Part shown: positions 1-47,965 of the stretch, one piece after another
Layout: each line of letters begins with the position of its first letter
Numbering within the stretch: the stretch's first letter is position 1
From: Rhodospirillales bacterium
GTDB lineage: Bacteria; Pseudomonadota; Alphaproteobacteria; BOG-932; Roseiterribacteraceae
Reading direction: 5' to 3'
DNA: 47,965 bases
Assembly: GCA_028291345.1 (NCBI GenBank)
Contig: JAQGIF010000195.1
Location: forward strand, 1 to 47,965
The notes under the pieces: model-generated
What the model was told of the DNA's origin: nothing
What the model saw: the letters and a program-made list of their open reading frames with translations, nothing else
The model's database searches: none
Made by a program: the position numbers and the translations under genes

Positions 1-1
1 G

Positions 2-986
2 GGTCAGCGCGCCGGGGTGATGGGACCGCCGCTTCGCGCCCGTTTTTCACAGCCCCTGACGTTATCGGACGTCGCGCGCCATGACGCACTGTCAATCCCG
101 AACGATGATGTCTCATACGATATCTTCACCCAGACGGCGCGGCTGCTTGCGCCCGATCGTCCCGCCATGTTGCCCGATCCGCTCGGCGGTTTGAAGCTTG
201 CACGCATTCTGGGAGTCGGTGTCTCGCAATCGGCGAACCGTCTCGTGACCTATACCAACGCAGTGCAGCCGCTGGCCAACGTTGTGGATGGAATCCTGAT
301 CGGCTCGCGGATCGGCGCGCGGAGTGGGGCGGCGCCGCTGGCGGCCGAGCTGCCGCTGCCCGACCCGGTGAAGATACGCGACGATCTGAAGGTTGCGGTG
401 CTCGTCACCGAGACAGAAAGCGATGCGCCGAGCCATTTTCCAGCTCGCACGGCCGATAGCCCGCGCTGCCGCCTCTGGGAGCTGGCCGGGACCGCGATCA
501 GAATCAATGGGCGGATTCCTTTTTTGGAGCCGAGATCAAGCGTGACCTGGGGGGAAGCGGTTTGGGCGGCTGCGACCCGCCGGTCAACGACCTGCCGACC
601 CAGCACACGGCTGACGCCGCGATCCATGCGCTCAACCTCTGGGTAAAGGACGGCAAGGCACCCGCCTCCGCGCCGCCGATTGCAATCTCCTGATCGCCCG
701 CTACGCGCGAGCGCGATGCGGCGGGCAATGCGCTGGCTGGGCTGCGCCTGCCGCAACTCGCCGTGCCGGTCGCGCGTATGGCGGCGTCGGCTCGCCGGAC
801 CACTGCCGGCTGGAGGGTTTTGCCGTTCCTTTCGCCAAGGAAGCGCTGCAAGAGCTTTACCCGAACCACGACAATTATGTGGCGAAGGTCAGGGAGGCGG
901 TTGCCGTTGCCGAGAAAGCGGGTTTTCTGCTGCCACCCGAGACGGCCGACGGGATTGGCGAGGCCGAAGCAGCGGCGATACCCTAA
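2..986 (+). pseudogene. Decayed alpha/beta-hydrolase-domain protein (Abhydrolase_10-like), 5' end outside window
   Basis: The reading frame enters from the left edge and gives a recognisable Abhydrolase_10-type C-terminal half: a GVSQSANRL nucleophile-elbow-like stretch near 211-240, DGILIGSRIG, LKVAVLVTETESDA, then LWELAGTA near 475-495. The frame then breaks. The family's GCDPPVND motif follows in a different frame (from 568). An in-frame TGA sits at 691-693. A further one-base shift near 775 is needed to read YGGVGSPDHCRLEGFAVPF through to a TAA at 984-986. Two frameshifts plus one stop make a functional product unlikely, although sequencing error cannot be excluded. The family is poorly characterised and its members are usually annotated only as alpha/beta hydrolase domain-containing proteins. 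It converges on the downstream TetR gene with a gap of 12 bases. Confidence 0.75.
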
Positions 987-998
987 GCCGGCGTAATG

Positions 999-1640
999 CT
1001 AGCTGGGCCGGGGTGCGTAGGCGCGCATGAAGGTTTCGGCGGCACGTCGCGCCTTGGCCCGAATCTCGTCCGCCGAAGGCTGGGGGATGATGTTTAGAAC
1101 GCGCTTGAAATGCAGTCCGCTCTGAACCAGACCCAGGAACTCCTCCGCCGCCATGACGCAATCGTCGCTGGCGATCTGCCCCTTCGCCTGGGCGCTCTCC
1201 AGATAATCCGCGACCCGGCGGATGCCTTTGCTGGGCCCGCTCTCATAGAATGCCTGCCCGACCGACGGGTTTCGTTGAGCCTCCGAGACGATCAGGCTGT
1301 AAAAAGCGGTGGCTTCATCGGCAAGAAGGGCGGTCAGCACGCGTTCAGCGAGACCGGCCAGTATGTCGACCGGATCGTCGCCGACAAGTGGCGGGGCAAA
1401 GGCTTCGGCAACGCGGCACTCGCACTGATCCTGGACATGGGCAGCGAACAGTTCTTCCTTGCTTTTGAAATAGTTGTAGAGCGTGCCCTTGGAACCGCCA
1501 AGGCGCGATGCGATATGGGACATCGAGGCCGCGGCATAGCCCTCGGCGGAGAATACCTCCCGCGCTATCCCCAGAATCGCTTCACGTCGTGCACCCCGCG
1601 CAACACTCAGACGCTTTTCGTTCATTAACGATTTGACCAT
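999..1640 (-). CDS. TetR/AcrR-family transcriptional repressor, probable regulator of the adjacent RND pump
   Basis: A 213-residue protein with an N-terminal TetR DNA-binding domain: helix-turn-helix around residues 39-62 containing SMSHIASRLGGSKGTLYNYF, followed by KSKEELF. The remainder is an all-helical ligand-binding domain resembling the AefR-like TetR C-terminal family. It is transcribed divergently from the RND efflux operon, and a perfect 10-bp palindrome lies in the shared promoter region. The usual arrangement in this family is repression of the divergent pump and of the regulator itself, relieved when a pump substrate binds. The start is uncertain: an ATG at codon 6 (first base 1625) is an alternative, and neither has a strong ribosome binding site. 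Family assignment is firm; the regulatory target is inferred from position. Confidence 0.9.
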   Translation of the reverse strand: MVKSLMNEKRLSVARGARREAILGIAREVFSAEGYAAASMSHIASRLGGSKGTLYNYFKSKEELFAAHVQDQCECRVAEAFAPPLVGDDPVDILAGLAERVLTALLADEATAFYSLIVSEAQRNPSVGQAFYESGPSKGIRRVADYLESAQAKGQIASDDCVMAAEEFLGLVQSGLHFKRVLNIIPQPSADEIRAKARRAAETFMRAYAPRPS

Positions 1641-1686
1641 CGGCCACAGGTTGACGTTTTCTTCGCGATCATAGTAAGTGTACCGT

Positions 1687-1696
1687 ACCGTACGGT
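1687..1696. promoter_or_regulatory. Palindromic operator candidate between tetR-type gene and RND operon
   Basis: ACCGTACGGT is a perfect 10-bp palindrome inside a GTACC/GTACGG repeat cluster (1681-1698). It lies 46 bases upstream of the TetR start and about 22 bases upstream of the pump operon's first ATG. Short, highly symmetric elements of this type in a divergent promoter are typical TetR-family operators. No binding data exist, so the role is inferred from symmetry and position. Confidence 0.5.
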
Positions 1697-1718
1697 CAAG
1701 TTTAGCGGTAAATCATTG

Positions 1719-3263
1719 ATGTTTCTTCTGTTCATCGCCCCTCTACGCCGGACGAGTCGAGTCGCCCGATGGCGCGGCGTTTCCCTGGCGACCTTGGCCG
1801 CCCTGGCATCTACCGGCTGCGCGGTAGGGCCGGATTTTGCGCCGCCGGCGGCGCCAAAGGTCGAGGGATATACCGTCGAGCCGCTGGCCCCGCAGACCAG
1901 CGCCGCGAATGTGGCCGGCGGCGAGGCGCAGCATTTCATCACGGACCAGGACATTCCGGGGCAGTGGTGGTCGCTGTATCATTCCGAGCCGCTGAATACC
2001 CTCATCTTGCGGGCGCTGGAGGCGAGCCCCACGCTCGATGCCGCCAACGCGGCGTTGCGGCAGGCGCGTGAGAATTCGGCCGCGGCGCGCGGCGCCTTCT
2101 TTCCGGCCATCACAGGGAATGTTTCGGCTACGCGGGAAAAAATATCGACTGCGACTTTCGGCTTCCCCGGCTCGGCATCTTTGTTCAGCGTCAGCACCGC
2201 GTCGCTCAACGTGTCCTATCCGCTCGATGTATTCGGCGGCATCCGCCGGCAGGTGGAAGCGACCGAAGCGGCGGAGGACGACCAGCGCTTTCAGTTGGTC
2301 GCGGCCTATCTGACTTTAACGTCGAATATCGTCACCACCGCGGTGCAGGAGGCATCGCTGAGGGCGCAGATCGCGGCGACACAGCAGATCGTCGATATCG
2401 AGGCACACCAGCTGGATGTGTTGCGCCAGCAATTGACATTGGGCGGCGTCGCCGGCGGTGCGGTTCTGGCGCAGGAAGCGACCTTGGCCCAGGCACGCGC
2501 GACCTTGCCGCCCTTGCAGAAACAGCTTGCCCAGACACGCAACCGGCTGGCGACGCTGGCTGGACGCTTTCCCAGCGAGGATATTGGCGCGGCCTTCGAT
2601 CTGGCCCAGCTGAAGCTGCCGCGTGATCTTCCGGTCAGCCTGCCATCGAAGCTCGTGGCCCAGCGCCCCGACATCAAAGCCGCTGAGGCACAGCTGCATC
2701 AGGCCAGCGCCCAGATCGGGGTGGCGACTGCGAACGAGCTGCCGCAGATCAGCCTGTCAGGCAGCTTTGGCAATGTCGGATCGCCAGCGAGCGCCCTGCT
2801 CAATCCCGGCATCGGCGTCTGGAGCATCGGCGGTAGTCTGGCGCAGAAGATTTTCGACGGCGGGACATTGCTGCATCAGCGCCGTGCCGCGGTAGCCGCC
2901 TATGATCAGGCTGCCGCGCAATATCGTTCGACCGTGCTATCCGCATTCGAGGACGTGGCAAACGTGCTGCGAGCACTACAGGCCGACGCTGATGGGCTAG
3001 CGGCGGCCGAGGCGGCATCGCTGGCCGCCGATAAGAGTCTCGATCTCAGCCGCGAGCAATATCAGCTCGGCGCGATCAGCTACACCGCCTTGCTGAATGC
3101 CGAACAGCTTGCCCAGCAGTCCCGAATTACATTGGTCCAGGCCCAGGCCACGCGTTTCTCCGATACGGCGGCGCTGTTCCAGGCTTTGGGCGGCGGCTGG
3201 TGGAACGAAAAAGTTGGCATGTTCGACGCCGATAAGCCCGGACCCGCGGCCCCAAAGAATTGA
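1719..3263 (+). CDS. RND efflux outer-membrane factor, NodT/OprM-type lipoprotein (TolC superfamily)
   Basis: Encodes about 514 residues. The N-terminus has basic residues, a hydrophobic stretch and STGC ending near residue 34, followed by AVGPDF, the start of mature NodT-family lipoproteins. Two tandem OEP repeats follow; the second carries RPDIKAAEAQLHQASAQIGVATANELPQ split over two strands/helices, and the ending EDVANVLRAL...AAEAASLAADKSLDLSREQYQLGAISY is typical of the coiled-coil channel. It forms the trimeric exit duct in the outer membrane for the adaptor and pump encoded next. ATG at 1719 was chosen over the TTG directly before it. The adaptor ATG follows after 11 bases, so the genes are co-transcribed. 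Confidence 0.93.
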   Translation: MFLLFIAPLRRTSRVARWRGVSLATLAALASTGCAVGPDFAPPAAPKVEGYTVEPLAPQTSAANVAGGEAQHFITDQDIPGQWWSLYHSEPLNTLILRALEASPTLDAANAALRQARENSAAARGAFFPAITGNVSATREKISTATFGFPGSASLFSVSTASLNVSYPLDVFGGIRRQVEATEAAEDDQRFQLVAAYLTLTSNIVTTAVQEASLRAQIAATQQIVDIEAHQLDVLRQQLTLGGVAGGAVLAQEATLAQARATLPPLQKQLAQTRNRLATLAGRFPSEDIGAAFDLAQLKLPRDLPVSLPSKLVAQRPDIKAAEAQLHQASAQIGVATANELPQISLSGSFGNVGSPASALLNPGIGVWSIGGSLAQKIFDGGTLLHQRRAAVAAYDQAAAQYRSTVLSAFEDVANVLRALQADADGLAAAEAASLAADKSLDLSREQYQLGAISYTALLNAEQLAQQSRITLVQAQATRFSDTAALFQALGGGWWNEKVGMFDADKPGPAAPKN

Positions 3264-3274
3264 AGGAAAGAGCC

Positions 3275-4408
3275 ATGTTGGCAAGGCGAATGATCATCAT
3301 GCTGGTCGCGGCCGCGGTGGTTTTCGGCGGCGTGTTCGGCTTTATCGCGTTCGGTCATTATATGCGCGACAAATTCATGCACTCGATGGGTATTCCGCCG
3401 CAGACCGTTGCGACCATGGTGGCCGGCTCGCAGGAGTGGCAACCCCGGCTCCAAGGCGTCGGCAGCCTGCGCGCGGTTAGTGGCGCGGATTTGAGCGCCC
3501 AGGTGGTCGGCACGGTCTCGGCAATCCATTTTGAATCCGGAGCCGATGTGACGGCCGGAACGCTGCTGGTGGAACTGGCGTCGGGCGACGATGTCGGCAA
3601 GTTACTGGCGCTGAAGGCTACGGCCGCGCTGGCGCAGATCACGCTCGATCGCGACCAGCGGCAGCTGAAGGTCCAGGGCGTTTCGCAGCAGACTGTGGAT
3701 GCCGATCTACAGAATCTGAAAAACGCCCAGGCCCAGGTCGTAGAGCAGCAGGCCACGGTCGACTATAAGAACATCAAGGCGCCGTTCGACGGCAGGTTGG
3801 GCATACGGCAGGTCGATGTCGGGCAGTACGTGGCCGCAGGTACGCCGATGGTCACGCTGCAGGCACTCGATCCGATATATGTCGATTTTTACCTGCCGCA
3901 GCAGTCGATCGCGCAGATTAAGGTCGGGCAAAAGGTCAATGCCAAGATCGACGCCTATCCCGGGCGTGCTTTCCCGGGTGAGATTTCGGCAATCAATCCA
4001 AAAATCGACAATGCGACGCGCAACGTCCAGATTCGCGCGACGCTCAAGAACGCCGACCATGCGCTGGTGCCCGGCATGTATGCGACCGTAGAAATCGATG
4101 TCGGGAGGCCCGAACGCCATGTGACGCTGCCGGCTACGGCGATCGCCTATAATTCCTATGGCAGCACCGTCTTCCTGGTCGACGACAAGGGCAAAACCGA
4201 TGACGGCCATCCAGCTCTGGTCGCGCGCCAGGTCTTTGTGACAACGGGCGCCACGCGGGGCGACCAGGTGTCGATCCTGAATGGAGTCAAGGATGGCGAC
4301 ACGGTCGTCGTCGCCGGCCAGATCAAGCTGAGGAATGGCATACCGGTGGTCGTGGATAATACGATCCTGCCGAAATTCGACGCCAATCCCGTTCCGACCG
4401 ATCAATAA
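3275..4408 (+). CDS. RND efflux periplasmic adaptor (membrane fusion protein, AcrA/MexE type)
   Basis: A 377-residue protein with one N-terminal membrane anchor (MIIMLVAAAVVFGGVFGFIA region). It then has a biotinyl-lipoyl-like half (VVGTVSAIHFESGADVTAGT), a short helical hairpin rich in Gln and Ala, the second lipoyl half (IKAPFDGRLGIRQVDVGQYV), and beta-barrel and membrane-proximal domains (PGMYATVEIDVG, KDGDTVVVAGQIKLRNG). It bridges the inner-membrane pump and the outer-membrane channel. The ATG at 3275 has a GGAAAGAG ribosome binding site just upstream. A TTG at 3260 overlapping the previous stop is an alternative but less likely start. It is the middle gene of the three-gene efflux operon, with 14 bases to the pump gene. 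Confidence 0.94.
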   Translation: MLARRMIIMLVAAAVVFGGVFGFIAFGHYMRDKFMHSMGIPPQTVATMVAGSQEWQPRLQGVGSLRAVSGADLSAQVVGTVSAIHFESGADVTAGTLLVELASGDDVGKLLALKATAALAQITLDRDQRQLKVQGVSQQTVDADLQNLKNAQAQVVEQQATVDYKNIKAPFDGRLGIRQVDVGQYVAAGTPMVTLQALDPIYVDFYLPQQSIAQIKVGQKVNAKIDAYPGRAFPGEISAINPKIDNATRNVQIRATLKNADHALVPGMYATVEIDVGRPERHVTLPATAIAYNSYGSTVFLVDDKGKTDDGHPALVARQVFVTTGATRGDQVSILNGVKDGDTVVVAGQIKLRNGIPVVVDNTILPKFDANPVPTDQ

Positions 4409-4422
4409 CGGAACCCGCCATC

Positions 4423-7400
4423 ATGCATTTCACCGATATCTTTATCAGGCGGCCGGTTCTCGCCACGGTCATCAGCCTAATGATCCTGGTCGTCGGCCTG
4501 CGCGCCGGACAGTCGCTCTCCGTTCGCCAGTTTCCCATGACCGAAAACGCGATCATCACGGTCGCGACGACCTTTTACGGCGCCGATCCCGACGTCGTCG
4601 CCGGCTTCATCACGACACCGCTGGAGAACGCGATCGCCCAGGCCAGCGGCATCGATTACATGACCTCGACCAGCCAGAGCGGTACCAGCACGATCACCGT
4701 CAATCTGGTGCTGAATTATGATTCCGATAAGGCGCTGACCGAGATCAATACCAAGGTCAATTCGGTTCTGAATCAACTGCCCGCCGGCACGCAGCAGCCC
4801 GTCCTCAATATTCGGATCGGCCAGTCCGTCGACTCGATGTATTTCGGTTTCCTGAGCGACGTCATGCCGCTGAACCAGATCACCGACTATCTGGTCCGCA
4901 TCGTGCAGCCCAAGCTGCAGGCCGTTCCCGGGGTCCAGGTTGCTGAAATCATAGGCGGCAAGAATTACGCGCTGCGAGCGTGGCTCGACCCGGAAAAGCT
5001 GGCGGCGTTCGGTCTGACCGCGACCCAGGTCGGGCAGGCGCTGCAGGGCAACGATTATATCGCTGGGCTCGGCAACACCAAGGGCCAGATGGTTCAGGTC
5101 AATCTGACCGCATCGACCAACTTGCATACGCTGGCCGAATTCCAGAACCTGGTGCTGAAGCAAACAGGCGGCGCCGTCGTGCGCTTGAAGGATGTGGCGA
5201 ACGTCACGCTGGGTAACGACGATTACGAGACCCAGAATAATCTCTACGGTCACACCGCCATCTTCATCGGCATACAGGTCGCGCCGACGGCCAATCTTCT
5301 CGAGGTGCTGAAAGGCTGCCGTACCGCCTACGAAGCCGTCAAGCCTGATTTCCCGGCCGGGCTCAATAGTTCCATCGGCTATGACAGTTCCGATTTCGTC
5401 AACAGCGCAATCGCTGAGGTTGAGCGGACCCTGTTCGAGGCGGCCCTGATCGTCACGGTCGTTGTCTTTGCGTTCCTGGGCTCGCTCCGTTCGGTCCTCA
5501 TCCCGGCCGTCACCATCCCGCTGTCGCTTGTCGGCACGTTGGTGATGATGCTGATGTTCGGCTTCTCGATCAATCTCCTGACCTTGCTCGCGCTGGTGCT
5601 GGCGATTGGCCTTGTCGTCGACGATGCAATCATCGTGGTCGAGAACGTCAACCGCCATATGGACGAAGGCCTGAAGCCGATTCCGTCGGCGATCATGGCG
5701 GCGCGCGAACTAGGCGGCCCGATCATCGCGATGACTGTGGTGCTGGCGGCGGTCTATGTGCCGATCGGCTTTCAGGGTGGCCTAACTGGCGCCCTGTTCA
5801 CCGAATTCGCGTTCACGCTGGTCGGCGCTGTCACCGCATCCGCGATCATCGCGCTGACCCTGTCGCCGATGATGTGCTCGCGCCTGCTAAAGCCCCGCGC
5901 CACCGACCGCAATGGGTGGCAGGATCGTCTGATCGACATGATCGACCGTCGTTTCGAACAGTTGCGTGACAGATACGAGCGTCTTTTGCACAGCGCGTTG
6001 CAGACTCTGCCGGTGATCGTCATGTTCGCGGCGATCGTTCTGGTGAGCCTGATCTTCTTGTTCACCAGCGCCAAGAACGAGCTCGCGCCGAACGAAGATC
6101 AGGGATTAGTCGGGAACCTCGCCACACCGGCTCCCAATGCGACGCTGGAGCAGAAACAGATCTATGCCAAGCAGATATACGACAAGCTGTCGTCGTACCC
6201 TGAGACCTACATCGTCTTCCAGATCGTGACGCCGGGACCTTTCATTACCGGGATGGTGATGAAGCCCTGGGATCAGCGCAAGCGCACGACGGCCGTTCTG
6301 CAGCCGCTGGTGCAGCAGGATATGAACCAGATCACCGGCGCGCGCGTCGTGTCCTTCCTGCCCCCGCCGCTGCCTGGCACCACGGGTGCGTTACCGCTGC
6401 AATTCGTGATCGGAACGGCACAACCGTTCGATCAGCTTAACCAGGTTTCTCAGAAATTCCTGCAGGAGGCGACGCAGAGCGGGATGTTCATTTTCCTGGA
6501 CAACGATCTCAAGCTGGATCAACCGCAATCGACGGTCGTGATCGACCGCGATAAGACAGCGGCACTGGGCCTGCAGATGAGCGATGTCGGCTCATCCCTA
6601 GGGGCCATGCTGGGGGGCGGCTATCTGAATTATTTCAGCCTGGACGGCCGATCCTACAAGGTTATCCCACAGGTCCAGCAGCGCTCTCGGCTGAATACCG
6701 ATCAGCTTCTGAACTATTACATCCCGACCGCCAGCGGCACGCCGGTCCCGCTTTCGACTGTTGCCAAGATTACCACCAAGACGATCCCGGAATCGCTCAA
6801 CCATTTTCAGCAGTTGAATGAGGCCTCGATCAGCGGTGTCACCATGCCCGGCGTCTCGATGGGTGAAGCGATCAAATATCTCCAGGATCTGGCGAAACGG
6901 ACGTTGCCCCAGGGCTATACGGTCGATTACGGCAGCCAGGCACGGCAATATATCCAGGAATCCAGTTCATTCCTTGCCACATTCGGATTCGCCCTGATCG
7001 TGATCTTCCTGTCGTTGGCTGCCCTGTTCGAAAGTTTCCGCGACCCTCTGATCATCCTGATATCGGTGCCGATGTCTCTGGCCGGGGCGCTGATCTTCAT
7101 CAGCCTCGGCGTCGGGGGCGCGACGTTGAATATCTATACCGAGGTTGGATTGGTCACGCTGATGGGGTTGATCAGCAAACACGGCATCCTGATTGTCGAG
7201 TTCGCCAATAGCCTCCAGCAGCAGGGCAAGGCCAAGCGCGAGGCGGTGGAAATCGCGGCGGGCATCCGACTGCGCCCCATCCTGATGACGACAGCGGCTA
7301 TGGTCTTCGGTGTCGTGCCGCTGATCGTTTCAACCGGGGCGGGAGCTGTCTCGCGGTTCAATCTTGGGTTGGTGATCGCCAGCGGCATGTCGATCGGGAC

Positions 7401-7518
7401 GCTTTTTACACTGTTTGTCGTGCCTGCTGCCTATGTCCTATTGGCGACCGATCATTCGCGCCTGAGAAGGGAAGCGGAGGCACGCGAAAGCAACGAAGGA
7501 TTGCCCGCCGAGGCCTGA
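4423..7518 (+). CDS. RND multidrug efflux permease, HAE1 family
   Basis: A 1031-residue inner-membrane pump, the normal length for HAE1 proteins such as MexF, MdtB and AcrB. It starts with the typical FTDIFIRRPVLATVISL helix. TM4 contains LALVLAIGLVVDDAIIVVENV with the paired aspartates of the proton relay. Two large periplasmic loops follow TM1 and TM7, and the C-terminal half carries ALIFISLGVGGATLNIYTEVG and HGILIVEFAN. It captures drugs or other amphiphiles from the periplasm and membrane and expels them through the adaptor and outer-membrane lipoprotein using the proton gradient. Substrates cannot be read from sequence. The TetR-type gene upstream probably represses it. The following gene is on the opposite strand. 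Confidence 0.95.
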   Translation: MHFTDIFIRRPVLATVISLMILVVGLRAGQSLSVRQFPMTENAIITVATTFYGADPDVVAGFITTPLENAIAQASGIDYMTSTSQSGTSTITVNLVLNYDSDKALTEINTKVNSVLNQLPAGTQQPVLNIRIGQSVDSMYFGFLSDVMPLNQITDYLVRIVQPKLQAVPGVQVAEIIGGKNYALRAWLDPEKLAAFGLTATQVGQALQGNDYIAGLGNTKGQMVQVNLTASTNLHTLAEFQNLVLKQTGGAVVRLKDVANVTLGNDDYETQNNLYGHTAIFIGIQVAPTANLLEVLKGCRTAYEAVKPDFPAGLNSSIGYDSSDFVNSAIAEVERTLFEAALIVTVVVFAFLGSLRSVLIPAVTIPLSLVGTLVMMLMFGFSINLLTLLALVLAIGLVVDDAIIVVENVNRHMDEGLKPIPSAIMAARELGGPIIAMTVVLAAVYVPIGFQGGLTGALFTEFAFTLVGAVTASAIIALTLSPMMCSRLLKPRATDRNGWQDRLIDMIDRRFEQLRDRYERLLHSALQTLPVIVMFAAIVLVSLIFLFTSAKNELAPNEDQGLVGNLATPAPNATLEQKQIYAKQIYDKLSSYPETYIVFQIVTPGPFITGMVMKPWDQRKRTTAVLQPLVQQDMNQITGARVVSFLPPPLPGTTGALPLQFVIGTAQPFDQLNQVSQKFLQEATQSGMFIFLDNDLKLDQPQSTVVIDRDKTAALGLQMSDVGSSLGAMLGGGYLNYFSLDGRSYKVIPQVQQRSRLNTDQLLNYYIPTASGTPVPLSTVAKITTKTIPESLNHFQQLNEASISGVTMPGVSMGEAIKYLQDLAKRTLPQGYTVDYGSQARQYIQESSSFLATFGFALIVIFLSLAALFESFRDPLIILISVPMSLAGALIFISLGVGGATLNIYTEVGLVTLMGLISKHGILIVEFANSLQQQGKAKREAVEIAAGIRLRPILMTTAAMVFGVVPLIVSTGAGAVSRFNLGLVIASGMSIGTLFTLFVVPAAYVLLATDHSRLRREAEARESNEGLPAEA

Positions 7519-7524
7519 TCGGCT

Positions 7525-7953
7525 TCAGGGCACCTTGACCAAGGTGAAGCGCTCGCCGGCCGACACGGTCATTGTCACCTGGTTGTCGGCAGTGAATTCG
7601 ATGCCGAGGATCGAGGGGTTGTTCGCCCCGTCTCCCATGTCATCGGGTACCGGCCGCGGGTGGGTGCCGATGACCCATATCGCCTTGTCCCCAGCCCTCC
7701 GATAGTCGGCGTCCATCGTCATTTCGAAGCTGGCGCCGCCCTGGCTGTTCAACCCGTGCATCGCCATCGTGTCCGATTGGAACTCATAGATCATCTTGAT
7801 CGGCTCCATCTCTTTGACCTGCCATGACCCGACTAGGTGGGCGACGTCGGCATGCGGCAAGGTCAGGAGCTTGGTCCGCGCCTCCTCCGGGTCGGCGGAT
7901 GCGGGAAGAGATGACAGGGCCAGCAACAGCGCGGCGGCGACGGCGAGTTTCAT
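7525..7953 (-). CDS. Small secreted protein of unknown function
   Basis: A 142-residue protein with a clear Sec signal peptide: MKLAVAAALLLALSSLPASA, predicted cleavage before DPEE. The mature part of about 120 residues is soluble-looking with alternating beta pattern, including GSWQVKEMEPIKMIYEFQSD, a TMDADYRRAG segment and a C-terminal ADNQVTMTVSAGERFTLVKV strand. The look is of a small lipocalin-like or beta-barrel periplasmic protein, but no family is recognised with confidence. It converges with the pump gene (6-base gap) and lies downstream of a minus-strand glycosyltransferase with a gap of about 93 bases, so it may be expressed separately. Confidence 0.75.
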   Translation of the reverse strand: MKLAVAAALLLALSSLPASADPEEARTKLLTLPHADVAHLVGSWQVKEMEPIKMIYEFQSDTMAMHGLNSQGGASFEMTMDADYRRAGDKAIWVIGTHPRPVPDDMGDGANNPSILGIEFTADNQVTMTVSAGERFTLVKVP

Positions 7954-8046
7954 CTCAGCGCTCCAGCTTGCATCGCATTTCCGCCTGCCCGGTACGATGA
8001 CCGCCTCAACGATAATCGCTGAGCGCTCTTGCGGATACCGATTTTG

Positions 8047-9189
8047 TTAGGGCTTCCCACTCAAAACCACATCGCCGAGCGCGCGGACGAAACATTCGAG
8101 AGATAGGGTTTGGGCATAGCGTGCTGCACCGGCCCGGCAGCTTTCGTACAGGCCGGGGGTTTCGATCAGCCGCCGGATAGCCATGGCGAAATCGGAAGCT
8201 GTTGCGGATCGCGCCAGGACGCCAGTTTCGCCATCGACGATCTGCTCCGCCAGACCGCCCACCGGGGTAGCAACAACTGGCAAGGGAACGCCATAGGCGG
8301 CGGCGATGACCCCCGACTGGCTGGCCTCCAGATAGGGCAGGGCGACGGTGTCGGCATCCGCCAGTATCCCACCGATCGCATCCGGCGCAACCCAGCCGGT
8401 GGAGATTGAGACGCCCGGCTGCTTCATATGATCGGCAGGAGCGTCGATCTGCCCCCGACCGATGACGCGCAGCGTACAATCGACGCCGTCGGCGCGAAGC
8501 TTTGCGAAAGCTTCCAGCAGCATCGGGACGCCCTTATAGGGCAGGATCCGGCCGAAGAAGAGGATGCGAAACGGAGTTGCCGGACGCGTTGGCGGATCTC
8601 CGGTCCCGGTAAAGCGGAAGACCGGATGGAAGAGGCGAGCCAGCCGGCTTTCGCCGACATCGCCGCGAGCGAGAAGGCGACCCGCGACATGATCGGAGAA
8701 GGTGATGATCCGATCGCTGCCGCGAATCTCCTGGCGCACCAGCCAGTCGAAGACTGGACGTCGTTCTCCCGGGTGGGGATCGGCATCGTGGACGATCAGC
8801 AATGTGCGGATGCCAGCACGGCGCGCGCCCCGCTGCAGCGCGAGCCCCCAGATATGGGGCATGACAGTGACGATCGCCTGGACGTTCGCGGCCGACAGGC
8901 GGCGGACCAGACGGCGGATGATGAGTGGCAGCAAGAGGGTGCGCAGCAGCAGCGATAATGGGCCGCTAAAGGTCCGTATCGGTAACGAGCGCGCGGTTGG
9001 GAATTGCAGCGGAAGCTCGCTTTGAAGCGACGTGGAGACGAAGAGTTCGAAACGTTCGTCCCGCTCCATCGCCTCGGCGATCTGACTGATCAGCGCAGCG
9101 CCGGCGCCGAGCCGCCCCCAATAAACGAGGGCGACGGAAATCTTGGCGGGCTGGGATTCGCTATGGGACTCGATGCTGGCCATCGGCAA
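8047..9189 (-). CDS. Glycosyltransferase family 4 protein
   Basis: A 380-residue GT-B-fold enzyme. The C-terminal half carries the group-1 transferase signature: ILFFGRILPYKGVPMLLEAF, a nucleotide-sugar-binding region, and LPYLEASQSGVIAAAYGVPLPVVATPVGGLAEQI, split across the E-x7-E-like motif and the glycine-rich loop. The N-terminal half has the GAALISQIAEAMERDERFEL acceptor-domain start typical of GT4. It transfers a sugar from a nucleotide donor to a lipid, glycan or metabolite acceptor at the cytoplasmic face. Donor and acceptor are unknown. No other polysaccharide genes are nearby, so it is not part of an evident capsule or lipopolysaccharide cluster. The start at MPMASIES is plausible; codon 3 ATG is an alternative. 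Confidence 0.85.
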   Translation of the reverse strand: MPMASIESHSESQPAKISVALVYWGRLGAGAALISQIAEAMERDERFELFVSTSLQSELPLQFPTARSLPIRTFSGPLSLLLRTLLLPLIIRRLVRRLSAANVQAIVTVMPHIWGLALQRGARRAGIRTLLIVHDADPHPGERRPVFDWLVRQEIRGSDRIITFSDHVAGRLLARGDVGESRLARLFHPVFRFTGTGDPPTRPATPFRILFFGRILPYKGVPMLLEAFAKLRADGVDCTLRVIGRGQIDAPADHMKQPGVSISTGWVAPDAIGGILADADTVALPYLEASQSGVIAAAYGVPLPVVATPVGGLAEQIVDGETGVLARSATASDFAMAIRRLIETPGLYESCRAGAARYAQTLSLECFVRALGDVVLSGKP

Positions 9190-9241
9190 AGCATTACAGG
9201 CCGGGTGGCAAGCAAAGCCAGCGCCTTATCGCTCCACTATC

Positions 9242-9270
9242 TTGTGGCGAAGGGGCGGTCCGCATACGAT
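9242..9270 (+). promoter_or_regulatory. Possible sigma-70-type promoter for the glutathione peroxidase gene
   Basis: TTGTGG (9242-9247) and TACGAT (9265-9270) are separated by exactly 17 bases and lie about 47 bases upstream of the ATG at 9317. The match to the housekeeping consensus is good in sequence and spacing. It has not been tested against chance occurrence. Confidence 0.35.
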
Positions 9271-9316
9271 ATAGTCATGCAGGGCCGATCGAAGCCCTGA
9301 CTTTGGAGAAGAAGAC

Positions 9317-9871
9317 ATGAGCGCGCCGATTTATGAAATTCCGGTACGCCGGATCGATGGTTCCGCCGCTTCGCTGGCCGATTATCAGGGGTCGGTGATG
9401 TTGATCGTCAATGTTGCGTCGGCTTGCGGTTTGACCCCGCAATATGCCGGGCTCGAGCAGGTTTACGAGAAGTATCACGACAAGGGCTTCACCGTCCTCG
9501 GCTTTCCCGCGAACGATTTCGGTGCGCAGGAACCTGGGACGAATGAAGAAATCAAGGAGTTCTGTACGTCGAAATTCGACGTCCAATTCCCGATGTTTCA
9601 GAAGGTCGCAGTGAAGGGCGATGCACAGCACCCGCTTTATCGCTTCCTCACGAAGGCGAAATCCGAATCCGAGGGCGACAAGGATAGCGGCCTGCGCCGA
9701 ACCTTGGCGCAGCACGGGCTGGGCCCCACCAACGATACCGACATATTGTGGAATTTCGAAAAATTCCTGATCGGCAAGCATGGCGATGTGGTCGCGCGGT
9801 TTGCGCCGGATATCACGCCGGAGGACCCGCGGGTCGTGCATGCCATCGAAAGCGAACTCGCGAGGGCTTGA
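9317..9871 (+). CDS. Glutathione peroxidase family protein (cysteine type)
   Basis: A 184-residue thioredoxin-fold peroxidase. The peroxidatic cysteine is C37 in NVASACGLTPQYAGLEQVY. The second motif GFPANDFGAQEPGTNEEIKEFC supplies the catalytic Gln and a candidate resolving Cys. DILWNFEKFLIGK near the C-terminus supplies the Trp-Asn of the catalytic tetrad. Cysteine replaces selenocysteine, as usual in bacteria, where these enzymes often use thioredoxin rather than glutathione. It reduces hydrogen peroxide and organic hydroperoxides in the cytoplasm. A GGAGAAGAAG ribosome binding site precedes the ATG. The protein is slightly longer than the common 160-residue form because of an insertion of about 20 residues after KAKSESEG. 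Confidence 0.93.
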   Translation: MSAPIYEIPVRRIDGSAASLADYQGSVMLIVNVASACGLTPQYAGLEQVYEKYHDKGFTVLGFPANDFGAQEPGTNEEIKEFCTSKFDVQFPMFQKVAVKGDAQHPLYRFLTKAKSESEGDKDSGLRRTLAQHGLGPTNDTDILWNFEKFLIGKHGDVVARFAPDITPEDPRVVHAIESELARA

Positions 9872-9881
9872 CCACGCCCTG

Positions 9882-9924
9882 TTGGTTCCGGTGGTCGGGC
9901 CTTCCTGGAATCGGCCGGAACCAA
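9882..9924 (+). repeat. Perfect 10-bp inverted repeat with 23-base spacer
   Basis: TTGGTTCCGG at 9882-9891 is matched by CCGGAACCAA at 9915-9924. It lies directly after the glutathione peroxidase stop and before the CsbD/DUF883-like gene. It has no T-tract, so it is not a simple terminator. It could be an RNA stem protecting the 3' end or a protein-binding site. The right arm contains the GGAAC of a possible general-stress promoter. Confidence 0.45.
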
Positions 9925-9942
9925 TGCGGCGGAAACGGTATT
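9917..9942 (+). promoter_or_regulatory. Possible EcfG-type general stress promoter
   Basis: GGAAC at 9917-9921 is followed after 17 bases by TATT at 9939-9942, upstream of the stress-type gene starting at 9973. The -35 GGAAC matches the alphaproteobacterial EcfG consensus. The -10 is only a partial match to the expected CGTT. CsbD- and DUF883-type genes are frequent members of the EcfG regulon, which supports the idea. A small hairpin, TCGGTA-CTTC-TACCGA (9946-9961), sits between it and the ribosome binding site. Confidence 0.3.
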
Positions 9943-9972
9943 CTATCGGTACTTCTACCGAGGGAGAGATAG

Positions 9973-10359
9973 ATGTCGACCATCAGGAAAACCGCAAGCA
10001 TGACCGAAAAATCGGTCGACCGCATTAAGGCCGAAGCGCGTGCGCGCTGGGACAAGCTGACGGACGAGGATTTCGACTCGATCAAAACGAGTGTCGCGGA
10101 ATTGGCGACCCGCCTCCAGGCCCGCTATGGCCTGACCGCCGAAGAGGCGAAGAAGCAGGCCGATGAGTTCATGGCAACCGTCAACGAAGCCGCCTCCGAC
10201 GCGTATGATCGCGCAGTGGCAGCGCTCGACGATGCGGCGCACCGTGTCGACCAGGTGGTCAAAGATAATGCCTGGGCAACTGTCGGCGGCGCGCTGCTGC
10301 TAGGCGGGATCATCGGCTATCTGATGGGCAGCGAGCCGCACCATCGCTCGCGCTGGTGA
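9973..10359 (+). CDS. CsbD-like/DUF883-like membrane-anchored stress protein
   Basis: A 128-residue protein that combines two small stress-protein patterns. Residues about 18-62 (KAEARARWDKLTDEDFDSI..., LQARYGLTAEEAKKQADEF) follow the CsbD-like plan of a Trp, then L-T-D-x-D, then a RYG-x-x-x-E-E-A-x-x-Q stretch. Residues about 63-128 follow the ElaB/YqjD (DUF883) plan: an amphipathic helix with VDQVVKDNAWATVGGALLLGG, a single glycine-rich C-terminal transmembrane helix and a short basic tail HHRSRW. ElaB/YqjD proteins associate with ribosomes in stationary phase in E. coli; whether this one does is unknown. A GGGAGAGA ribosome binding site precedes the ATG. Confidence 0.85.
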   Translation: MSTIRKTASMTEKSVDRIKAEARARWDKLTDEDFDSIKTSVAELATRLQARYGLTAEEAKKQADEFMATVNEAASDAYDRAVAALDDAAHRVDQVVKDNAWATVGGALLLGGIIGYLMGSEPHHRSRW

Positions 10360-10360
10360 G

Positions 10361-10383
10361 AAAAAACCTGAAACCAGGTGTTT
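10361..10383. terminator. Short bidirectional terminator between convergent genes
   Basis: AAAAAACCTG-AAAC-CAGGTGTTT forms a short stem (ACCTG/CAGGT with flanking A/T pairs) with an A-run on one side and T-run on the other. It lies exactly between the converging stress gene and the glutathione S-transferase gene. The stem is short, so efficiency may be modest. Confidence 0.5.
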
Positions 10384-11029
10384 ACGATGCCTGTTTCAGC
10401 TTTTCCCAGCTGGTGTTGCGCATGCTCTGCCGATCCTGCATGCGCGTTAGCCAGGCGCCGAGCCGCGGATGAGATTTCAACAGCGCCACGCTTTCGGGTG
10501 TGGCGCTGAAGAATTCCATTTGCGGCGCCAGCATCAGGTCCGCGATCGACAGGCTGTCGCCGGCGACGAAAGCGTTGTCGCCGATCAGCCGATCTAACTC
10601 CGCGAGGCAGATTGCCGCTTTGGGAATTGCCGCCGCGACCGCGGCTTCATCGGTCGGCATGCCGAAGGCCGGGGCGATGACACGATTGAAGGAGATCGTC
10701 GCGCTGATATCGCGGAAAAAATACCAGTCGACAATCCCGACCATCTGATCCATCCGCGCCGCCGCGCGCGGCTCGATCGGGCGCAGTGCGATGCCAGGCA
10801 AGACAGCATCGACATAGCGAAGAATCGCCTGAGTTTCGTAGAGCTGGAAATCGCCATGCGCGAAGGCTGGGATTCGACCGAATGGATGGCGCCCGAGATG
10901 GGCCGGCTGCTTGGTCTCCATCGGCGCCATGGGCACCAACGTGTAAGGCGCCGCTTTCTCCTCCAGCCCGAGCAGCGCCGCACGAACGTAAGGACTGCCG
11001 GGAATGCCGTGCACGGTAATGTCGGCCAT
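10382..11029 (-). CDS. Glutathione S-transferase family protein
   Basis: A 215-residue GST. The N-terminal thioredoxin-like domain begins DITVHGIPGSPYVRAALLGLEEK with the catalytic-region Ser-Pro-Tyr, then HPFGRIPAFAHGDFQLYETQAILRYVD carries the cis-Pro and the Glu-Thr (or Glu-Ser) glutathione-binding turn. The C-terminal helical domain contains GDSLSIADLMLAPQMEF, the N-capping box of the GST fold. It conjugates or otherwise uses glutathione in the cytoplasm; the substrate is unknown. The frame is open upstream to 11296, but the start at 11029 was chosen because GGAGAC lies 7 bases upstream, the protein then begins as GSTs do, and the extension shows no GST homology and overlaps an opposing DUF1289 gene. 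Confidence 0.9.
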   Translation of the reverse strand: MADITVHGIPGSPYVRAALLGLEEKAAPYTLVPMAPMETKQPAHLGRHPFGRIPAFAHGDFQLYETQAILRYVDAVLPGIALRPIEPRAAARMDQMVGIVDWYFFRDISATISFNRVIAPAFGMPTDEAAVAAAIPKAAICLAELDRLIGDNAFVAGDSLSIADLMLAPQMEFFSATPESVALLKSHPRLGAWLTRMQDRQSMRNTSWEKLKQAS

Positions 11030-11117
11030 CGAGGTCTCCGTCTTGCCAAATGCCGCATGAAGGCTCACCTCATAGCGCCACAGCCCGTAGGCTGGAACTA
11101 AAATCATCGGGTCTCGT

Positions 11118-11288
11118 GTGAGCAACAGGTTGGAATCGCCCTGCGTGAAGGTCTGCCAATTGGACCACGCCAAAGGGGTCTGCGTCGGTTGCCTGCGCAC
11201 GCTCGCGGAAATCGCCAGCTGGTCGCAAATCTCCAGCGAAGAGCGCGCCCGCATCATGGCCGATCTTCTCGAGCGCAAGGCGCCATGA
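11118..11288 (+). CDS. DUF1289 small cysteine-rich protein
   Basis: A 56-residue reading frame with a GTG start at 11118 and TGA at 11286-11288. It encodes SPCVKVCQLD, then VCVGCLRTLAEIASW and ISSEERARIMADLLER. This is the DUF1289 pattern: two N-terminal cysteines (C-x3-C), then C-x2-C followed by R-T-x-x-E-I-x-x-W and a basic helix. The four cysteines suggest binding of a metal or iron-sulfur cluster; the function is unknown. An in-frame TAG at 11088 limits the start, and GTG is the only common start codon before the first cysteine apart from a TTG four codons later. It lies alone between the GST gene (opposite strand) and the LLM operon. Confidence 0.8.
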   Translation: MSNRLESPCVKVCQLDHAKGVCVGCLRTLAEIASWSQISSEERARIMADLLERKAP

Positions 11289-11395
11289 TCCTGCAAGGTC
11301 AGGCTGCCTCGAATTCTCCCTCTCTTTACGATTCACTTGTTGTATAAGTCCGGCGTTCACGGTCACAACGTCGTGGAAAGACACTCGGGAGGATA

Positions 11396-12271
11396 ATGAT
11401 GCGGTTCGGCTATCACGCGACCATGTGCAATCCGGCATTCTATTCGGAGCTTGCAAAGGCGGCCGAGGCGGTGGGGTTTGATACTTTCACCCTCCCGGAC
11501 AGCATCTGCTACCCCGAGCACGCCGACTCCAAATATCCATACAATGACGACGGATCCCGCGAATTCCTGGACGGCGTGCCGTTCATCGACCCCTTCATCG
11601 TAACGGCCTGGATGGCAGCGGTCACTGCCAAGCTCAAATTCTCGACGTCGGTGCTGAAGCTGCCCATCCGCAATCCGGTGCTGCTGGCGAAGCAGGTCAC
11701 CAGTATCGCAGTGATCACCAATAACCGCTTCGAACTGGGCATTGGCCTCAGCCCTTGGAAGGAAGATTTCGACGCAACCGGTACGGACTACAAGTCGCGT
11801 GGAGAGCGGATGGCCCAGATGATCGAAATCATCCGTGGCCTCTCGACCGGCGAATATTTCGGCTATGAGAGCGAATATTACCAAATCCCGCGCATCAAAC
11901 TGTGCCCGGTGCCGAACAAGCCGGTCAGCATCCTTTATGGCAGCCATGCCGAGCCCGGCCTGCGCCGCGCTGCGCGGCTGTGCGATGGCTGGATCAGCGC
12001 CGGCGGCCATATGAACGAAATCGCCGACATGATCGGGCGGCTGAAGGACTATCGAAAGGAATATGGACGCTCAGGCCCTTTCGACCTGCAGGTCATGGGC
12101 CCTGAAGTCTATCATCCGGACAGCGTGAAGCGGCTTGCGGATCTGGGCGTCGATGAAGTTCATGCGGCATTCCGCGACGCTTATGCAGGCGGGACCGACA
12201 ACCGCACGCTGGAATCGATGATCGCCGAGATGAACCATTATGCCGAGACGGTGATTCACAAAGTGCGGTAG
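11396..12271 (+). CDS. LLM-class flavin-dependent oxidoreductase (luciferase-like)
   Basis: A 291-residue TIM-barrel protein of the bacterial luciferase-like family. It shows [23 protein letters not shown] at strand 1, [14 protein letters not shown] at the active-site loop, [16 protein letters not shown] followed by [16 protein letters not shown], and [15 protein letters not shown] with [16 protein letters not shown]. These enzymes use reduced FMN or F420 to oxidise aldehydes, ketones or related compounds. Which cofactor is used here cannot be told. It has a strong GGGAGGATA ribosome binding site before ATG-ATG. The glycerol kinase gene starts 4 bases after its stop, so the two are translated from one message. 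Confidence 0.88.
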
Positions 12272-12275
12272 GCGC

Positions 12276-13754
12276 ATGGCCGACTTCCTGCTGGCCATTG
12301 ATCAGGGCACGACCTCGACCCGCGCGATCGTCTTCGATCGCGGGTTCCGGCCGGTCGCGATGGCGCAGCGGGAACTGCCGCAATATTTTCCCCAGGACGG
12401 CTGGGTCGAGCACGCGCCGCGCGAAATCCTTGACGCCAGTATCGCGATGGCGCGCGGCGCTTTGGCCAAGGCAGGGCTGGCGGCCGGCGATATTGCCGGA
12501 ATCGGCATCACCAATCAGCGCGAAACCACCATCGTCTGGGACCGCGCGGACGGCGAGCCGATCTATCCCGCGATTGTCTGGCAGGACCGGCGGACCAGCG
12601 GCGAGTGCGCCCGCCTCCTGTCCGAGGGCGCGGACTCGCTGATCGCGGCCAAGACCGGGCTGCTGATCGACCCCTATTTCTCGGCGACCAAGATCGCCTG
12701 GATTCTGGATCATGTGCCGGGCGCCCGGGCGCGGGCAAGACGCGGCGAGCTCGCCTTTGGCACGGTCGACAGCTTCCTGCTGTGGCATCTGACCGGCGGG
12801 AAAGCGCACCGCACGGATGCCGCCAACGCCGCCCGCACGATGTTGTTCGACATCCACCGTCAGCAATGGGACCAGGAGTTGCTGGTTCTCTTCGGCGTGC
12901 CCCCGGAAATGTTGCCCGATGTGCGGGACAATAGCGACGATTTCGGCGCGACTGACGCCGCTATGTTGGGCGCACCGGTTCCCATCCTCGGCATGGTCGG
13001 TGACCAGCAAGGCGCTTTAATCGGCCAGGGCTGCGTCATGCGCGGCATGGCCAAGAGCACCTACGGCACCGGCTGTTTTCTGGTGCTGAACAGCGGCGAG
13101 CAGGCCTTATCCTCCAGGCATAAGCTTCTGACGACCGTCGCCTATCGCATCGCAGGACGGACGACATTCGCGATGGAGGGCAGCATCTTCGTCGCCGGCG
13201 CAGTCGTGCAGTGGATGCGCGACGGGCTGAAGCTGATCAGCGATGCAGGCAGCAGCGAGACGCTGGCCGCATCGATCGGCCACGATCACGGCGTCCATTT
13301 CGTGCCGGCCTTCACCGGGCTGGGCGCACCCTATTGGGACCCCGAGGCGCGAGGCGCGATCCTGGGGCTCAAGCGGGATACCGGAATCGCCGAGATCGTC
13401 AGCGCCGGGCTCCAATCGGTCTGCTACCAGACGCGCGACCTGCAGCAGTCGATGGCGGCGGACGGGTTGATGCCTGACACGCTGCGGGTTGATGGTGGAA
13501 TGGCGGCGAACAGCTGGCTGATGCAATTCCTGGCGGATCTGCTCGGTGTGACGGTCGAGCGTCCCGCGATGACCGAGACGACCGCGCTGGGCGCCGCCTA
13601 TCTTGCCGGGCTGCGTGCCGGATTCATCGGCTCGCTCAACGAGACAAGGGATTTGTGGCGGGCGGATCGCATTTTTCATCCCATCATGCCGACCGGTGAC
13701 CGCGACCGGCTCTATGCCGGGTGGCAGCGCGCCGTCGCCCGCATCACCGGCTGA
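12276..13754 (+). CDS. glpK: Glycerol kinase
   Basis: A 492-residue FGGY-family kinase, the normal GlpK length. N-terminal phosphate-binding motif [17 protein letters not shown] (residues 5-21). Substrate and activation regions include [34 protein letters not shown] and [21 protein letters not shown], with [13 protein letters not shown] and [15 protein letters not shown] in the C-terminal domain. It converts glycerol and ATP to sn-glycerol 3-phosphate in the cytoplasm. Unusually, no glpF transporter, glpD dehydrogenase or glpR regulator is adjacent. Instead it lies between an LLM oxidoreductase (4 bases upstream) and a VOC protein (14 bases downstream). Because GlpK and related FGGY kinases are similar, a kinase acting on a different small polyol remains possible, but the whole protein reads as true GlpK. 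Confidence 0.93.
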
Positions 13755-13768
13755 ACCAGGAGACGGAT

Positions 13769-14176
13769 ATGTCCGCGCCGAAACTGAAGCTGGATCACAG
13801 CGTCGTCCATGTGTCCGATCGCGAGCGCTCGGATCGATTCTATCGCGATGTGCTGGGGGCGGAACTGGTCGGGGTCGCTTCGGTTCGCATGTATCGGTTC
13901 GGCGACGCACAGCTGAACGTCCATGGGCCCGGCCTCGACGCCAAGCCCGTCGCGCGTATTCCCGTGCCGCCGGGTGGCAGCGATCTCTGCTTCGAATGGC
14001 CCGGCCCGATCGAGGAGGCGGTGGCGCATCTGGCGCGCTGCGGTGTGGCGATCGATTGCGGTCCACAGCGCGGTTTCGGTGCGCGCGGGCTCGGCGACAG
14101 CGTCTATTTCCGTGATCCTGATGGAACGCTGCTGGAGTTCATCTGCTATTTGCAGCAGTCATATAGTCCGGGCTAA
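13769..14176 (+). CDS. VOC-family (glyoxalase/bleomycin resistance/dioxygenase fold) protein
   Basis: A 135-residue protein with two beta-alpha-beta-beta-beta VOC modules: LKLDHSVVHVSDRERSDRFYRDVLGAELV at the start, MYRFGDAQLNVHGPG, then DLCFEWPGPIEEAVAHLARCGV and DSVYFRDPDGTLLEFICY at the end. The His in LDHSVVHV and Glu in LLEFI are the usual metal ligands. The family includes lyases, isomerases and ring-cleaving dioxygenases, so the reaction cannot be assigned. The ATG at 13769 has a CAGGAGA ribosome binding site and lies 14 bases after glpK. It ends the LLM-glpK-VOC operon. Confidence 0.85.
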   Translation: MSAPKLKLDHSVVHVSDRERSDRFYRDVLGAELVGVASVRMYRFGDAQLNVHGPGLDAKPVARIPVPPGGSDLCFEWPGPIEEAVAHLARCGVAIDCGPQRGFGARGLGDSVYFRDPDGTLLEFICYLQQSYSPG

Positions 14177-14419
14177 TAAAACGTGATCTTTGACGAGATC
14201 GTCCGGTAGGTTGCGTGCCAGAATGATGTGCCGCTGATAGTGGCGGCGTGTGACAGCGTCCTCGAAGAAATCCAACTTGAGTTCGAATCGCTTCTGATGA
14301 GACCGACACGGCTGACCGATCAAGCCATCGGCGGAAGTCGAAGTGACGATCGCAATGTGGCCGATGCTGGAAAACGAGGCGCGGGCTTTGCGGGCGGCAA
14401 ATGATTGGCAGATGTCCAT
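14159..14419 (-). CDS. Doubtful small ORF of unknown function
   Basis: An 86-codon minus-strand frame in the 420-base space between two plus-strand operons, overlapping the last 18 bases of the VOC gene. The product would have a basic N-terminus, IGHIAIVTSTSADGLIGQ, and a C-terminus with FELKLDFFEDAVTRRHY and LARNLPDDLVKDHV. No family is recognised, and no convincing ribosome binding site or promoter was seen. It is listed because the C-terminal third has a protein-like composition; otherwise the gap 14177-14519 holds nothing identified. Confidence 0.25.
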   Translation of the reverse strand: MDICQSFAARKARASFSSIGHIAIVTSTSADGLIGQPCRSHQKRFELKLDFFEDAVTRRHYQRHIILARNLPDDLVKDHVLLARTI

Positions 14420-14519
14420 TTCCGATGGCGATTTAACGGTTTGGGGGCGGTGGCTTCGGTCCCCGCGGTCGACGAAAAGGCGGCCCCCCGGCGATCGGTT
14501 TTTGTTTTAAAGCATTGGG

Positions 14520-14548
14520 CTGACATGGCGCGAAAGGCCTTGTACAAA
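14520..14548 (+). promoter_or_regulatory. Putative sigma-70-type promoter for the LLM-hydrolase operon
   Basis: CTGACA (14520-14525) and TACAAA (14543-14548) are spaced by 17 bases. They lie about 50 bases upstream of the ATG at 14597, which has a GGGAAGGA ribosome binding site. The -35 matches five of six consensus positions. Confidence 0.4.
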
Positions 14549-14596
14549 CCTCAATAATAGCTGGAGCAAAAAACACACATTAGGGAAGGACGCCCG

Positions 14597-15694
14597 ATGC
14601 AATTGGGAATGTTCATGATGCCGAACCATCCGCCGCACAGGACCTATGCGGATGGCCACGCCCATAATCTCGACACGTTGCGCTTTGCCGATCACCTTGG
14701 CTACGTCGAAGGCTGGGTGGGCGAACATTTCACGTCGAAGCGCGAGCCGGTGCCTTGCCCCGACATTTTGATCGCCCAGGCCCTGGTCCAGACCAAGACT
14801 ATCCGGCTTGGCGCAGGCGCGTTCCTGCTACCCTATCACGTGCCGGCAGAGCTGGCGGCGCGCATCTCTTATCTGGATCATATCTCTGGCGGTCGCTTCA
14901 TGGCCGGCATCGGCGCCGGGGGGCTGCCGACCGATTACGAACTGTTCGGAGTCGACGGTGCGCACGGCCAGCATCGCGAGATGATGAACGAGTCGATCGA
15001 CCTGATGGTAAAATTATGGACCAGTACCGGCCCGTTCGAATATAACGGCAAATATTACAAAGGCGGCCGCACCGATGGCATCCCTGGGTTGGGCCTGAAA
15101 TTCCACCTGCAGCCGCTGACCAAACCGCATCCCACGATCGCCATCGCCGGCCTCAATGAATATTCCCCGACGCTGAAATTCGCCGGCAAGCGCGGCTTCA
15201 TGCCGATGAGTCTGGCCTGGAGCCCCGACTATCTGCTGACCCACTGGCAGGCCTACAAGGAGGGCTGCGAGTCCGCCGGCCGTGCGGCCCTTCGCGCCGA
15301 CTGGCGAGTGGGCTGTGAGACCTATATCGCCGAAACCGACGGCGAGGCCCGCAAGCGTGCCATCAATGGCGAGATCGGCAATAGCTGGCGAACCTATCTG
15401 CTGCCGATGCTGAAGGAATGGGGCATGCTCGGTGCCTGCAAGCACGACCAGAGCGTGCCGGACTCCGATGTGACGGTCGAATATCTGGTCGACAAGGTCT
15501 GGATCGTCGGCAGCCCACGCACTGTTGTAGAAAAGCTCGGAGCCATGCGCGACAAGGTCGGCCAGTTCGGCTGCCTGCTGCAGGTGATTTATGACCATAT
15601 CGATGAGTTCGAGGCCTATCGCTATTCGCTGACGGCTCTCGCTGAGGAGGTGCGGCCGGCATTCGCGACCGCCCGGCAGGCCGCGGCGGAATAG
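14597..15694 (+). CDS. LLM-class flavin-dependent monooxygenase (luciferase-like, alkanal-monooxygenase type)
   Basis: A 365-residue TIM-barrel protein. It opens MQLGMFMMPNHPPHRTYADG and continues with WVGEHFTSKREPVPCPDILIAQAL, FLLPYHVPAELAARISYLDHISGGRF and GIGAGGLPTDYELFGVD. The glutamate-histidine pair in GWVGEHF matches the position of active-site His in LuxA-like two-component monooxygenases. This longer form, with an insertion around the second half of the barrel, resembles oxygenases such as limonene, alkane or Baeyer-Villiger-type FMNH2-dependent enzymes. It would need a separate flavin reductase; none is encoded here. The next gene starts 2 bases after its stop, so the two products probably act in sequence. 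Confidence 0.87.
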   Translation: MQLGMFMMPNHPPHRTYADGHAHNLDTLRFADHLGYVEGWVGEHFTSKREPVPCPDILIAQALVQTKTIRLGAGAFLLPYHVPAELAARISYLDHISGGRFMAGIGAGGLPTDYELFGVDGAHGQHREMMNESIDLMVKLWTSTGPFEYNGKYYKGGRTDGIPGLGLKFHLQPLTKPHPTIAIAGLNEYSPTLKFAGKRGFMPMSLAWSPDYLLTHWQAYKEGCESAGRAALRADWRVGCETYIAETDGEARKRAINGEIGNSWRTYLLPMLKEWGMLGACKHDQSVPDSDVTVEYLVDKVWIVGSPRTVVEKLGAMRDKVGQFGCLLQVIYDHIDEFEAYRYSLTALAEEVRPAFATARQAAAE

Positions 15695-15696
15695 AG

Positions 15697-17667
15697 ATGC
15701 ACAATCTGGAGGACGATCTGTATTTCGGCGCGCCGTTTATCGACACGGATGAATGGCGCGATATCCCACGCCGTCACCGTTATATCCATGGCGGGTTCGA
15801 AGGCACTGAGACGCTCTTCGCGTTCTATTTTCCGACCGACGAAGAATATCGGGGCCGCTTCATCCATATGCTCCAGGGCGGGACCGGCGGCAGCGAACAC
15901 ACCGCCTACCAATCGGTGTTGGGCGAGACCGACATGATCGATTTCGCGGCGCAGTGCGGCGCGTTCTATGTCGAATCCAATCAGGGCCATGTCGATATCA
16001 GCGGCGAATATATGAAGATGGACCCCAGCATCACCAGCTGGCGGGCCAGCGCCCAGACCGCGCGATATGCCAGCAAGCTGGCGACCGAGATTTATGGGGA
16101 GCCGCCGCACCACGCCTATTTGCTGGGTGGCAGCGGCGGTGGCCTGCGCGCCGTCGTCTGCATGGAAAATACCGATGGCGTGTGGGATGGCGGCGTGCCC
16201 TATATCGCCGGGCCCTGTGCGCTGAACGGCCCGTCCGTGGTCATCAATGCAGCCCGGGCGCTGGGTCCGAAAGTCCATGACGTCATCGACGCGATGGCGC
16301 CCGGCGGCAGCGGCGATCCGTTCTCCGGGCTGAACGCCGAGCAGCGTGAAGCATTGGCACTGTTCTACCGGGTCGGGTTGCCGCGCGGATCGGAATTCGC
16401 GCTGAAGGGCTCGGCGATGGATGTCACCATCGGCATGGCGATCCTGACTTCGACCCTGTTCTATGACCCGACTCTGGTCGATGATTTCTGGTCGATTCCC
16501 GGCCATATCGGCGCCGACGGAGGGCTGGTGGGCAGCATCATCGATGTCCGCGCCAAGGTGAAGAAGATCCTGACGCGCCGTGACCTGGGGGATAATCCGG
16601 ATGTGGCGGTGACCCAGGGCTTCTGGGGCCAGTCGAACGACGCTTCCCCGCTCGGGCTTATTCTCGACGGTCCAGTCAATCTCGCCAGGATTCCGGGCTC
16701 GCGAATCACGGTGCTGAGCGGCGCGGAGGAGGGGCAGAAGCGCGTCTGCATCGCGACCGCCGGCGACGCCTTGCTCGTCGGCCTGCATATCGGCGAGAAG
16801 CCGCTGGAAAAGATCGCCGTCGGCGACGAGCTGGCGATCGACAATCGCGCTTTCCTGACCTTCTGTTACGGCCATCGCCATCAAGTCGACCGGCCGCTGC
16901 CCTCGACCGCGGCATTGTGCGCGCTGGGTCGGCCGATTTATCCGCAGCGGCCGATCAACCAGGCAACGACTTTGGTCGGTGTGGGCCAGACCGGACGCTT
17001 TTCGGGCAAGATGATCTTCGTGAATAATATGTTCGACACGAACGAACTGGCCTCGAATGCCGCCGACTATATTCCCTTGGTCAAGCAGCAGTTCGGGGCA
17101 GAGATCGGCGACCGGTTCCGGCTTTGGCTCAACGACAATACGACCCATATCGGCCCGACCGATGCCGTGTCATCGACCTATTTGATCCCCTTCATGGGAT
17201 CGGTGCAGCAGGCGGTGCGCGATGTGATCAGCTGGGTGGAGGACGACACGCCGCCGCCCGCCAGCACCGGTTTTCACTTCACACCTGATGAGGGGATGGC
17301 GCTGTTGCCCATGGCGGAGACTCGCCTCGGCGTTCAGCCCGTGGTCACCGCGATGGCTAACGGCGCGGTTCGCGCCGAGGTGGCGGTCGGCGAGGCGGTT
17401 CGTTTCGAGGTCAAAGCCGAAGCGCCGCCGGGTGCGGGCACGATCATCGCCGTCGAGTGGGATTTCGATGGCGCCGGCCTGTGGCCGATCAAGCATGCCG
17501 GGATCGATGGGAATGCGACGCGGGTCGGCCTTTCGGTTACCCATCGGTTCGACCGCCCGGGTACTTACTTTCCATCCGTCCGCGTGACCGCCCATCGCGA
17601 GGGCGACGTCGAGGCGGTGCATCGCCGGCAGATCAATCTGGCGCGCGTGCGCGTCGTGGTGAGCTAA
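15697..17667 (+). CDS. Alpha/beta hydrolase with C-terminal PKD-like domain
   Basis: A 656-residue protein without signal peptide or membrane segment. The catalytic part has an oxyanion-type [12 protein letters not shown] stretch and a nucleophile elbow [20 protein letters not shown] His candidate lies in [15 protein letters not shown] before the C-terminal module. The last 110 residues (from about 545) have the PKD/Ig-like plan: [23 protein letters not shown] and [24 protein letters not shown] domains are usually on extracellular enzymes, so a cytoplasmic copy is unusual. It is translationally coupled to the LLM monooxygenase. A reasonable hypothesis is hydrolysis of an ester or lactone made by that oxygenase. 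Its stop codon overlaps that of recG on the opposite strand. Confidence 0.75.
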
Positions 17668-19787
17668 CCGCCGCGGAGATATCTGACCGCGCGGTCGCGC
17701 CGGAACAGGTAGAGCAGCACCCGCAGCGCCTCGCCGCGCGACGTGTTGAGTTCGGGGTCGCGGGTTATGATCAGCTTGGCGTCGTCCGCGGCGATGGCAA
17801 GCAGGTCGCCGTGGCGCACGGGATCGGCCAGCTTGAAATCCGGCATACCGCTTTGCTTGGTACCGAGCAGGTCGCCGGCACCGCGCAACTTCAGATCTTC
17901 CTCGGCGATGCGGAAACCGTCCTCAGTCTCGCGCAATATGGCGAGCCGTTCGCGGGCCGTGCCGCCCAGCGGACCGGCATAGAGCAGCAGGCAGGTCGAG
18001 GCTGCGCTGCCACGCCCGACCCTTCCGCGCAGTTGGTGGAGCTGAGCCAGGCCGAAGCGCTCGGCATGCTCGATCACCATGATCGTCGCCTCGGCCACAT
18101 CGACGCCGACCTCGATGACGGTCGTTGCCACGAGAATATCAAGCGCGCCGGCGATGAAGCCGGCCATCACCGCATCCTTCTCGGCAGCCTTCATCTTGCC
18201 GTGGATAAGCCCGACGCGCCCCCCCTCGACTTGGCCGCCGAAGCGCGCATGGAGCAGGGCGAAGCGCTGCCGCGCCGCCGCTAGGTCGCTCTCGTCCGAC
18301 TCCTCGATCAGCGGACAGACCCAGTAGATGCGCGCCCCGCCGGCGATCGCGCGGCCCAGCCCGTCCAGCACCTCATCTAGGCGCTCGATGGCGACGGTGC
18401 TGGTCTTGATCGGTGTGCGGCCCGGCGGTTTTTCGTCCAGGCGGGAGACATCCATGTCACCATAGGCGGCCAAAGTTAGGCTGCGCGGGATCGGCGTCGC
18501 GCTCATCACCAGCGTATCGACGCCCTGTCCCTTACCCGTCAGAGTTGCACGCTCATCAACGCCGAAGCGGTGTTGTTCGTCAACAACGACCAGCGCCAAA
18601 TCTGAGAATACAACGTCGGGTTGCAATAGCGCGTGAGTGCCGATGACGATCTGGATACGACCCTCGGCCAGCGCCGCCAGCGTCTGAGTCCGCGCCTTGC
18701 CCTTGTCCCGTCCGGTCAGCAACGCGACGTTGACGCGCATGTTCTGGCAAAGCGGCGCGATGGTTGCCAGATGCTGCCGCGCCAGAATCTCGGTGGGTGC
18801 CATCAGGGCGGCCTGCCGGCCGGTCTCTAGTGCCGCCAGCATCGCCAGGAACGACACAACGGTCTTGCCGCTGCCGACGTCGCCCTGAAGCAGCCTGAGC
18901 ATTCGGTGGCTGTCGCCCATGTCATGGATGATCTCGGCCAATGCTCGCTCCTGAGCACCGGTTAGGCGATAGGGCAGGGCGGCCAGGGCGGCTTGGCGCA
19001 GGTGCCCGTCACCGACATTGGGCTTGCCGCCGCTGCGCCGGTTATGCTCGCGGATCAGCGCGAGGGCCAATTGATGCGCCAGCAGCTCGTCATAGGCCAG
19101 ACGTTGCCGCGCCGCCGTCTCCGGCAGCAGGTCGGCCTCGCTCTCAGGGTTATGTGCGGCAGTGATCGCTGCCTTCCAATCCGGCCATGCGCGCTGCCGT
19201 TGCAAACCGGCATCGAGCCATTCCGGCAAAGGCGGCGTGCGCACCAGTGCGCTGCGCATCATCCGGTCCAGCATCGGCGCGGTCAGCCCGGCGGTCAGGC
19301 GATAGATCGCCTGGACGATGGCAATGCGGTCCCGCGCCGTGACTGGCAATATCGCATCGGGATGCGACATTTGGGGCATGCCATTATAGAATTCGATCTT
19401 GCCGCTGACCAACCGCTTTTCACCGATCGGCAGCTGCCGCAGCAGATAAGGGCCGCGGACATTGAAGAAAACCAGTTCGATAAATCCAGTCTCGTCGCGG
19501 CAGCGTACGCGGTAAGGCGTCCGGCCCCGGCCGGATTGGTGGCGGTCGATGGTCAGTTCCAGGGTCGCGACGCAGGGCTGCTTCAGCTCACCGATCTTGG
19601 GCGTGTAGCGGCGGTCGAGCAGGGCGACAGGCAAGTGCCACAGCATGTCGACGATCTCGGGCCCCGCGACCTTCGCCAGCATCCTCGACAAATGCGTACC
19701 GACCCCGCCCAGCGACGATACCGGCTGGAACAGGGGTTCGAGCACGACCGGTCTGGTCTTGGCGCGCGAGTCTGTGGGGGCGTTCAT
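17664..19787 (-). CDS. recG: ATP-dependent DNA helicase RecG
   Basis: A 707-residue RecG. An N-terminal wedge/OB domain (about 60-160, [15 protein letters not shown]) is followed by superfamily-2 helicase domains. Walker A is [11 protein letters not shown] (residues 299-309), the DEQH box [10 protein letters not shown] is at 401-409, and motif III is [10 protein letters not shown]. Motif VI is QLRGRVGRG (587-595), and the C-terminal TRG region includes [12 protein letters not shown]. It remodels stalled replication forks and Holliday junctions and unwinds R-loops. In many sphingomonads it lies next to sdhE-mfd; here about 4.6 kb separate them. The start ATG at 19787 fits the expected N-terminus. 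Confidence 0.97.
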
Positions 19788-19976
19788 GGACGAAGTTTAC
19801 AACCTGGCAGCCGGCTGGCCATTAGCTGCGACTGAAAGGCACGCGATTCGCCTGTTTGCGATCGATCCAACCGCCGTTCCGCTGCTGAGCTGCTCTTAAC
19901 TAACGCTGCAGGGTCTGGTAATGGAATCTGATTCCAAAAATTACATTATAATTTGTTAGTTCGCGTTGGAAAACCT

Positions 19977-20465
19977 ATGACGAGCCCGCTACGGACCGAA
20001 TCCTGGGAAGAAGTTTATCTCTATTGGCTGTCGCGGCACGTGGACGGTCAGCCGCCTAGGCGCGCAGATATCGACCCAATGATCGACCTGCCGCATATGG
20101 CGTCGAATCTCATCATGATCGAACTGCGCCACGACGGGGCCGAATATCGCCTCATAGGCAGCGAGGTCGTCAGCTATTTCGGGGTAGATCGCACCGGAAA
20201 AGAGGTGGGCACCAGCAATGTCGATCCCAAGCAGCTGGAAGCATGGCGGCGTGCCGTCGGGTCGGTTGGACGCAATGGGCAAGCGCATATGCTGATATCG
20301 CATTATCCGGGCGGGACGAAGTCGACAGTCGCTTTGCTGGTGCCGCTGGCGCCCGATGGCGATGGCGTGACGAAGGTGTTCGGCGCCGCCTTCTTTGGGC
20401 AGCCTTTTCCCATCACCGACGCCTTCAAGGACCTGGTCGTGAACGAGGTCGTTCTGAATCTCTGA
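19977..20465 (+). CDS. PAS-domain protein (PAS_5 family)
   Basis: A 162-residue protein formed almost entirely by one PAS_5-type domain. It shows WEEVYLYWLSRHVDGQPPRRADIDP, then LPHMASNLIMIELRHDGAEYRLIGSEVVSYFG and RTGKEVGTSNVD. The family is common in alphaproteobacteria as a stand-alone sensor-like module with no attached output domain. The ligand and partner are unknown. The ATG at 19977 was preferred to a TTG at 19953; a T/A-rich stretch (19930-19960, containing AATTACATTATAATTTG) lies just upstream and may be the promoter. Its stop directly abuts that of the convergent GFA-family gene. Confidence 0.82.
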   Translation: MTSPLRTESWEEVYLYWLSRHVDGQPPRRADIDPMIDLPHMASNLIMIELRHDGAEYRLIGSEVVSYFGVDRTGKEVGTSNVDPKQLEAWRRAVGSVGRNGQAHMLISHYPGGTKSTVALLVPLAPDGDGVTKVFGAAFFGQPFPITDAFKDLVVNEVVLNL

Positions 20466-20831
20466 TTACCAGAGGTTCTTGCCGTCGATCACCACCACGG
20501 GTACCGATTCGAAATCGAAATCCGCAATCAGCCGGGCATTCACCCCCACCCTGGGATTATCGAAATCCGGCGTGCCGGTCGACCAGTCGGGCGATTCGCT
20601 GTAGGTCGTGCAGCCGCAGGTGCCGCAGAAATGATGCTTGACCGTCCTGGTGTTCCAAAGATAGGTCGCGACCTGCTCGGGCGGCGTCTTCAGCTCGAAC
20701 TGCGCCGGCTTGTAATAGGCCCACAGCACGCCGCGCTTGGAACAGAGGGAACAGGTGCAGCGGGTGATGCTCTCCGGCGCCGCATCCAACTCGAATTGCG
20801 TCGCGCCGCAATGGCAGCTTCCCTTGATCAT
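20466..20831 (-). CDS. GFA-family zinc-binding protein (glutathione-dependent formaldehyde-activating-like)
   Basis: A 121-residue single-domain GFA/CENP-V fold protein. Zinc-binding motifs are GSCHCGATQFEL at residues 4-15, TRCTCSLCSKRG, and HHFCGTCGCTTYSES. The family was named for formaldehyde activation with glutathione, but that activity is disputed for most members, so the function is best left open. The frame continues upstream to 20909, but the ATG at 20831 starts the protein where the family starts and has a GGGAGAGAA ribosome binding site. The 400 bases upstream (20832-21233) hold no recognised gene and become strikingly A/T-rich from about 20990. Confidence 0.88.
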   Translation of the reverse strand: MIKGSCHCGATQFELDAAPESITRCTCSLCSKRGVLWAYYKPAQFELKTPPEQVATYLWNTRTVKHHFCGTCGCTTYSESPDWSTGTPDFDNPRVGVNARLIADFDFESVPVVVIDGKNLW

Positions 20832-20989
20832 GGTTCTCTCCCTCCTGTGCCGGGGACCGGAATGGTGATTTACCTCGCTCACCTGACCTGGGTTCCGACG
20901 CCAGATCAATCACGGGAAGCGGAAATGCGCCACTAGCCTCACAGCCAATTACGTCGAGAACGAGCCACGTGGTTTCGGGGACATACCAG

Positions 20990-21180
20990 AAAGTCCCGAT
21001 CAAATTACGGATGTAGAGATCAACAACAGGAAATATGGAAATGTTCCACATAAAACCAATTAAAGAGCTATACTTATAGTCGCAGAATGTAACTTCTACT
21101 AATATGGACATTATCTGGATTAAAAATGCCAAGGGTATTGTAAAACACTTTCAGTTTATTACATCTGCTTTATCTCAGCC
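20990..21180. other. A/T-rich intergenic segment upstream of the autotransporter-OmpA gene
   Basis: The stretch is rich in A/T runs such as AATTAAAGAGC and GGATTAAAAATGCC, in sharp contrast to the GC-rich genes on both sides. It probably holds the promoter and leader of the outer-membrane protein gene that starts at 21234. No specific promoter pair stands out clearly enough to call. The composition could also reflect recent acquisition of the flanking block. Confidence 0.45.
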
Positions 21181-21233
21181 GGCGGCCCTAAGCGCGTAAC
21201 GCTGATCGAGCACAGACTCGAGGAGTCGCGTTT

Positions 21234-23951
21234 ATGAATCGCATAAATTTCTTATTGTTTTTAGTTGCCACCACGGCGGCCTGGTCTCCGGCAAGTTTCG
21301 CGCAAAGGCAAACGGCGGTCGGCCCAGGGACAATTCCCTTGAACGCGACGGGCGTACTTAACGGTGTCGATTTATCGGTTTCGGGGACGACGGGGACGTT
21401 GAGCGTCGGCGTGCCCGGCGGTCCGCAAATGGATATCTTCACCCACAACAATCCCCCTGTCGCTGGGCTCGTCGCGGTTTCCACTGCGGCGTCCAGCCAG
21501 GGCAACATTGTCTTCAACAGCAGTTCGACCGTCTATGGCGCGATCGGCGTCACTCAGCCGGGAGGGCCGTTTCTTCTCAACATCACCGGCGGCAATCCGG
21601 GAACGGCGGTAAATTTCATGGGCCCGGTCTATGCGACCACTCTGGGAGTCTCGGGAACCGGCGCGGTGAATTTCAATAGCGGCTCGACGAAGGTAACGGC
21701 CACGAATTTCGCCGCCGACGGCACGATCGGTCTTGCCCCCAATTCGATCGTCATCGGTGCTCTGACGACCACTGCAGGGGCAAATACCGGCACGTTGGCG
21801 CTAGGCGGCGGGAGTGTGCTGAACGGGGCGGTGGGCGGCGCGGTCGGGCTCAGGTCGATCAATGTCGTCGGGGGAAGCAACGCCGCAGGGGTTACCGCGA
21901 CGATCACCGGCGCGGTCGATGCCTTCGCATTTTCTCTCGGGACCAACACGTTGAATATCGGCGGCGCTCTGACGATCGCCAATCTTGGGGCGAGCGGAGT
22001 GATCAATACTGTGCTGGCCAGCCCCACGGTCTTTGGCAATATCAGGCCCGTCGGCGCGACCAATCTTGGGCCGGTGCTCGGGATCAACGTGACCGTCCCG
22101 ACGACCGCCTTCATCCCGGTCGGAACCCAATTCAACATCATTCAGACCCAGGCTGGAACGCTGCAAAGCGGCACGAACGGCAGCGTCGTAACGGTGACGA
22201 TAAAAGACCCCACCAATCCGCTCTACACTTTCGCCGCCGTCCCGGTCGCCGGCACCGTCGCCGGTCTAGTGACGATCCGAACAACCGGCATTCCGTTGAT
22301 GGCGGCGGTAACGCCGCCTATCGGAGTTGTTCTGCCGCCCACGGCGCCGGTTGCGGCCGTGGTCGCACCAGTTCTGCTGGCCATCGCTCCGACCGCGCCC
22401 GCGCCTGGCGCAACCCCGACGGCGCCGGCCGCGGCTCCGCCCTCCGACCTCGTCGCCACGGTTTTGCCGGCGATCAATTCCTTGGCGACGCCCGGCGCGG
22501 TTGTCGACGCGGTTGTGCAGCTTGCTCCGTCAACTCCAGACCTCGTGGCGCCCCTCGTGACGTTTCAAGGAACGCGGGAGTTCGAGGAGCTTTGGATGTC
22601 ACGTCTGGACGATGTCATGTGTGGCGGGGTCGATCAGACCGACCGCGCCAACCCGTCCGAGGGAGATAGTGCCTATTGCCATGTGAATGTGCCCCGCAGC
22701 GGCTGGTGGGTGAAGGGCTTCGGATATTTCGGCAACCAGGATGATCGCGGGCAAGCACTCGGAGGCTATGACTCCAAGATTTATGGCGGGATGGTCGGCT
22801 ACGACATGCCTCTCGGGCTGGACACGCGCGCGGGCTTGGGCATCGGCTATGCGCGAAGCACGATCGATGGGGCGCAGTTCGATGCCAGGACCAGCTTCAA
22901 CACCTATCAAGCGACGGCCTATCTGATTCATGAGATCGGACCATGGTTCGTCACTGGCGACCTGTCGATCGGGCTGAGCGATTATTCCGGAACGCGGTCC
23001 ATCCTCTTTCCCGCGATCGATCGTACCGCGCACGCCGGGTATGATGGGCAGGATTACACGGCCTATATCGCCACCGGTTATCATTTTTATGCTGACGGAT
23101 TCACCGTCACCCCTCTGGCCTCGCTCCAATACACAAATGTTAACGCGGACGGCTACACGGAGACCGGCGCCGGCGATATCAATCTCAAGGTGCGGTCCCA
23201 GAATTACGATTTTCTCGAGTCCGGTCTGGGCGTGAAGGTGGCGCGCGACGTCCAATCCGATGATGGGACGTTCGTTCCGGAAATCCACTTCAAATGGCTG
23301 CATGCGCTCAGCAACCCGACGCTGAAAAACACAGCTTCGTTCGCTGTCACGGGTTCCCCGACTTTTACGACGCCTGGACTGAAGACCGCTAACGACACCC
23401 TCGACCTTGGCGTGGGCGTAACGCTGCTTTCCAACGGGAAAAGATGGTCGGTTGAAACCGCCTACGATTATGAATGGAGAAGTGACGAATACTCCGCTCA
23501 TCAGGGAATGGTGAAGTTCACTTACCGGTTCGGCGGTGACGCCACGGATGTTTGCGACTGCGCGGCGCCAATCCAGGTTCCGGTTGTCGCGGCCACGCCG
23601 TCGGTTCCGAAGACCTATCTGGTGTTTTTCGACTTCAACAAGTCGGACCTGACGACGCAAGCTATCACTATTGTCGGCCAGGCGGCGACGAACGCGGGTC
23701 CAGCCAAGGTCACCCAGCTCGAAGTGACTGGACATACCGATACGGTTGGCTCCGATGGCTATAATATGCGCCTGTCCCGCCGCCGCGCGGAATCAGTCGC
23801 AGCCGAGTTGGAGAAGGATGGCATCCCCGCCAGCGAAATCGCGATCTTCGCCAAGGGTAAGCGCGACCTTTTGGTTCCGACCGCTGATGGCGTGAAGGAG
23901 CCACAAAACCGGCGCGTCCAGATATCCTACTCGGGGGAGCCGTCTGCTTAG
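21234..23951 (+). CDS. Autotransporter beta-barrel protein with C-terminal OmpA peptidoglycan-binding domain
   Basis: A 905-residue outer-membrane protein. Residues 1-23 form a Sec signal peptide ending AASFA-type before QRQ. Residues about 24-350 are a Gly/Asn/Thr/Val-rich passenger with beta-helix-like periodicity. Residues about 354-406 form a Pro/Ala-rich linker. A type Va autotransporter barrel spans about 480-766: SGWWVKGFGYFGNQDD, GGYDSKIYGGMVGYDM, YTAYIATGYHF, final strand MVKFTYRF. A VCDC pair (773-776) follows, then an OmpA-like domain (about 794-900) with VFFDFNKSDLT, GHTDTVGSDGYNMRLSRRRA (D836 and R851 as likely meso-diaminopimelate contacts) and NRRVQISY. In normal autotransporters the barrel is the last domain, so this order is unusual. 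The likely topology is a surface passenger, an outer-membrane barrel and a periplasmic cell-wall anchor. Confidence 0.85.
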   Translation: MNRINFLLFLVATTAAWSPASFAQRQTAVGPGTIPLNATGVLNGVDLSVSGTTGTLSVGVPGGPQMDIFTHNNPPVAGLVAVSTAASSQGNIVFNSSSTVYGAIGVTQPGGPFLLNITGGNPGTAVNFMGPVYATTLGVSGTGAVNFNSGSTKVTATNFAADGTIGLAPNSIVIGALTTTAGANTGTLALGGGSVLNGAVGGAVGLRSINVVGGSNAAGVTATITGAVDAFAFSLGTNTLNIGGALTIANLGASGVINTVLASPTVFGNIRPVGATNLGPVLGINVTVPTTAFIPVGTQFNIIQTQAGTLQSGTNGSVVTVTIKDPTNPLYTFAAVPVAGTVAGLVTIRTTGIPLMAAVTPPIGVVLPPTAPVAAVVAPVLLAIAPTAPAPGATPTAPAAAPPSDLVATVLPAINSLATPGAVVDAVVQLAPSTPDLVAPLVTFQGTREFEELWMSRLDDVMCGGVDQTDRANPSEGDSAYCHVNVPRSGWWVKGFGYFGNQDDRGQALGGYDSKIYGGMVGYDMPLGLDTRAGLGIGYARSTIDGAQFDARTSFNTYQATAYLIHEIGPWFVTGDLSIGLSDYSGTRSILFPAIDRTAHAGYDGQDYTAYIATGYHFYADGFTVTPLASLQYTNVNADGYTETGAGDINLKVRSQNYDFLESGLGVKVARDVQSDDGTFVPEIHFKWLHALSNPTLKNTASFAVTGSPTFTTPGLKTANDTLDLGVGVTLLSNGKRWSVETAYDYEWRSDEYSAHQGMVKFTYRFGGDATDVCDCAAPIQVPVVAATPSVPKTYLVFFDFNKSDLTTQAITIVGQAATNAGPAKVTQLEVTGHTDTVGSDGYNMRLSRRRAESVAAELEKDGIPASEIAIFAKGKRDLLVPTADGVKEPQNRRVQISYSGEPSA

Positions 23952-23973
23952 GTCCTCGTGATTGCGGCCTGGC

Positions 23974-24006
23974 GATACGCCCGCAGGTTCAACCTGCGGG
24001 CGTATC
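23974..24006 (+). terminator. Strong rho-independent terminator
   Basis: A perfect 16-bp stem: GATACGCCCGCAGGTT (23974-23989) pairs with AACCTGCGGGCGTATC (23991-24006), followed by TTTTAATAA. In practice the loop opens to a few bases. It lies 23 bases after the stop of the autotransporter-OmpA gene and surely ends that transcript. Confidence 0.92.
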
Positions 24007-24057
24007 TTTTAATAAGCGCGGCCATAGTATGTCCGCTCGGCCTGTTCGAATTGGGTC

Positions 24058-24324
24058 ATGCCATCCGCGGCGACAATGCTCGGCGTCTGCACACCCCTTA
24101 CCGGTTTGGTCAAAGTTGTACAGGGCCGGATCGGTCCAAGCCGTGTGGACGAATATGTCGGGCTTGAGTCGCTTTTGTTCGTAGCCAGCGCCATTGCGTC
24201 ATATTTTTCGGTGCGGCACGTCGATGGAACACGCGCCAACGCGAGGTTTGAGCGCGTTGGCGCCATTTGTTTTATCGTTGGGCTTCTCAGTCTTGCGGTT
24301 ATCGCCCTGCTTTTCGCGTATTAA
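24058..24324 (+). CDS. Small two-helix membrane protein of unknown function
   Basis: An 88-codon frame whose product has two hydrophobic helices, around LESLLFVASAIASYF (residues 37-51) and VGAICFIVGLLSLAVIALLF (67-86), separated by a charged loop RHVDGTRANARFER. No family is recognised. The two helices joined by a polar loop argue for a real protein. The start is uncertain (ATG at 24058 or 24076), and a perfect GC-rich hairpin lies inside the frame. It is placed between a strong terminator and sdhE. Confidence 0.5.
   Translation: MPSAATMLGVCTPLTGLVKVVQGRIGPSRVDEYVGLESLLFVASAIASYFSVRHVDGTRANARFERVGAICFIVGLLSLAVIALLFAY
24233..24263 (+). repeat. Perfect 11-bp inverted repeat inside a small ORF
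   Basis: GCGCCAACGCG (24233-24243) pairs with CGCGTTGGCGC (24253-24263) across a 9-base loop and is followed by CATTTGTTTTAT. The shape resembles a weak intrinsic terminator, but it lies within the coding frame of the small membrane protein, in the polar loop. Confidence 0.55.
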
Positions 24325-24388
24325 GCCATTTGACAGACGCCCGAGAGGATAGACCTGCGGGGGCTGCGGTCTATATACAGGCGCGACC

Positions 24389-24703
24389 ATGAGTGTTCCC
24401 GCGAATTCCAATACAGATCCTGCCCTACCACCCCACGAAGCGCTTGACGCCCTGCGCCGTAAGCTGGGCTTCCGCGCATGGCATCGGGGTACGCGTGAAG
24501 CAGATTTTCTGATCGGCAGTTTTGCCGACCGTCATCTCAAGGAGTTCGATGAGGTCGGGCTGCGGGCGTTCGAGCGGCTGATGAAAGAAAACGACCCCGA
24601 CATCTATGAATGGATGACCGGCCGCACGCCGGTGCCGCCGGAACACGATAATCCGGTCACTGTGTTGCTTCGCCAATTCCGCCTGCCTATGGCATCATCG
24701 TGA
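24389..24703 (+). CDS. sdhE: Succinate dehydrogenase assembly factor 2 (SdhE, FAD assembly)
   Basis: A 104-residue protein of the SdhE/YgfY (Sdh5) family. The conserved RGxxE motif is RGTRE at residues 33-37, followed by ADFLIGSFADRHL and the helix LRAFERLMKENDPDIYEWMTG, matching the family's D-x-D-L-Y-x-W plan. It promotes covalent attachment of FAD to the SdhA subunit of succinate dehydrogenase. The succinate dehydrogenase genes are not in the window. Its TGA stop overlaps the GTG start of mfd in a GTGA arrangement, a translational coupling seen in many alphaproteobacteria. Confidence 0.93.
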   Translation: MSVPANSNTDPALPPHEALDALRRKLGFRAWHRGTREADFLIGSFADRHLKEFDEVGLRAFERLMKENDPDIYEWMTGRTPVPPEHDNPVTVLLRQFRLPMASS

Positions 24704-27700
24704 GTACATTACCGAAAATAGGCCATTCAAAGCCGCCCACAGGTGGCTCGGCCAAGCCCGACCTGGCGAAATTTGGGCTGCCCGCGTTCGATTTCGCGCC
24801 TGGCCGCAAACTGACCCTGGCAGGCGCGCCCGAGGGGCATGACGCGCGATTGCTGGTGGAGCTGATCGCGCGGGAACAGCGCGACCTGCTCCATATCGCG
24901 TCGGACGACGGGCGCATGGCGCGGCTTTCCGACCTGATCGCCTTCTATGATCAGGCACTTGAGATCGTCACATTCCCGGCCTGGGATTGCCTGCCCTATG
25001 ACAGGGTCTCGCCCAATGTCGAGATCGTCGGGCAGCGTATCGCGACGCTTGCCAAGCTGCTGGCCCCGGCAAAAAAGCCGCGCCTGATTATCGCCACCGT
25101 CAACGCGGCCGCCCAGCGTGTGCCGCCGCGCGAGATGGTGCGCAACGCCGCATTCTCGGTGGCCGTCGGCGACCAGGTCGATATTGCGATATTGCAGCTG
25201 TTCTTTGCCGAGAACGGCTATAACCGTGCCGAAACCGTACGCGAGGCCGGCGAATATGCTGTGCGCGGCGGTATCGTCGACTTATTTCCCCCGGGCTTCG
25301 AGGAGCCGGTGCGGCTCGATATGTTCGGCGACGAGTTGGAGAAGATACGCAATTTCGACCCGATCTCCCAGCGCACAACCGGGGAGCGGGATCAGCTGTC
25401 GCTGCAGTCAATGGTCGAGTTCACTTTGGACGAGCCGTCGATCGCGCGCTTCCGCGCCGGCTATCGCGAATTGTTCGGTGTCGTCACCAACGACCCGCTC
25501 TATGAGGCGGTCAGCGCCGGACGGCGCTATGCCGGGATGGAGCATTGGCTGCCGCTGATGCATGAGCGGATCGAGACGATCTTCGATTATGCGCCTAAGG
25601 CGGCTTTGTCGCTCGATCCGCAGGGCGACGAGGCGTTCGATGCGCGCTTCGCCCAGATCGCCGATTTCTATCAGGCGCGGCTCGACCTGCAGAAGACCGA
25701 GGCGCGAGCCAATGGGGCGGTTTATAAACCGCTGCCGCCCGACCGGTTGTATCTGACCCGCGACGAGATCGACGGACAGTTCGCTGGCCGGTCGATGATA
25801 CGGCTTTCGGCTTTCGGCGCCATCGAGGGCGATCCGAACAGCATCGATGGCGGCGGTAAGCGCGGCCGCGATTTTTCCGACGTGCGCTCGACCCAGGCCG
25901 CCGAACTTTACGACGTCATCCGCGAATATCTCGATCGTTACCGCCATGACGGGCGGCGGGTTCTGATTGCCGCGTACAGTCAAGGCTCGCGCACGCGCCT
26001 TATGGCGGTGCTGGCCGAGCGCGGTATCAACCGGCTGGTACCGGTCGATGGCTGGGGCGATGTCCAGAAACTGCCCAAGAACGAAACCGGCGTCGTGGTC
26101 CTGGCGCTGGAGACCGGATTCACCACCCGGGATGTCTGCTTCGTGTCGGAGCAGGACATATTGGGCGACCGGCTAGCCCGCCCGCAGAAGAAGCGTCGGC
26201 GCAGCGACAAGTTCACCATCGATGTCGGCGAGCTGACTGACGGCGATCTTGTGGTCCATGCCGAGCATGGAATCGGCCGCTATGCTGGGCTGGAGACGCT
26301 GCAGGTGTCGGGCGCGGCGCATGATTGCGTGCGGATCGTCTATGCCGGCGACGACAAACTGTATGTGCCGGTCGAGAATATCGACGTGCTATCGCGCTAC
26401 GGCTCCGAGGAGACCACCGCGACGCTCGATAGGCTGGGCGGCGTCGCCTGGCAGGCCCGCAAGGCCAAGGTCCAGAAACGGCTCAAGGACATGGCCGAGC
26501 AGTTGCTCAAGGTCGCGGCGCTCCGCCTGCTGCACTACACCGAGCCGCTGAGCCCGCCGACGGGGCTGTATGAGGAATTCGCCGCGCGGTTCCCGTATCC
26601 GGAGACCGAGGATCAGCTGCGGGCGATCGAGAATGTGATCGAGGATCTGGGGTCGGGCCGGCCGATGGACCGGCTGGTGTGCGGCGATGTCGGCTTCGGC
26701 AAGACCGAGGTCGCGTTGCGCGCGGCATTCGCGGTGGCGATGAGCGGGATGCAGGTGGCGGTGATCGTGCCGACCACCTTGCTGTGCCGCCAGCATTTCA
26801 AGAATTTCCAGAAGCGCTTCGCCGGGCTGCCGCTGCGGATCGAGCAGCTGTCGCGGCTGGTCACGGTGGCGGACGCCAAGACTATCAAAGAGGGCATAAC
26901 CGAGGGCAAGGTTGATATCGTCATCGGCACCCACGCGCTGCTGGGCAAGACGATTAAGTTCGCCCGGTTGGGCCTGCTGGTCGTCGATGAGGAGCAGCAT
27001 TTCGGCGTCAAGCAGAAGGAAAAGCTGAAGGAGCTTGGCGACGGGGTGCATGTGTTGACCCTGACCGCGACGCCGATCCCGCGCACACTGCAAATGGCGC
27101 TGGCTGGCGTGCGCGAGCTCAGCCTCATCACCACGCCACCGGTCGACCGGCTGGCGGTGCGGACGTTCGTGCTGCCGTATGACCCGGTGGTGATCCGCGA
27201 GGCTGTCCTGCGGGAGCAGTTCCGGGGCGGCCAGACCTTCTATGTTTGCCCGCGGCTGGAGGACCTGCCCAAGGTCGAGCAGCGGCTGCGGGAACTGGTG
27301 CCCGAAGTCAAGATGGTCATCGCCCATGGCCAGCTTGCGCCCGCCGATCTGGAGGCGCGGATCAGCGCGTTCTATGACGGCGAGTACGACATGCTGCTGG
27401 CGACGAACATCGTCGAATCCGGCCTGGATTTGCCGCGGGCCAATACGATGATCCTGCATCGTGCCGATATGTTCGGCCTGGCGCAGCTCTATCAGCTGCG
27501 CGGGCGCATCGGCCGGGCCAAGTTGCGCGGCTATTGCTACCTGACCCATGCGGCGGGGCAGATGCTGACCAAGCCGGCGCAGCAGCGGCTTGAACTGATC
27601 GAGACGTTGGACAGTCTGGGCGCCGGCTTTACCCTGGCGAGCCACGACCTCGATTTGCGCGGCGCCGGCAATCTGCTTGGCGAGGAACAATCCGGTCATA

Positions 27701-28245
27701 TTAAAGAGGTCGGTGTCGAGCTTTACCAGCAGATGTTGGAAGAGGCCGTCGCCGTCGCGAAGAGCGGCGTGTCGGACGAGGCGCTGCCGCCAGAGCAATG
27801 GACGCCGCAGATCAATCTGGGAATTCCGGTATTAATACCAGAGGCTTATGTCTCAGAGTTGAATGTTCGCCTGAACCTCTATCGCCGGTTGGCTGAGCTG
27901 CGGACGCGTGAGGAACTCGAGGCGTTCGGGGCGGAACTTATCGACCGGTTTGGGCCGTTGCCGCCGGAAGTCGAGAACCTGCTCGACACCGTTGTCATTA
28001 AACAGCTTTGCCGTTCTGCAGGGGTCGAAAAACTGGATGTCGGGTCCAAGGGCGCGATGATTTCGTTCCGCAATAACAGCTTCAACCATGTCGACCAGCT
28101 AATGGCCTGGGTGATGAAGCAGGCGGGCACGGTGAAGATCAGGCCGGACCAGAAACTGATCTATAGCCGCGCCTGGGAGCAACCGGACAAGCGCCTGAAG
28201 GGCGCGCGTGGGCTGATGGGGGAACTGGCGCTGCTGGCGGCGTGA
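24700..28245 (+). CDS. mfd: Transcription-repair coupling factor Mfd
   Basis: An 1181-residue Mfd, of typical full length. An N-terminal UvrB-homology module (residues about 20-350, [15 protein letters not shown] and [12 protein letters not shown]) binds UvrA. The RNA-polymerase-interacting domain lies near residues 505-590 ([21 protein letters not shown]). The RecG-like translocase follows, with Walker A [12 protein letters not shown] near residue 663 and DEEQHFG near 763. [35 protein letters not shown] lies in motifs V-VI (split here for description), and the C-terminal TRCF domain ends the protein. It removes RNA polymerase stalled at lesions and recruits UvrA for excision repair. The start is GTG at 24700 within the overlap with sdhE. 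Confidence 0.97.
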   Translation: [1181 protein letters not shown]

Positions 28246-28300
28246 TGGATTTCTTATTGTGTTGGCATCGTAATCGGATCGCCTACACGCGAGGGCCAAA

Positions 28301-28538
28301 ATGCCGTTGAATATCGGCAGTGAAGAGCTCAATCGGCTCTCCGAGCAGCTTGCTGCAATCACGCATGTCACGAAACAGGTGCAGTGAAGCTTGGGCTACA
28401 AAGCGAACTGAGTCGGGACCTTGAGGCGGTGCCACTGCGCGAGCGGGTAAAGGCATTGTAGGATCGCATCCTGGCGCGCCCGCCGACAGGCGATGGAGCG
28501 GGTAAGAGTTTCTACGATTCGCTTGTGATGACGATTGA
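28301..28538 (+). pseudogene. Relic of a VapB-type antitoxin (PSK/Rv0623-like)
   Basis: From ATG 28301 the frame reads MPLNIGSEELNRLSEQLAA, the classic start of Rv0623-type VapB antitoxins, and then stops at 28385. A one-base loss in an A-run near 28373 restores the family sequence in another frame: TGAVKLGLQSELSRDL, VPLRERVKAL, an in-frame TAG at 28459, then DRILARPPTGDGAGKSFYDSL. With one frameshift, one stop and an eroded C-terminus it cannot encode a working antitoxin. No VapC toxin reading frame follows, so the toxin has been lost. The remaining bases from mfd to the next gene hold nothing else recognised. Confidence 0.8.
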
Positions 28539-28590
28539 TCTTCGTCGCGTCGCTCCGCTTTCCGTCGAGCAGTTCGTGCCAGGGGCGCGC

Positions 28591-28824
28591 TCAGATTTCC
28601 TTGACGCCAGCGCTCAATATGATCGCCGCCGCTTGCTTTACCGTACCTCTAGGCTCGGCGCTCTCGATGGCCTTCGTGCCTCCCGCCCCCGCCAGCTGCG
28701 ACTTCGCGCGCTCAAGGCGGTGAGCGCGTCGCTCGGGCGACAGTTTGAACATGCGGTCGGCTTCATGCGCGACCTGCGTCTCGCTGATCGAGAACGAGCG
28801 CGTGCCGATCTTGAGCGTGAGCAT
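28591..28824 (-). CDS. Small protein of unknown function (77 aa)
   Basis: The frame from ATG 28824 has a strong GGGGAGAG ribosome binding site 5 bases upstream and encodes a charged, helical protein. It begins MLTLKIGTRSFSISETQVAH, has a basic central helix (SPERRAHRLERAKSQLAG) and ends KQAAAIILSAGVKEI. No transmembrane segment or cysteine motif is present and no family is recognised. Longer plus-strand frames opposite it lack any ribosome binding site or recognisable product. It lies downstream of the methyltransferase on the same strand with a 112-base gap. Confidence 0.6.
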   Translation of the reverse strand: MLTLKIGTRSFSISETQVAHEADRMFKLSPERRAHRLERAKSQLAGAGGTKAIESAEPRGTVKQAAAIILSAGVKEI

Positions 28825-28936
28825 GGTCTCTCCCCTTTGTTCCAGAACACCGATTGCTCGGACGTTCGCCCTCAAACCGGCGCACCGAACGCGGTCAGCG
28901 CTGGCACGGTCCAAGCAATCGTCATAGACAATTTCG

Positions 28937-29752
28937 TCAGACCTTCGCCCAACCGCAATGCTGGTGTGCGAAGCCAATTTGGCCGTGGACCGCCGTCACT
29001 GCTTGGCGTAGGCGGTCCTCAAGGCTGTCGATATCTATTTCTCCAGGTTTTACGAGACCGACGTCCTCAGCTCTTGGAAGCAGGGTGCGGAATGTCTCAG
29101 CCGCCCAGGGGTAGAGGGGCGAATTGGGGCCGCCACCAACCGGGGTCTCGGAGAACAGGCTTGGTAGCGGGAGCCCAGCATTATGAAAATGCTCGATCAT
29201 CCGGGCGCCGGCATCCGGATGCGTCACCACGGAACCGAAGGTCTTATTGATCAGGTCGGACGTTTGCTGCCATAGCGGTACCGAGGGGTAGGACCACCAT
29301 GTGCCCATGAGGAACACCTCGTGGAAAGCTATCGCGCCGCCGGGCCGGACATGGGTTGCTGCTGCACGGATCAACGCAACCGGATCGCTCTGGTGGACCA
29401 GCACGTAGCGACCGATCGCCAGATCGCAGGTTCCGGATCTGGCGACCTCGCTGGCGTTTCCCTCGACGAACTCGATATTGGCGTGGCCCGCGGCGTTCGC
29501 GCGCGCACGCGCGGCGATGATGGCGGTCGGGTTGCGATCAATGGCAATGACCGTGCCGGTCGGCCCCACGATCTCGGCAGCGAGTAACGCGACATCGCCC
29601 ACGCCGCAACCGAGATCGACTACCCGCATGCCTGGCGCAAGCCCGGCCTCGCGCAAGAGTCGCATGGTGATCGGTCTGAGATTCTCCGCTTGCAGCATCA
29701 GGCGACGAAGCTCTTGCTTCGAGTGACCCAGAACGTACGTGTCTTCGACCAT
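28937..29752 (-). CDS. Class I SAM-dependent methyltransferase
   Basis: A 271-residue methyltransferase. Motif I is VVDLGCGVGDVALLAA (residues about 44-59), the acidic residue of motif II is in VIAIDRNPTAI, and IEFVEGNASEV and CDLAIGRYVLVHQ complete the SAM site. The following LIRAAATHVRPGGAIAFHEV is the typical post-motif region of UbiE/Methyltransf_25-type enzymes. The substrate is unknown; small molecules are more likely than nucleic acid. A GGGGAG ribosome binding site precedes the ATG at 29752. The upstream region 29753-30039 holds no gene but contains an inverted repeat that may control it. Confidence 0.85.
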   Translation of the reverse strand: MVEDTYVLGHSKQELRRLMLQAENLRPITMRLLREAGLAPGMRVVDLGCGVGDVALLAAEIVGPTGTVIAIDRNPTAIIAARARANAAGHANIEFVEGNASEVARSGTCDLAIGRYVLVHQSDPVALIRAAATHVRPGGAIAFHEVFLMGTWWSYPSVPLWQQTSDLINKTFGSVVTHPDAGARMIEHFHNAGLPLPSLFSETPVGGGPNSPLYPWAAETFRTLLPRAEDVGLVKPGEIDIDSLEDRLRQAVTAVHGQIGFAHQHCGWAKV

Positions 29753-29890
29753 GGCGGTCTCCCCAAGTTCGGGCGCCCATGCGTCACGCGGCTCACCATC
29801 CTGTTGGGAGCACCATGCGAAAGACCGGGCTGTGGCTTCGGAGGCTCGGTCACGGCGGCTACAAAGCCGTTACACGCCAGGAGAAAACGG

Positions 29891-29902
29891 TTACATCTGT
29901 AA
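29891..29902. promoter_or_regulatory. Possible operator upstream of the methyltransferase
   Basis: TTACA-TC-TGTAA is an inverted repeat about 140 bases upstream of the methyltransferase start, with a half-site-like GTTACA about 23 bases away (29869-29874). The TACA-N2-TGTA core resembles sites used by several winged-helix and TetR-family repressors. No regulator gene is adjacent, so the assignment is weak. Confidence 0.25.
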
Positions 29903-30039
29903 TGTCGAGCCCGACGTCGGGCCGCTTCACGATTTATGGCTGCGAGCCTTTGACTATCCGGCCGCCTTCGCCATCTCCACCTTAATCCGCTGGACGGTCT
30001 TGGTTCAATCCTGAATCTCAACAGGCGCTAGGCAACGCT

Positions 30040-30843
30040 TTACTCGTACTGCAACAGGAACGCCGCCGCTCCACGGGGAGCGCGATAGCGGATCGGGTTA
30101 TAGAACGGCGACAGCACGTTCAGCAGCCGGGGCAGGGCGAAACGGCCGAAACGCTTGCGGTATGTTTTCTCCGACGAAATCGAGGTTGCGCGCTGCCCCT
30201 CGGTCATCCGGACGCGGTCGCAGGCGAGCAGGGCGTCGCTGACATCCTTGCCGAATTTCGACAGATGTCGCACTGCGAGAAAAAAGCCGCCGAGGCGCGA
30301 GGCGTATGAGAACGGTCTAGATATGGCCTTATGCACGTCAAAACAGACCGAACGATGCTCATATTCTTCGGCCAGATGCCATTTCCACAACGCGACGACG
30401 CGTGGGTCGGCCCCGGCCAGGAGATCGTCGATTTGGGTGAAGAAGAACTCGGCCTGGATGATGCCGAGGCTTTCGAAGCCCTCGCAATAGGCTGCGTTGA
30501 AGCGCAGTGACTTGGTCTTCAGGAACTCATCGTAATCGGCCTGCAGCCTATCACCGATCGGCTTCACTGCGTCATAGCCTGCCTCTTCGATCTTCTGGTT
30601 GAACAGCCGGTGCTGGCGGTAATGGTTGGATTCCTGCTTTACGAACAGGTCGATATCGCCGCGCAATTCGGAGTATTTTTCGCCGGTGAGCATCTCCTTG
30701 GCGCGCAGCATGACCCGATTGAGATAGGTCTCGACAAAGGGCAGCGATAGCGAGCCGGCATTGGTGATCTGGGCGAATTCGGTGCTCGGGCACCAATGGG
30801 GCAGTGCGTCCTGGAAGGTCAATCCCGGTTTGCGTGGCTTCAT
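30040..30843 (-). CDS. Predicted metal-dependent hydrolase (PF10118/COG3687, ferritin-like diiron plan)
   Basis: A 267-residue soluble, helix-rich protein. Candidate metal ligands are arranged as in diiron four-helix bundles: E71, H74 and H78 in FVKQESNHYRQHRL; E121 and E124 in YCEGFESLG; and E159, E160 and H163 in WHLAEEYEHRSVCFDV. The family is annotated as predicted metal-dependent hydrolase with no defined reaction, and is common in sphingomonads and mycobacteria that degrade lipids, steroids or xenobiotics. It follows the lipoprotein esterase gene on the same strand after 15 bases, suggesting joint expression. Diiron oxidase or oxygenase chemistry is an alternative to hydrolysis, given the ligand pattern. 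Confidence 0.8.
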   Translation of the reverse strand: MKPRKPGLTFQDALPHWCPSTEFAQITNAGSLSLPFVETYLNRVMLRAKEMLTGEKYSELRGDIDLFVKQESNHYRQHRLFNQKIEEAGYDAVKPIGDRLQADYDEFLKTKSLRFNAAYCEGFESLGIIQAEFFFTQIDDLLAGADPRVVALWKWHLAEEYEHRSVCFDVHKAISRPFSYASRLGGFFLAVRHLSKFGKDVSDALLACDRVRMTEGQRATSISSEKTYRKRFGRFALPRLLNVLSPFYNPIRYRAPRGAAAFLLQYE

Positions 30844-30858
30844 GGCGTTCCCACCCCC

Positions 30859-31776
30859 TTATTCCGCTTCGGCCCTCGTTTTACTGACGAAGCCGACGAT
30901 GTCGGCCAACACAGGTGCGCGCCCACGGAACAGCGAGGTGAGCGCCAGCACGCTGCCGATATGCTGTACGCCAGGATAATATCGGTCTTCGACCCTGCCG
31001 CCAAGCGCGCGAAGCTTGTTCGCCAGGTTATGGCTGTTATAGGGACCGACTGTGGTGTCGGCATCGCCGGTCACCAGTAGTAAAGGCGGGGCGTCGCCTC
31101 TCGCATAGGTGATCGGCTGGGTGACAGCCATGTCGGGAACGACCTCGAAGATCGGCTTAACATCGCTCCGGGTCAGCGGCAGAAAATCATAGGGGCCGGA
31201 AATACCGATGCCGCCGGCTAGCTTCGCGCCCGCGACGCCGGCCCTGGTCAAGTAATCTTGGTCGAGCACCAGCATGATAGAAAGATAGGCGCCGGCCGAG
31301 TGGCCGGCCACGAATATGCTTTTCGGGTCGCCGCCATAGTGGGCGATGTTCTTGAGCGTCCAGGCCGTCGCGGCTGCGGCATCCTCCAGGAATCCGGGGA
31401 AGGTTACCTCGGGATAAACCCGGTAATTGGGCACGACGACGACCGCGCCTATACTGGCCAGCGCCTGGGCGGCGAACAGATAGTTCTTCTTGTCGCCCTC
31501 CTGCCATGCGCCGCCATAAAAGAAAACAATCACCGGCGCGTAGGGCTTCAGGGTCTTGGGCACATAGAGATCGAGCCGCTGCTTGGCCTCTTCGCCATAG
31601 GCGATGTCACGTGTGATTGTCAGGCCACCGGTCGGGATCACCGCATTCAATAGATCGACCGGCGCGCAGGCAACGAGCGCAGTCAGCATTGCGCTTAGGC
31701 CGGTGACAGTTCGGACCGCGCCGTGATAGGGGCGCGCGATTGTCGATAGGTGGGGGAGCGGCAGGCGAGCAGCCAA
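30859..31776 (-). CDS. Alpha/beta hydrolase esterase, probable lipoprotein (BD-FAE/kynurenine formamidase-like)
   Basis: A 305-residue serine hydrolase. An N-terminal hydrophobic stretch ends in LVAC (C37), a plausible lipobox that would place the enzyme on the periplasmic side of a membrane. The oxyanion-hole motif is FFYGGAWQ (residues 85-92), the nucleophile is S160 in VAGHSAGAYLS, and the acid and histidine lie in LLVTGDADTTVGP and YPGVQHIGSV. This layout matches the esterase/formamidase group containing BD-FAE. Probable substrates are short-chain or aryl esters. The start is uncertain because an ATG at codon 30 would give a shorter, more typical lipoprotein signal. It precedes the metal-dependent hydrolase gene by 15 bases. 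Confidence 0.87.
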   Translation of the reverse strand: MAARLPLPHLSTIARPYHGAVRTVTGLSAMLTALVACAPVDLLNAVIPTGGLTITRDIAYGEEAKQRLDLYVPKTLKPYAPVIVFFYGGAWQEGDKKNYLFAAQALASIGAVVVVPNYRVYPEVTFPGFLEDAAAATAWTLKNIAHYGGDPKSIFVAGHSAGAYLSIMLVLDQDYLTRAGVAGAKLAGGIGISGPYDFLPLTRSDVKPIFEVVPDMAVTQPITYARGDAPPLLLVTGDADTTVGPYNSHNLANKLRALGGRVEDRYYPGVQHIGSVLALTSLFRGRAPVLADIVGFVSKTRAEAE

Positions 31777-31823
31777 GTGGAGACTCCGGGGAGGGCGTGG
31801 TCTGCTGAAAGGCTTTAAAGCTA

Positions 31824-32477
31824 TCAGGCGTGGGAGGCCATGATTTCGTCGCCGGTGGCCAGCAACGCGTCGAACAGCGGCAGAAACGAGATCGGCTCCT
31901 GCGCTCCGGCCAAGGCATAGCGCCGGTCGAAGATGAAATAGGGCACGCCGGCAATGCCGGTTTGATGGCCCAGCGCATCGATCGTGGTCACGGTGTCGGT
32001 CTCATCGCCGCTGATCAGAAACGCATGAGCCGCTAGGGGATCGAGGCCGATATCGGTGGCGCAATTCGCTAATACGCGAGTATCGCCGATATCCTCACCA
32101 CGTTCGAAAAATCCGGAGAAAAGCCGCTCCGCCATGGCGTCGTCTTTCTGCGATCGGGCCGCGAAACGCATCAGCCGGTGGGCCGCCATCGTATTCGGCA
32201 TCCGCGTGATTCGGTCGAACTTAAAATGGATCCCGTCCTTGGCTCCGGCCTCTTCCAGGACACGCTCCATGGCGGTTAACCGGTCGAAATCGACGGGCTT
32301 GCCTAGCGGGCGCTGCCGCCGGTCGACGCCTTCCGGCGGCAGTTCGGGGTTGAGCTGGAATGGCTGCCAGACCGTGCGCATGGTCAATCGCGGGCGCAGT
32401 TCACGCGCCCGCGCCAGACGGCGGCGGCCAATGAAACACCAGGGGCAGGAGAAGTCCGCGAAGACTTCGATCAACAT
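31824..32477 (-). CDS. DsbA-family oxidoreductase (FrnE-like)
   Basis: A 217-residue cytoplasmic thioredoxin-fold protein of the DsbA/FrnE group. The redox motif CPWC is at residues 11-14 in VFADFSCPWCFIGRRRL. The long helical insertion follows, and the cis-proline loop GVPYFIFDRRYALAGAQ is near residue 178. There is no signal peptide, so it acts inside the cell, unlike true DsbA. FrnE-like proteins have roles in polyketide biosynthesis or oxidative-stress tolerance, and the fold is shared with 2-hydroxychromene-2-carboxylate isomerase, although the CxxC favours redox chemistry. It lies upstream of the esterase with a 47-base gap, so DsbA-like, esterase and metal-dependent hydrolase may form an operon. 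Confidence 0.9.
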   Translation of the reverse strand: MLIEVFADFSCPWCFIGRRRLARARELRPRLTMRTVWQPFQLNPELPPEGVDRRQRPLGKPVDFDRLTAMERVLEEAGAKDGIHFKFDRITRMPNTMAAHRLMRFAARSQKDDAMAERLFSGFFERGEDIGDTRVLANCATDIGLDPLAAHAFLISGDETDTVTTIDALGHQTGIAGVPYFIFDRRYALAGAQEPISFLPLFDALLATGDEIMASHA

Positions 32478-32569
32478 TCTCTATTCCCTCAACATCGAAC
32501 TCAGCGACGTACGCGCGGCGTCAGCCCTAATATAAGATTGAAATACGATACGCGCAGACCCTCGTCTCG

Positions 32570-32600
32570 GATGATTTGGGCTTAGATGATTTGGGGCTTG
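32570..32600. repeat. Tandem imperfect 15/16-bp direct repeat
   Basis: GATGATTTGGGCTTA (32570-32584) is followed directly by GATGATTTGGGGCTTG (32585-32600), in the gap between kdpE and the DsbA-like gene. It is probably a slippage duplication just downstream of the kdpE stop. Confidence 0.7.
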
Positions 32601-32606
32601 GATAAT

Positions 32607-33338
32607 CTAATTTTCCTCGGCCAACCGGTAGCCGATCCCGGGTTCGGTCAGGATATAGCGCGGCTGGGATGGGTTATCGCCCAGCTTCTGGCGCAGATGC
32701 GCGACATGGATTCTGAGATAATGCGTGTCTTCCAGATGAGCGGTGCCCCACACCTCGCGCAGCAGTTGCTGATGGGTCAGGACACGGCCGGGATTGGCGG
32801 CCAGCAGGCGCAGTATGCCGTATTCTTTGCGCGAAAGGCGCACCTCCGCCCCCGCCACCGTGACCCGGCGCTTGCCGAGATCGACGGTCAGGGCGCCGTG
32901 GGTGAAAACCGGGTCGCGGGCAATGCCGTCGCCACGCTTGCGCAGCGCCGCGCGGACGCGGGCCATCAACTCGGCGATGCTGAATGGCTTGGTCAGGTAA
33001 TCTTCCGCCCCGCCATCGAGAGCGCGGACCTTTTCAATATCGCCGGAGCGCACCGACAGCACGATGATTGGGATGGTCGACCATTCGCGGATCTGCTCGA
33101 TTACGGTCTGCCCATCTATGTCGGGTAGACCGAGATCGAGGATGACGAGGTCGACCTTGTCCACCGCCGTGCGAGTGATCGCTTCCTCGCCGCGCCCGGC
33201 CTCGATCACCTCATAGCCGTAGGCGTTGAGGCTGATCCGCAGGAACCGCCTGATTTGCGGCTCGTCATCGACGATGAGGATCTTAGCGAGGGCGGTCGAC
33301 GGTTCGTCGGAGGTGCTATGGGTGTCTGAAACTGTCAC
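32607..33338 (-). CDS. kdpE: KDP operon response regulator KdpE
   Basis: A 243-residue OmpR/PhoB-family response regulator. The receiver domain has the acidic pair DD in ILIVDDEPQIRR, the phosphorylation site D68 in VILDLGLPDIDG, and the conserved Lys in YLTKPFSIAEL. The C-terminal winged helix includes LLAANPGRVLTHQQLLREVWG and HYLRIHVAHLRQKLG. When phosphorylated by KdpD it activates the kdpFABC operon at low external potassium. The GTG start at 33338 overlaps the kdpD stop. An extra 15 residues at the N-terminus compared with E. coli KdpE appear unstructured. Confidence 0.96.
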   Translation of the reverse strand: MTVSDTHSTSDEPSTALAKILIVDDEPQIRRFLRISLNAYGYEVIEAGRGEEAITRTAVDKVDLVILDLGLPDIDGQTVIEQIREWSTIPIIVLSVRSGDIEKVRALDGGAEDYLTKPFSIAELMARVRAALRKRGDGIARDPVFTHGALTVDLGKRRVTVAGAEVRLSRKEYGILRLLAANPGRVLTHQQLLREVWGTAHLEDTHYLRIHVAHLRQKLGDNPSQPRYILTEPGIGYRLAEEN

Positions 33339-36067
33339 ACATACTCCTCAAGCCCGTCATCGACGGCTTCCGGTTCCGGCGGCTCGGCGATCGGCAGGGT
33401 CAGCTCGATGCAGGTGCCTTCGCCATAGTCGCCCGGCAGGGCCTGGATGGTGCCGCCCTGGGCCTGCATCAGGCCGCGGCAGATGGCGAGGCCAAGGCCG
33501 GTGCCTGCGATGCGGTTGTCGCCGGCCTTGACCCTGTAGAACATGTCGAAGATCAGCTCGCGCTCGCGCTCGGGAATGCCGGGGCCCTTATCGACCACCT
33601 GGATGACCGCGACTCCCTCGCGCTCGAAGGCACGGATATGGATCGTGTCGCCGGCGGTTGAATATTTGGCAGCATTGTCCAGCACATTGACCATGACCTG
33701 TTCAATCAGAATAGGGTCGACATAGAGCAGGTGCATGTCGGGCTTGACGTCGGTGACGACGTTGTAGGGCGCCAATGCCTGCTTCAGCCGCTCGATCGCG
33801 CTGCCGACGACATCGTGCAGATCGACCCAGTCCTGCTTGGGCTTCAGCGCGCCATAGCCCAGCCGGGTCATATCGAGCAGGTTCTGGACGAAACGGTTCA
33901 GGCGCTCGGCCTCCTCCAGCACGGTTTCCAGAAGCTCGCCGCGATTTTCCGGCGACAGCGTGTCGCCGAAGGTCACAAGACTGGTGGCCGAGCCGATGAT
34001 CGACACCAGCGGTGTGCGCAGGTCGTGCGAGATCGAGGAGAGGAGGGCGGAGCGCAGCTGCTCGGTCTCGGTCATCACCCGCGCATCTTCGATCGAGCTG
34101 GCGAGATTGGTCCGTTCGATCGCGACGGCGGCCTGATCGGAAACGGCGTCCAGCAACCGGCGCTGTTCGGGAATCAGCATGGTTTCGGATTCATCGAAGG
34201 CCACGCCGAGCAGCCCGACCGGCCCCGTCGCGGTGCGAAGCGGCATGAACAGCCATTCCGAGCTGGGCAGCGTATCGGACTTCCAGCCGGCCGGCTTGCC
34301 GTGCCGCCACGCCCAGTCCGACGCGGCGATGGCGGCGTCGGTCAGGTGATCTTCCGGCGGATAGCCGGCGGCGATGTCCAGCCCGCCGTCGGGGCCCGGC
34401 AGCAGCACCAGCGAGCGGCATTGCAAGGTCGCGGCGACGTGGTGGACGACGGCCCATAGCACATCGTCGCGGCTGGCGGCGGCGGCGATCCGGCGGCTGA
34501 AATCATAAAGCTTCGCCGTGCGCCGCGCAGCCTGGCGGCTGGCCTCGGCCTGCTCGCGGCTGCGCGCGGCAACCCGTCCGGTCAGCATCGCCACGACAAA
34601 AAAGAATACCAGCGTGAAAAAATCCTCGGTCGTCGTGATCGCCAGGGCAAAGCGCGGCTCGGTGAAGAAATAGCGATAGACGACAAAGCTGAGCAGACTG
34701 GCGACTACCGATGGCCACAGCCCGAAACGCAGCGCACTGATCAGGACTGGCAGCACGAATACGATTGAGAGGCTTTGCAGCGGGATGAAATATTCCGCGA
34801 CCGCCGCGACCAGCCCGGCCGCAACCACGGCGCCGATCGACAGGGCATATTCGCGCGGCGAATTCTCGTCGAAGGTGCGCACGGCCGGCTGCTCGCGCTG
34901 CTCGGGCGCGGATTTCTCATCTTCCGCGCCGATCACCAGCACTTCGAAGCTTTTGGCGCCCTCGATCAGCCGTTGCGTGACCGACCGGCCGACCCAGCGG
35001 CCAAACCGACGCTTGCGTGGCTGCCCCACCAGCAGGCGGCTGACATTGCGGGAGCGCGCGTAATTTAGCAGTTCGGTAGCTGCATCCATGGCGCCGGGCA
35101 GGACGACGACCTCCGCGCCCAGCCGTTCGGCTAGGGCGAGGGTGTCCTGGATTCGGTCCTTGGCCTCTTCCTTCAGATGCTCCTCGTTGGGCGTTTGGAC
35201 ATGGACTGCGATCCAGGACGAGCGAAGCCGATCGGCCGAGCGCTGCGCGCCGCGCACCAGTTTCGGACCCACCGCGGATTCGTTGACGCAGACCATGATG
35301 CGCTCGCGCGTCGGCCACGGGCCCGAGATGGCGTGCGCCTTCATATAGGTCAGCATCTCGGCATCGACGCGCTCGGCCGCCGCCCGCATCGTCAGTTCGC
35401 GCAGCGCCGTCAGGTTGCCGCGGCTGAAGAAATGGGTGATGGCCCGGCTGGCCTGGTCCTTGACATAGACCTTGCCCTGATGAAGCCGTTCGATCAGATC
35501 CTCTGGCGGCAGGTCGATCAGTTCGATCTCGTCGGCCTGGTCGAGCACGCTGTCGGGCACGGTCTCGCGCACGCGGACCCGGGCGATGCGGGCGATGATG
35601 TCGTTCAGGCTTTCCAGATGCTGGATGTTGAGCGTCGTATAGACGTCGATCCCGGCATCGAGGATCTCGGCCACGTCCTGATAGCGCTTGACGTGCCGGC
35701 TGCCCGGCACGTTGGTGTGGGCAAGCTCATCGACGATGACGAGGCGCGGACGGCGCTTCAGGATGCCGTCGATATCCATCTCGTAGAATATGCGGTCGCG
35801 ATAGACGATCTGCTTACGTGGCAGAACGTCGAGCCCGTCGAGCAGCAGTTCAGTCTCCGCCCGGCCGTGGGTCTCGAGGATGCCGACGACCAGGTTGGTG
35901 CCTTCCTTCCGTCGCCGCTGCGTCGCCTCCAGCATGGCATAGGTCTTCCCCACGCCCGGCGCTGCGCCCAGGAATATCTTCAGCCGCCCCCGAGAGGCCT
36001 TCTTCAGCTCGGACAGCAGGGCCTCGGGCTGCGGACGATCGGGATCGTCAGCCATGATTGCCGCCAT
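33335..36067 (-). CDS. kdpD: Osmosensitive potassium-channel histidine kinase KdpD
   Basis: A 910-residue sensor kinase. Order of domains: the KdpD domain with Walker A FLGAAPGVGKTYAM (residues 33-45) and VDELAHTNVPGSRH; a universal-stress-protein domain (about 255-380, LLVGQPRKRRFGRW); four clustered membrane helices (about 407-500); a GAF domain (about 515-655); HisKA with phospho-acceptor H681 in SSISHDLRTPL; and an ATPase domain with NVLDNAAKYS and GTGLGLAICRGL. It senses low potassium or high ionic strength and phosphorylates KdpE. A start at codon 5 (MADDPDRP, 36055) is equally possible. It is separated from kdpC by about 3 kb of unrelated genes, unlike the usual kdpFABCDE order. Confidence 0.96.
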   Translation of the reverse strand: MAAIMADDPDRPQPEALLSELKKASRGRLKIFLGAAPGVGKTYAMLEATQRRRKEGTNLVVGILETHGRAETELLLDGLDVLPRKQIVYRDRIFYEMDIDGILKRRPRLVIVDELAHTNVPGSRHVKRYQDVAEILDAGIDVYTTLNIQHLESLNDIIARIARVRVRETVPDSVLDQADEIELIDLPPEDLIERLHQGKVYVKDQASRAITHFFSRGNLTALRELTMRAAAERVDAEMLTYMKAHAISGPWPTRERIMVCVNESAVGPKLVRGAQRSADRLRSSWIAVHVQTPNEEHLKEEAKDRIQDTLALAERLGAEVVVLPGAMDAATELLNYARSRNVSRLLVGQPRKRRFGRWVGRSVTQRLIEGAKSFEVLVIGAEDEKSAPEQREQPAVRTFDENSPREYALSIGAVVAAGLVAAVAEYFIPLQSLSIVFVLPVLISALRFGLWPSVVASLLSFVVYRYFFTEPRFALAITTTEDFFTLVFFFVVAMLTGRVAARSREQAEASRQAARRTAKLYDFSRRIAAAASRDDVLWAVVHHVAATLQCRSLVLLPGPDGGLDIAAGYPPEDHLTDAAIAASDWAWRHGKPAGWKSDTLPSSEWLFMPLRTATGPVGLLGVAFDESETMLIPEQRRLLDAVSDQAAVAIERTNLASSIEDARVMTETEQLRSALLSSISHDLRTPLVSIIGSATSLVTFGDTLSPENRGELLETVLEEAERLNRFVQNLLDMTRLGYGALKPKQDWVDLHDVVGSAIERLKQALAPYNVVTDVKPDMHLLYVDPILIEQVMVNVLDNAAKYSTAGDTIHIRAFEREGVAVIQVVDKGPGIPERERELIFDMFYRVKAGDNRIAGTGLGLAICRGLMQAQGGTIQALPGDYGEGTCIELTLPIAEPPEPEAVDDGLEEYV

Positions 36068-36147
36068 ATATGCACTCTGAATTCATGGCGCGACCTTAGC
36101 CCTGGCTGCGCGCCACGTCAGGGGAAAAGTGAGCTAGGCCTTTGCTG

Positions 36148-37641
36148 TCATCCTTTCAAATTCGTCGGCATGCGGGGCAGGTGGATGGTCTTCAGTTCTA
36201 AATAGGACAGCAGGCCTTCCGGGCCACCCTCGCGGCCTATGCCGGATTGTTTGAAGCCGCCGAAGGGCAGGGCGAAGTCGATCTTGAATTCGTTCTGGGC
36301 GAAGGTGCCGGTGCGCACGCCGCGGGCGACGTCATAGGCCTGCTCGACATCGTTGGTGAAGACGGCGCCATTCAGGCCATAGATCGAATCGTTGGCGATG
36401 CGGATGGCGTCGGTCAGGTCATTGTAGGGGATGACGCTGACCACCGGGCCAAATATCTCCTCCCGTGCGATCGTCATCGCGTTGTCGACATTGGCGAACA
36501 AGGTCGGCTCGACGAAATAGCCGCGGTTCATGTCCTTCGGGCGGCCCCCGCCAGCGGCGAGCCTGGCGCCCTCGGCCTTGCCCTTGGCGATATAGCCCTC
36601 GACCCGATCCAGTTGGCGTTTCATCGCTAGGGGACCGAGCTGCGTGGCCGCATCCTGCGAATTGCCGACCTGGATGCCACGCATGCTTCCGGCGAAGGCA
36701 TCGACAAACTCATCATGACGCTTCTTAGAGACGACGACGCGGGTCAGCGAGGCGCAGACCTGTCCATTGATCCGGCACATGCCTGGCGTCAGCGTGGCGA
36801 CGACATCGGCGATATCGATATCGTCCAGCACGATCGCCGCCGATTTTCCGCCGAGTTCGAGGCTGACCCGGGCGATACGGTCGCCGCACACCGCGCCGAT
36901 CCGCCGGCCGGCCGCCGTGCTGCCGGTGAAGGCGACCTTATCGACCTCGGGACGGCAGACCAGATAATCCGCCACGTCGCGATGAGTCGTGACAAGATTG
37001 ACGACACCGTCCGGCAGGCCGGCGGCCTCGATGCATTCGGCAAGGATATAGGCGTCGAGCGGCGTCTCGGGCGACGGCTTCATGATGACGGTGCAGCCGG
37101 CGAGGAGCGCCGGGGCGACTTTCCGCGTCATCGCGCCCAGCGGGCCGTTCCAAGGGCAGATCGCGGCGACGACGCCGACAGGCTCGCGGACCACCATAGA
37201 AATTCCGCTGCCATAGCCAGGCTGGCGCTCCTCCTCCCAGGGGAAGGTGGCGGCCATGTCGGCGAAATAATCGAACATGTTCGCGGCATCGTTGCCGGCA
37301 TTCCTGGTGAAGGACGACAGCGCTCCCATCTGTTCGGTCCAGACATAGGCAAGTTCGGCATTCCGCTCCCGAAGAAGACGCGCCACAGCCTTGAGTTTTT
37401 CGGCGCGCTCGGCATGGCTCAGGCGTGGCCACGGCCCGTGGTCGAAGGCGCGGCGCGCGGCGGCGACCGCGCGATCGATATCCAGCTCACGCCCCTCGGC
37501 GACGCGCAGAACGAGCTCTTCCGTGTTCGGCGAGATCACGTCGATCTTGGCATCGCTAGAGGGCTTCAGCCACCTTCCGCCGATGAACAGCAGATCGGGA
37601 TGCTTGATGTTGTAGGACGAGGGCAGGTTGGTATCCGGCAT
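36148..37641 (-). CDS. Aldehyde dehydrogenase (NAD(P)-dependent, class 1/2-like)
   Basis: A 497-residue ALDH of normal length. The cofactor region is ICPWNGPLGAM with N165, then KPSPETPLDA. The general base is E262 in SLELGGKSAA and the nucleophile is C296 in RINGQVCASLTR. EEIFGPVVSVIPYND and the C-terminal PFGGFKQSGIGREGG are also family signatures. It oxidises an aldehyde to its acid in the cytoplasm; sequence alone does not identify the aldehyde. A GGGGAAATG ribosome binding site precedes the ATG. It is the largest gene in the block that separates kdpFABC from kdpDE. Confidence 0.94.
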   Translation of the reverse strand: MPDTNLPSSYNIKHPDLLFIGGRWLKPSSDAKIDVISPNTEELVLRVAEGRELDIDRAVAAARRAFDHGPWPRLSHAERAEKLKAVARLLRERNAELAYVWTEQMGALSSFTRNAGNDAANMFDYFADMAATFPWEEERQPGYGSGISMVVREPVGVVAAICPWNGPLGAMTRKVAPALLAGCTVIMKPSPETPLDAYILAECIEAAGLPDGVVNLVTTHRDVADYLVCRPEVDKVAFTGSTAAGRRIGAVCGDRIARVSLELGGKSAAIVLDDIDIADVVATLTPGMCRINGQVCASLTRVVVSKKRHDEFVDAFAGSMRGIQVGNSQDAATQLGPLAMKRQLDRVEGYIAKGKAEGARLAAGGGRPKDMNRGYFVEPTLFANVDNAMTIAREEIFGPVVSVIPYNDLTDAIRIANDSIYGLNGAVFTNDVEQAYDVARGVRTGTFAQNEFKIDFALPFGGFKQSGIGREGGPEGLLSYLELKTIHLPRMPTNLKG

Positions 37642-37708
37642 ATCATTTCCCCAATAAAGCTTCGGCTGAGTATGCGTTGTTGACGCGGCCGGTGCCGCTT
37701 TGCGCGTG

Positions 37709-37737
37709 ATATAAATATGAATATAGCGTTGTTACAG
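37709..37737 (-). promoter_or_regulatory. Putative promoter of the aldehyde dehydrogenase gene
   Basis: On the minus strand CTGTAA (37732-37737) and TTATAT (37709-37714) are separated by 17 bases in an A/T-rich patch, about 68 bases upstream of the ATG at 37641. Position and spacing fit a sigma-70-type promoter; the sequence match is moderate. Confidence 0.4.
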
Positions 37738-37898
37738 TTCGATATCGACCGCAAAGCCGTCGAACGGCTTGAACGAGCATGTGACCGGCGAGGCACCGGA
37801 CCAGACAGGTCGGCGGATCTCGTTAAGTGCGCCGCTTAAACCATCGAAGAAGAAACCATTCCTCTCTCCGTGGCCAATTCAAAGAAGCCGGTCAGGCC

Positions 37899-38086
37899 CG
37901 AGACCGGGGCGCGCTGGGCCTGGCGCTTATCGTATCGACGGTAACCGCTTTCATCGCGGTGAAATGGCTGCTCAGCTATATTCAATCACACCGGTTCACG
38001 GTGTTCGCGGTCTATCGCATCATCTTGGGGCCGCTCTGCTCGTGCTGATCGCGGTGGGCGCGTTGGCTGACAAAGCCTGCACTTGA
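37899..38086 (+). pseudogene. C-terminal relic of undecaprenyl-diphosphatase (UppP/BacA)
   Basis: The plus strand encodes GALGLALIVSTVTAF, then IAVKWLLSYIQSHRFTVFAVY and RIIL, which is the conserved end of UppP (last two membrane helices and the F-x-x-F-x-x-Y-R motif). A one-base loss near 38028 shifts the final helix, LGAALLVLIAVGALAD, into another frame that ends with TGA at 38084-38086. No upstream part of the gene is present. It is therefore a 5'-truncated and frameshifted remnant. It lies alone in the 470-base gap between the MaoC-like gene and the aldehyde dehydrogenase, on the strand opposite to both. Confidence 0.78.
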
Positions 38087-38111
38087 CCACTGCCGATCAG
38101 CGCCCCTCCAC

Positions 38112-38576
38112 TTAGCCCGTCGCGGCGCTGCCCTTCAGCAGCCGTAGCGGGGTGTAGACGATCACCGTCTCGCCGCGCTGGTTCTTGATCTCGTTCCGGG
38201 TGCGGACCAGACCGCGCCCGCCTTTGCTGGTCGGTTTGATTTCGGTGACGGTAACTTCGACGGTAACCGTATCACCCGCGACCACGGGGCCTTTGACATC
38301 CAGCTCCATGTTCAGGAAAGCGAGACCGCTACCCTGGATCAGCCCGACCATCAGCAGGCCTTCGGCCAAGCAGTAGACCAGGGCGGCCGGGGCGACGCGG
38401 CCCTTGATGGCTGAGTGCTTTTCACGGAACTCCGCGTCGGTGAACAGCACCTCGAGAAAACCGGTGCAGTTGATGAAGGAGATGATGTCGGCTTCGGTGA
38501 TCGTGCGCCCGAACGTCTTGAACTGGTCGCCGACCTTGAGTTCGTCCCAGTAGAGACCCTGGCCCAAAAGTTTCAT
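38112..38576 (-). CDS. MaoC-like/FAS1-type hotdog dehydratase domain protein
   Basis: A 154-residue single-hotdog protein. The family plan is visible: GLYWDELKVGDQFKTFGRTI, TEADIISFINCTGFLEVLFTD (the helix with the D-x-x-x-F hydratase-like signature), then RVAPAALVYCLAEGLLM and VKGPVVAGDTVTVEVTVTEIKP. MaoC-type proteins hydrate enoyl-CoA or related thioesters in fatty-acid, steroid or aromatic-acid breakdown. The usual active-site Asp/His pair is only partly conserved: the helix Asp is present, but a clear catalytic His at the expected place was not seen, so a thioesterase or a non-catalytic role is possible. It may be co-expressed with the aldehyde dehydrogenase block. Confidence 0.82.
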   Translation of the reverse strand: MKLLGQGLYWDELKVGDQFKTFGRTITEADIISFINCTGFLEVLFTDAEFREKHSAIKGRVAPAALVYCLAEGLLMVGLIQGSGLAFLNMELDVKGPVVAGDTVTVEVTVTEIKPTSKGGRGLVRTRNEIKNQRGETVIVYTPLRLLKGSAATG

Positions 38577-38633
38577 GTTGTTCTCGATTGATTGGAAAGC
38601 GGAGGGGAGCGGCGCCAGGCTAGACCTGATAGT

Positions 38634-39014
38634 TTATTTCGAAAACTTGGGCAGCTTCGGCGTGGACAGCACCACCAGGGCCAATCCGCAGCGGACCATC
38701 CCAAGCGCCTTGGCGGCTGCCTCGGAAAGATCGATCACGCTGCTCTCGACGCCTCGATCGTTGATCTTGACCTGCACCTTGCGGCCATTGACCAGATTGG
38801 TCACCTCGACAACGGAATTCAGCGGCAGGGTGGCGTGAGCCGCGGTCAGCTTCTTCTCGTCGAACACTTCGCCGCTGGTTGTGCGGCGCCCGCGATGTTT
38901 GCGGCCGTACCAGCTTGCAGTGATTGTGTCGTCGGGCAGATCGCGAATCGCGTCGGCGTCGCATGCGCCGGCATGGGCGATGCGGGACGGTAATGCCGTG
39001 ATCGAAGCAGTCAA
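38634..39014 (-). CDS. RlpA-like double-psi beta-barrel protein, probably periplasmic
   Basis: The 126-residue frame contains an RlpA-type double-psi beta-barrel: ASWYGRKHRGRRTTSGEVFD, KLTAAHATLPLNSVVEVTNL, VQVKINDRGVESSVIDLSEAAAKALGM. RlpA proteins cleave or bind denuded septal peptidoglycan; no SPOR domain is present, so this is a short form. The listed TTG start (39014) cuts through a likely signal peptide. Seventeen further in-frame codons run up to a TAA at 39066-39068 without ATG, GTG or TTG. An ATC at 39039-39041 would begin IRTLVIALALTASITALPS, a near-perfect signal peptide with cleavage after IAHA. The start codon may thus be non-standard or mutated. Confidence 0.75.
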   Translation of the reverse strand: MTASITALPSRIAHAGACDADAIRDLPDDTITASWYGRKHRGRRTTSGEVFDEKKLTAAHATLPLNSVVEVTNLVNGRKVQVKINDRGVESSVIDLSEAAAKALGMVRCGLALVVLSTPKLPKFSK

Positions 39015-39141
39015 CGCCAGAGCGATGACGAGGGTTCGGATGGGGGACAGCGGGTTCTCGCAATCTTAGTTTCTGGGAGCCAAACGTGACCGAGGACGGC
39101 GCTAAGATCAACCTTTACTGTCAGTGCCTTGATTCTAATGT

Positions 39142-39744
39142 CTATTTTCCAGCAGCCTCATCCAGCATCAGGTTCAGCGCCAGCACATTGGTGCGCGGTT
39201 CGCCCAAAAACCCCAACGTGCGGCCCTTGGTGCATTTCGCCACCATCGCACGGACCTGATCCTCGGACATGTTGCGGGCAAGCGCCACGCGGGGCACCTG
39301 AAACTCGGCGGCATCCGGCGTGATGTCAGGGTCGAGCCCACTGGCCGAAGCGGTGACCAGATCGCCGGGAACCGGCCTGCCTGGATTATCGGGCTGGTTG
39401 GACTTGACGGCGGCGGTCACGTTTTCGATCAGCTTTTTGCTGCTGGGCGCCAAGTTGGTGGCGCCCGAATCGAGTGGGTCATAGCCGATTGCCGGCGGAG
39501 CTCCAGCTTCGAGGCTCGGAGCGTTGGCCGCGGAGGGGCGCGGATGGAAATATTCGGGTTTAGAGAAATACTGGCCGATCAGGCTGGAGCCGATGACCGC
39601 GTCGCCTTTTTTGATCAGGCTGCCCGTCGCTTCGTGCGGAAAGATCAGTTGGGCGACGCCGGTAATGGCGAGCGGATAGGCCAGTCCGGTGATCACCGTC
39701 ATGACCGCGAGCATCAGGACCGCCATGCGAAGAGCTTGCATCAT
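39142..39744 (-). CDS. kdpC: Potassium-transporting ATPase subunit C
   Basis: A 200-residue KdpC with one N-terminal membrane helix (LRMAVLMLAVMTVITGLAYPLAITGVAQ) and a periplasmic domain containing GSSLIGQYFSKPEYFHPRPSA and GASNLAPSSKK-like SGATNLAPSSKKLIENV. The segment near SASGLDPDITPDAAEFQVPRVA is the family's most conserved stretch. It stabilises the KdpA-KdpB complex and raises potassium affinity. It starts 17 bases after kdpB and is the last gene of the kdpFABC block. Confidence 0.96.
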   Translation of the reverse strand: MMQALRMAVLMLAVMTVITGLAYPLAITGVAQLIFPHEATGSLIKKGDAVIGSSLIGQYFSKPEYFHPRPSAANAPSLEAGAPPAIGYDPLDSGATNLAPSSKKLIENVTAAVKSNQPDNPGRPVPGDLVTASASGLDPDITPDAAEFQVPRVALARNMSEDQVRAMVAKCTKGRTLGFLGEPRTNVLALNLMLDEAAGK

Positions 39745-39761
39745 ATCAATATCTCCCCCTC

Positions 39762-41825
<2,064 letters not shown>

Positions 41826-41827
41826 GA

Positions 41828-43540
41828 TCAGTATCCCATCCCGGCGCTGAGCGCGAAATGCTCGACGATTGGACCCAATGCCAGAGCCGGGAAGAAAGTC
41901 AGGCCGCCGATGATGACGATGACGGCGATCAGCAGGGCGACGAACAGACCGGTATCGGTCGGGAAGGCGCCATAGGACGTCGGAACGGTCTTCTTGGCGG
42001 CGAAGCTGCCGGCGATGGCCAGGATGGGGACGATGACGATGAAGCGGCCCATCAGCATCGTCGCGGCAAGCATCACGTTGTAGAAAATGTTGTTGTCGCT
42101 GAGCCCGGCGAAGGAGGAGCCGTTATTGGCGTCAGTCGAGGCGAAGGCGTAGAGGATTTCAGTCAAGCCATGCGGCCCGGCACTGCCCAGCCCGGCTACT
42201 CCGGCGGGCGTGACCGAGGCGATCGAAGACAGGATCAGTGTGCCCGCAGTTGTCGCCAAAAGCGCGAAGAGGGCGAGCTTCACCTCGCGTGATTCGATTT
42301 TCTTGCCGACATATTCCGGCGTTCGTCCGACCATCAGTCCCGCGATGAACACCGCAATCACGACATGGAGCAACATGCCGTAGAGGCCTGCGCCGACGCC
42401 ACCGAAGATGATGCAGCCCAGCATGATATTGACAAGCGGCACCATGCCGGCCAGCGGCATGAAGCTGTCAAACATCGCATTGACAGCGCCGCATGCGCTA
42501 CCGGATGTCGTCACCGCCCACAAGACGGAGTCCGCGAGGCCGAAACGGACCTCTTTCCCTTCCATATTGCCTTGAGTGGGATCGTAACCGGCAATCTGGG
42601 TCAGAGCGGGGTTGGGCATCGCTTCGGCGAAATAGGCTATGCTCAAGGTAAAGATGAAGAGAATCCCCATCGCGCCATAGATCGCATAGGCCTGCCTCCG
42701 CCGGCCGATCATTCGCCCGAAAGTGTCGACCAGCGCCGCGGGAATCAGGAAAATCAGCAGGTTTTCCAGGAAATTGGAGAGCGGTGTCGGATTTTCGAAA
42801 GGGTGGGCGCTGTTGGCATTGAAGAAACCGCCGCCATTGGTGCCGAGTTCTTTGATGACTTCCTGCGACGCAACCGGGCCGAGTACGATTGTCTGCCTGG
42901 CACCCTCGAGGGTCTGTGCATCGACGGAACCGCCGATCGTCTGCGGCACGCCCTGCCAGACCAGAATAAGCGCTCCGACGATCGAGATCGGCAGCAGGAT
43001 GTAGAGAATCCCGCGCGTCAGATCGACATAGAAATTGCCGATCGTCTTGGTGCTCTTGCGCGCGAAGCCCCTGATCACCGCGATGGCGACGGCAAGGCCG
43101 GTGGCGGCGCTGAGGAAATTATGCACGGCAAGGCCGGTCATCTGACTGAAATAGCTCAGCGTACCTTCGCCGGAATAGGCCTGCCAGTCGGTGTTGGTGT
43201 TGAAGCTGACTGCCGTGTTCATCGCCAGGTCAGGCGGAACGCCGGGTAGGCCCATAGGATTGAACGGCAGATAATGCTGCAGCCGCAAGATCGCATAGGT
43301 CGTGATCGTGCCGATCAGCGCGAACAGCAGCAGGTGGCCGGCGTAACGCTTCCAGCTATGCTCGGCATTCTCCTGAACGCCGCAGATGGCGTAGATCAGC
43401 CTTTCGACCGGCTGCAGGATTGGCGAAAGAAATGTCTTCTGGCCGGAAAACAAGGCGGCCATGTAACGGCCGAGCGGCTGTGTAGTGGCGAGAATGATCG
43501 CCGCATAGGCCGCGAATTGCAGATAATCGGTCGTGTGCAC
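41828..43540 (-). CDS. kdpA: Potassium-transporting ATPase potassium-binding subunit A
   Basis: A 570-residue channel-like subunit of the superfamily of K-transporters with four pore repeats. Selectivity-filter regions are [50 protein letters not shown] and [13 protein letters not shown]. Ten membrane helices are predicted, as in E. coli KdpA. It binds and conducts potassium in the KdpFABC complex in the inner membrane. The start ATG follows the kdpF stop by 15 bases. Confidence 0.97.
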
Positions 43541-43555
43541 GAATGGCCCCTGGGC

Positions 43556-43645
43556 TCAGAATCGCTCGGAATGAACGAGGGCGAACAGGAGATAGGCCAG
43601 AAGGCCGATGAAGGTAACGCCGCCTAGAATGATGTCGAAATTCAT
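43556..43645 (-). CDS. kdpF: Potassium-transporting ATPase subunit F
   Basis: A 29-residue single-helix peptide, MNFDIILGGVTFIGLLAYL followed by LFALVHSERF. The helix plus the terminal P/S-E-R-F-type ending is the KdpF signature. KdpF is a lipid-like stabiliser of the KdpABC complex and is easily missed because of its size. It has kdpA 15 bases downstream. It is preceded by another microprotein gene ending 14 bases before its ATG. Confidence 0.9.
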   Translation of the reverse strand: MNFDIILGGVTFIGLLAYLLFALVHSERF

Positions 43646-43659
43646 GAAAAAGCGCCTTG

Positions 43660-43743
43660 TTACAGCCGGCTACAGACATAGGAAAAGCCATAGATTATGG
43701 CGAACGCGATCAACAAGCCCGCAATGAAGGCGATGTCGAGCAT
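43660..43743 (-). CDS. Membrane microprotein heading the kdp operon (27 aa, unknown)
   Basis: A 27-codon frame with a strong ribosome binding site (GGAGAG, 6 bases before the ATG at 43743) encodes MLDIAFIAGLLIAFAIIYGF then SYVCSRL and stops. It is a single hydrophobic helix with a C-terminal Cys-x-Arg-Leu, distinct from KdpF, which is encoded immediately downstream. The gene is placed directly after a probable promoter and KdpE-like site, so it would be the first cistron of the potassium operon. A structural role in the KdpFABC complex or regulation of its expression are both possible; neither is shown by the sequence. Confidence 0.72.
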   Translation of the reverse strand: MLDIAFIAGLLIAFAIIYGFSYVCSRL

Positions 43744-43785
43744 AGAAACTCTCCGAAGCAGTCAGGCCCGACGATAGGCGCGGGA

Positions 43786-43812
43786 TATGTAAAAGCGATA
43801 GGCCGAAGACAA
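43786..43812 (-). promoter_or_regulatory. Putative kdp operon promoter
   Basis: On the minus strand TTGTCT (43807-43812) and TACATA (43786-43791) are separated by 15 bases and lie about 43 bases upstream of the microprotein start. The short spacing is suboptimal, which is common at activator-dependent promoters. The KdpE-like element lies immediately upstream of the -35. Confidence 0.4.
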
Positions 43813-43820
43813 ACGGCTCG

Positions 43821-43840
43821 CGTAAAAAACCCGTAAAGAT
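43821..43840 (-). promoter_or_regulatory. KdpE-binding-site candidate
   Basis: The minus strand reads ATCTTTACGGGTTTTTTACG. This has two TTTAC-type half-sites around a T-run and closely resembles the E. coli KdpE site (TTTATAC-T-run-TTTACA). It lies 8 bases upstream of the putative -35 of the kdp operon, the normal position for this activator. The match is by eye; binding is inferred. Confidence 0.5.
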
Positions 43841-43870
43841 TTAGGCGGTTCGTGAGTCCGGCACTGTCTA

Positions 43871-44815
43871 TCAGCGATAGAGACGATCGAGCAAATCCAC
43901 CAGGTGGCGGGCCAAGACCGGTCCCTGTTCCTCTTGCAGGAAATGACCCCCACCCGCGATCTCGACATGGGGCTGGCTGACCGCGCCGGGGACGCGGTTC
44001 CGGAACACTGCTTCCCATGGTTTGGTCGAAGGATCACGGTCGCTGAAGGCGGTCAGGAAGGGGCGGTCGAATCTCTCGAGCACCTCCCAGGCTCGCCGGT
44101 TTTCCGCGACACCGGGCATATCCTGCGTCACGGGAATACAGCAGGTGATCTGCAGCGCCGCCGATTTGTAGGAGGCATCGGGGAAGGGAGCATCGTAGCC
44201 GCGCAGGATTTCGGCGGACGGACGTTCCAGGCATGCACCGGCGACGATCTCGGAAATCTGCAGATCGTTCGCGTTCCTGCAGGTCTCGATCCAATTCTCG
44301 ATAACTTTGCCCGGCCATCCGACGATGCCCTGTGGCGGAGGTTCGCAGTTCGGCAGTAGCGTATTAGCGACGACGACGGCGTCGAACCGGTCGGGCATTT
44401 CGCTCAAGACCCGCAGGCCGATGGGGCCGCCCCAATCCTGGCAGACCAGCGTAATGCGCTGGAGCTCCTCGATCTTGATGAAACGGCGGAGCCAGTCGAC
44501 GAAGCCCTGATAGGAATAGTCGGCGCGGCTGCTCGGCTTATCGGATCGGCCGAAACCGATGAAATCGGGCGCCACCGCACGATAGCCGGCGGCAGTGACG
44601 ATCGGGATGATCTTGCGGTAGAGGAACGACCAGGTCGGTTCGCCATGCAGCATCAGCACGACCGGGGCATCGCGTGGCCCCTCGTCGACGAAGTGCATCC
44701 GGAGCGGGCCGAAGCGGACATCCGGGATTTCGGCGTAATGCGGCGCGAACGGGTAGTCCGGCAGACCGGCGAAGCGTTCGTCGGGCGTGCGTAGGACGGT
44801 CGGCTCGCTCGTCAT
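43871..44815 (-). CDS. Haloalkane dehalogenase (HLD-I subfamily)
   Basis: A 314-residue alpha/beta hydrolase that aligns along its length with DhlA/DmbB-type dehalogenases. It has the LRTPDERFAGLPDYPF start and the oxyanion motif HGEPTWSFLYRK with E59. The nucleophile is D127 in LVCQDWGGPIGL, the halide-binding Trp W128 is adjacent, and W175 (VIENWIE) is a probable second halide Trp in the cap domain. The acid is probably D261 in FSDRDP, and the base is H291 in GGGHFLQEE. It would cleave carbon-halogen bonds to give an alcohol, halide and proton in the cytoplasm. Substrate range is unknown, and related enzymes can act as epoxide or fluoroacetate hydrolases. The gene is coupled to an LLM oxidoreductase 3 bases upstream. 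Confidence 0.88.
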   Translation of the reverse strand: MTSEPTVLRTPDERFAGLPDYPFAPHYAEIPDVRFGPLRMHFVDEGPRDAPVVLMLHGEPTWSFLYRKIIPIVTAAGYRAVAPDFIGFGRSDKPSSRADYSYQGFVDWLRRFIKIEELQRITLVCQDWGGPIGLRVLSEMPDRFDAVVVANTLLPNCEPPPQGIVGWPGKVIENWIETCRNANDLQISEIVAGACLERPSAEILRGYDAPFPDASYKSAALQITCCIPVTQDMPGVAENRRAWEVLERFDRPFLTAFSDRDPSTKPWEAVFRNRVPGAVSQPHVEIAGGGHFLQEEQGPVLARHLVDLLDRLYR

Positions 44816-44818
44816 GGA

Positions 44819-45730
44819 TCAGCTCCCGTTTTGCGGATATTTGACGATGACCGTCTCAGCATAACGCTTCATCGCCTTCTTCTTGATTTCCAGCCGGCTG
44901 AAATCGTCGCCGGGGTCGGTCCATTGAACGACATCCCAGGGCGAGGGGATCCAGGGGCCGATTACGATGATGTCCTCGATGTCGATCGCCTTGGCGCCGG
45001 CCATGACACGCTCGGTGACAGGTTCGGCGGGGGCGAAGCAGATCGTGAAATTCTTGAGCGGCAGACCCGCGGCATTGCGCAACCCGCGTATATTCGCGGC
45101 GGCGTCGGTCATGCCCGCCAGGGTCATCGGCAAAGGCAGCCAGCCGTCATTCATTGCCGCCCTGCGGATCGCGCCCTTGCTGCCGCCGCCGCACCAGATC
45201 GGCACTGGCTTCTTGGGCGCGGGGCACATCAACGCATCGAAATTAAAGAACTCGCCGCGATGGCTGACCTTCTCACCGGTCCAGAGTGCGCGCATGGCGA
45301 CGATGATCTCATCCAGCCGCTTGCCCCGCGTATGGAAGTCGATCCCCGCCAGCTCATATTCTTCCTTGATCCAGCCCGATGCGACGCCGCAGGCGATGCG
45401 GCCTTCATTGAAGACGGCGGCCGTGGCGACCGACTTCGCCGCGGTGAACGGATCGCGCAGCGCCGCGAGATAGATATTGGTCATCAGCCGGATATTAGAG
45501 GTGACCGCACCCATCGTCGCCAGCGTGACCCAGGGGTCTGGCCATGGCGTCGTCTCGGGCCAAAATACCTCGCCATCGGGCGTGTAGGGATATTTGCTGT
45601 CGATGCGCGTCGGCATCACTAGATGGTCGGCGCAAGTGATGCCGCCGAAACCGAGTTCCTCGGCATATTTGGCGATCGGGACCAACTGGTCGATTTCCAT
45701 CACCGATACGAGCGATAGCCAGAACTTCAT
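44819..45730 (-). CDS. LLM-class flavin/F420-dependent oxidoreductase (TIGR03619-like)
   Basis: A 303-residue luciferase-fold protein. It begins MKFWLSLVSVMEIDQLVPIA, then AEELGFGGITCADHLVMPT and a YPYTPDGEVFWPETTPWPDP stretch typical of the F420-dependent TIGR03619 group. GRIACGVASGWIKEEYELAGID and RGKRLDEIIVAMRALWTGE follow. In this family Asp/His near ADHLV contribute to the active site. The cofactor could be F420 or FMN; no F420 biosynthesis genes are in the window. It starts 38 bases after the DUF2971 gene and is followed by the dehalogenase after 3 bases, indicating one transcript. Confidence 0.87.
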   Translation of the reverse strand: MKFWLSLVSVMEIDQLVPIAKYAEELGFGGITCADHLVMPTRIDSKYPYTPDGEVFWPETTPWPDPWVTLATMGAVTSNIRLMTNIYLAALRDPFTAAKSVATAAVFNEGRIACGVASGWIKEEYELAGIDFHTRGKRLDEIIVAMRALWTGEKVSHRGEFFNFDALMCPAPKKPVPIWCGGGSKGAIRRAAMNDGWLPLPMTLAGMTDAAANIRGLRNAAGLPLKNFTICFAPAEPVTERVMAGAKAIDIEDIIVIGPWIPSPWDVVQWTDPGDDFSRLEIKKKAMKRYAETVIVKYPQNGS

Positions 45731-45768
45731 TTTATGCTTCCCTGTTATTCAGGCGGCAGCGTTCGCCG

Positions 45769-46692
45769 TCAGATCGTCACCGGCACTCGCGACTGCACCA
45801 CTTCCGCCCGGTCATAGCCGTGCTTGTAGAGCAACGTCCAGAAGGCACGCGCAGTCATCTGTTGATGGATGCTGGGGCCGACCAGGATTTCGCAGAGCGG
45901 CAACCGGTCTGTCGCGTCGGCAATATCGAGATCGATATAGAGCGCGGTATAGCCGGGCTTGGCGATCGCGGTGATGCGCCGGGCGCCGACGGCGGTCTGG
46001 CTGGGATTGCACAGGATCAGACGCCATTCCTCTTCATGGGCCAACTCCGAACGCTTCATCAATGCACCGAATAAAGCCAGTTCGCGAACAACATAGTGGA
46101 CCAGTCCATGGGTCCCGGCGGGTTGCCCGTAGGTTTTACGGCGCTTTTCATAAAGATTTTCAAGCAGCTCCAGCCCGCGGGTCATGATCGCGACCTTGGT
46201 CTCGTCGTCATAGCAGCAAGGCGCGAGCAGCGCGCCGCCGCTCTCCGCTCCGCGCATGACCCCCGCCGCGGTGAAGCCGACGGCGATGCCATGCCCCCGT
46301 CCACTCACCGATTGCCATTGGTGGGTGTTGTCGCGTTCCTTGGTGAAGGTGGCAATCCAGATATCGGGTGGCACATAACTTCCGACTTCGGATAGATATT
46401 GGGTGATGACCGCGATCAGCTCGGCGGTGGCGGCGGCCGGATTGTCGTGCAGCCGGGCGGCCATCGCCTCACGGAAGAATTCCAGGCTGTGCCCCAAGTC
46501 GCGCCCATCATCCAGATACAGGATGTTGGTCGCGCGCAGCTTGGCCTCCTCGAGGATGTTCGCGGCGGCGGCGCCATCGGTATAATGATAGACTGGATGG
46601 TCGAGCGGGCGAATCAGAGCGTTGAATTCGCGGCGCATATAATCCTGCACCTGCCTGATATCGTCGTTCGTGATGCCCGTACTATCGACCAT
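45769..46692 (-). CDS. DUF2971 domain-containing protein
   Basis: A 307-residue cytoplasmic protein. The DUF2971 region starts with VYHYTDGAAAANILEEAKLRA, then NILYLDDGRDLGHSLEFF, IWIATFTKERDNTHQWQSVSGRGHGIAVGF and EEEWRLILCNP. The His-Tyr-Thr start and the fixed order of these motifs recall ADP-ribosyltransferase-like folds, and DUF2971 proteins are often found in accessory or defence-related loci, but no activity has been established. A GGGGGAG ribosome binding site precedes the ATG. It is divergent from the pentapeptide-repeat gene and may be the first gene of the transcript with the LLM oxidoreductase and dehalogenase. Confidence 0.82.
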   Translation of the reverse strand: MVDSTGITNDDIRQVQDYMRREFNALIRPLDHPVYHYTDGAAAANILEEAKLRATNILYLDDGRDLGHSLEFFREAMAARLHDNPAAATAELIAVITQYLSEVGSYVPPDIWIATFTKERDNTHQWQSVSGRGHGIAVGFTAAGVMRGAESGGALLAPCCYDDETKVAIMTRGLELLENLYEKRRKTYGQPAGTHGLVHYVVRELALFGALMKRSELAHEEEWRLILCNPSQTAVGARRITAIAKPGYTALYIDLDIADATDRLPLCEILVGPSIHQQMTARAFWTLLYKHGYDRAEVVQSRVPVTI

Positions 46693-46804
46693 CGGCCTTA
46701 CTCCCCCATTATTTCACTATCTGACACGAGATTTCAGTTATCTAACACTGGAAGAGGGGCATTCGGCGAGCCTTAACAGCCATAAACACATCTTGGACCC
46801 GGAC

Positions 46805-47485
46805 ATGAACATCGTCGCCGATCTCACTCTCACGCGAGCGCAGTTGGAAGGCCTCATTGCCGATGCCGGCCAACCGCTCCGATTCGAGAATTGCGACCTT
46901 ACGGAAATGGATCTCTCGCGGCTCGAGCTGAGCGAAGCCGAGTTCGATCGCTGCATCCTGGCAGGTACATCACTGGTCGGAGCGGTTCTGGAGCGAAGCC
47001 GATGGTCCGGCTGCCGGGCCGCAAAGGCGAATTTCAGTTCCGCCGACCTGTCCGATGCGGCGTTCCGGTCCTGCGACCTGAACAACTCGACTTGGCGGCG
47101 CACCAACCTGGCATCGGCGATTTTCGAAAATGCGAAACTGACCGGCGCTTTGTTCAGCGAATGTCGCGCGTTGGGCGCCAGGTTTTCGGACAGTCTATTG
47201 GTAAGCGCCACGCTGTCGTCATTATCGTTCCGGCGGACGACCTTGCGCCGGCTCGATTTCACCGATGCGGATCTGTCAGGCGTCGATTTCCGCGACGGCG
47301 TGTTCGACGACTGCAGTCTGCGTAGCGCGCATATCAAAGGCGCCCGCTTCGAGGGCGCGGATCTGCGCGGTGCCGATATAGGGGGCCTCAGGCTCGTCGA
47401 CGCCGCCCTTTTTCGCGGTGCTACGATCTCAAGGATTCAGGCCGGCGAGCTTTTGAGCGAGTTGGGGATAAATGTCGCGTCGTAA
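46805..47485 (+). CDS. Pentapeptide-repeat protein (Qnr/McbG-like)
   Basis: A 226-residue protein made almost entirely of pentapeptide repeats of the A(D/N)Lxx type, giving a right-handed quadrilateral beta-helix. Examples are FENCDLTEMDLSRLELSEAEF, FSSADLSDAAFRSCDLNNS and LDFTDADLSGVDFRDGVF (split by short loops). The last 20 residues, ATISRIQAGELLSELGI, form the C-terminal helix seen in Qnr/McbG-type proteins. Such proteins can mimic DNA and protect gyrase from toxins or quinolones; this activity is possible but not shown here. The ATG at 46805 was chosen because GGACCCGGAC precedes it and upstream residues do not form repeats. Confidence 0.85.
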   Translation: MNIVADLTLTRAQLEGLIADAGQPLRFENCDLTEMDLSRLELSEAEFDRCILAGTSLVGAVLERSRWSGCRAAKANFSSADLSDAAFRSCDLNNSTWRRTNLASAIFENAKLTGALFSECRALGARFSDSLLVSATLSSLSFRRTTLRRLDFTDADLSGVDFRDGVFDDCSLRSAHIKGARFEGADLRGADIGGLRLVDAALFRGATISRIQAGELLSELGINVAS

Positions 47486-47497
47486 GAATTTTGTCCG

Positions 47498-47568
47498 TAT
47501 CGGAGGGGTTTGAGCATAAAGTTTTGTTTGCGGGCGAGCGCTCTTGCCTAGACAATTATCGGAGGGGT
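47498..47568. repeat. Pair of 12-bp direct repeats upstream of the secretion gene
   Basis: TATCGGAGGGGT occurs at 47498-47509 and again at 47557-47568, 59 bases apart start to start, both in the gap between the pentapeptide gene and the secretion gene. They may be activator sites or the trace of a small duplication. Confidence 0.5.
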
Positions 47569-47623
47569 AGAAGCCCCTTTGGCGGTCTTTTGCGGGCCAG
47601 TCCTATAGGGGGATTTCTCAACA

Positions 47624-47965
47624 TTGAGCCGCCCGATTCTCTTGCTGACGCTTGTTGCGACCGGCATTCTGGCGGTTGTGTTGGTCGAACTCTCGGAAGG
47701 GATGGAGAATACCGCAACCGGGAACACCATGAACCCAGAAACGCCACCCATGGCGGCTCCCTCGGGTTTCCGGGGAGGTAGAGACCAGTTGGTCGCGCAG
47801 ATTCTCGCGCGCCCCTTATTCAATCCCGACCGTGTGCTCGCGACGGGCGACGAGGGCGGTCAATCCGGTGCGCCCGTCGATACGCCACGTCTTTCCGGGA
47901 TTCTTGTTTCATCGGAGTTGCGCCGAGCAATTTTCCAAACTGCCGATGATAGCCGTGCGGTCGTC
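47624..47965 (+). CDS. Type II secretion system GspC/GspN-like protein, partial (3' end outside window)
   Basis: A 114-codon frame running off the right edge. It begins TTG at 47624, the only start after an in-frame TAG at 47606-47608, with AGGGGG about 12 bases upstream. The product starts MSRPILLLTLVATGILAVVL (membrane anchor), then has a flexible region and the family motif AQILARPLFNPDRVLATG, followed by PRLSGILVSSELRRAIFQT. The ARPLF-x-P-x-R plus LSGI-x-x-S-x-x-RRAIF pattern is typical of the short GspC/GspN-like inner-membrane component that begins type II secretion operons in sphingomonads. It links the inner-membrane platform to the outer-membrane secretin. Confidence 0.8.
   Translation, partial: MSRPILLLTLVATGILAVVLVELSEGMENTATGNTMNPETPPMAAPSGFRGGRDQLVAQILARPLFNPDRVLATGDEGGQSGAPVDTPRLSGILVSSELRRAIFQTADDSRAVV

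Follow-up and report, generated by a model that had tools for sequence, protein, structure and literature searches.

A type Va autotransporter with a C-terminal OmpA domain, and a putative wall-anchor cassette shared by the outer-membrane barrels of an alphaproteobacterial bog lineage

Results

The window, that is, the whole 47,965-nucleotide stretch of DNA analysed here, carries on its plus strand an unbroken open reading frame (ORF, 21234–23951) for a 905-residue autotransporter with a C-terminal OmpA domain. The protein starts with a predicted signal peptide (residues 1–23; 21234–21302), whose cleavage site was judged by eye to fall between ASFA and Q. This is followed by a repetitive, beta-rich passenger (approximately residues 24–350; 21303–22283), in which a Pfam search of the 905-residue protein found no domain, and a Pro/Ala-rich stretch (approximately residues 355–410; 22296–22463) that joins the passenger to the beta-barrel (residues 480–766; 22671–23531). 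The barrel ends in MVKFTYRF and is linked, through about 29 periplasmic residues (23532–23618) of which the second half is common to other tails (see below), to an OmpA peptidoglycan-binding domain (residues 798–893; 23625–23912). Past the stop codon, an inverted repeat, gatacgcccgcaggtt/aacctgcgggcgtatc, followed by a T-run (23974–24011, plus strand) was read by eye as terminator-like. Upstream of the gene, Pfam assigns ORFs to the PAS_5 and GFA families, and a further ORF is recG-like as judged by eye. Downstream, an ORF of the Sdh5/SdhE family (PF03937 by Pfam; 24389–24703) is overlapped by an ORF at 24700–28245, presumably Mfd-like, which was also recognised by eye.

Both domains are matched by Pfam over their full length. 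Thus, PF03797 (Autotransporter) covers residues 491–745 with the whole profile (1–255 of 255, E = 4.8e-57) and PF00691 (OmpA) residues 798–893 (1–98 of 98, E = 7.6e-17), the latter scoring 61.9 bits against a family cut-off of 27.2. Furthermore, the last position of TIGR01414 (432 of 432) falls on residue 766, the phenylalanine of MVKFTYRF, and a six-barrel profile of relatives matches the NalP barrel (1uyn) up to that chain's last residue, as well as EstA. These matches bear out the claim of an earlier note on this DNA that a complete autotransporter is followed by a complete OmpA domain. Closure of the barrel rests on the profiles, because the AlphaFold alignment for residues 430–905 held one other barrel homologue only and the barrel was not modelled (pLDDT of about 30, with the OmpA part mostly at 70–90). 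A search of viral contigs for more autotransporter barrels returned no relatives.

In having a signal peptide, a passenger and a 12-strand PF03797 barrel in one chain, the protein resembles type Va autotransporters; it departs from them in that the barrel is not the last domain, 139 residues following F766. We treat it as a tailed variant of the type Va autotransporter and not as a plain member. Three other assignments were considered. First, the barrel is PF03797 by Pfam and not the 8-strand barrel of OmpA/OprF porins. Second, no LysM was matched by Pfam and the passenger precedes the barrel, which sets the protein apart from intimins and invasins (type Ve). Third, Pfam matched neither the YadA anchor nor the SLH domain of the Veillonella-type proteins. 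The earlier note had stressed that the C-terminal assembly signal of the barrel is internal here. F766 is indeed internal; however, this is less remarkable than was thought, because OmpA and OprF are themselves a barrel followed by an OmpA domain, and OmpA thus already breaks any strict rule that the beta-signal must be C-terminal.

The Asp and Arg predicted to contact peptidoglycan, which the earlier note had also recognised, are D836 (codon at 23739–23741) and R851 (codon at 23784–23786). They stand 15 residues apart, the same spacing as in E. coli OmpA, where we take the contact residues to be D241 and R256. In OmpA, the Asp and Arg contact diaminopimelate. Both residues, with this spacing, are kept in all 74 tails inspected.

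Comparison with homologues bears on how the tail arose. An orthologue (L129/L034) with the same layout, tail included, is present in a second genome of the genus (G001, PLTD01) and is 70% identical over 930 aligned positions, which rules out chance or an assembly chimera. A homologue from another family of the same class (L264) is 55.6% identical over residues 7–766, with passenger and barrel alike conserved, and in it the stop codon comes immediately after the terminal phenylalanine of the barrel; two more related autotransporters (L014 and L020) likewise end at the barrel terminus. Because the chain of a full-length homologue closes on this very phenylalanine, the 139-residue tail is read as a later addition, appended to an already complete autotransporter.

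The tail is not confined to this protein. A search with residues 791–905 found tails of 69–88% identity on 34 ORFs of the window's own genome (G000), the window ORF included, plus three tail pieces at contig ends; the same search found 26 tails in G001. The tailed set of G000 comprises about 29 TonB-dependent receptors, the autotransporter, one OmpA, one PagL-type barrel and one BBP2 porin. Most tailed ORFs are receptors of 900–1100 residues (PF07715 and PF00593). By cross-matching the tail and Plug searches, about 29 of the 64 Plug domains in G000, nearly half, lie on tailed ORFs; more than half of its TonB receptors are without a tail, which we counted against the anchor function proposed below. 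Among the other barrels, tailed OmpA proteins (L190 and L200) have a PF13505/PF01389 barrel, and PagL-type (lipid A deacylase) barrels of PF09411 carry the same OmpA domain at their C-terminus (L192:1905–2822 and L203:1974–2876, both minus strand). In BBP2 porins (PF07642), the domain is instead N-terminal, between the signal peptide and the barrel (L201:874–3072 and L202:1633–3354; by similarity also L191:1–1464, minus strand, and L057:5860–7953). Going by the known topology of outer-membrane barrels, both ends of these barrels face the periplasm, so that every one of these placements puts the OmpA domain beside the wall.

This abundance sets the genus apart. PF00691 matches number 39 in G000, 33 in G001 and 14 in a third, 65% complete genome of the genus (G002), as opposed to 11 or fewer in each of 56 alphaproteobacterial genomes outside the genus, both sister-genus genomes included. 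Each of these two sister-genus genomes holds one receptor–OmpA fusion (L207 and L210). Spacing between barrel and domain is near constant: the linker is 27–34 residues long in 52 of the 54 proteins measured, with 31 linkers of exactly 29 residues; the remaining two, of 47 residues, probably reflect a mis-set barrel end. For the tailed receptor L043, AlphaFold modelled a plug and a large barrel (mean pLDDT 70.2, pTM 0.74) whose last strand, 754–764, is followed by the linker; the OmpA part was weak. Tailed TonB receptors also occur in tandem, three at L117:2550–11711 and five at L130:1–16012, with a broken extra tail at L130:3296–3601 inside the latter array.

Tails come and go among the receptors. 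When 22 receptors with a tail and 24 without one were placed on a tree, 11 tail changes were counted, at least 10 of which are forced by well-supported branches; on this tree, gain or loss of the tail occurred no fewer than 10 times. For example, the orthologues L236 (G000, untailed) and L142 (G001, tailed) share 80% identity over 785 residues; L236 ends in GFTLDLKY at the stop codon, whereas L142 runs through GFTLDYKF into the linker and the OmpA domain. Another untailed receptor (L251:227–2647, minus strand) ends in KYRFGPGLDSGL at the stop codon and looks as though it had been truncated a little way into the linker; no tail remnant was seen in the 226 bases inspected beyond it.

Tails and barrels have different histories. 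In the tail-DNA tree (18 tails from G000, 14 from G001 and 8 from G002), tails form genome-specific groups with moderate support, whereas in the receptor-barrel tree the genomes interleave as orthologues. Label changes for G000, G001 and G002 were 10, 12 and 3 on the tail tree versus 24.0, 21.2 and 9.6 in shuffles, and 19, 17 and 8 on the barrel tree versus 18.3, 15.9 and 7.6. In 10 of 12 reciprocal-best pairs, 7–19 of 24 paralogous tails are nearer in DNA than the tail of the orthologue; for the window protein, the count is 18 of 24. Sampled paralogues have median dN 0.08, dS 0.82 and 89% identity in the tail, and dN 0.84, dS 1.60 and 31% identity in the barrel. The median dS of paralogous tails within a genome (0.69–1.15) is lower than the dS of orthologous barrels of the two species (mostly 1.07–1.46). 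The tail is under strong purifying selection, with a dN/dS of about 0.1. Tailed ORFs begin to resemble one another about 20 codons ahead of FFDF, and the resemblance lasts up to the stop codon and no further.

Because the tails cluster by genome whereas the barrels pair as orthologues, the pattern is best explained by concerted evolution, with gene conversion acting on the tail alone. A single receptor–OmpA fusion followed by plain duplication was ruled out, given the disagreement between the two trees and the repeated gains and losses. Tails of BBP2 porins group as orthologous pairs and show no homogenisation with those of the receptors. The window tail lies outside the homogenised G000 group, yet inside a receptor-type tail clade (support 97/92) from which the OmpA, PagL and BBP2 tails are excluded. 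From this position, a receptor gene is the most likely source of the tail on the autotransporter.

Discussion

The genome-wide cassette is, in our view, the real finding of this study, the lone window protein being of modest interest. We consider it probable that the latter is a type Va autotransporter with an added periplasmic wall anchor, and that the anchor is a cassette placed on many barrels and homogenised on the receptors. The cassette would consist of half of the Pro-rich linker plus the OmpA domain up to the stop codon, and would probably have originated from the lineage's own OmpA-type proteins. It would have been placed on TonB-dependent receptors, the autotransporter and PagL, and N-terminally on BBP2 porins, in every case at a periplasmic end of the barrel, with the receptor copies kept alike inside each genome by gene conversion on the tail only. 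A non-covalent wall anchor is the most likely function of the tail, and we infer that each tail binds the diaminopimelate of peptidoglycan through its Asp and Arg. Thus, the transporters and adhesins of the outer membrane would themselves fasten it to the wall, and the anchor would secure the passenger when it is pulled on and the receptors against the pull of TonB. The topology predicted in the earlier note (surface passenger, barrel and periplasmic wall-binding domain) stands as a prediction. More broadly, we lean towards the view that a large share of the barrels in this bog lineage has been made into direct membrane–wall anchors via one uniform OmpA cassette, in place of a dedicated abundant lipoprotein.

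Reports on other systems give some idea of what such an anchor might do. Removal of the LysM domain of YeeJ lowers its surface amount (PMC5595812), and in simulations, pulling out the AtaA barrel takes twice the force when the N-terminal domain of TpgA is present (PMC13082670). However, the mobility of E. coli OmpA is not raised by removing its OmpA domain (PMC3637615), so that a tether need not show the physical effect expected of it.

An alternative, which we regard as unlikely, is that the tail is a docking or assembly tag that recruits a shared periplasmic partner (e.g. Tol–Pal, TonB/ExbBD or BAM-associated factors), with wall binding secondary or lost. Caulobacter Pal, an OmpA-domain protein, occurs in the BAM complex (PMC2797634), and both the homogenisation of the tail and a conservation that reaches far past the two contact residues would suit a common partner. 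Nevertheless, the Asp and Arg persist in every tail inspected, and gene conversion by itself gives similarity within a genome, with no partner required. Less likely still, the tail could be a by-product of recombination, namely a selfish or neutral block of homology spread by gene conversion with little function, perhaps in shuffling barrels. Concerted evolution confined to the tail, its patchy presence and an orthologue that lacks it would be expected on such an account, which sits poorly with the purifying selection, the constant linker length, the never-broken contact residues and the N-terminal position in BBP2 porins that keeps the OmpA domain periplasmic. Finally, although several copies lie at contig ends, misjoining of conserved OmpA sequence to barrel genes during assembly or binning has a negligible chance of being the explanation and is refuted in practice, the same fusions being present in the independent assemblies G001, G002 and JABDBE and, for a receptor–OmpA fusion, inside a 4.2 Mb contig of a 3-contig sister-genus genome (G003).

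The proposed anchor has several relatives in logic. OmpA and OprF, a likely source of the cassette, share with the window protein an internal last strand, a periplasmic linker and the same wall-binding domain; they differ in having an 8-strand barrel without a passenger, whereas here the domain sits on autotransporter, receptor, PagL and porin barrels. In the Veillonella trimeric autotransporters Vpar_0041, Vpar_0100 and Vpar_1664, the barrel is followed by an SLH domain at the C-terminus (PMC5491611); they, too, combine a barrel and a periplasmic wall-binding domain in one chain. That system, however, is of type Vc, uses SLH rather than OmpA and has been reported from Negativicutes only; OmpM, an SLH porin there, is a separate family. 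Intimin and the LysM-containing YeeJ (PMC5595812) are likewise surface adhesins tied to peptidoglycan, but their LysM is N-terminal, the order of barrel and passenger is reversed and there is no homology. In the AtaA–TpgA pair of Acinetobacter (PMC13082670), an autotransporter barrel is coupled to a wall-binding periplasmic protein; there, the partner is a separate protein and the barrel trimeric. RmpM of Neisseria/Bordetella (PMC8610307) uses its OmpA-like domain to connect porins, which are separate outer-membrane proteins, with the wall, yet this is one protein acting in trans, as opposed to a domain fused to each barrel.

With the Veillonella proteins as one precedent, the domain order is less unusual than the earlier note had held. 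A second precedent, which refutes the order as unique, lies closer: in another alphaproteobacterial family (f13), which looks like the sphingomonads, 8 of 150 genomes have chains with PF03797 followed by PF00691 (L262 and L265–L272, open frames of 593–2066 residues). The host itself is not a sphingomonad and falls in a genus of bog metagenome-assembled genomes labelled Rhodospirillales/Alphaproteobacteria. Because the f13 proteins mostly have long polyproline linkers and a different type of OmpA domain, mostly ending in GPGSGN/M, their fusions are of separate origin. They also differ in being mostly one per genome, and no receptor–OmpA fusions were seen in f13. In line with the sphingomonad-like look of f13, the OmpA domain of one of its proteins shares 64% identity with a Novosphingobium plasmid copy. 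Among 385 genomes of the class and a second set of 398 from the phylum, which overlaps the first, receptor–OmpA chains were found in one family only (f1), in a scan that scored the two best candidates per genome and may miss rare cases. In the open-licence literature, we found no report of receptor–OmpA or type Va–OmpA fusions.

Two broader questions are touched on here, namely by what means the outer membrane is linked to the wall where Braun's lipoprotein is absent, and whether barrels that serve in adhesion or are pulled by TonB require a wall anchor. The lineage offers natural pairs of the same barrel with and without the tail (L142/L236 and the window protein/L264), on which the effect of such an anchor is directly testable. 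The tail is also a clear case of a single domain that has spread across unrelated membrane proteins and undergoes concerted evolution.

One contig, JABDBE010000044.1 (L055 and L057), is labelled 'Acidobacteria bacterium' and carries receptor–OmpA and OmpA–BBP2 genes of this alphaproteobacterial lineage; the label is probably a binning error.
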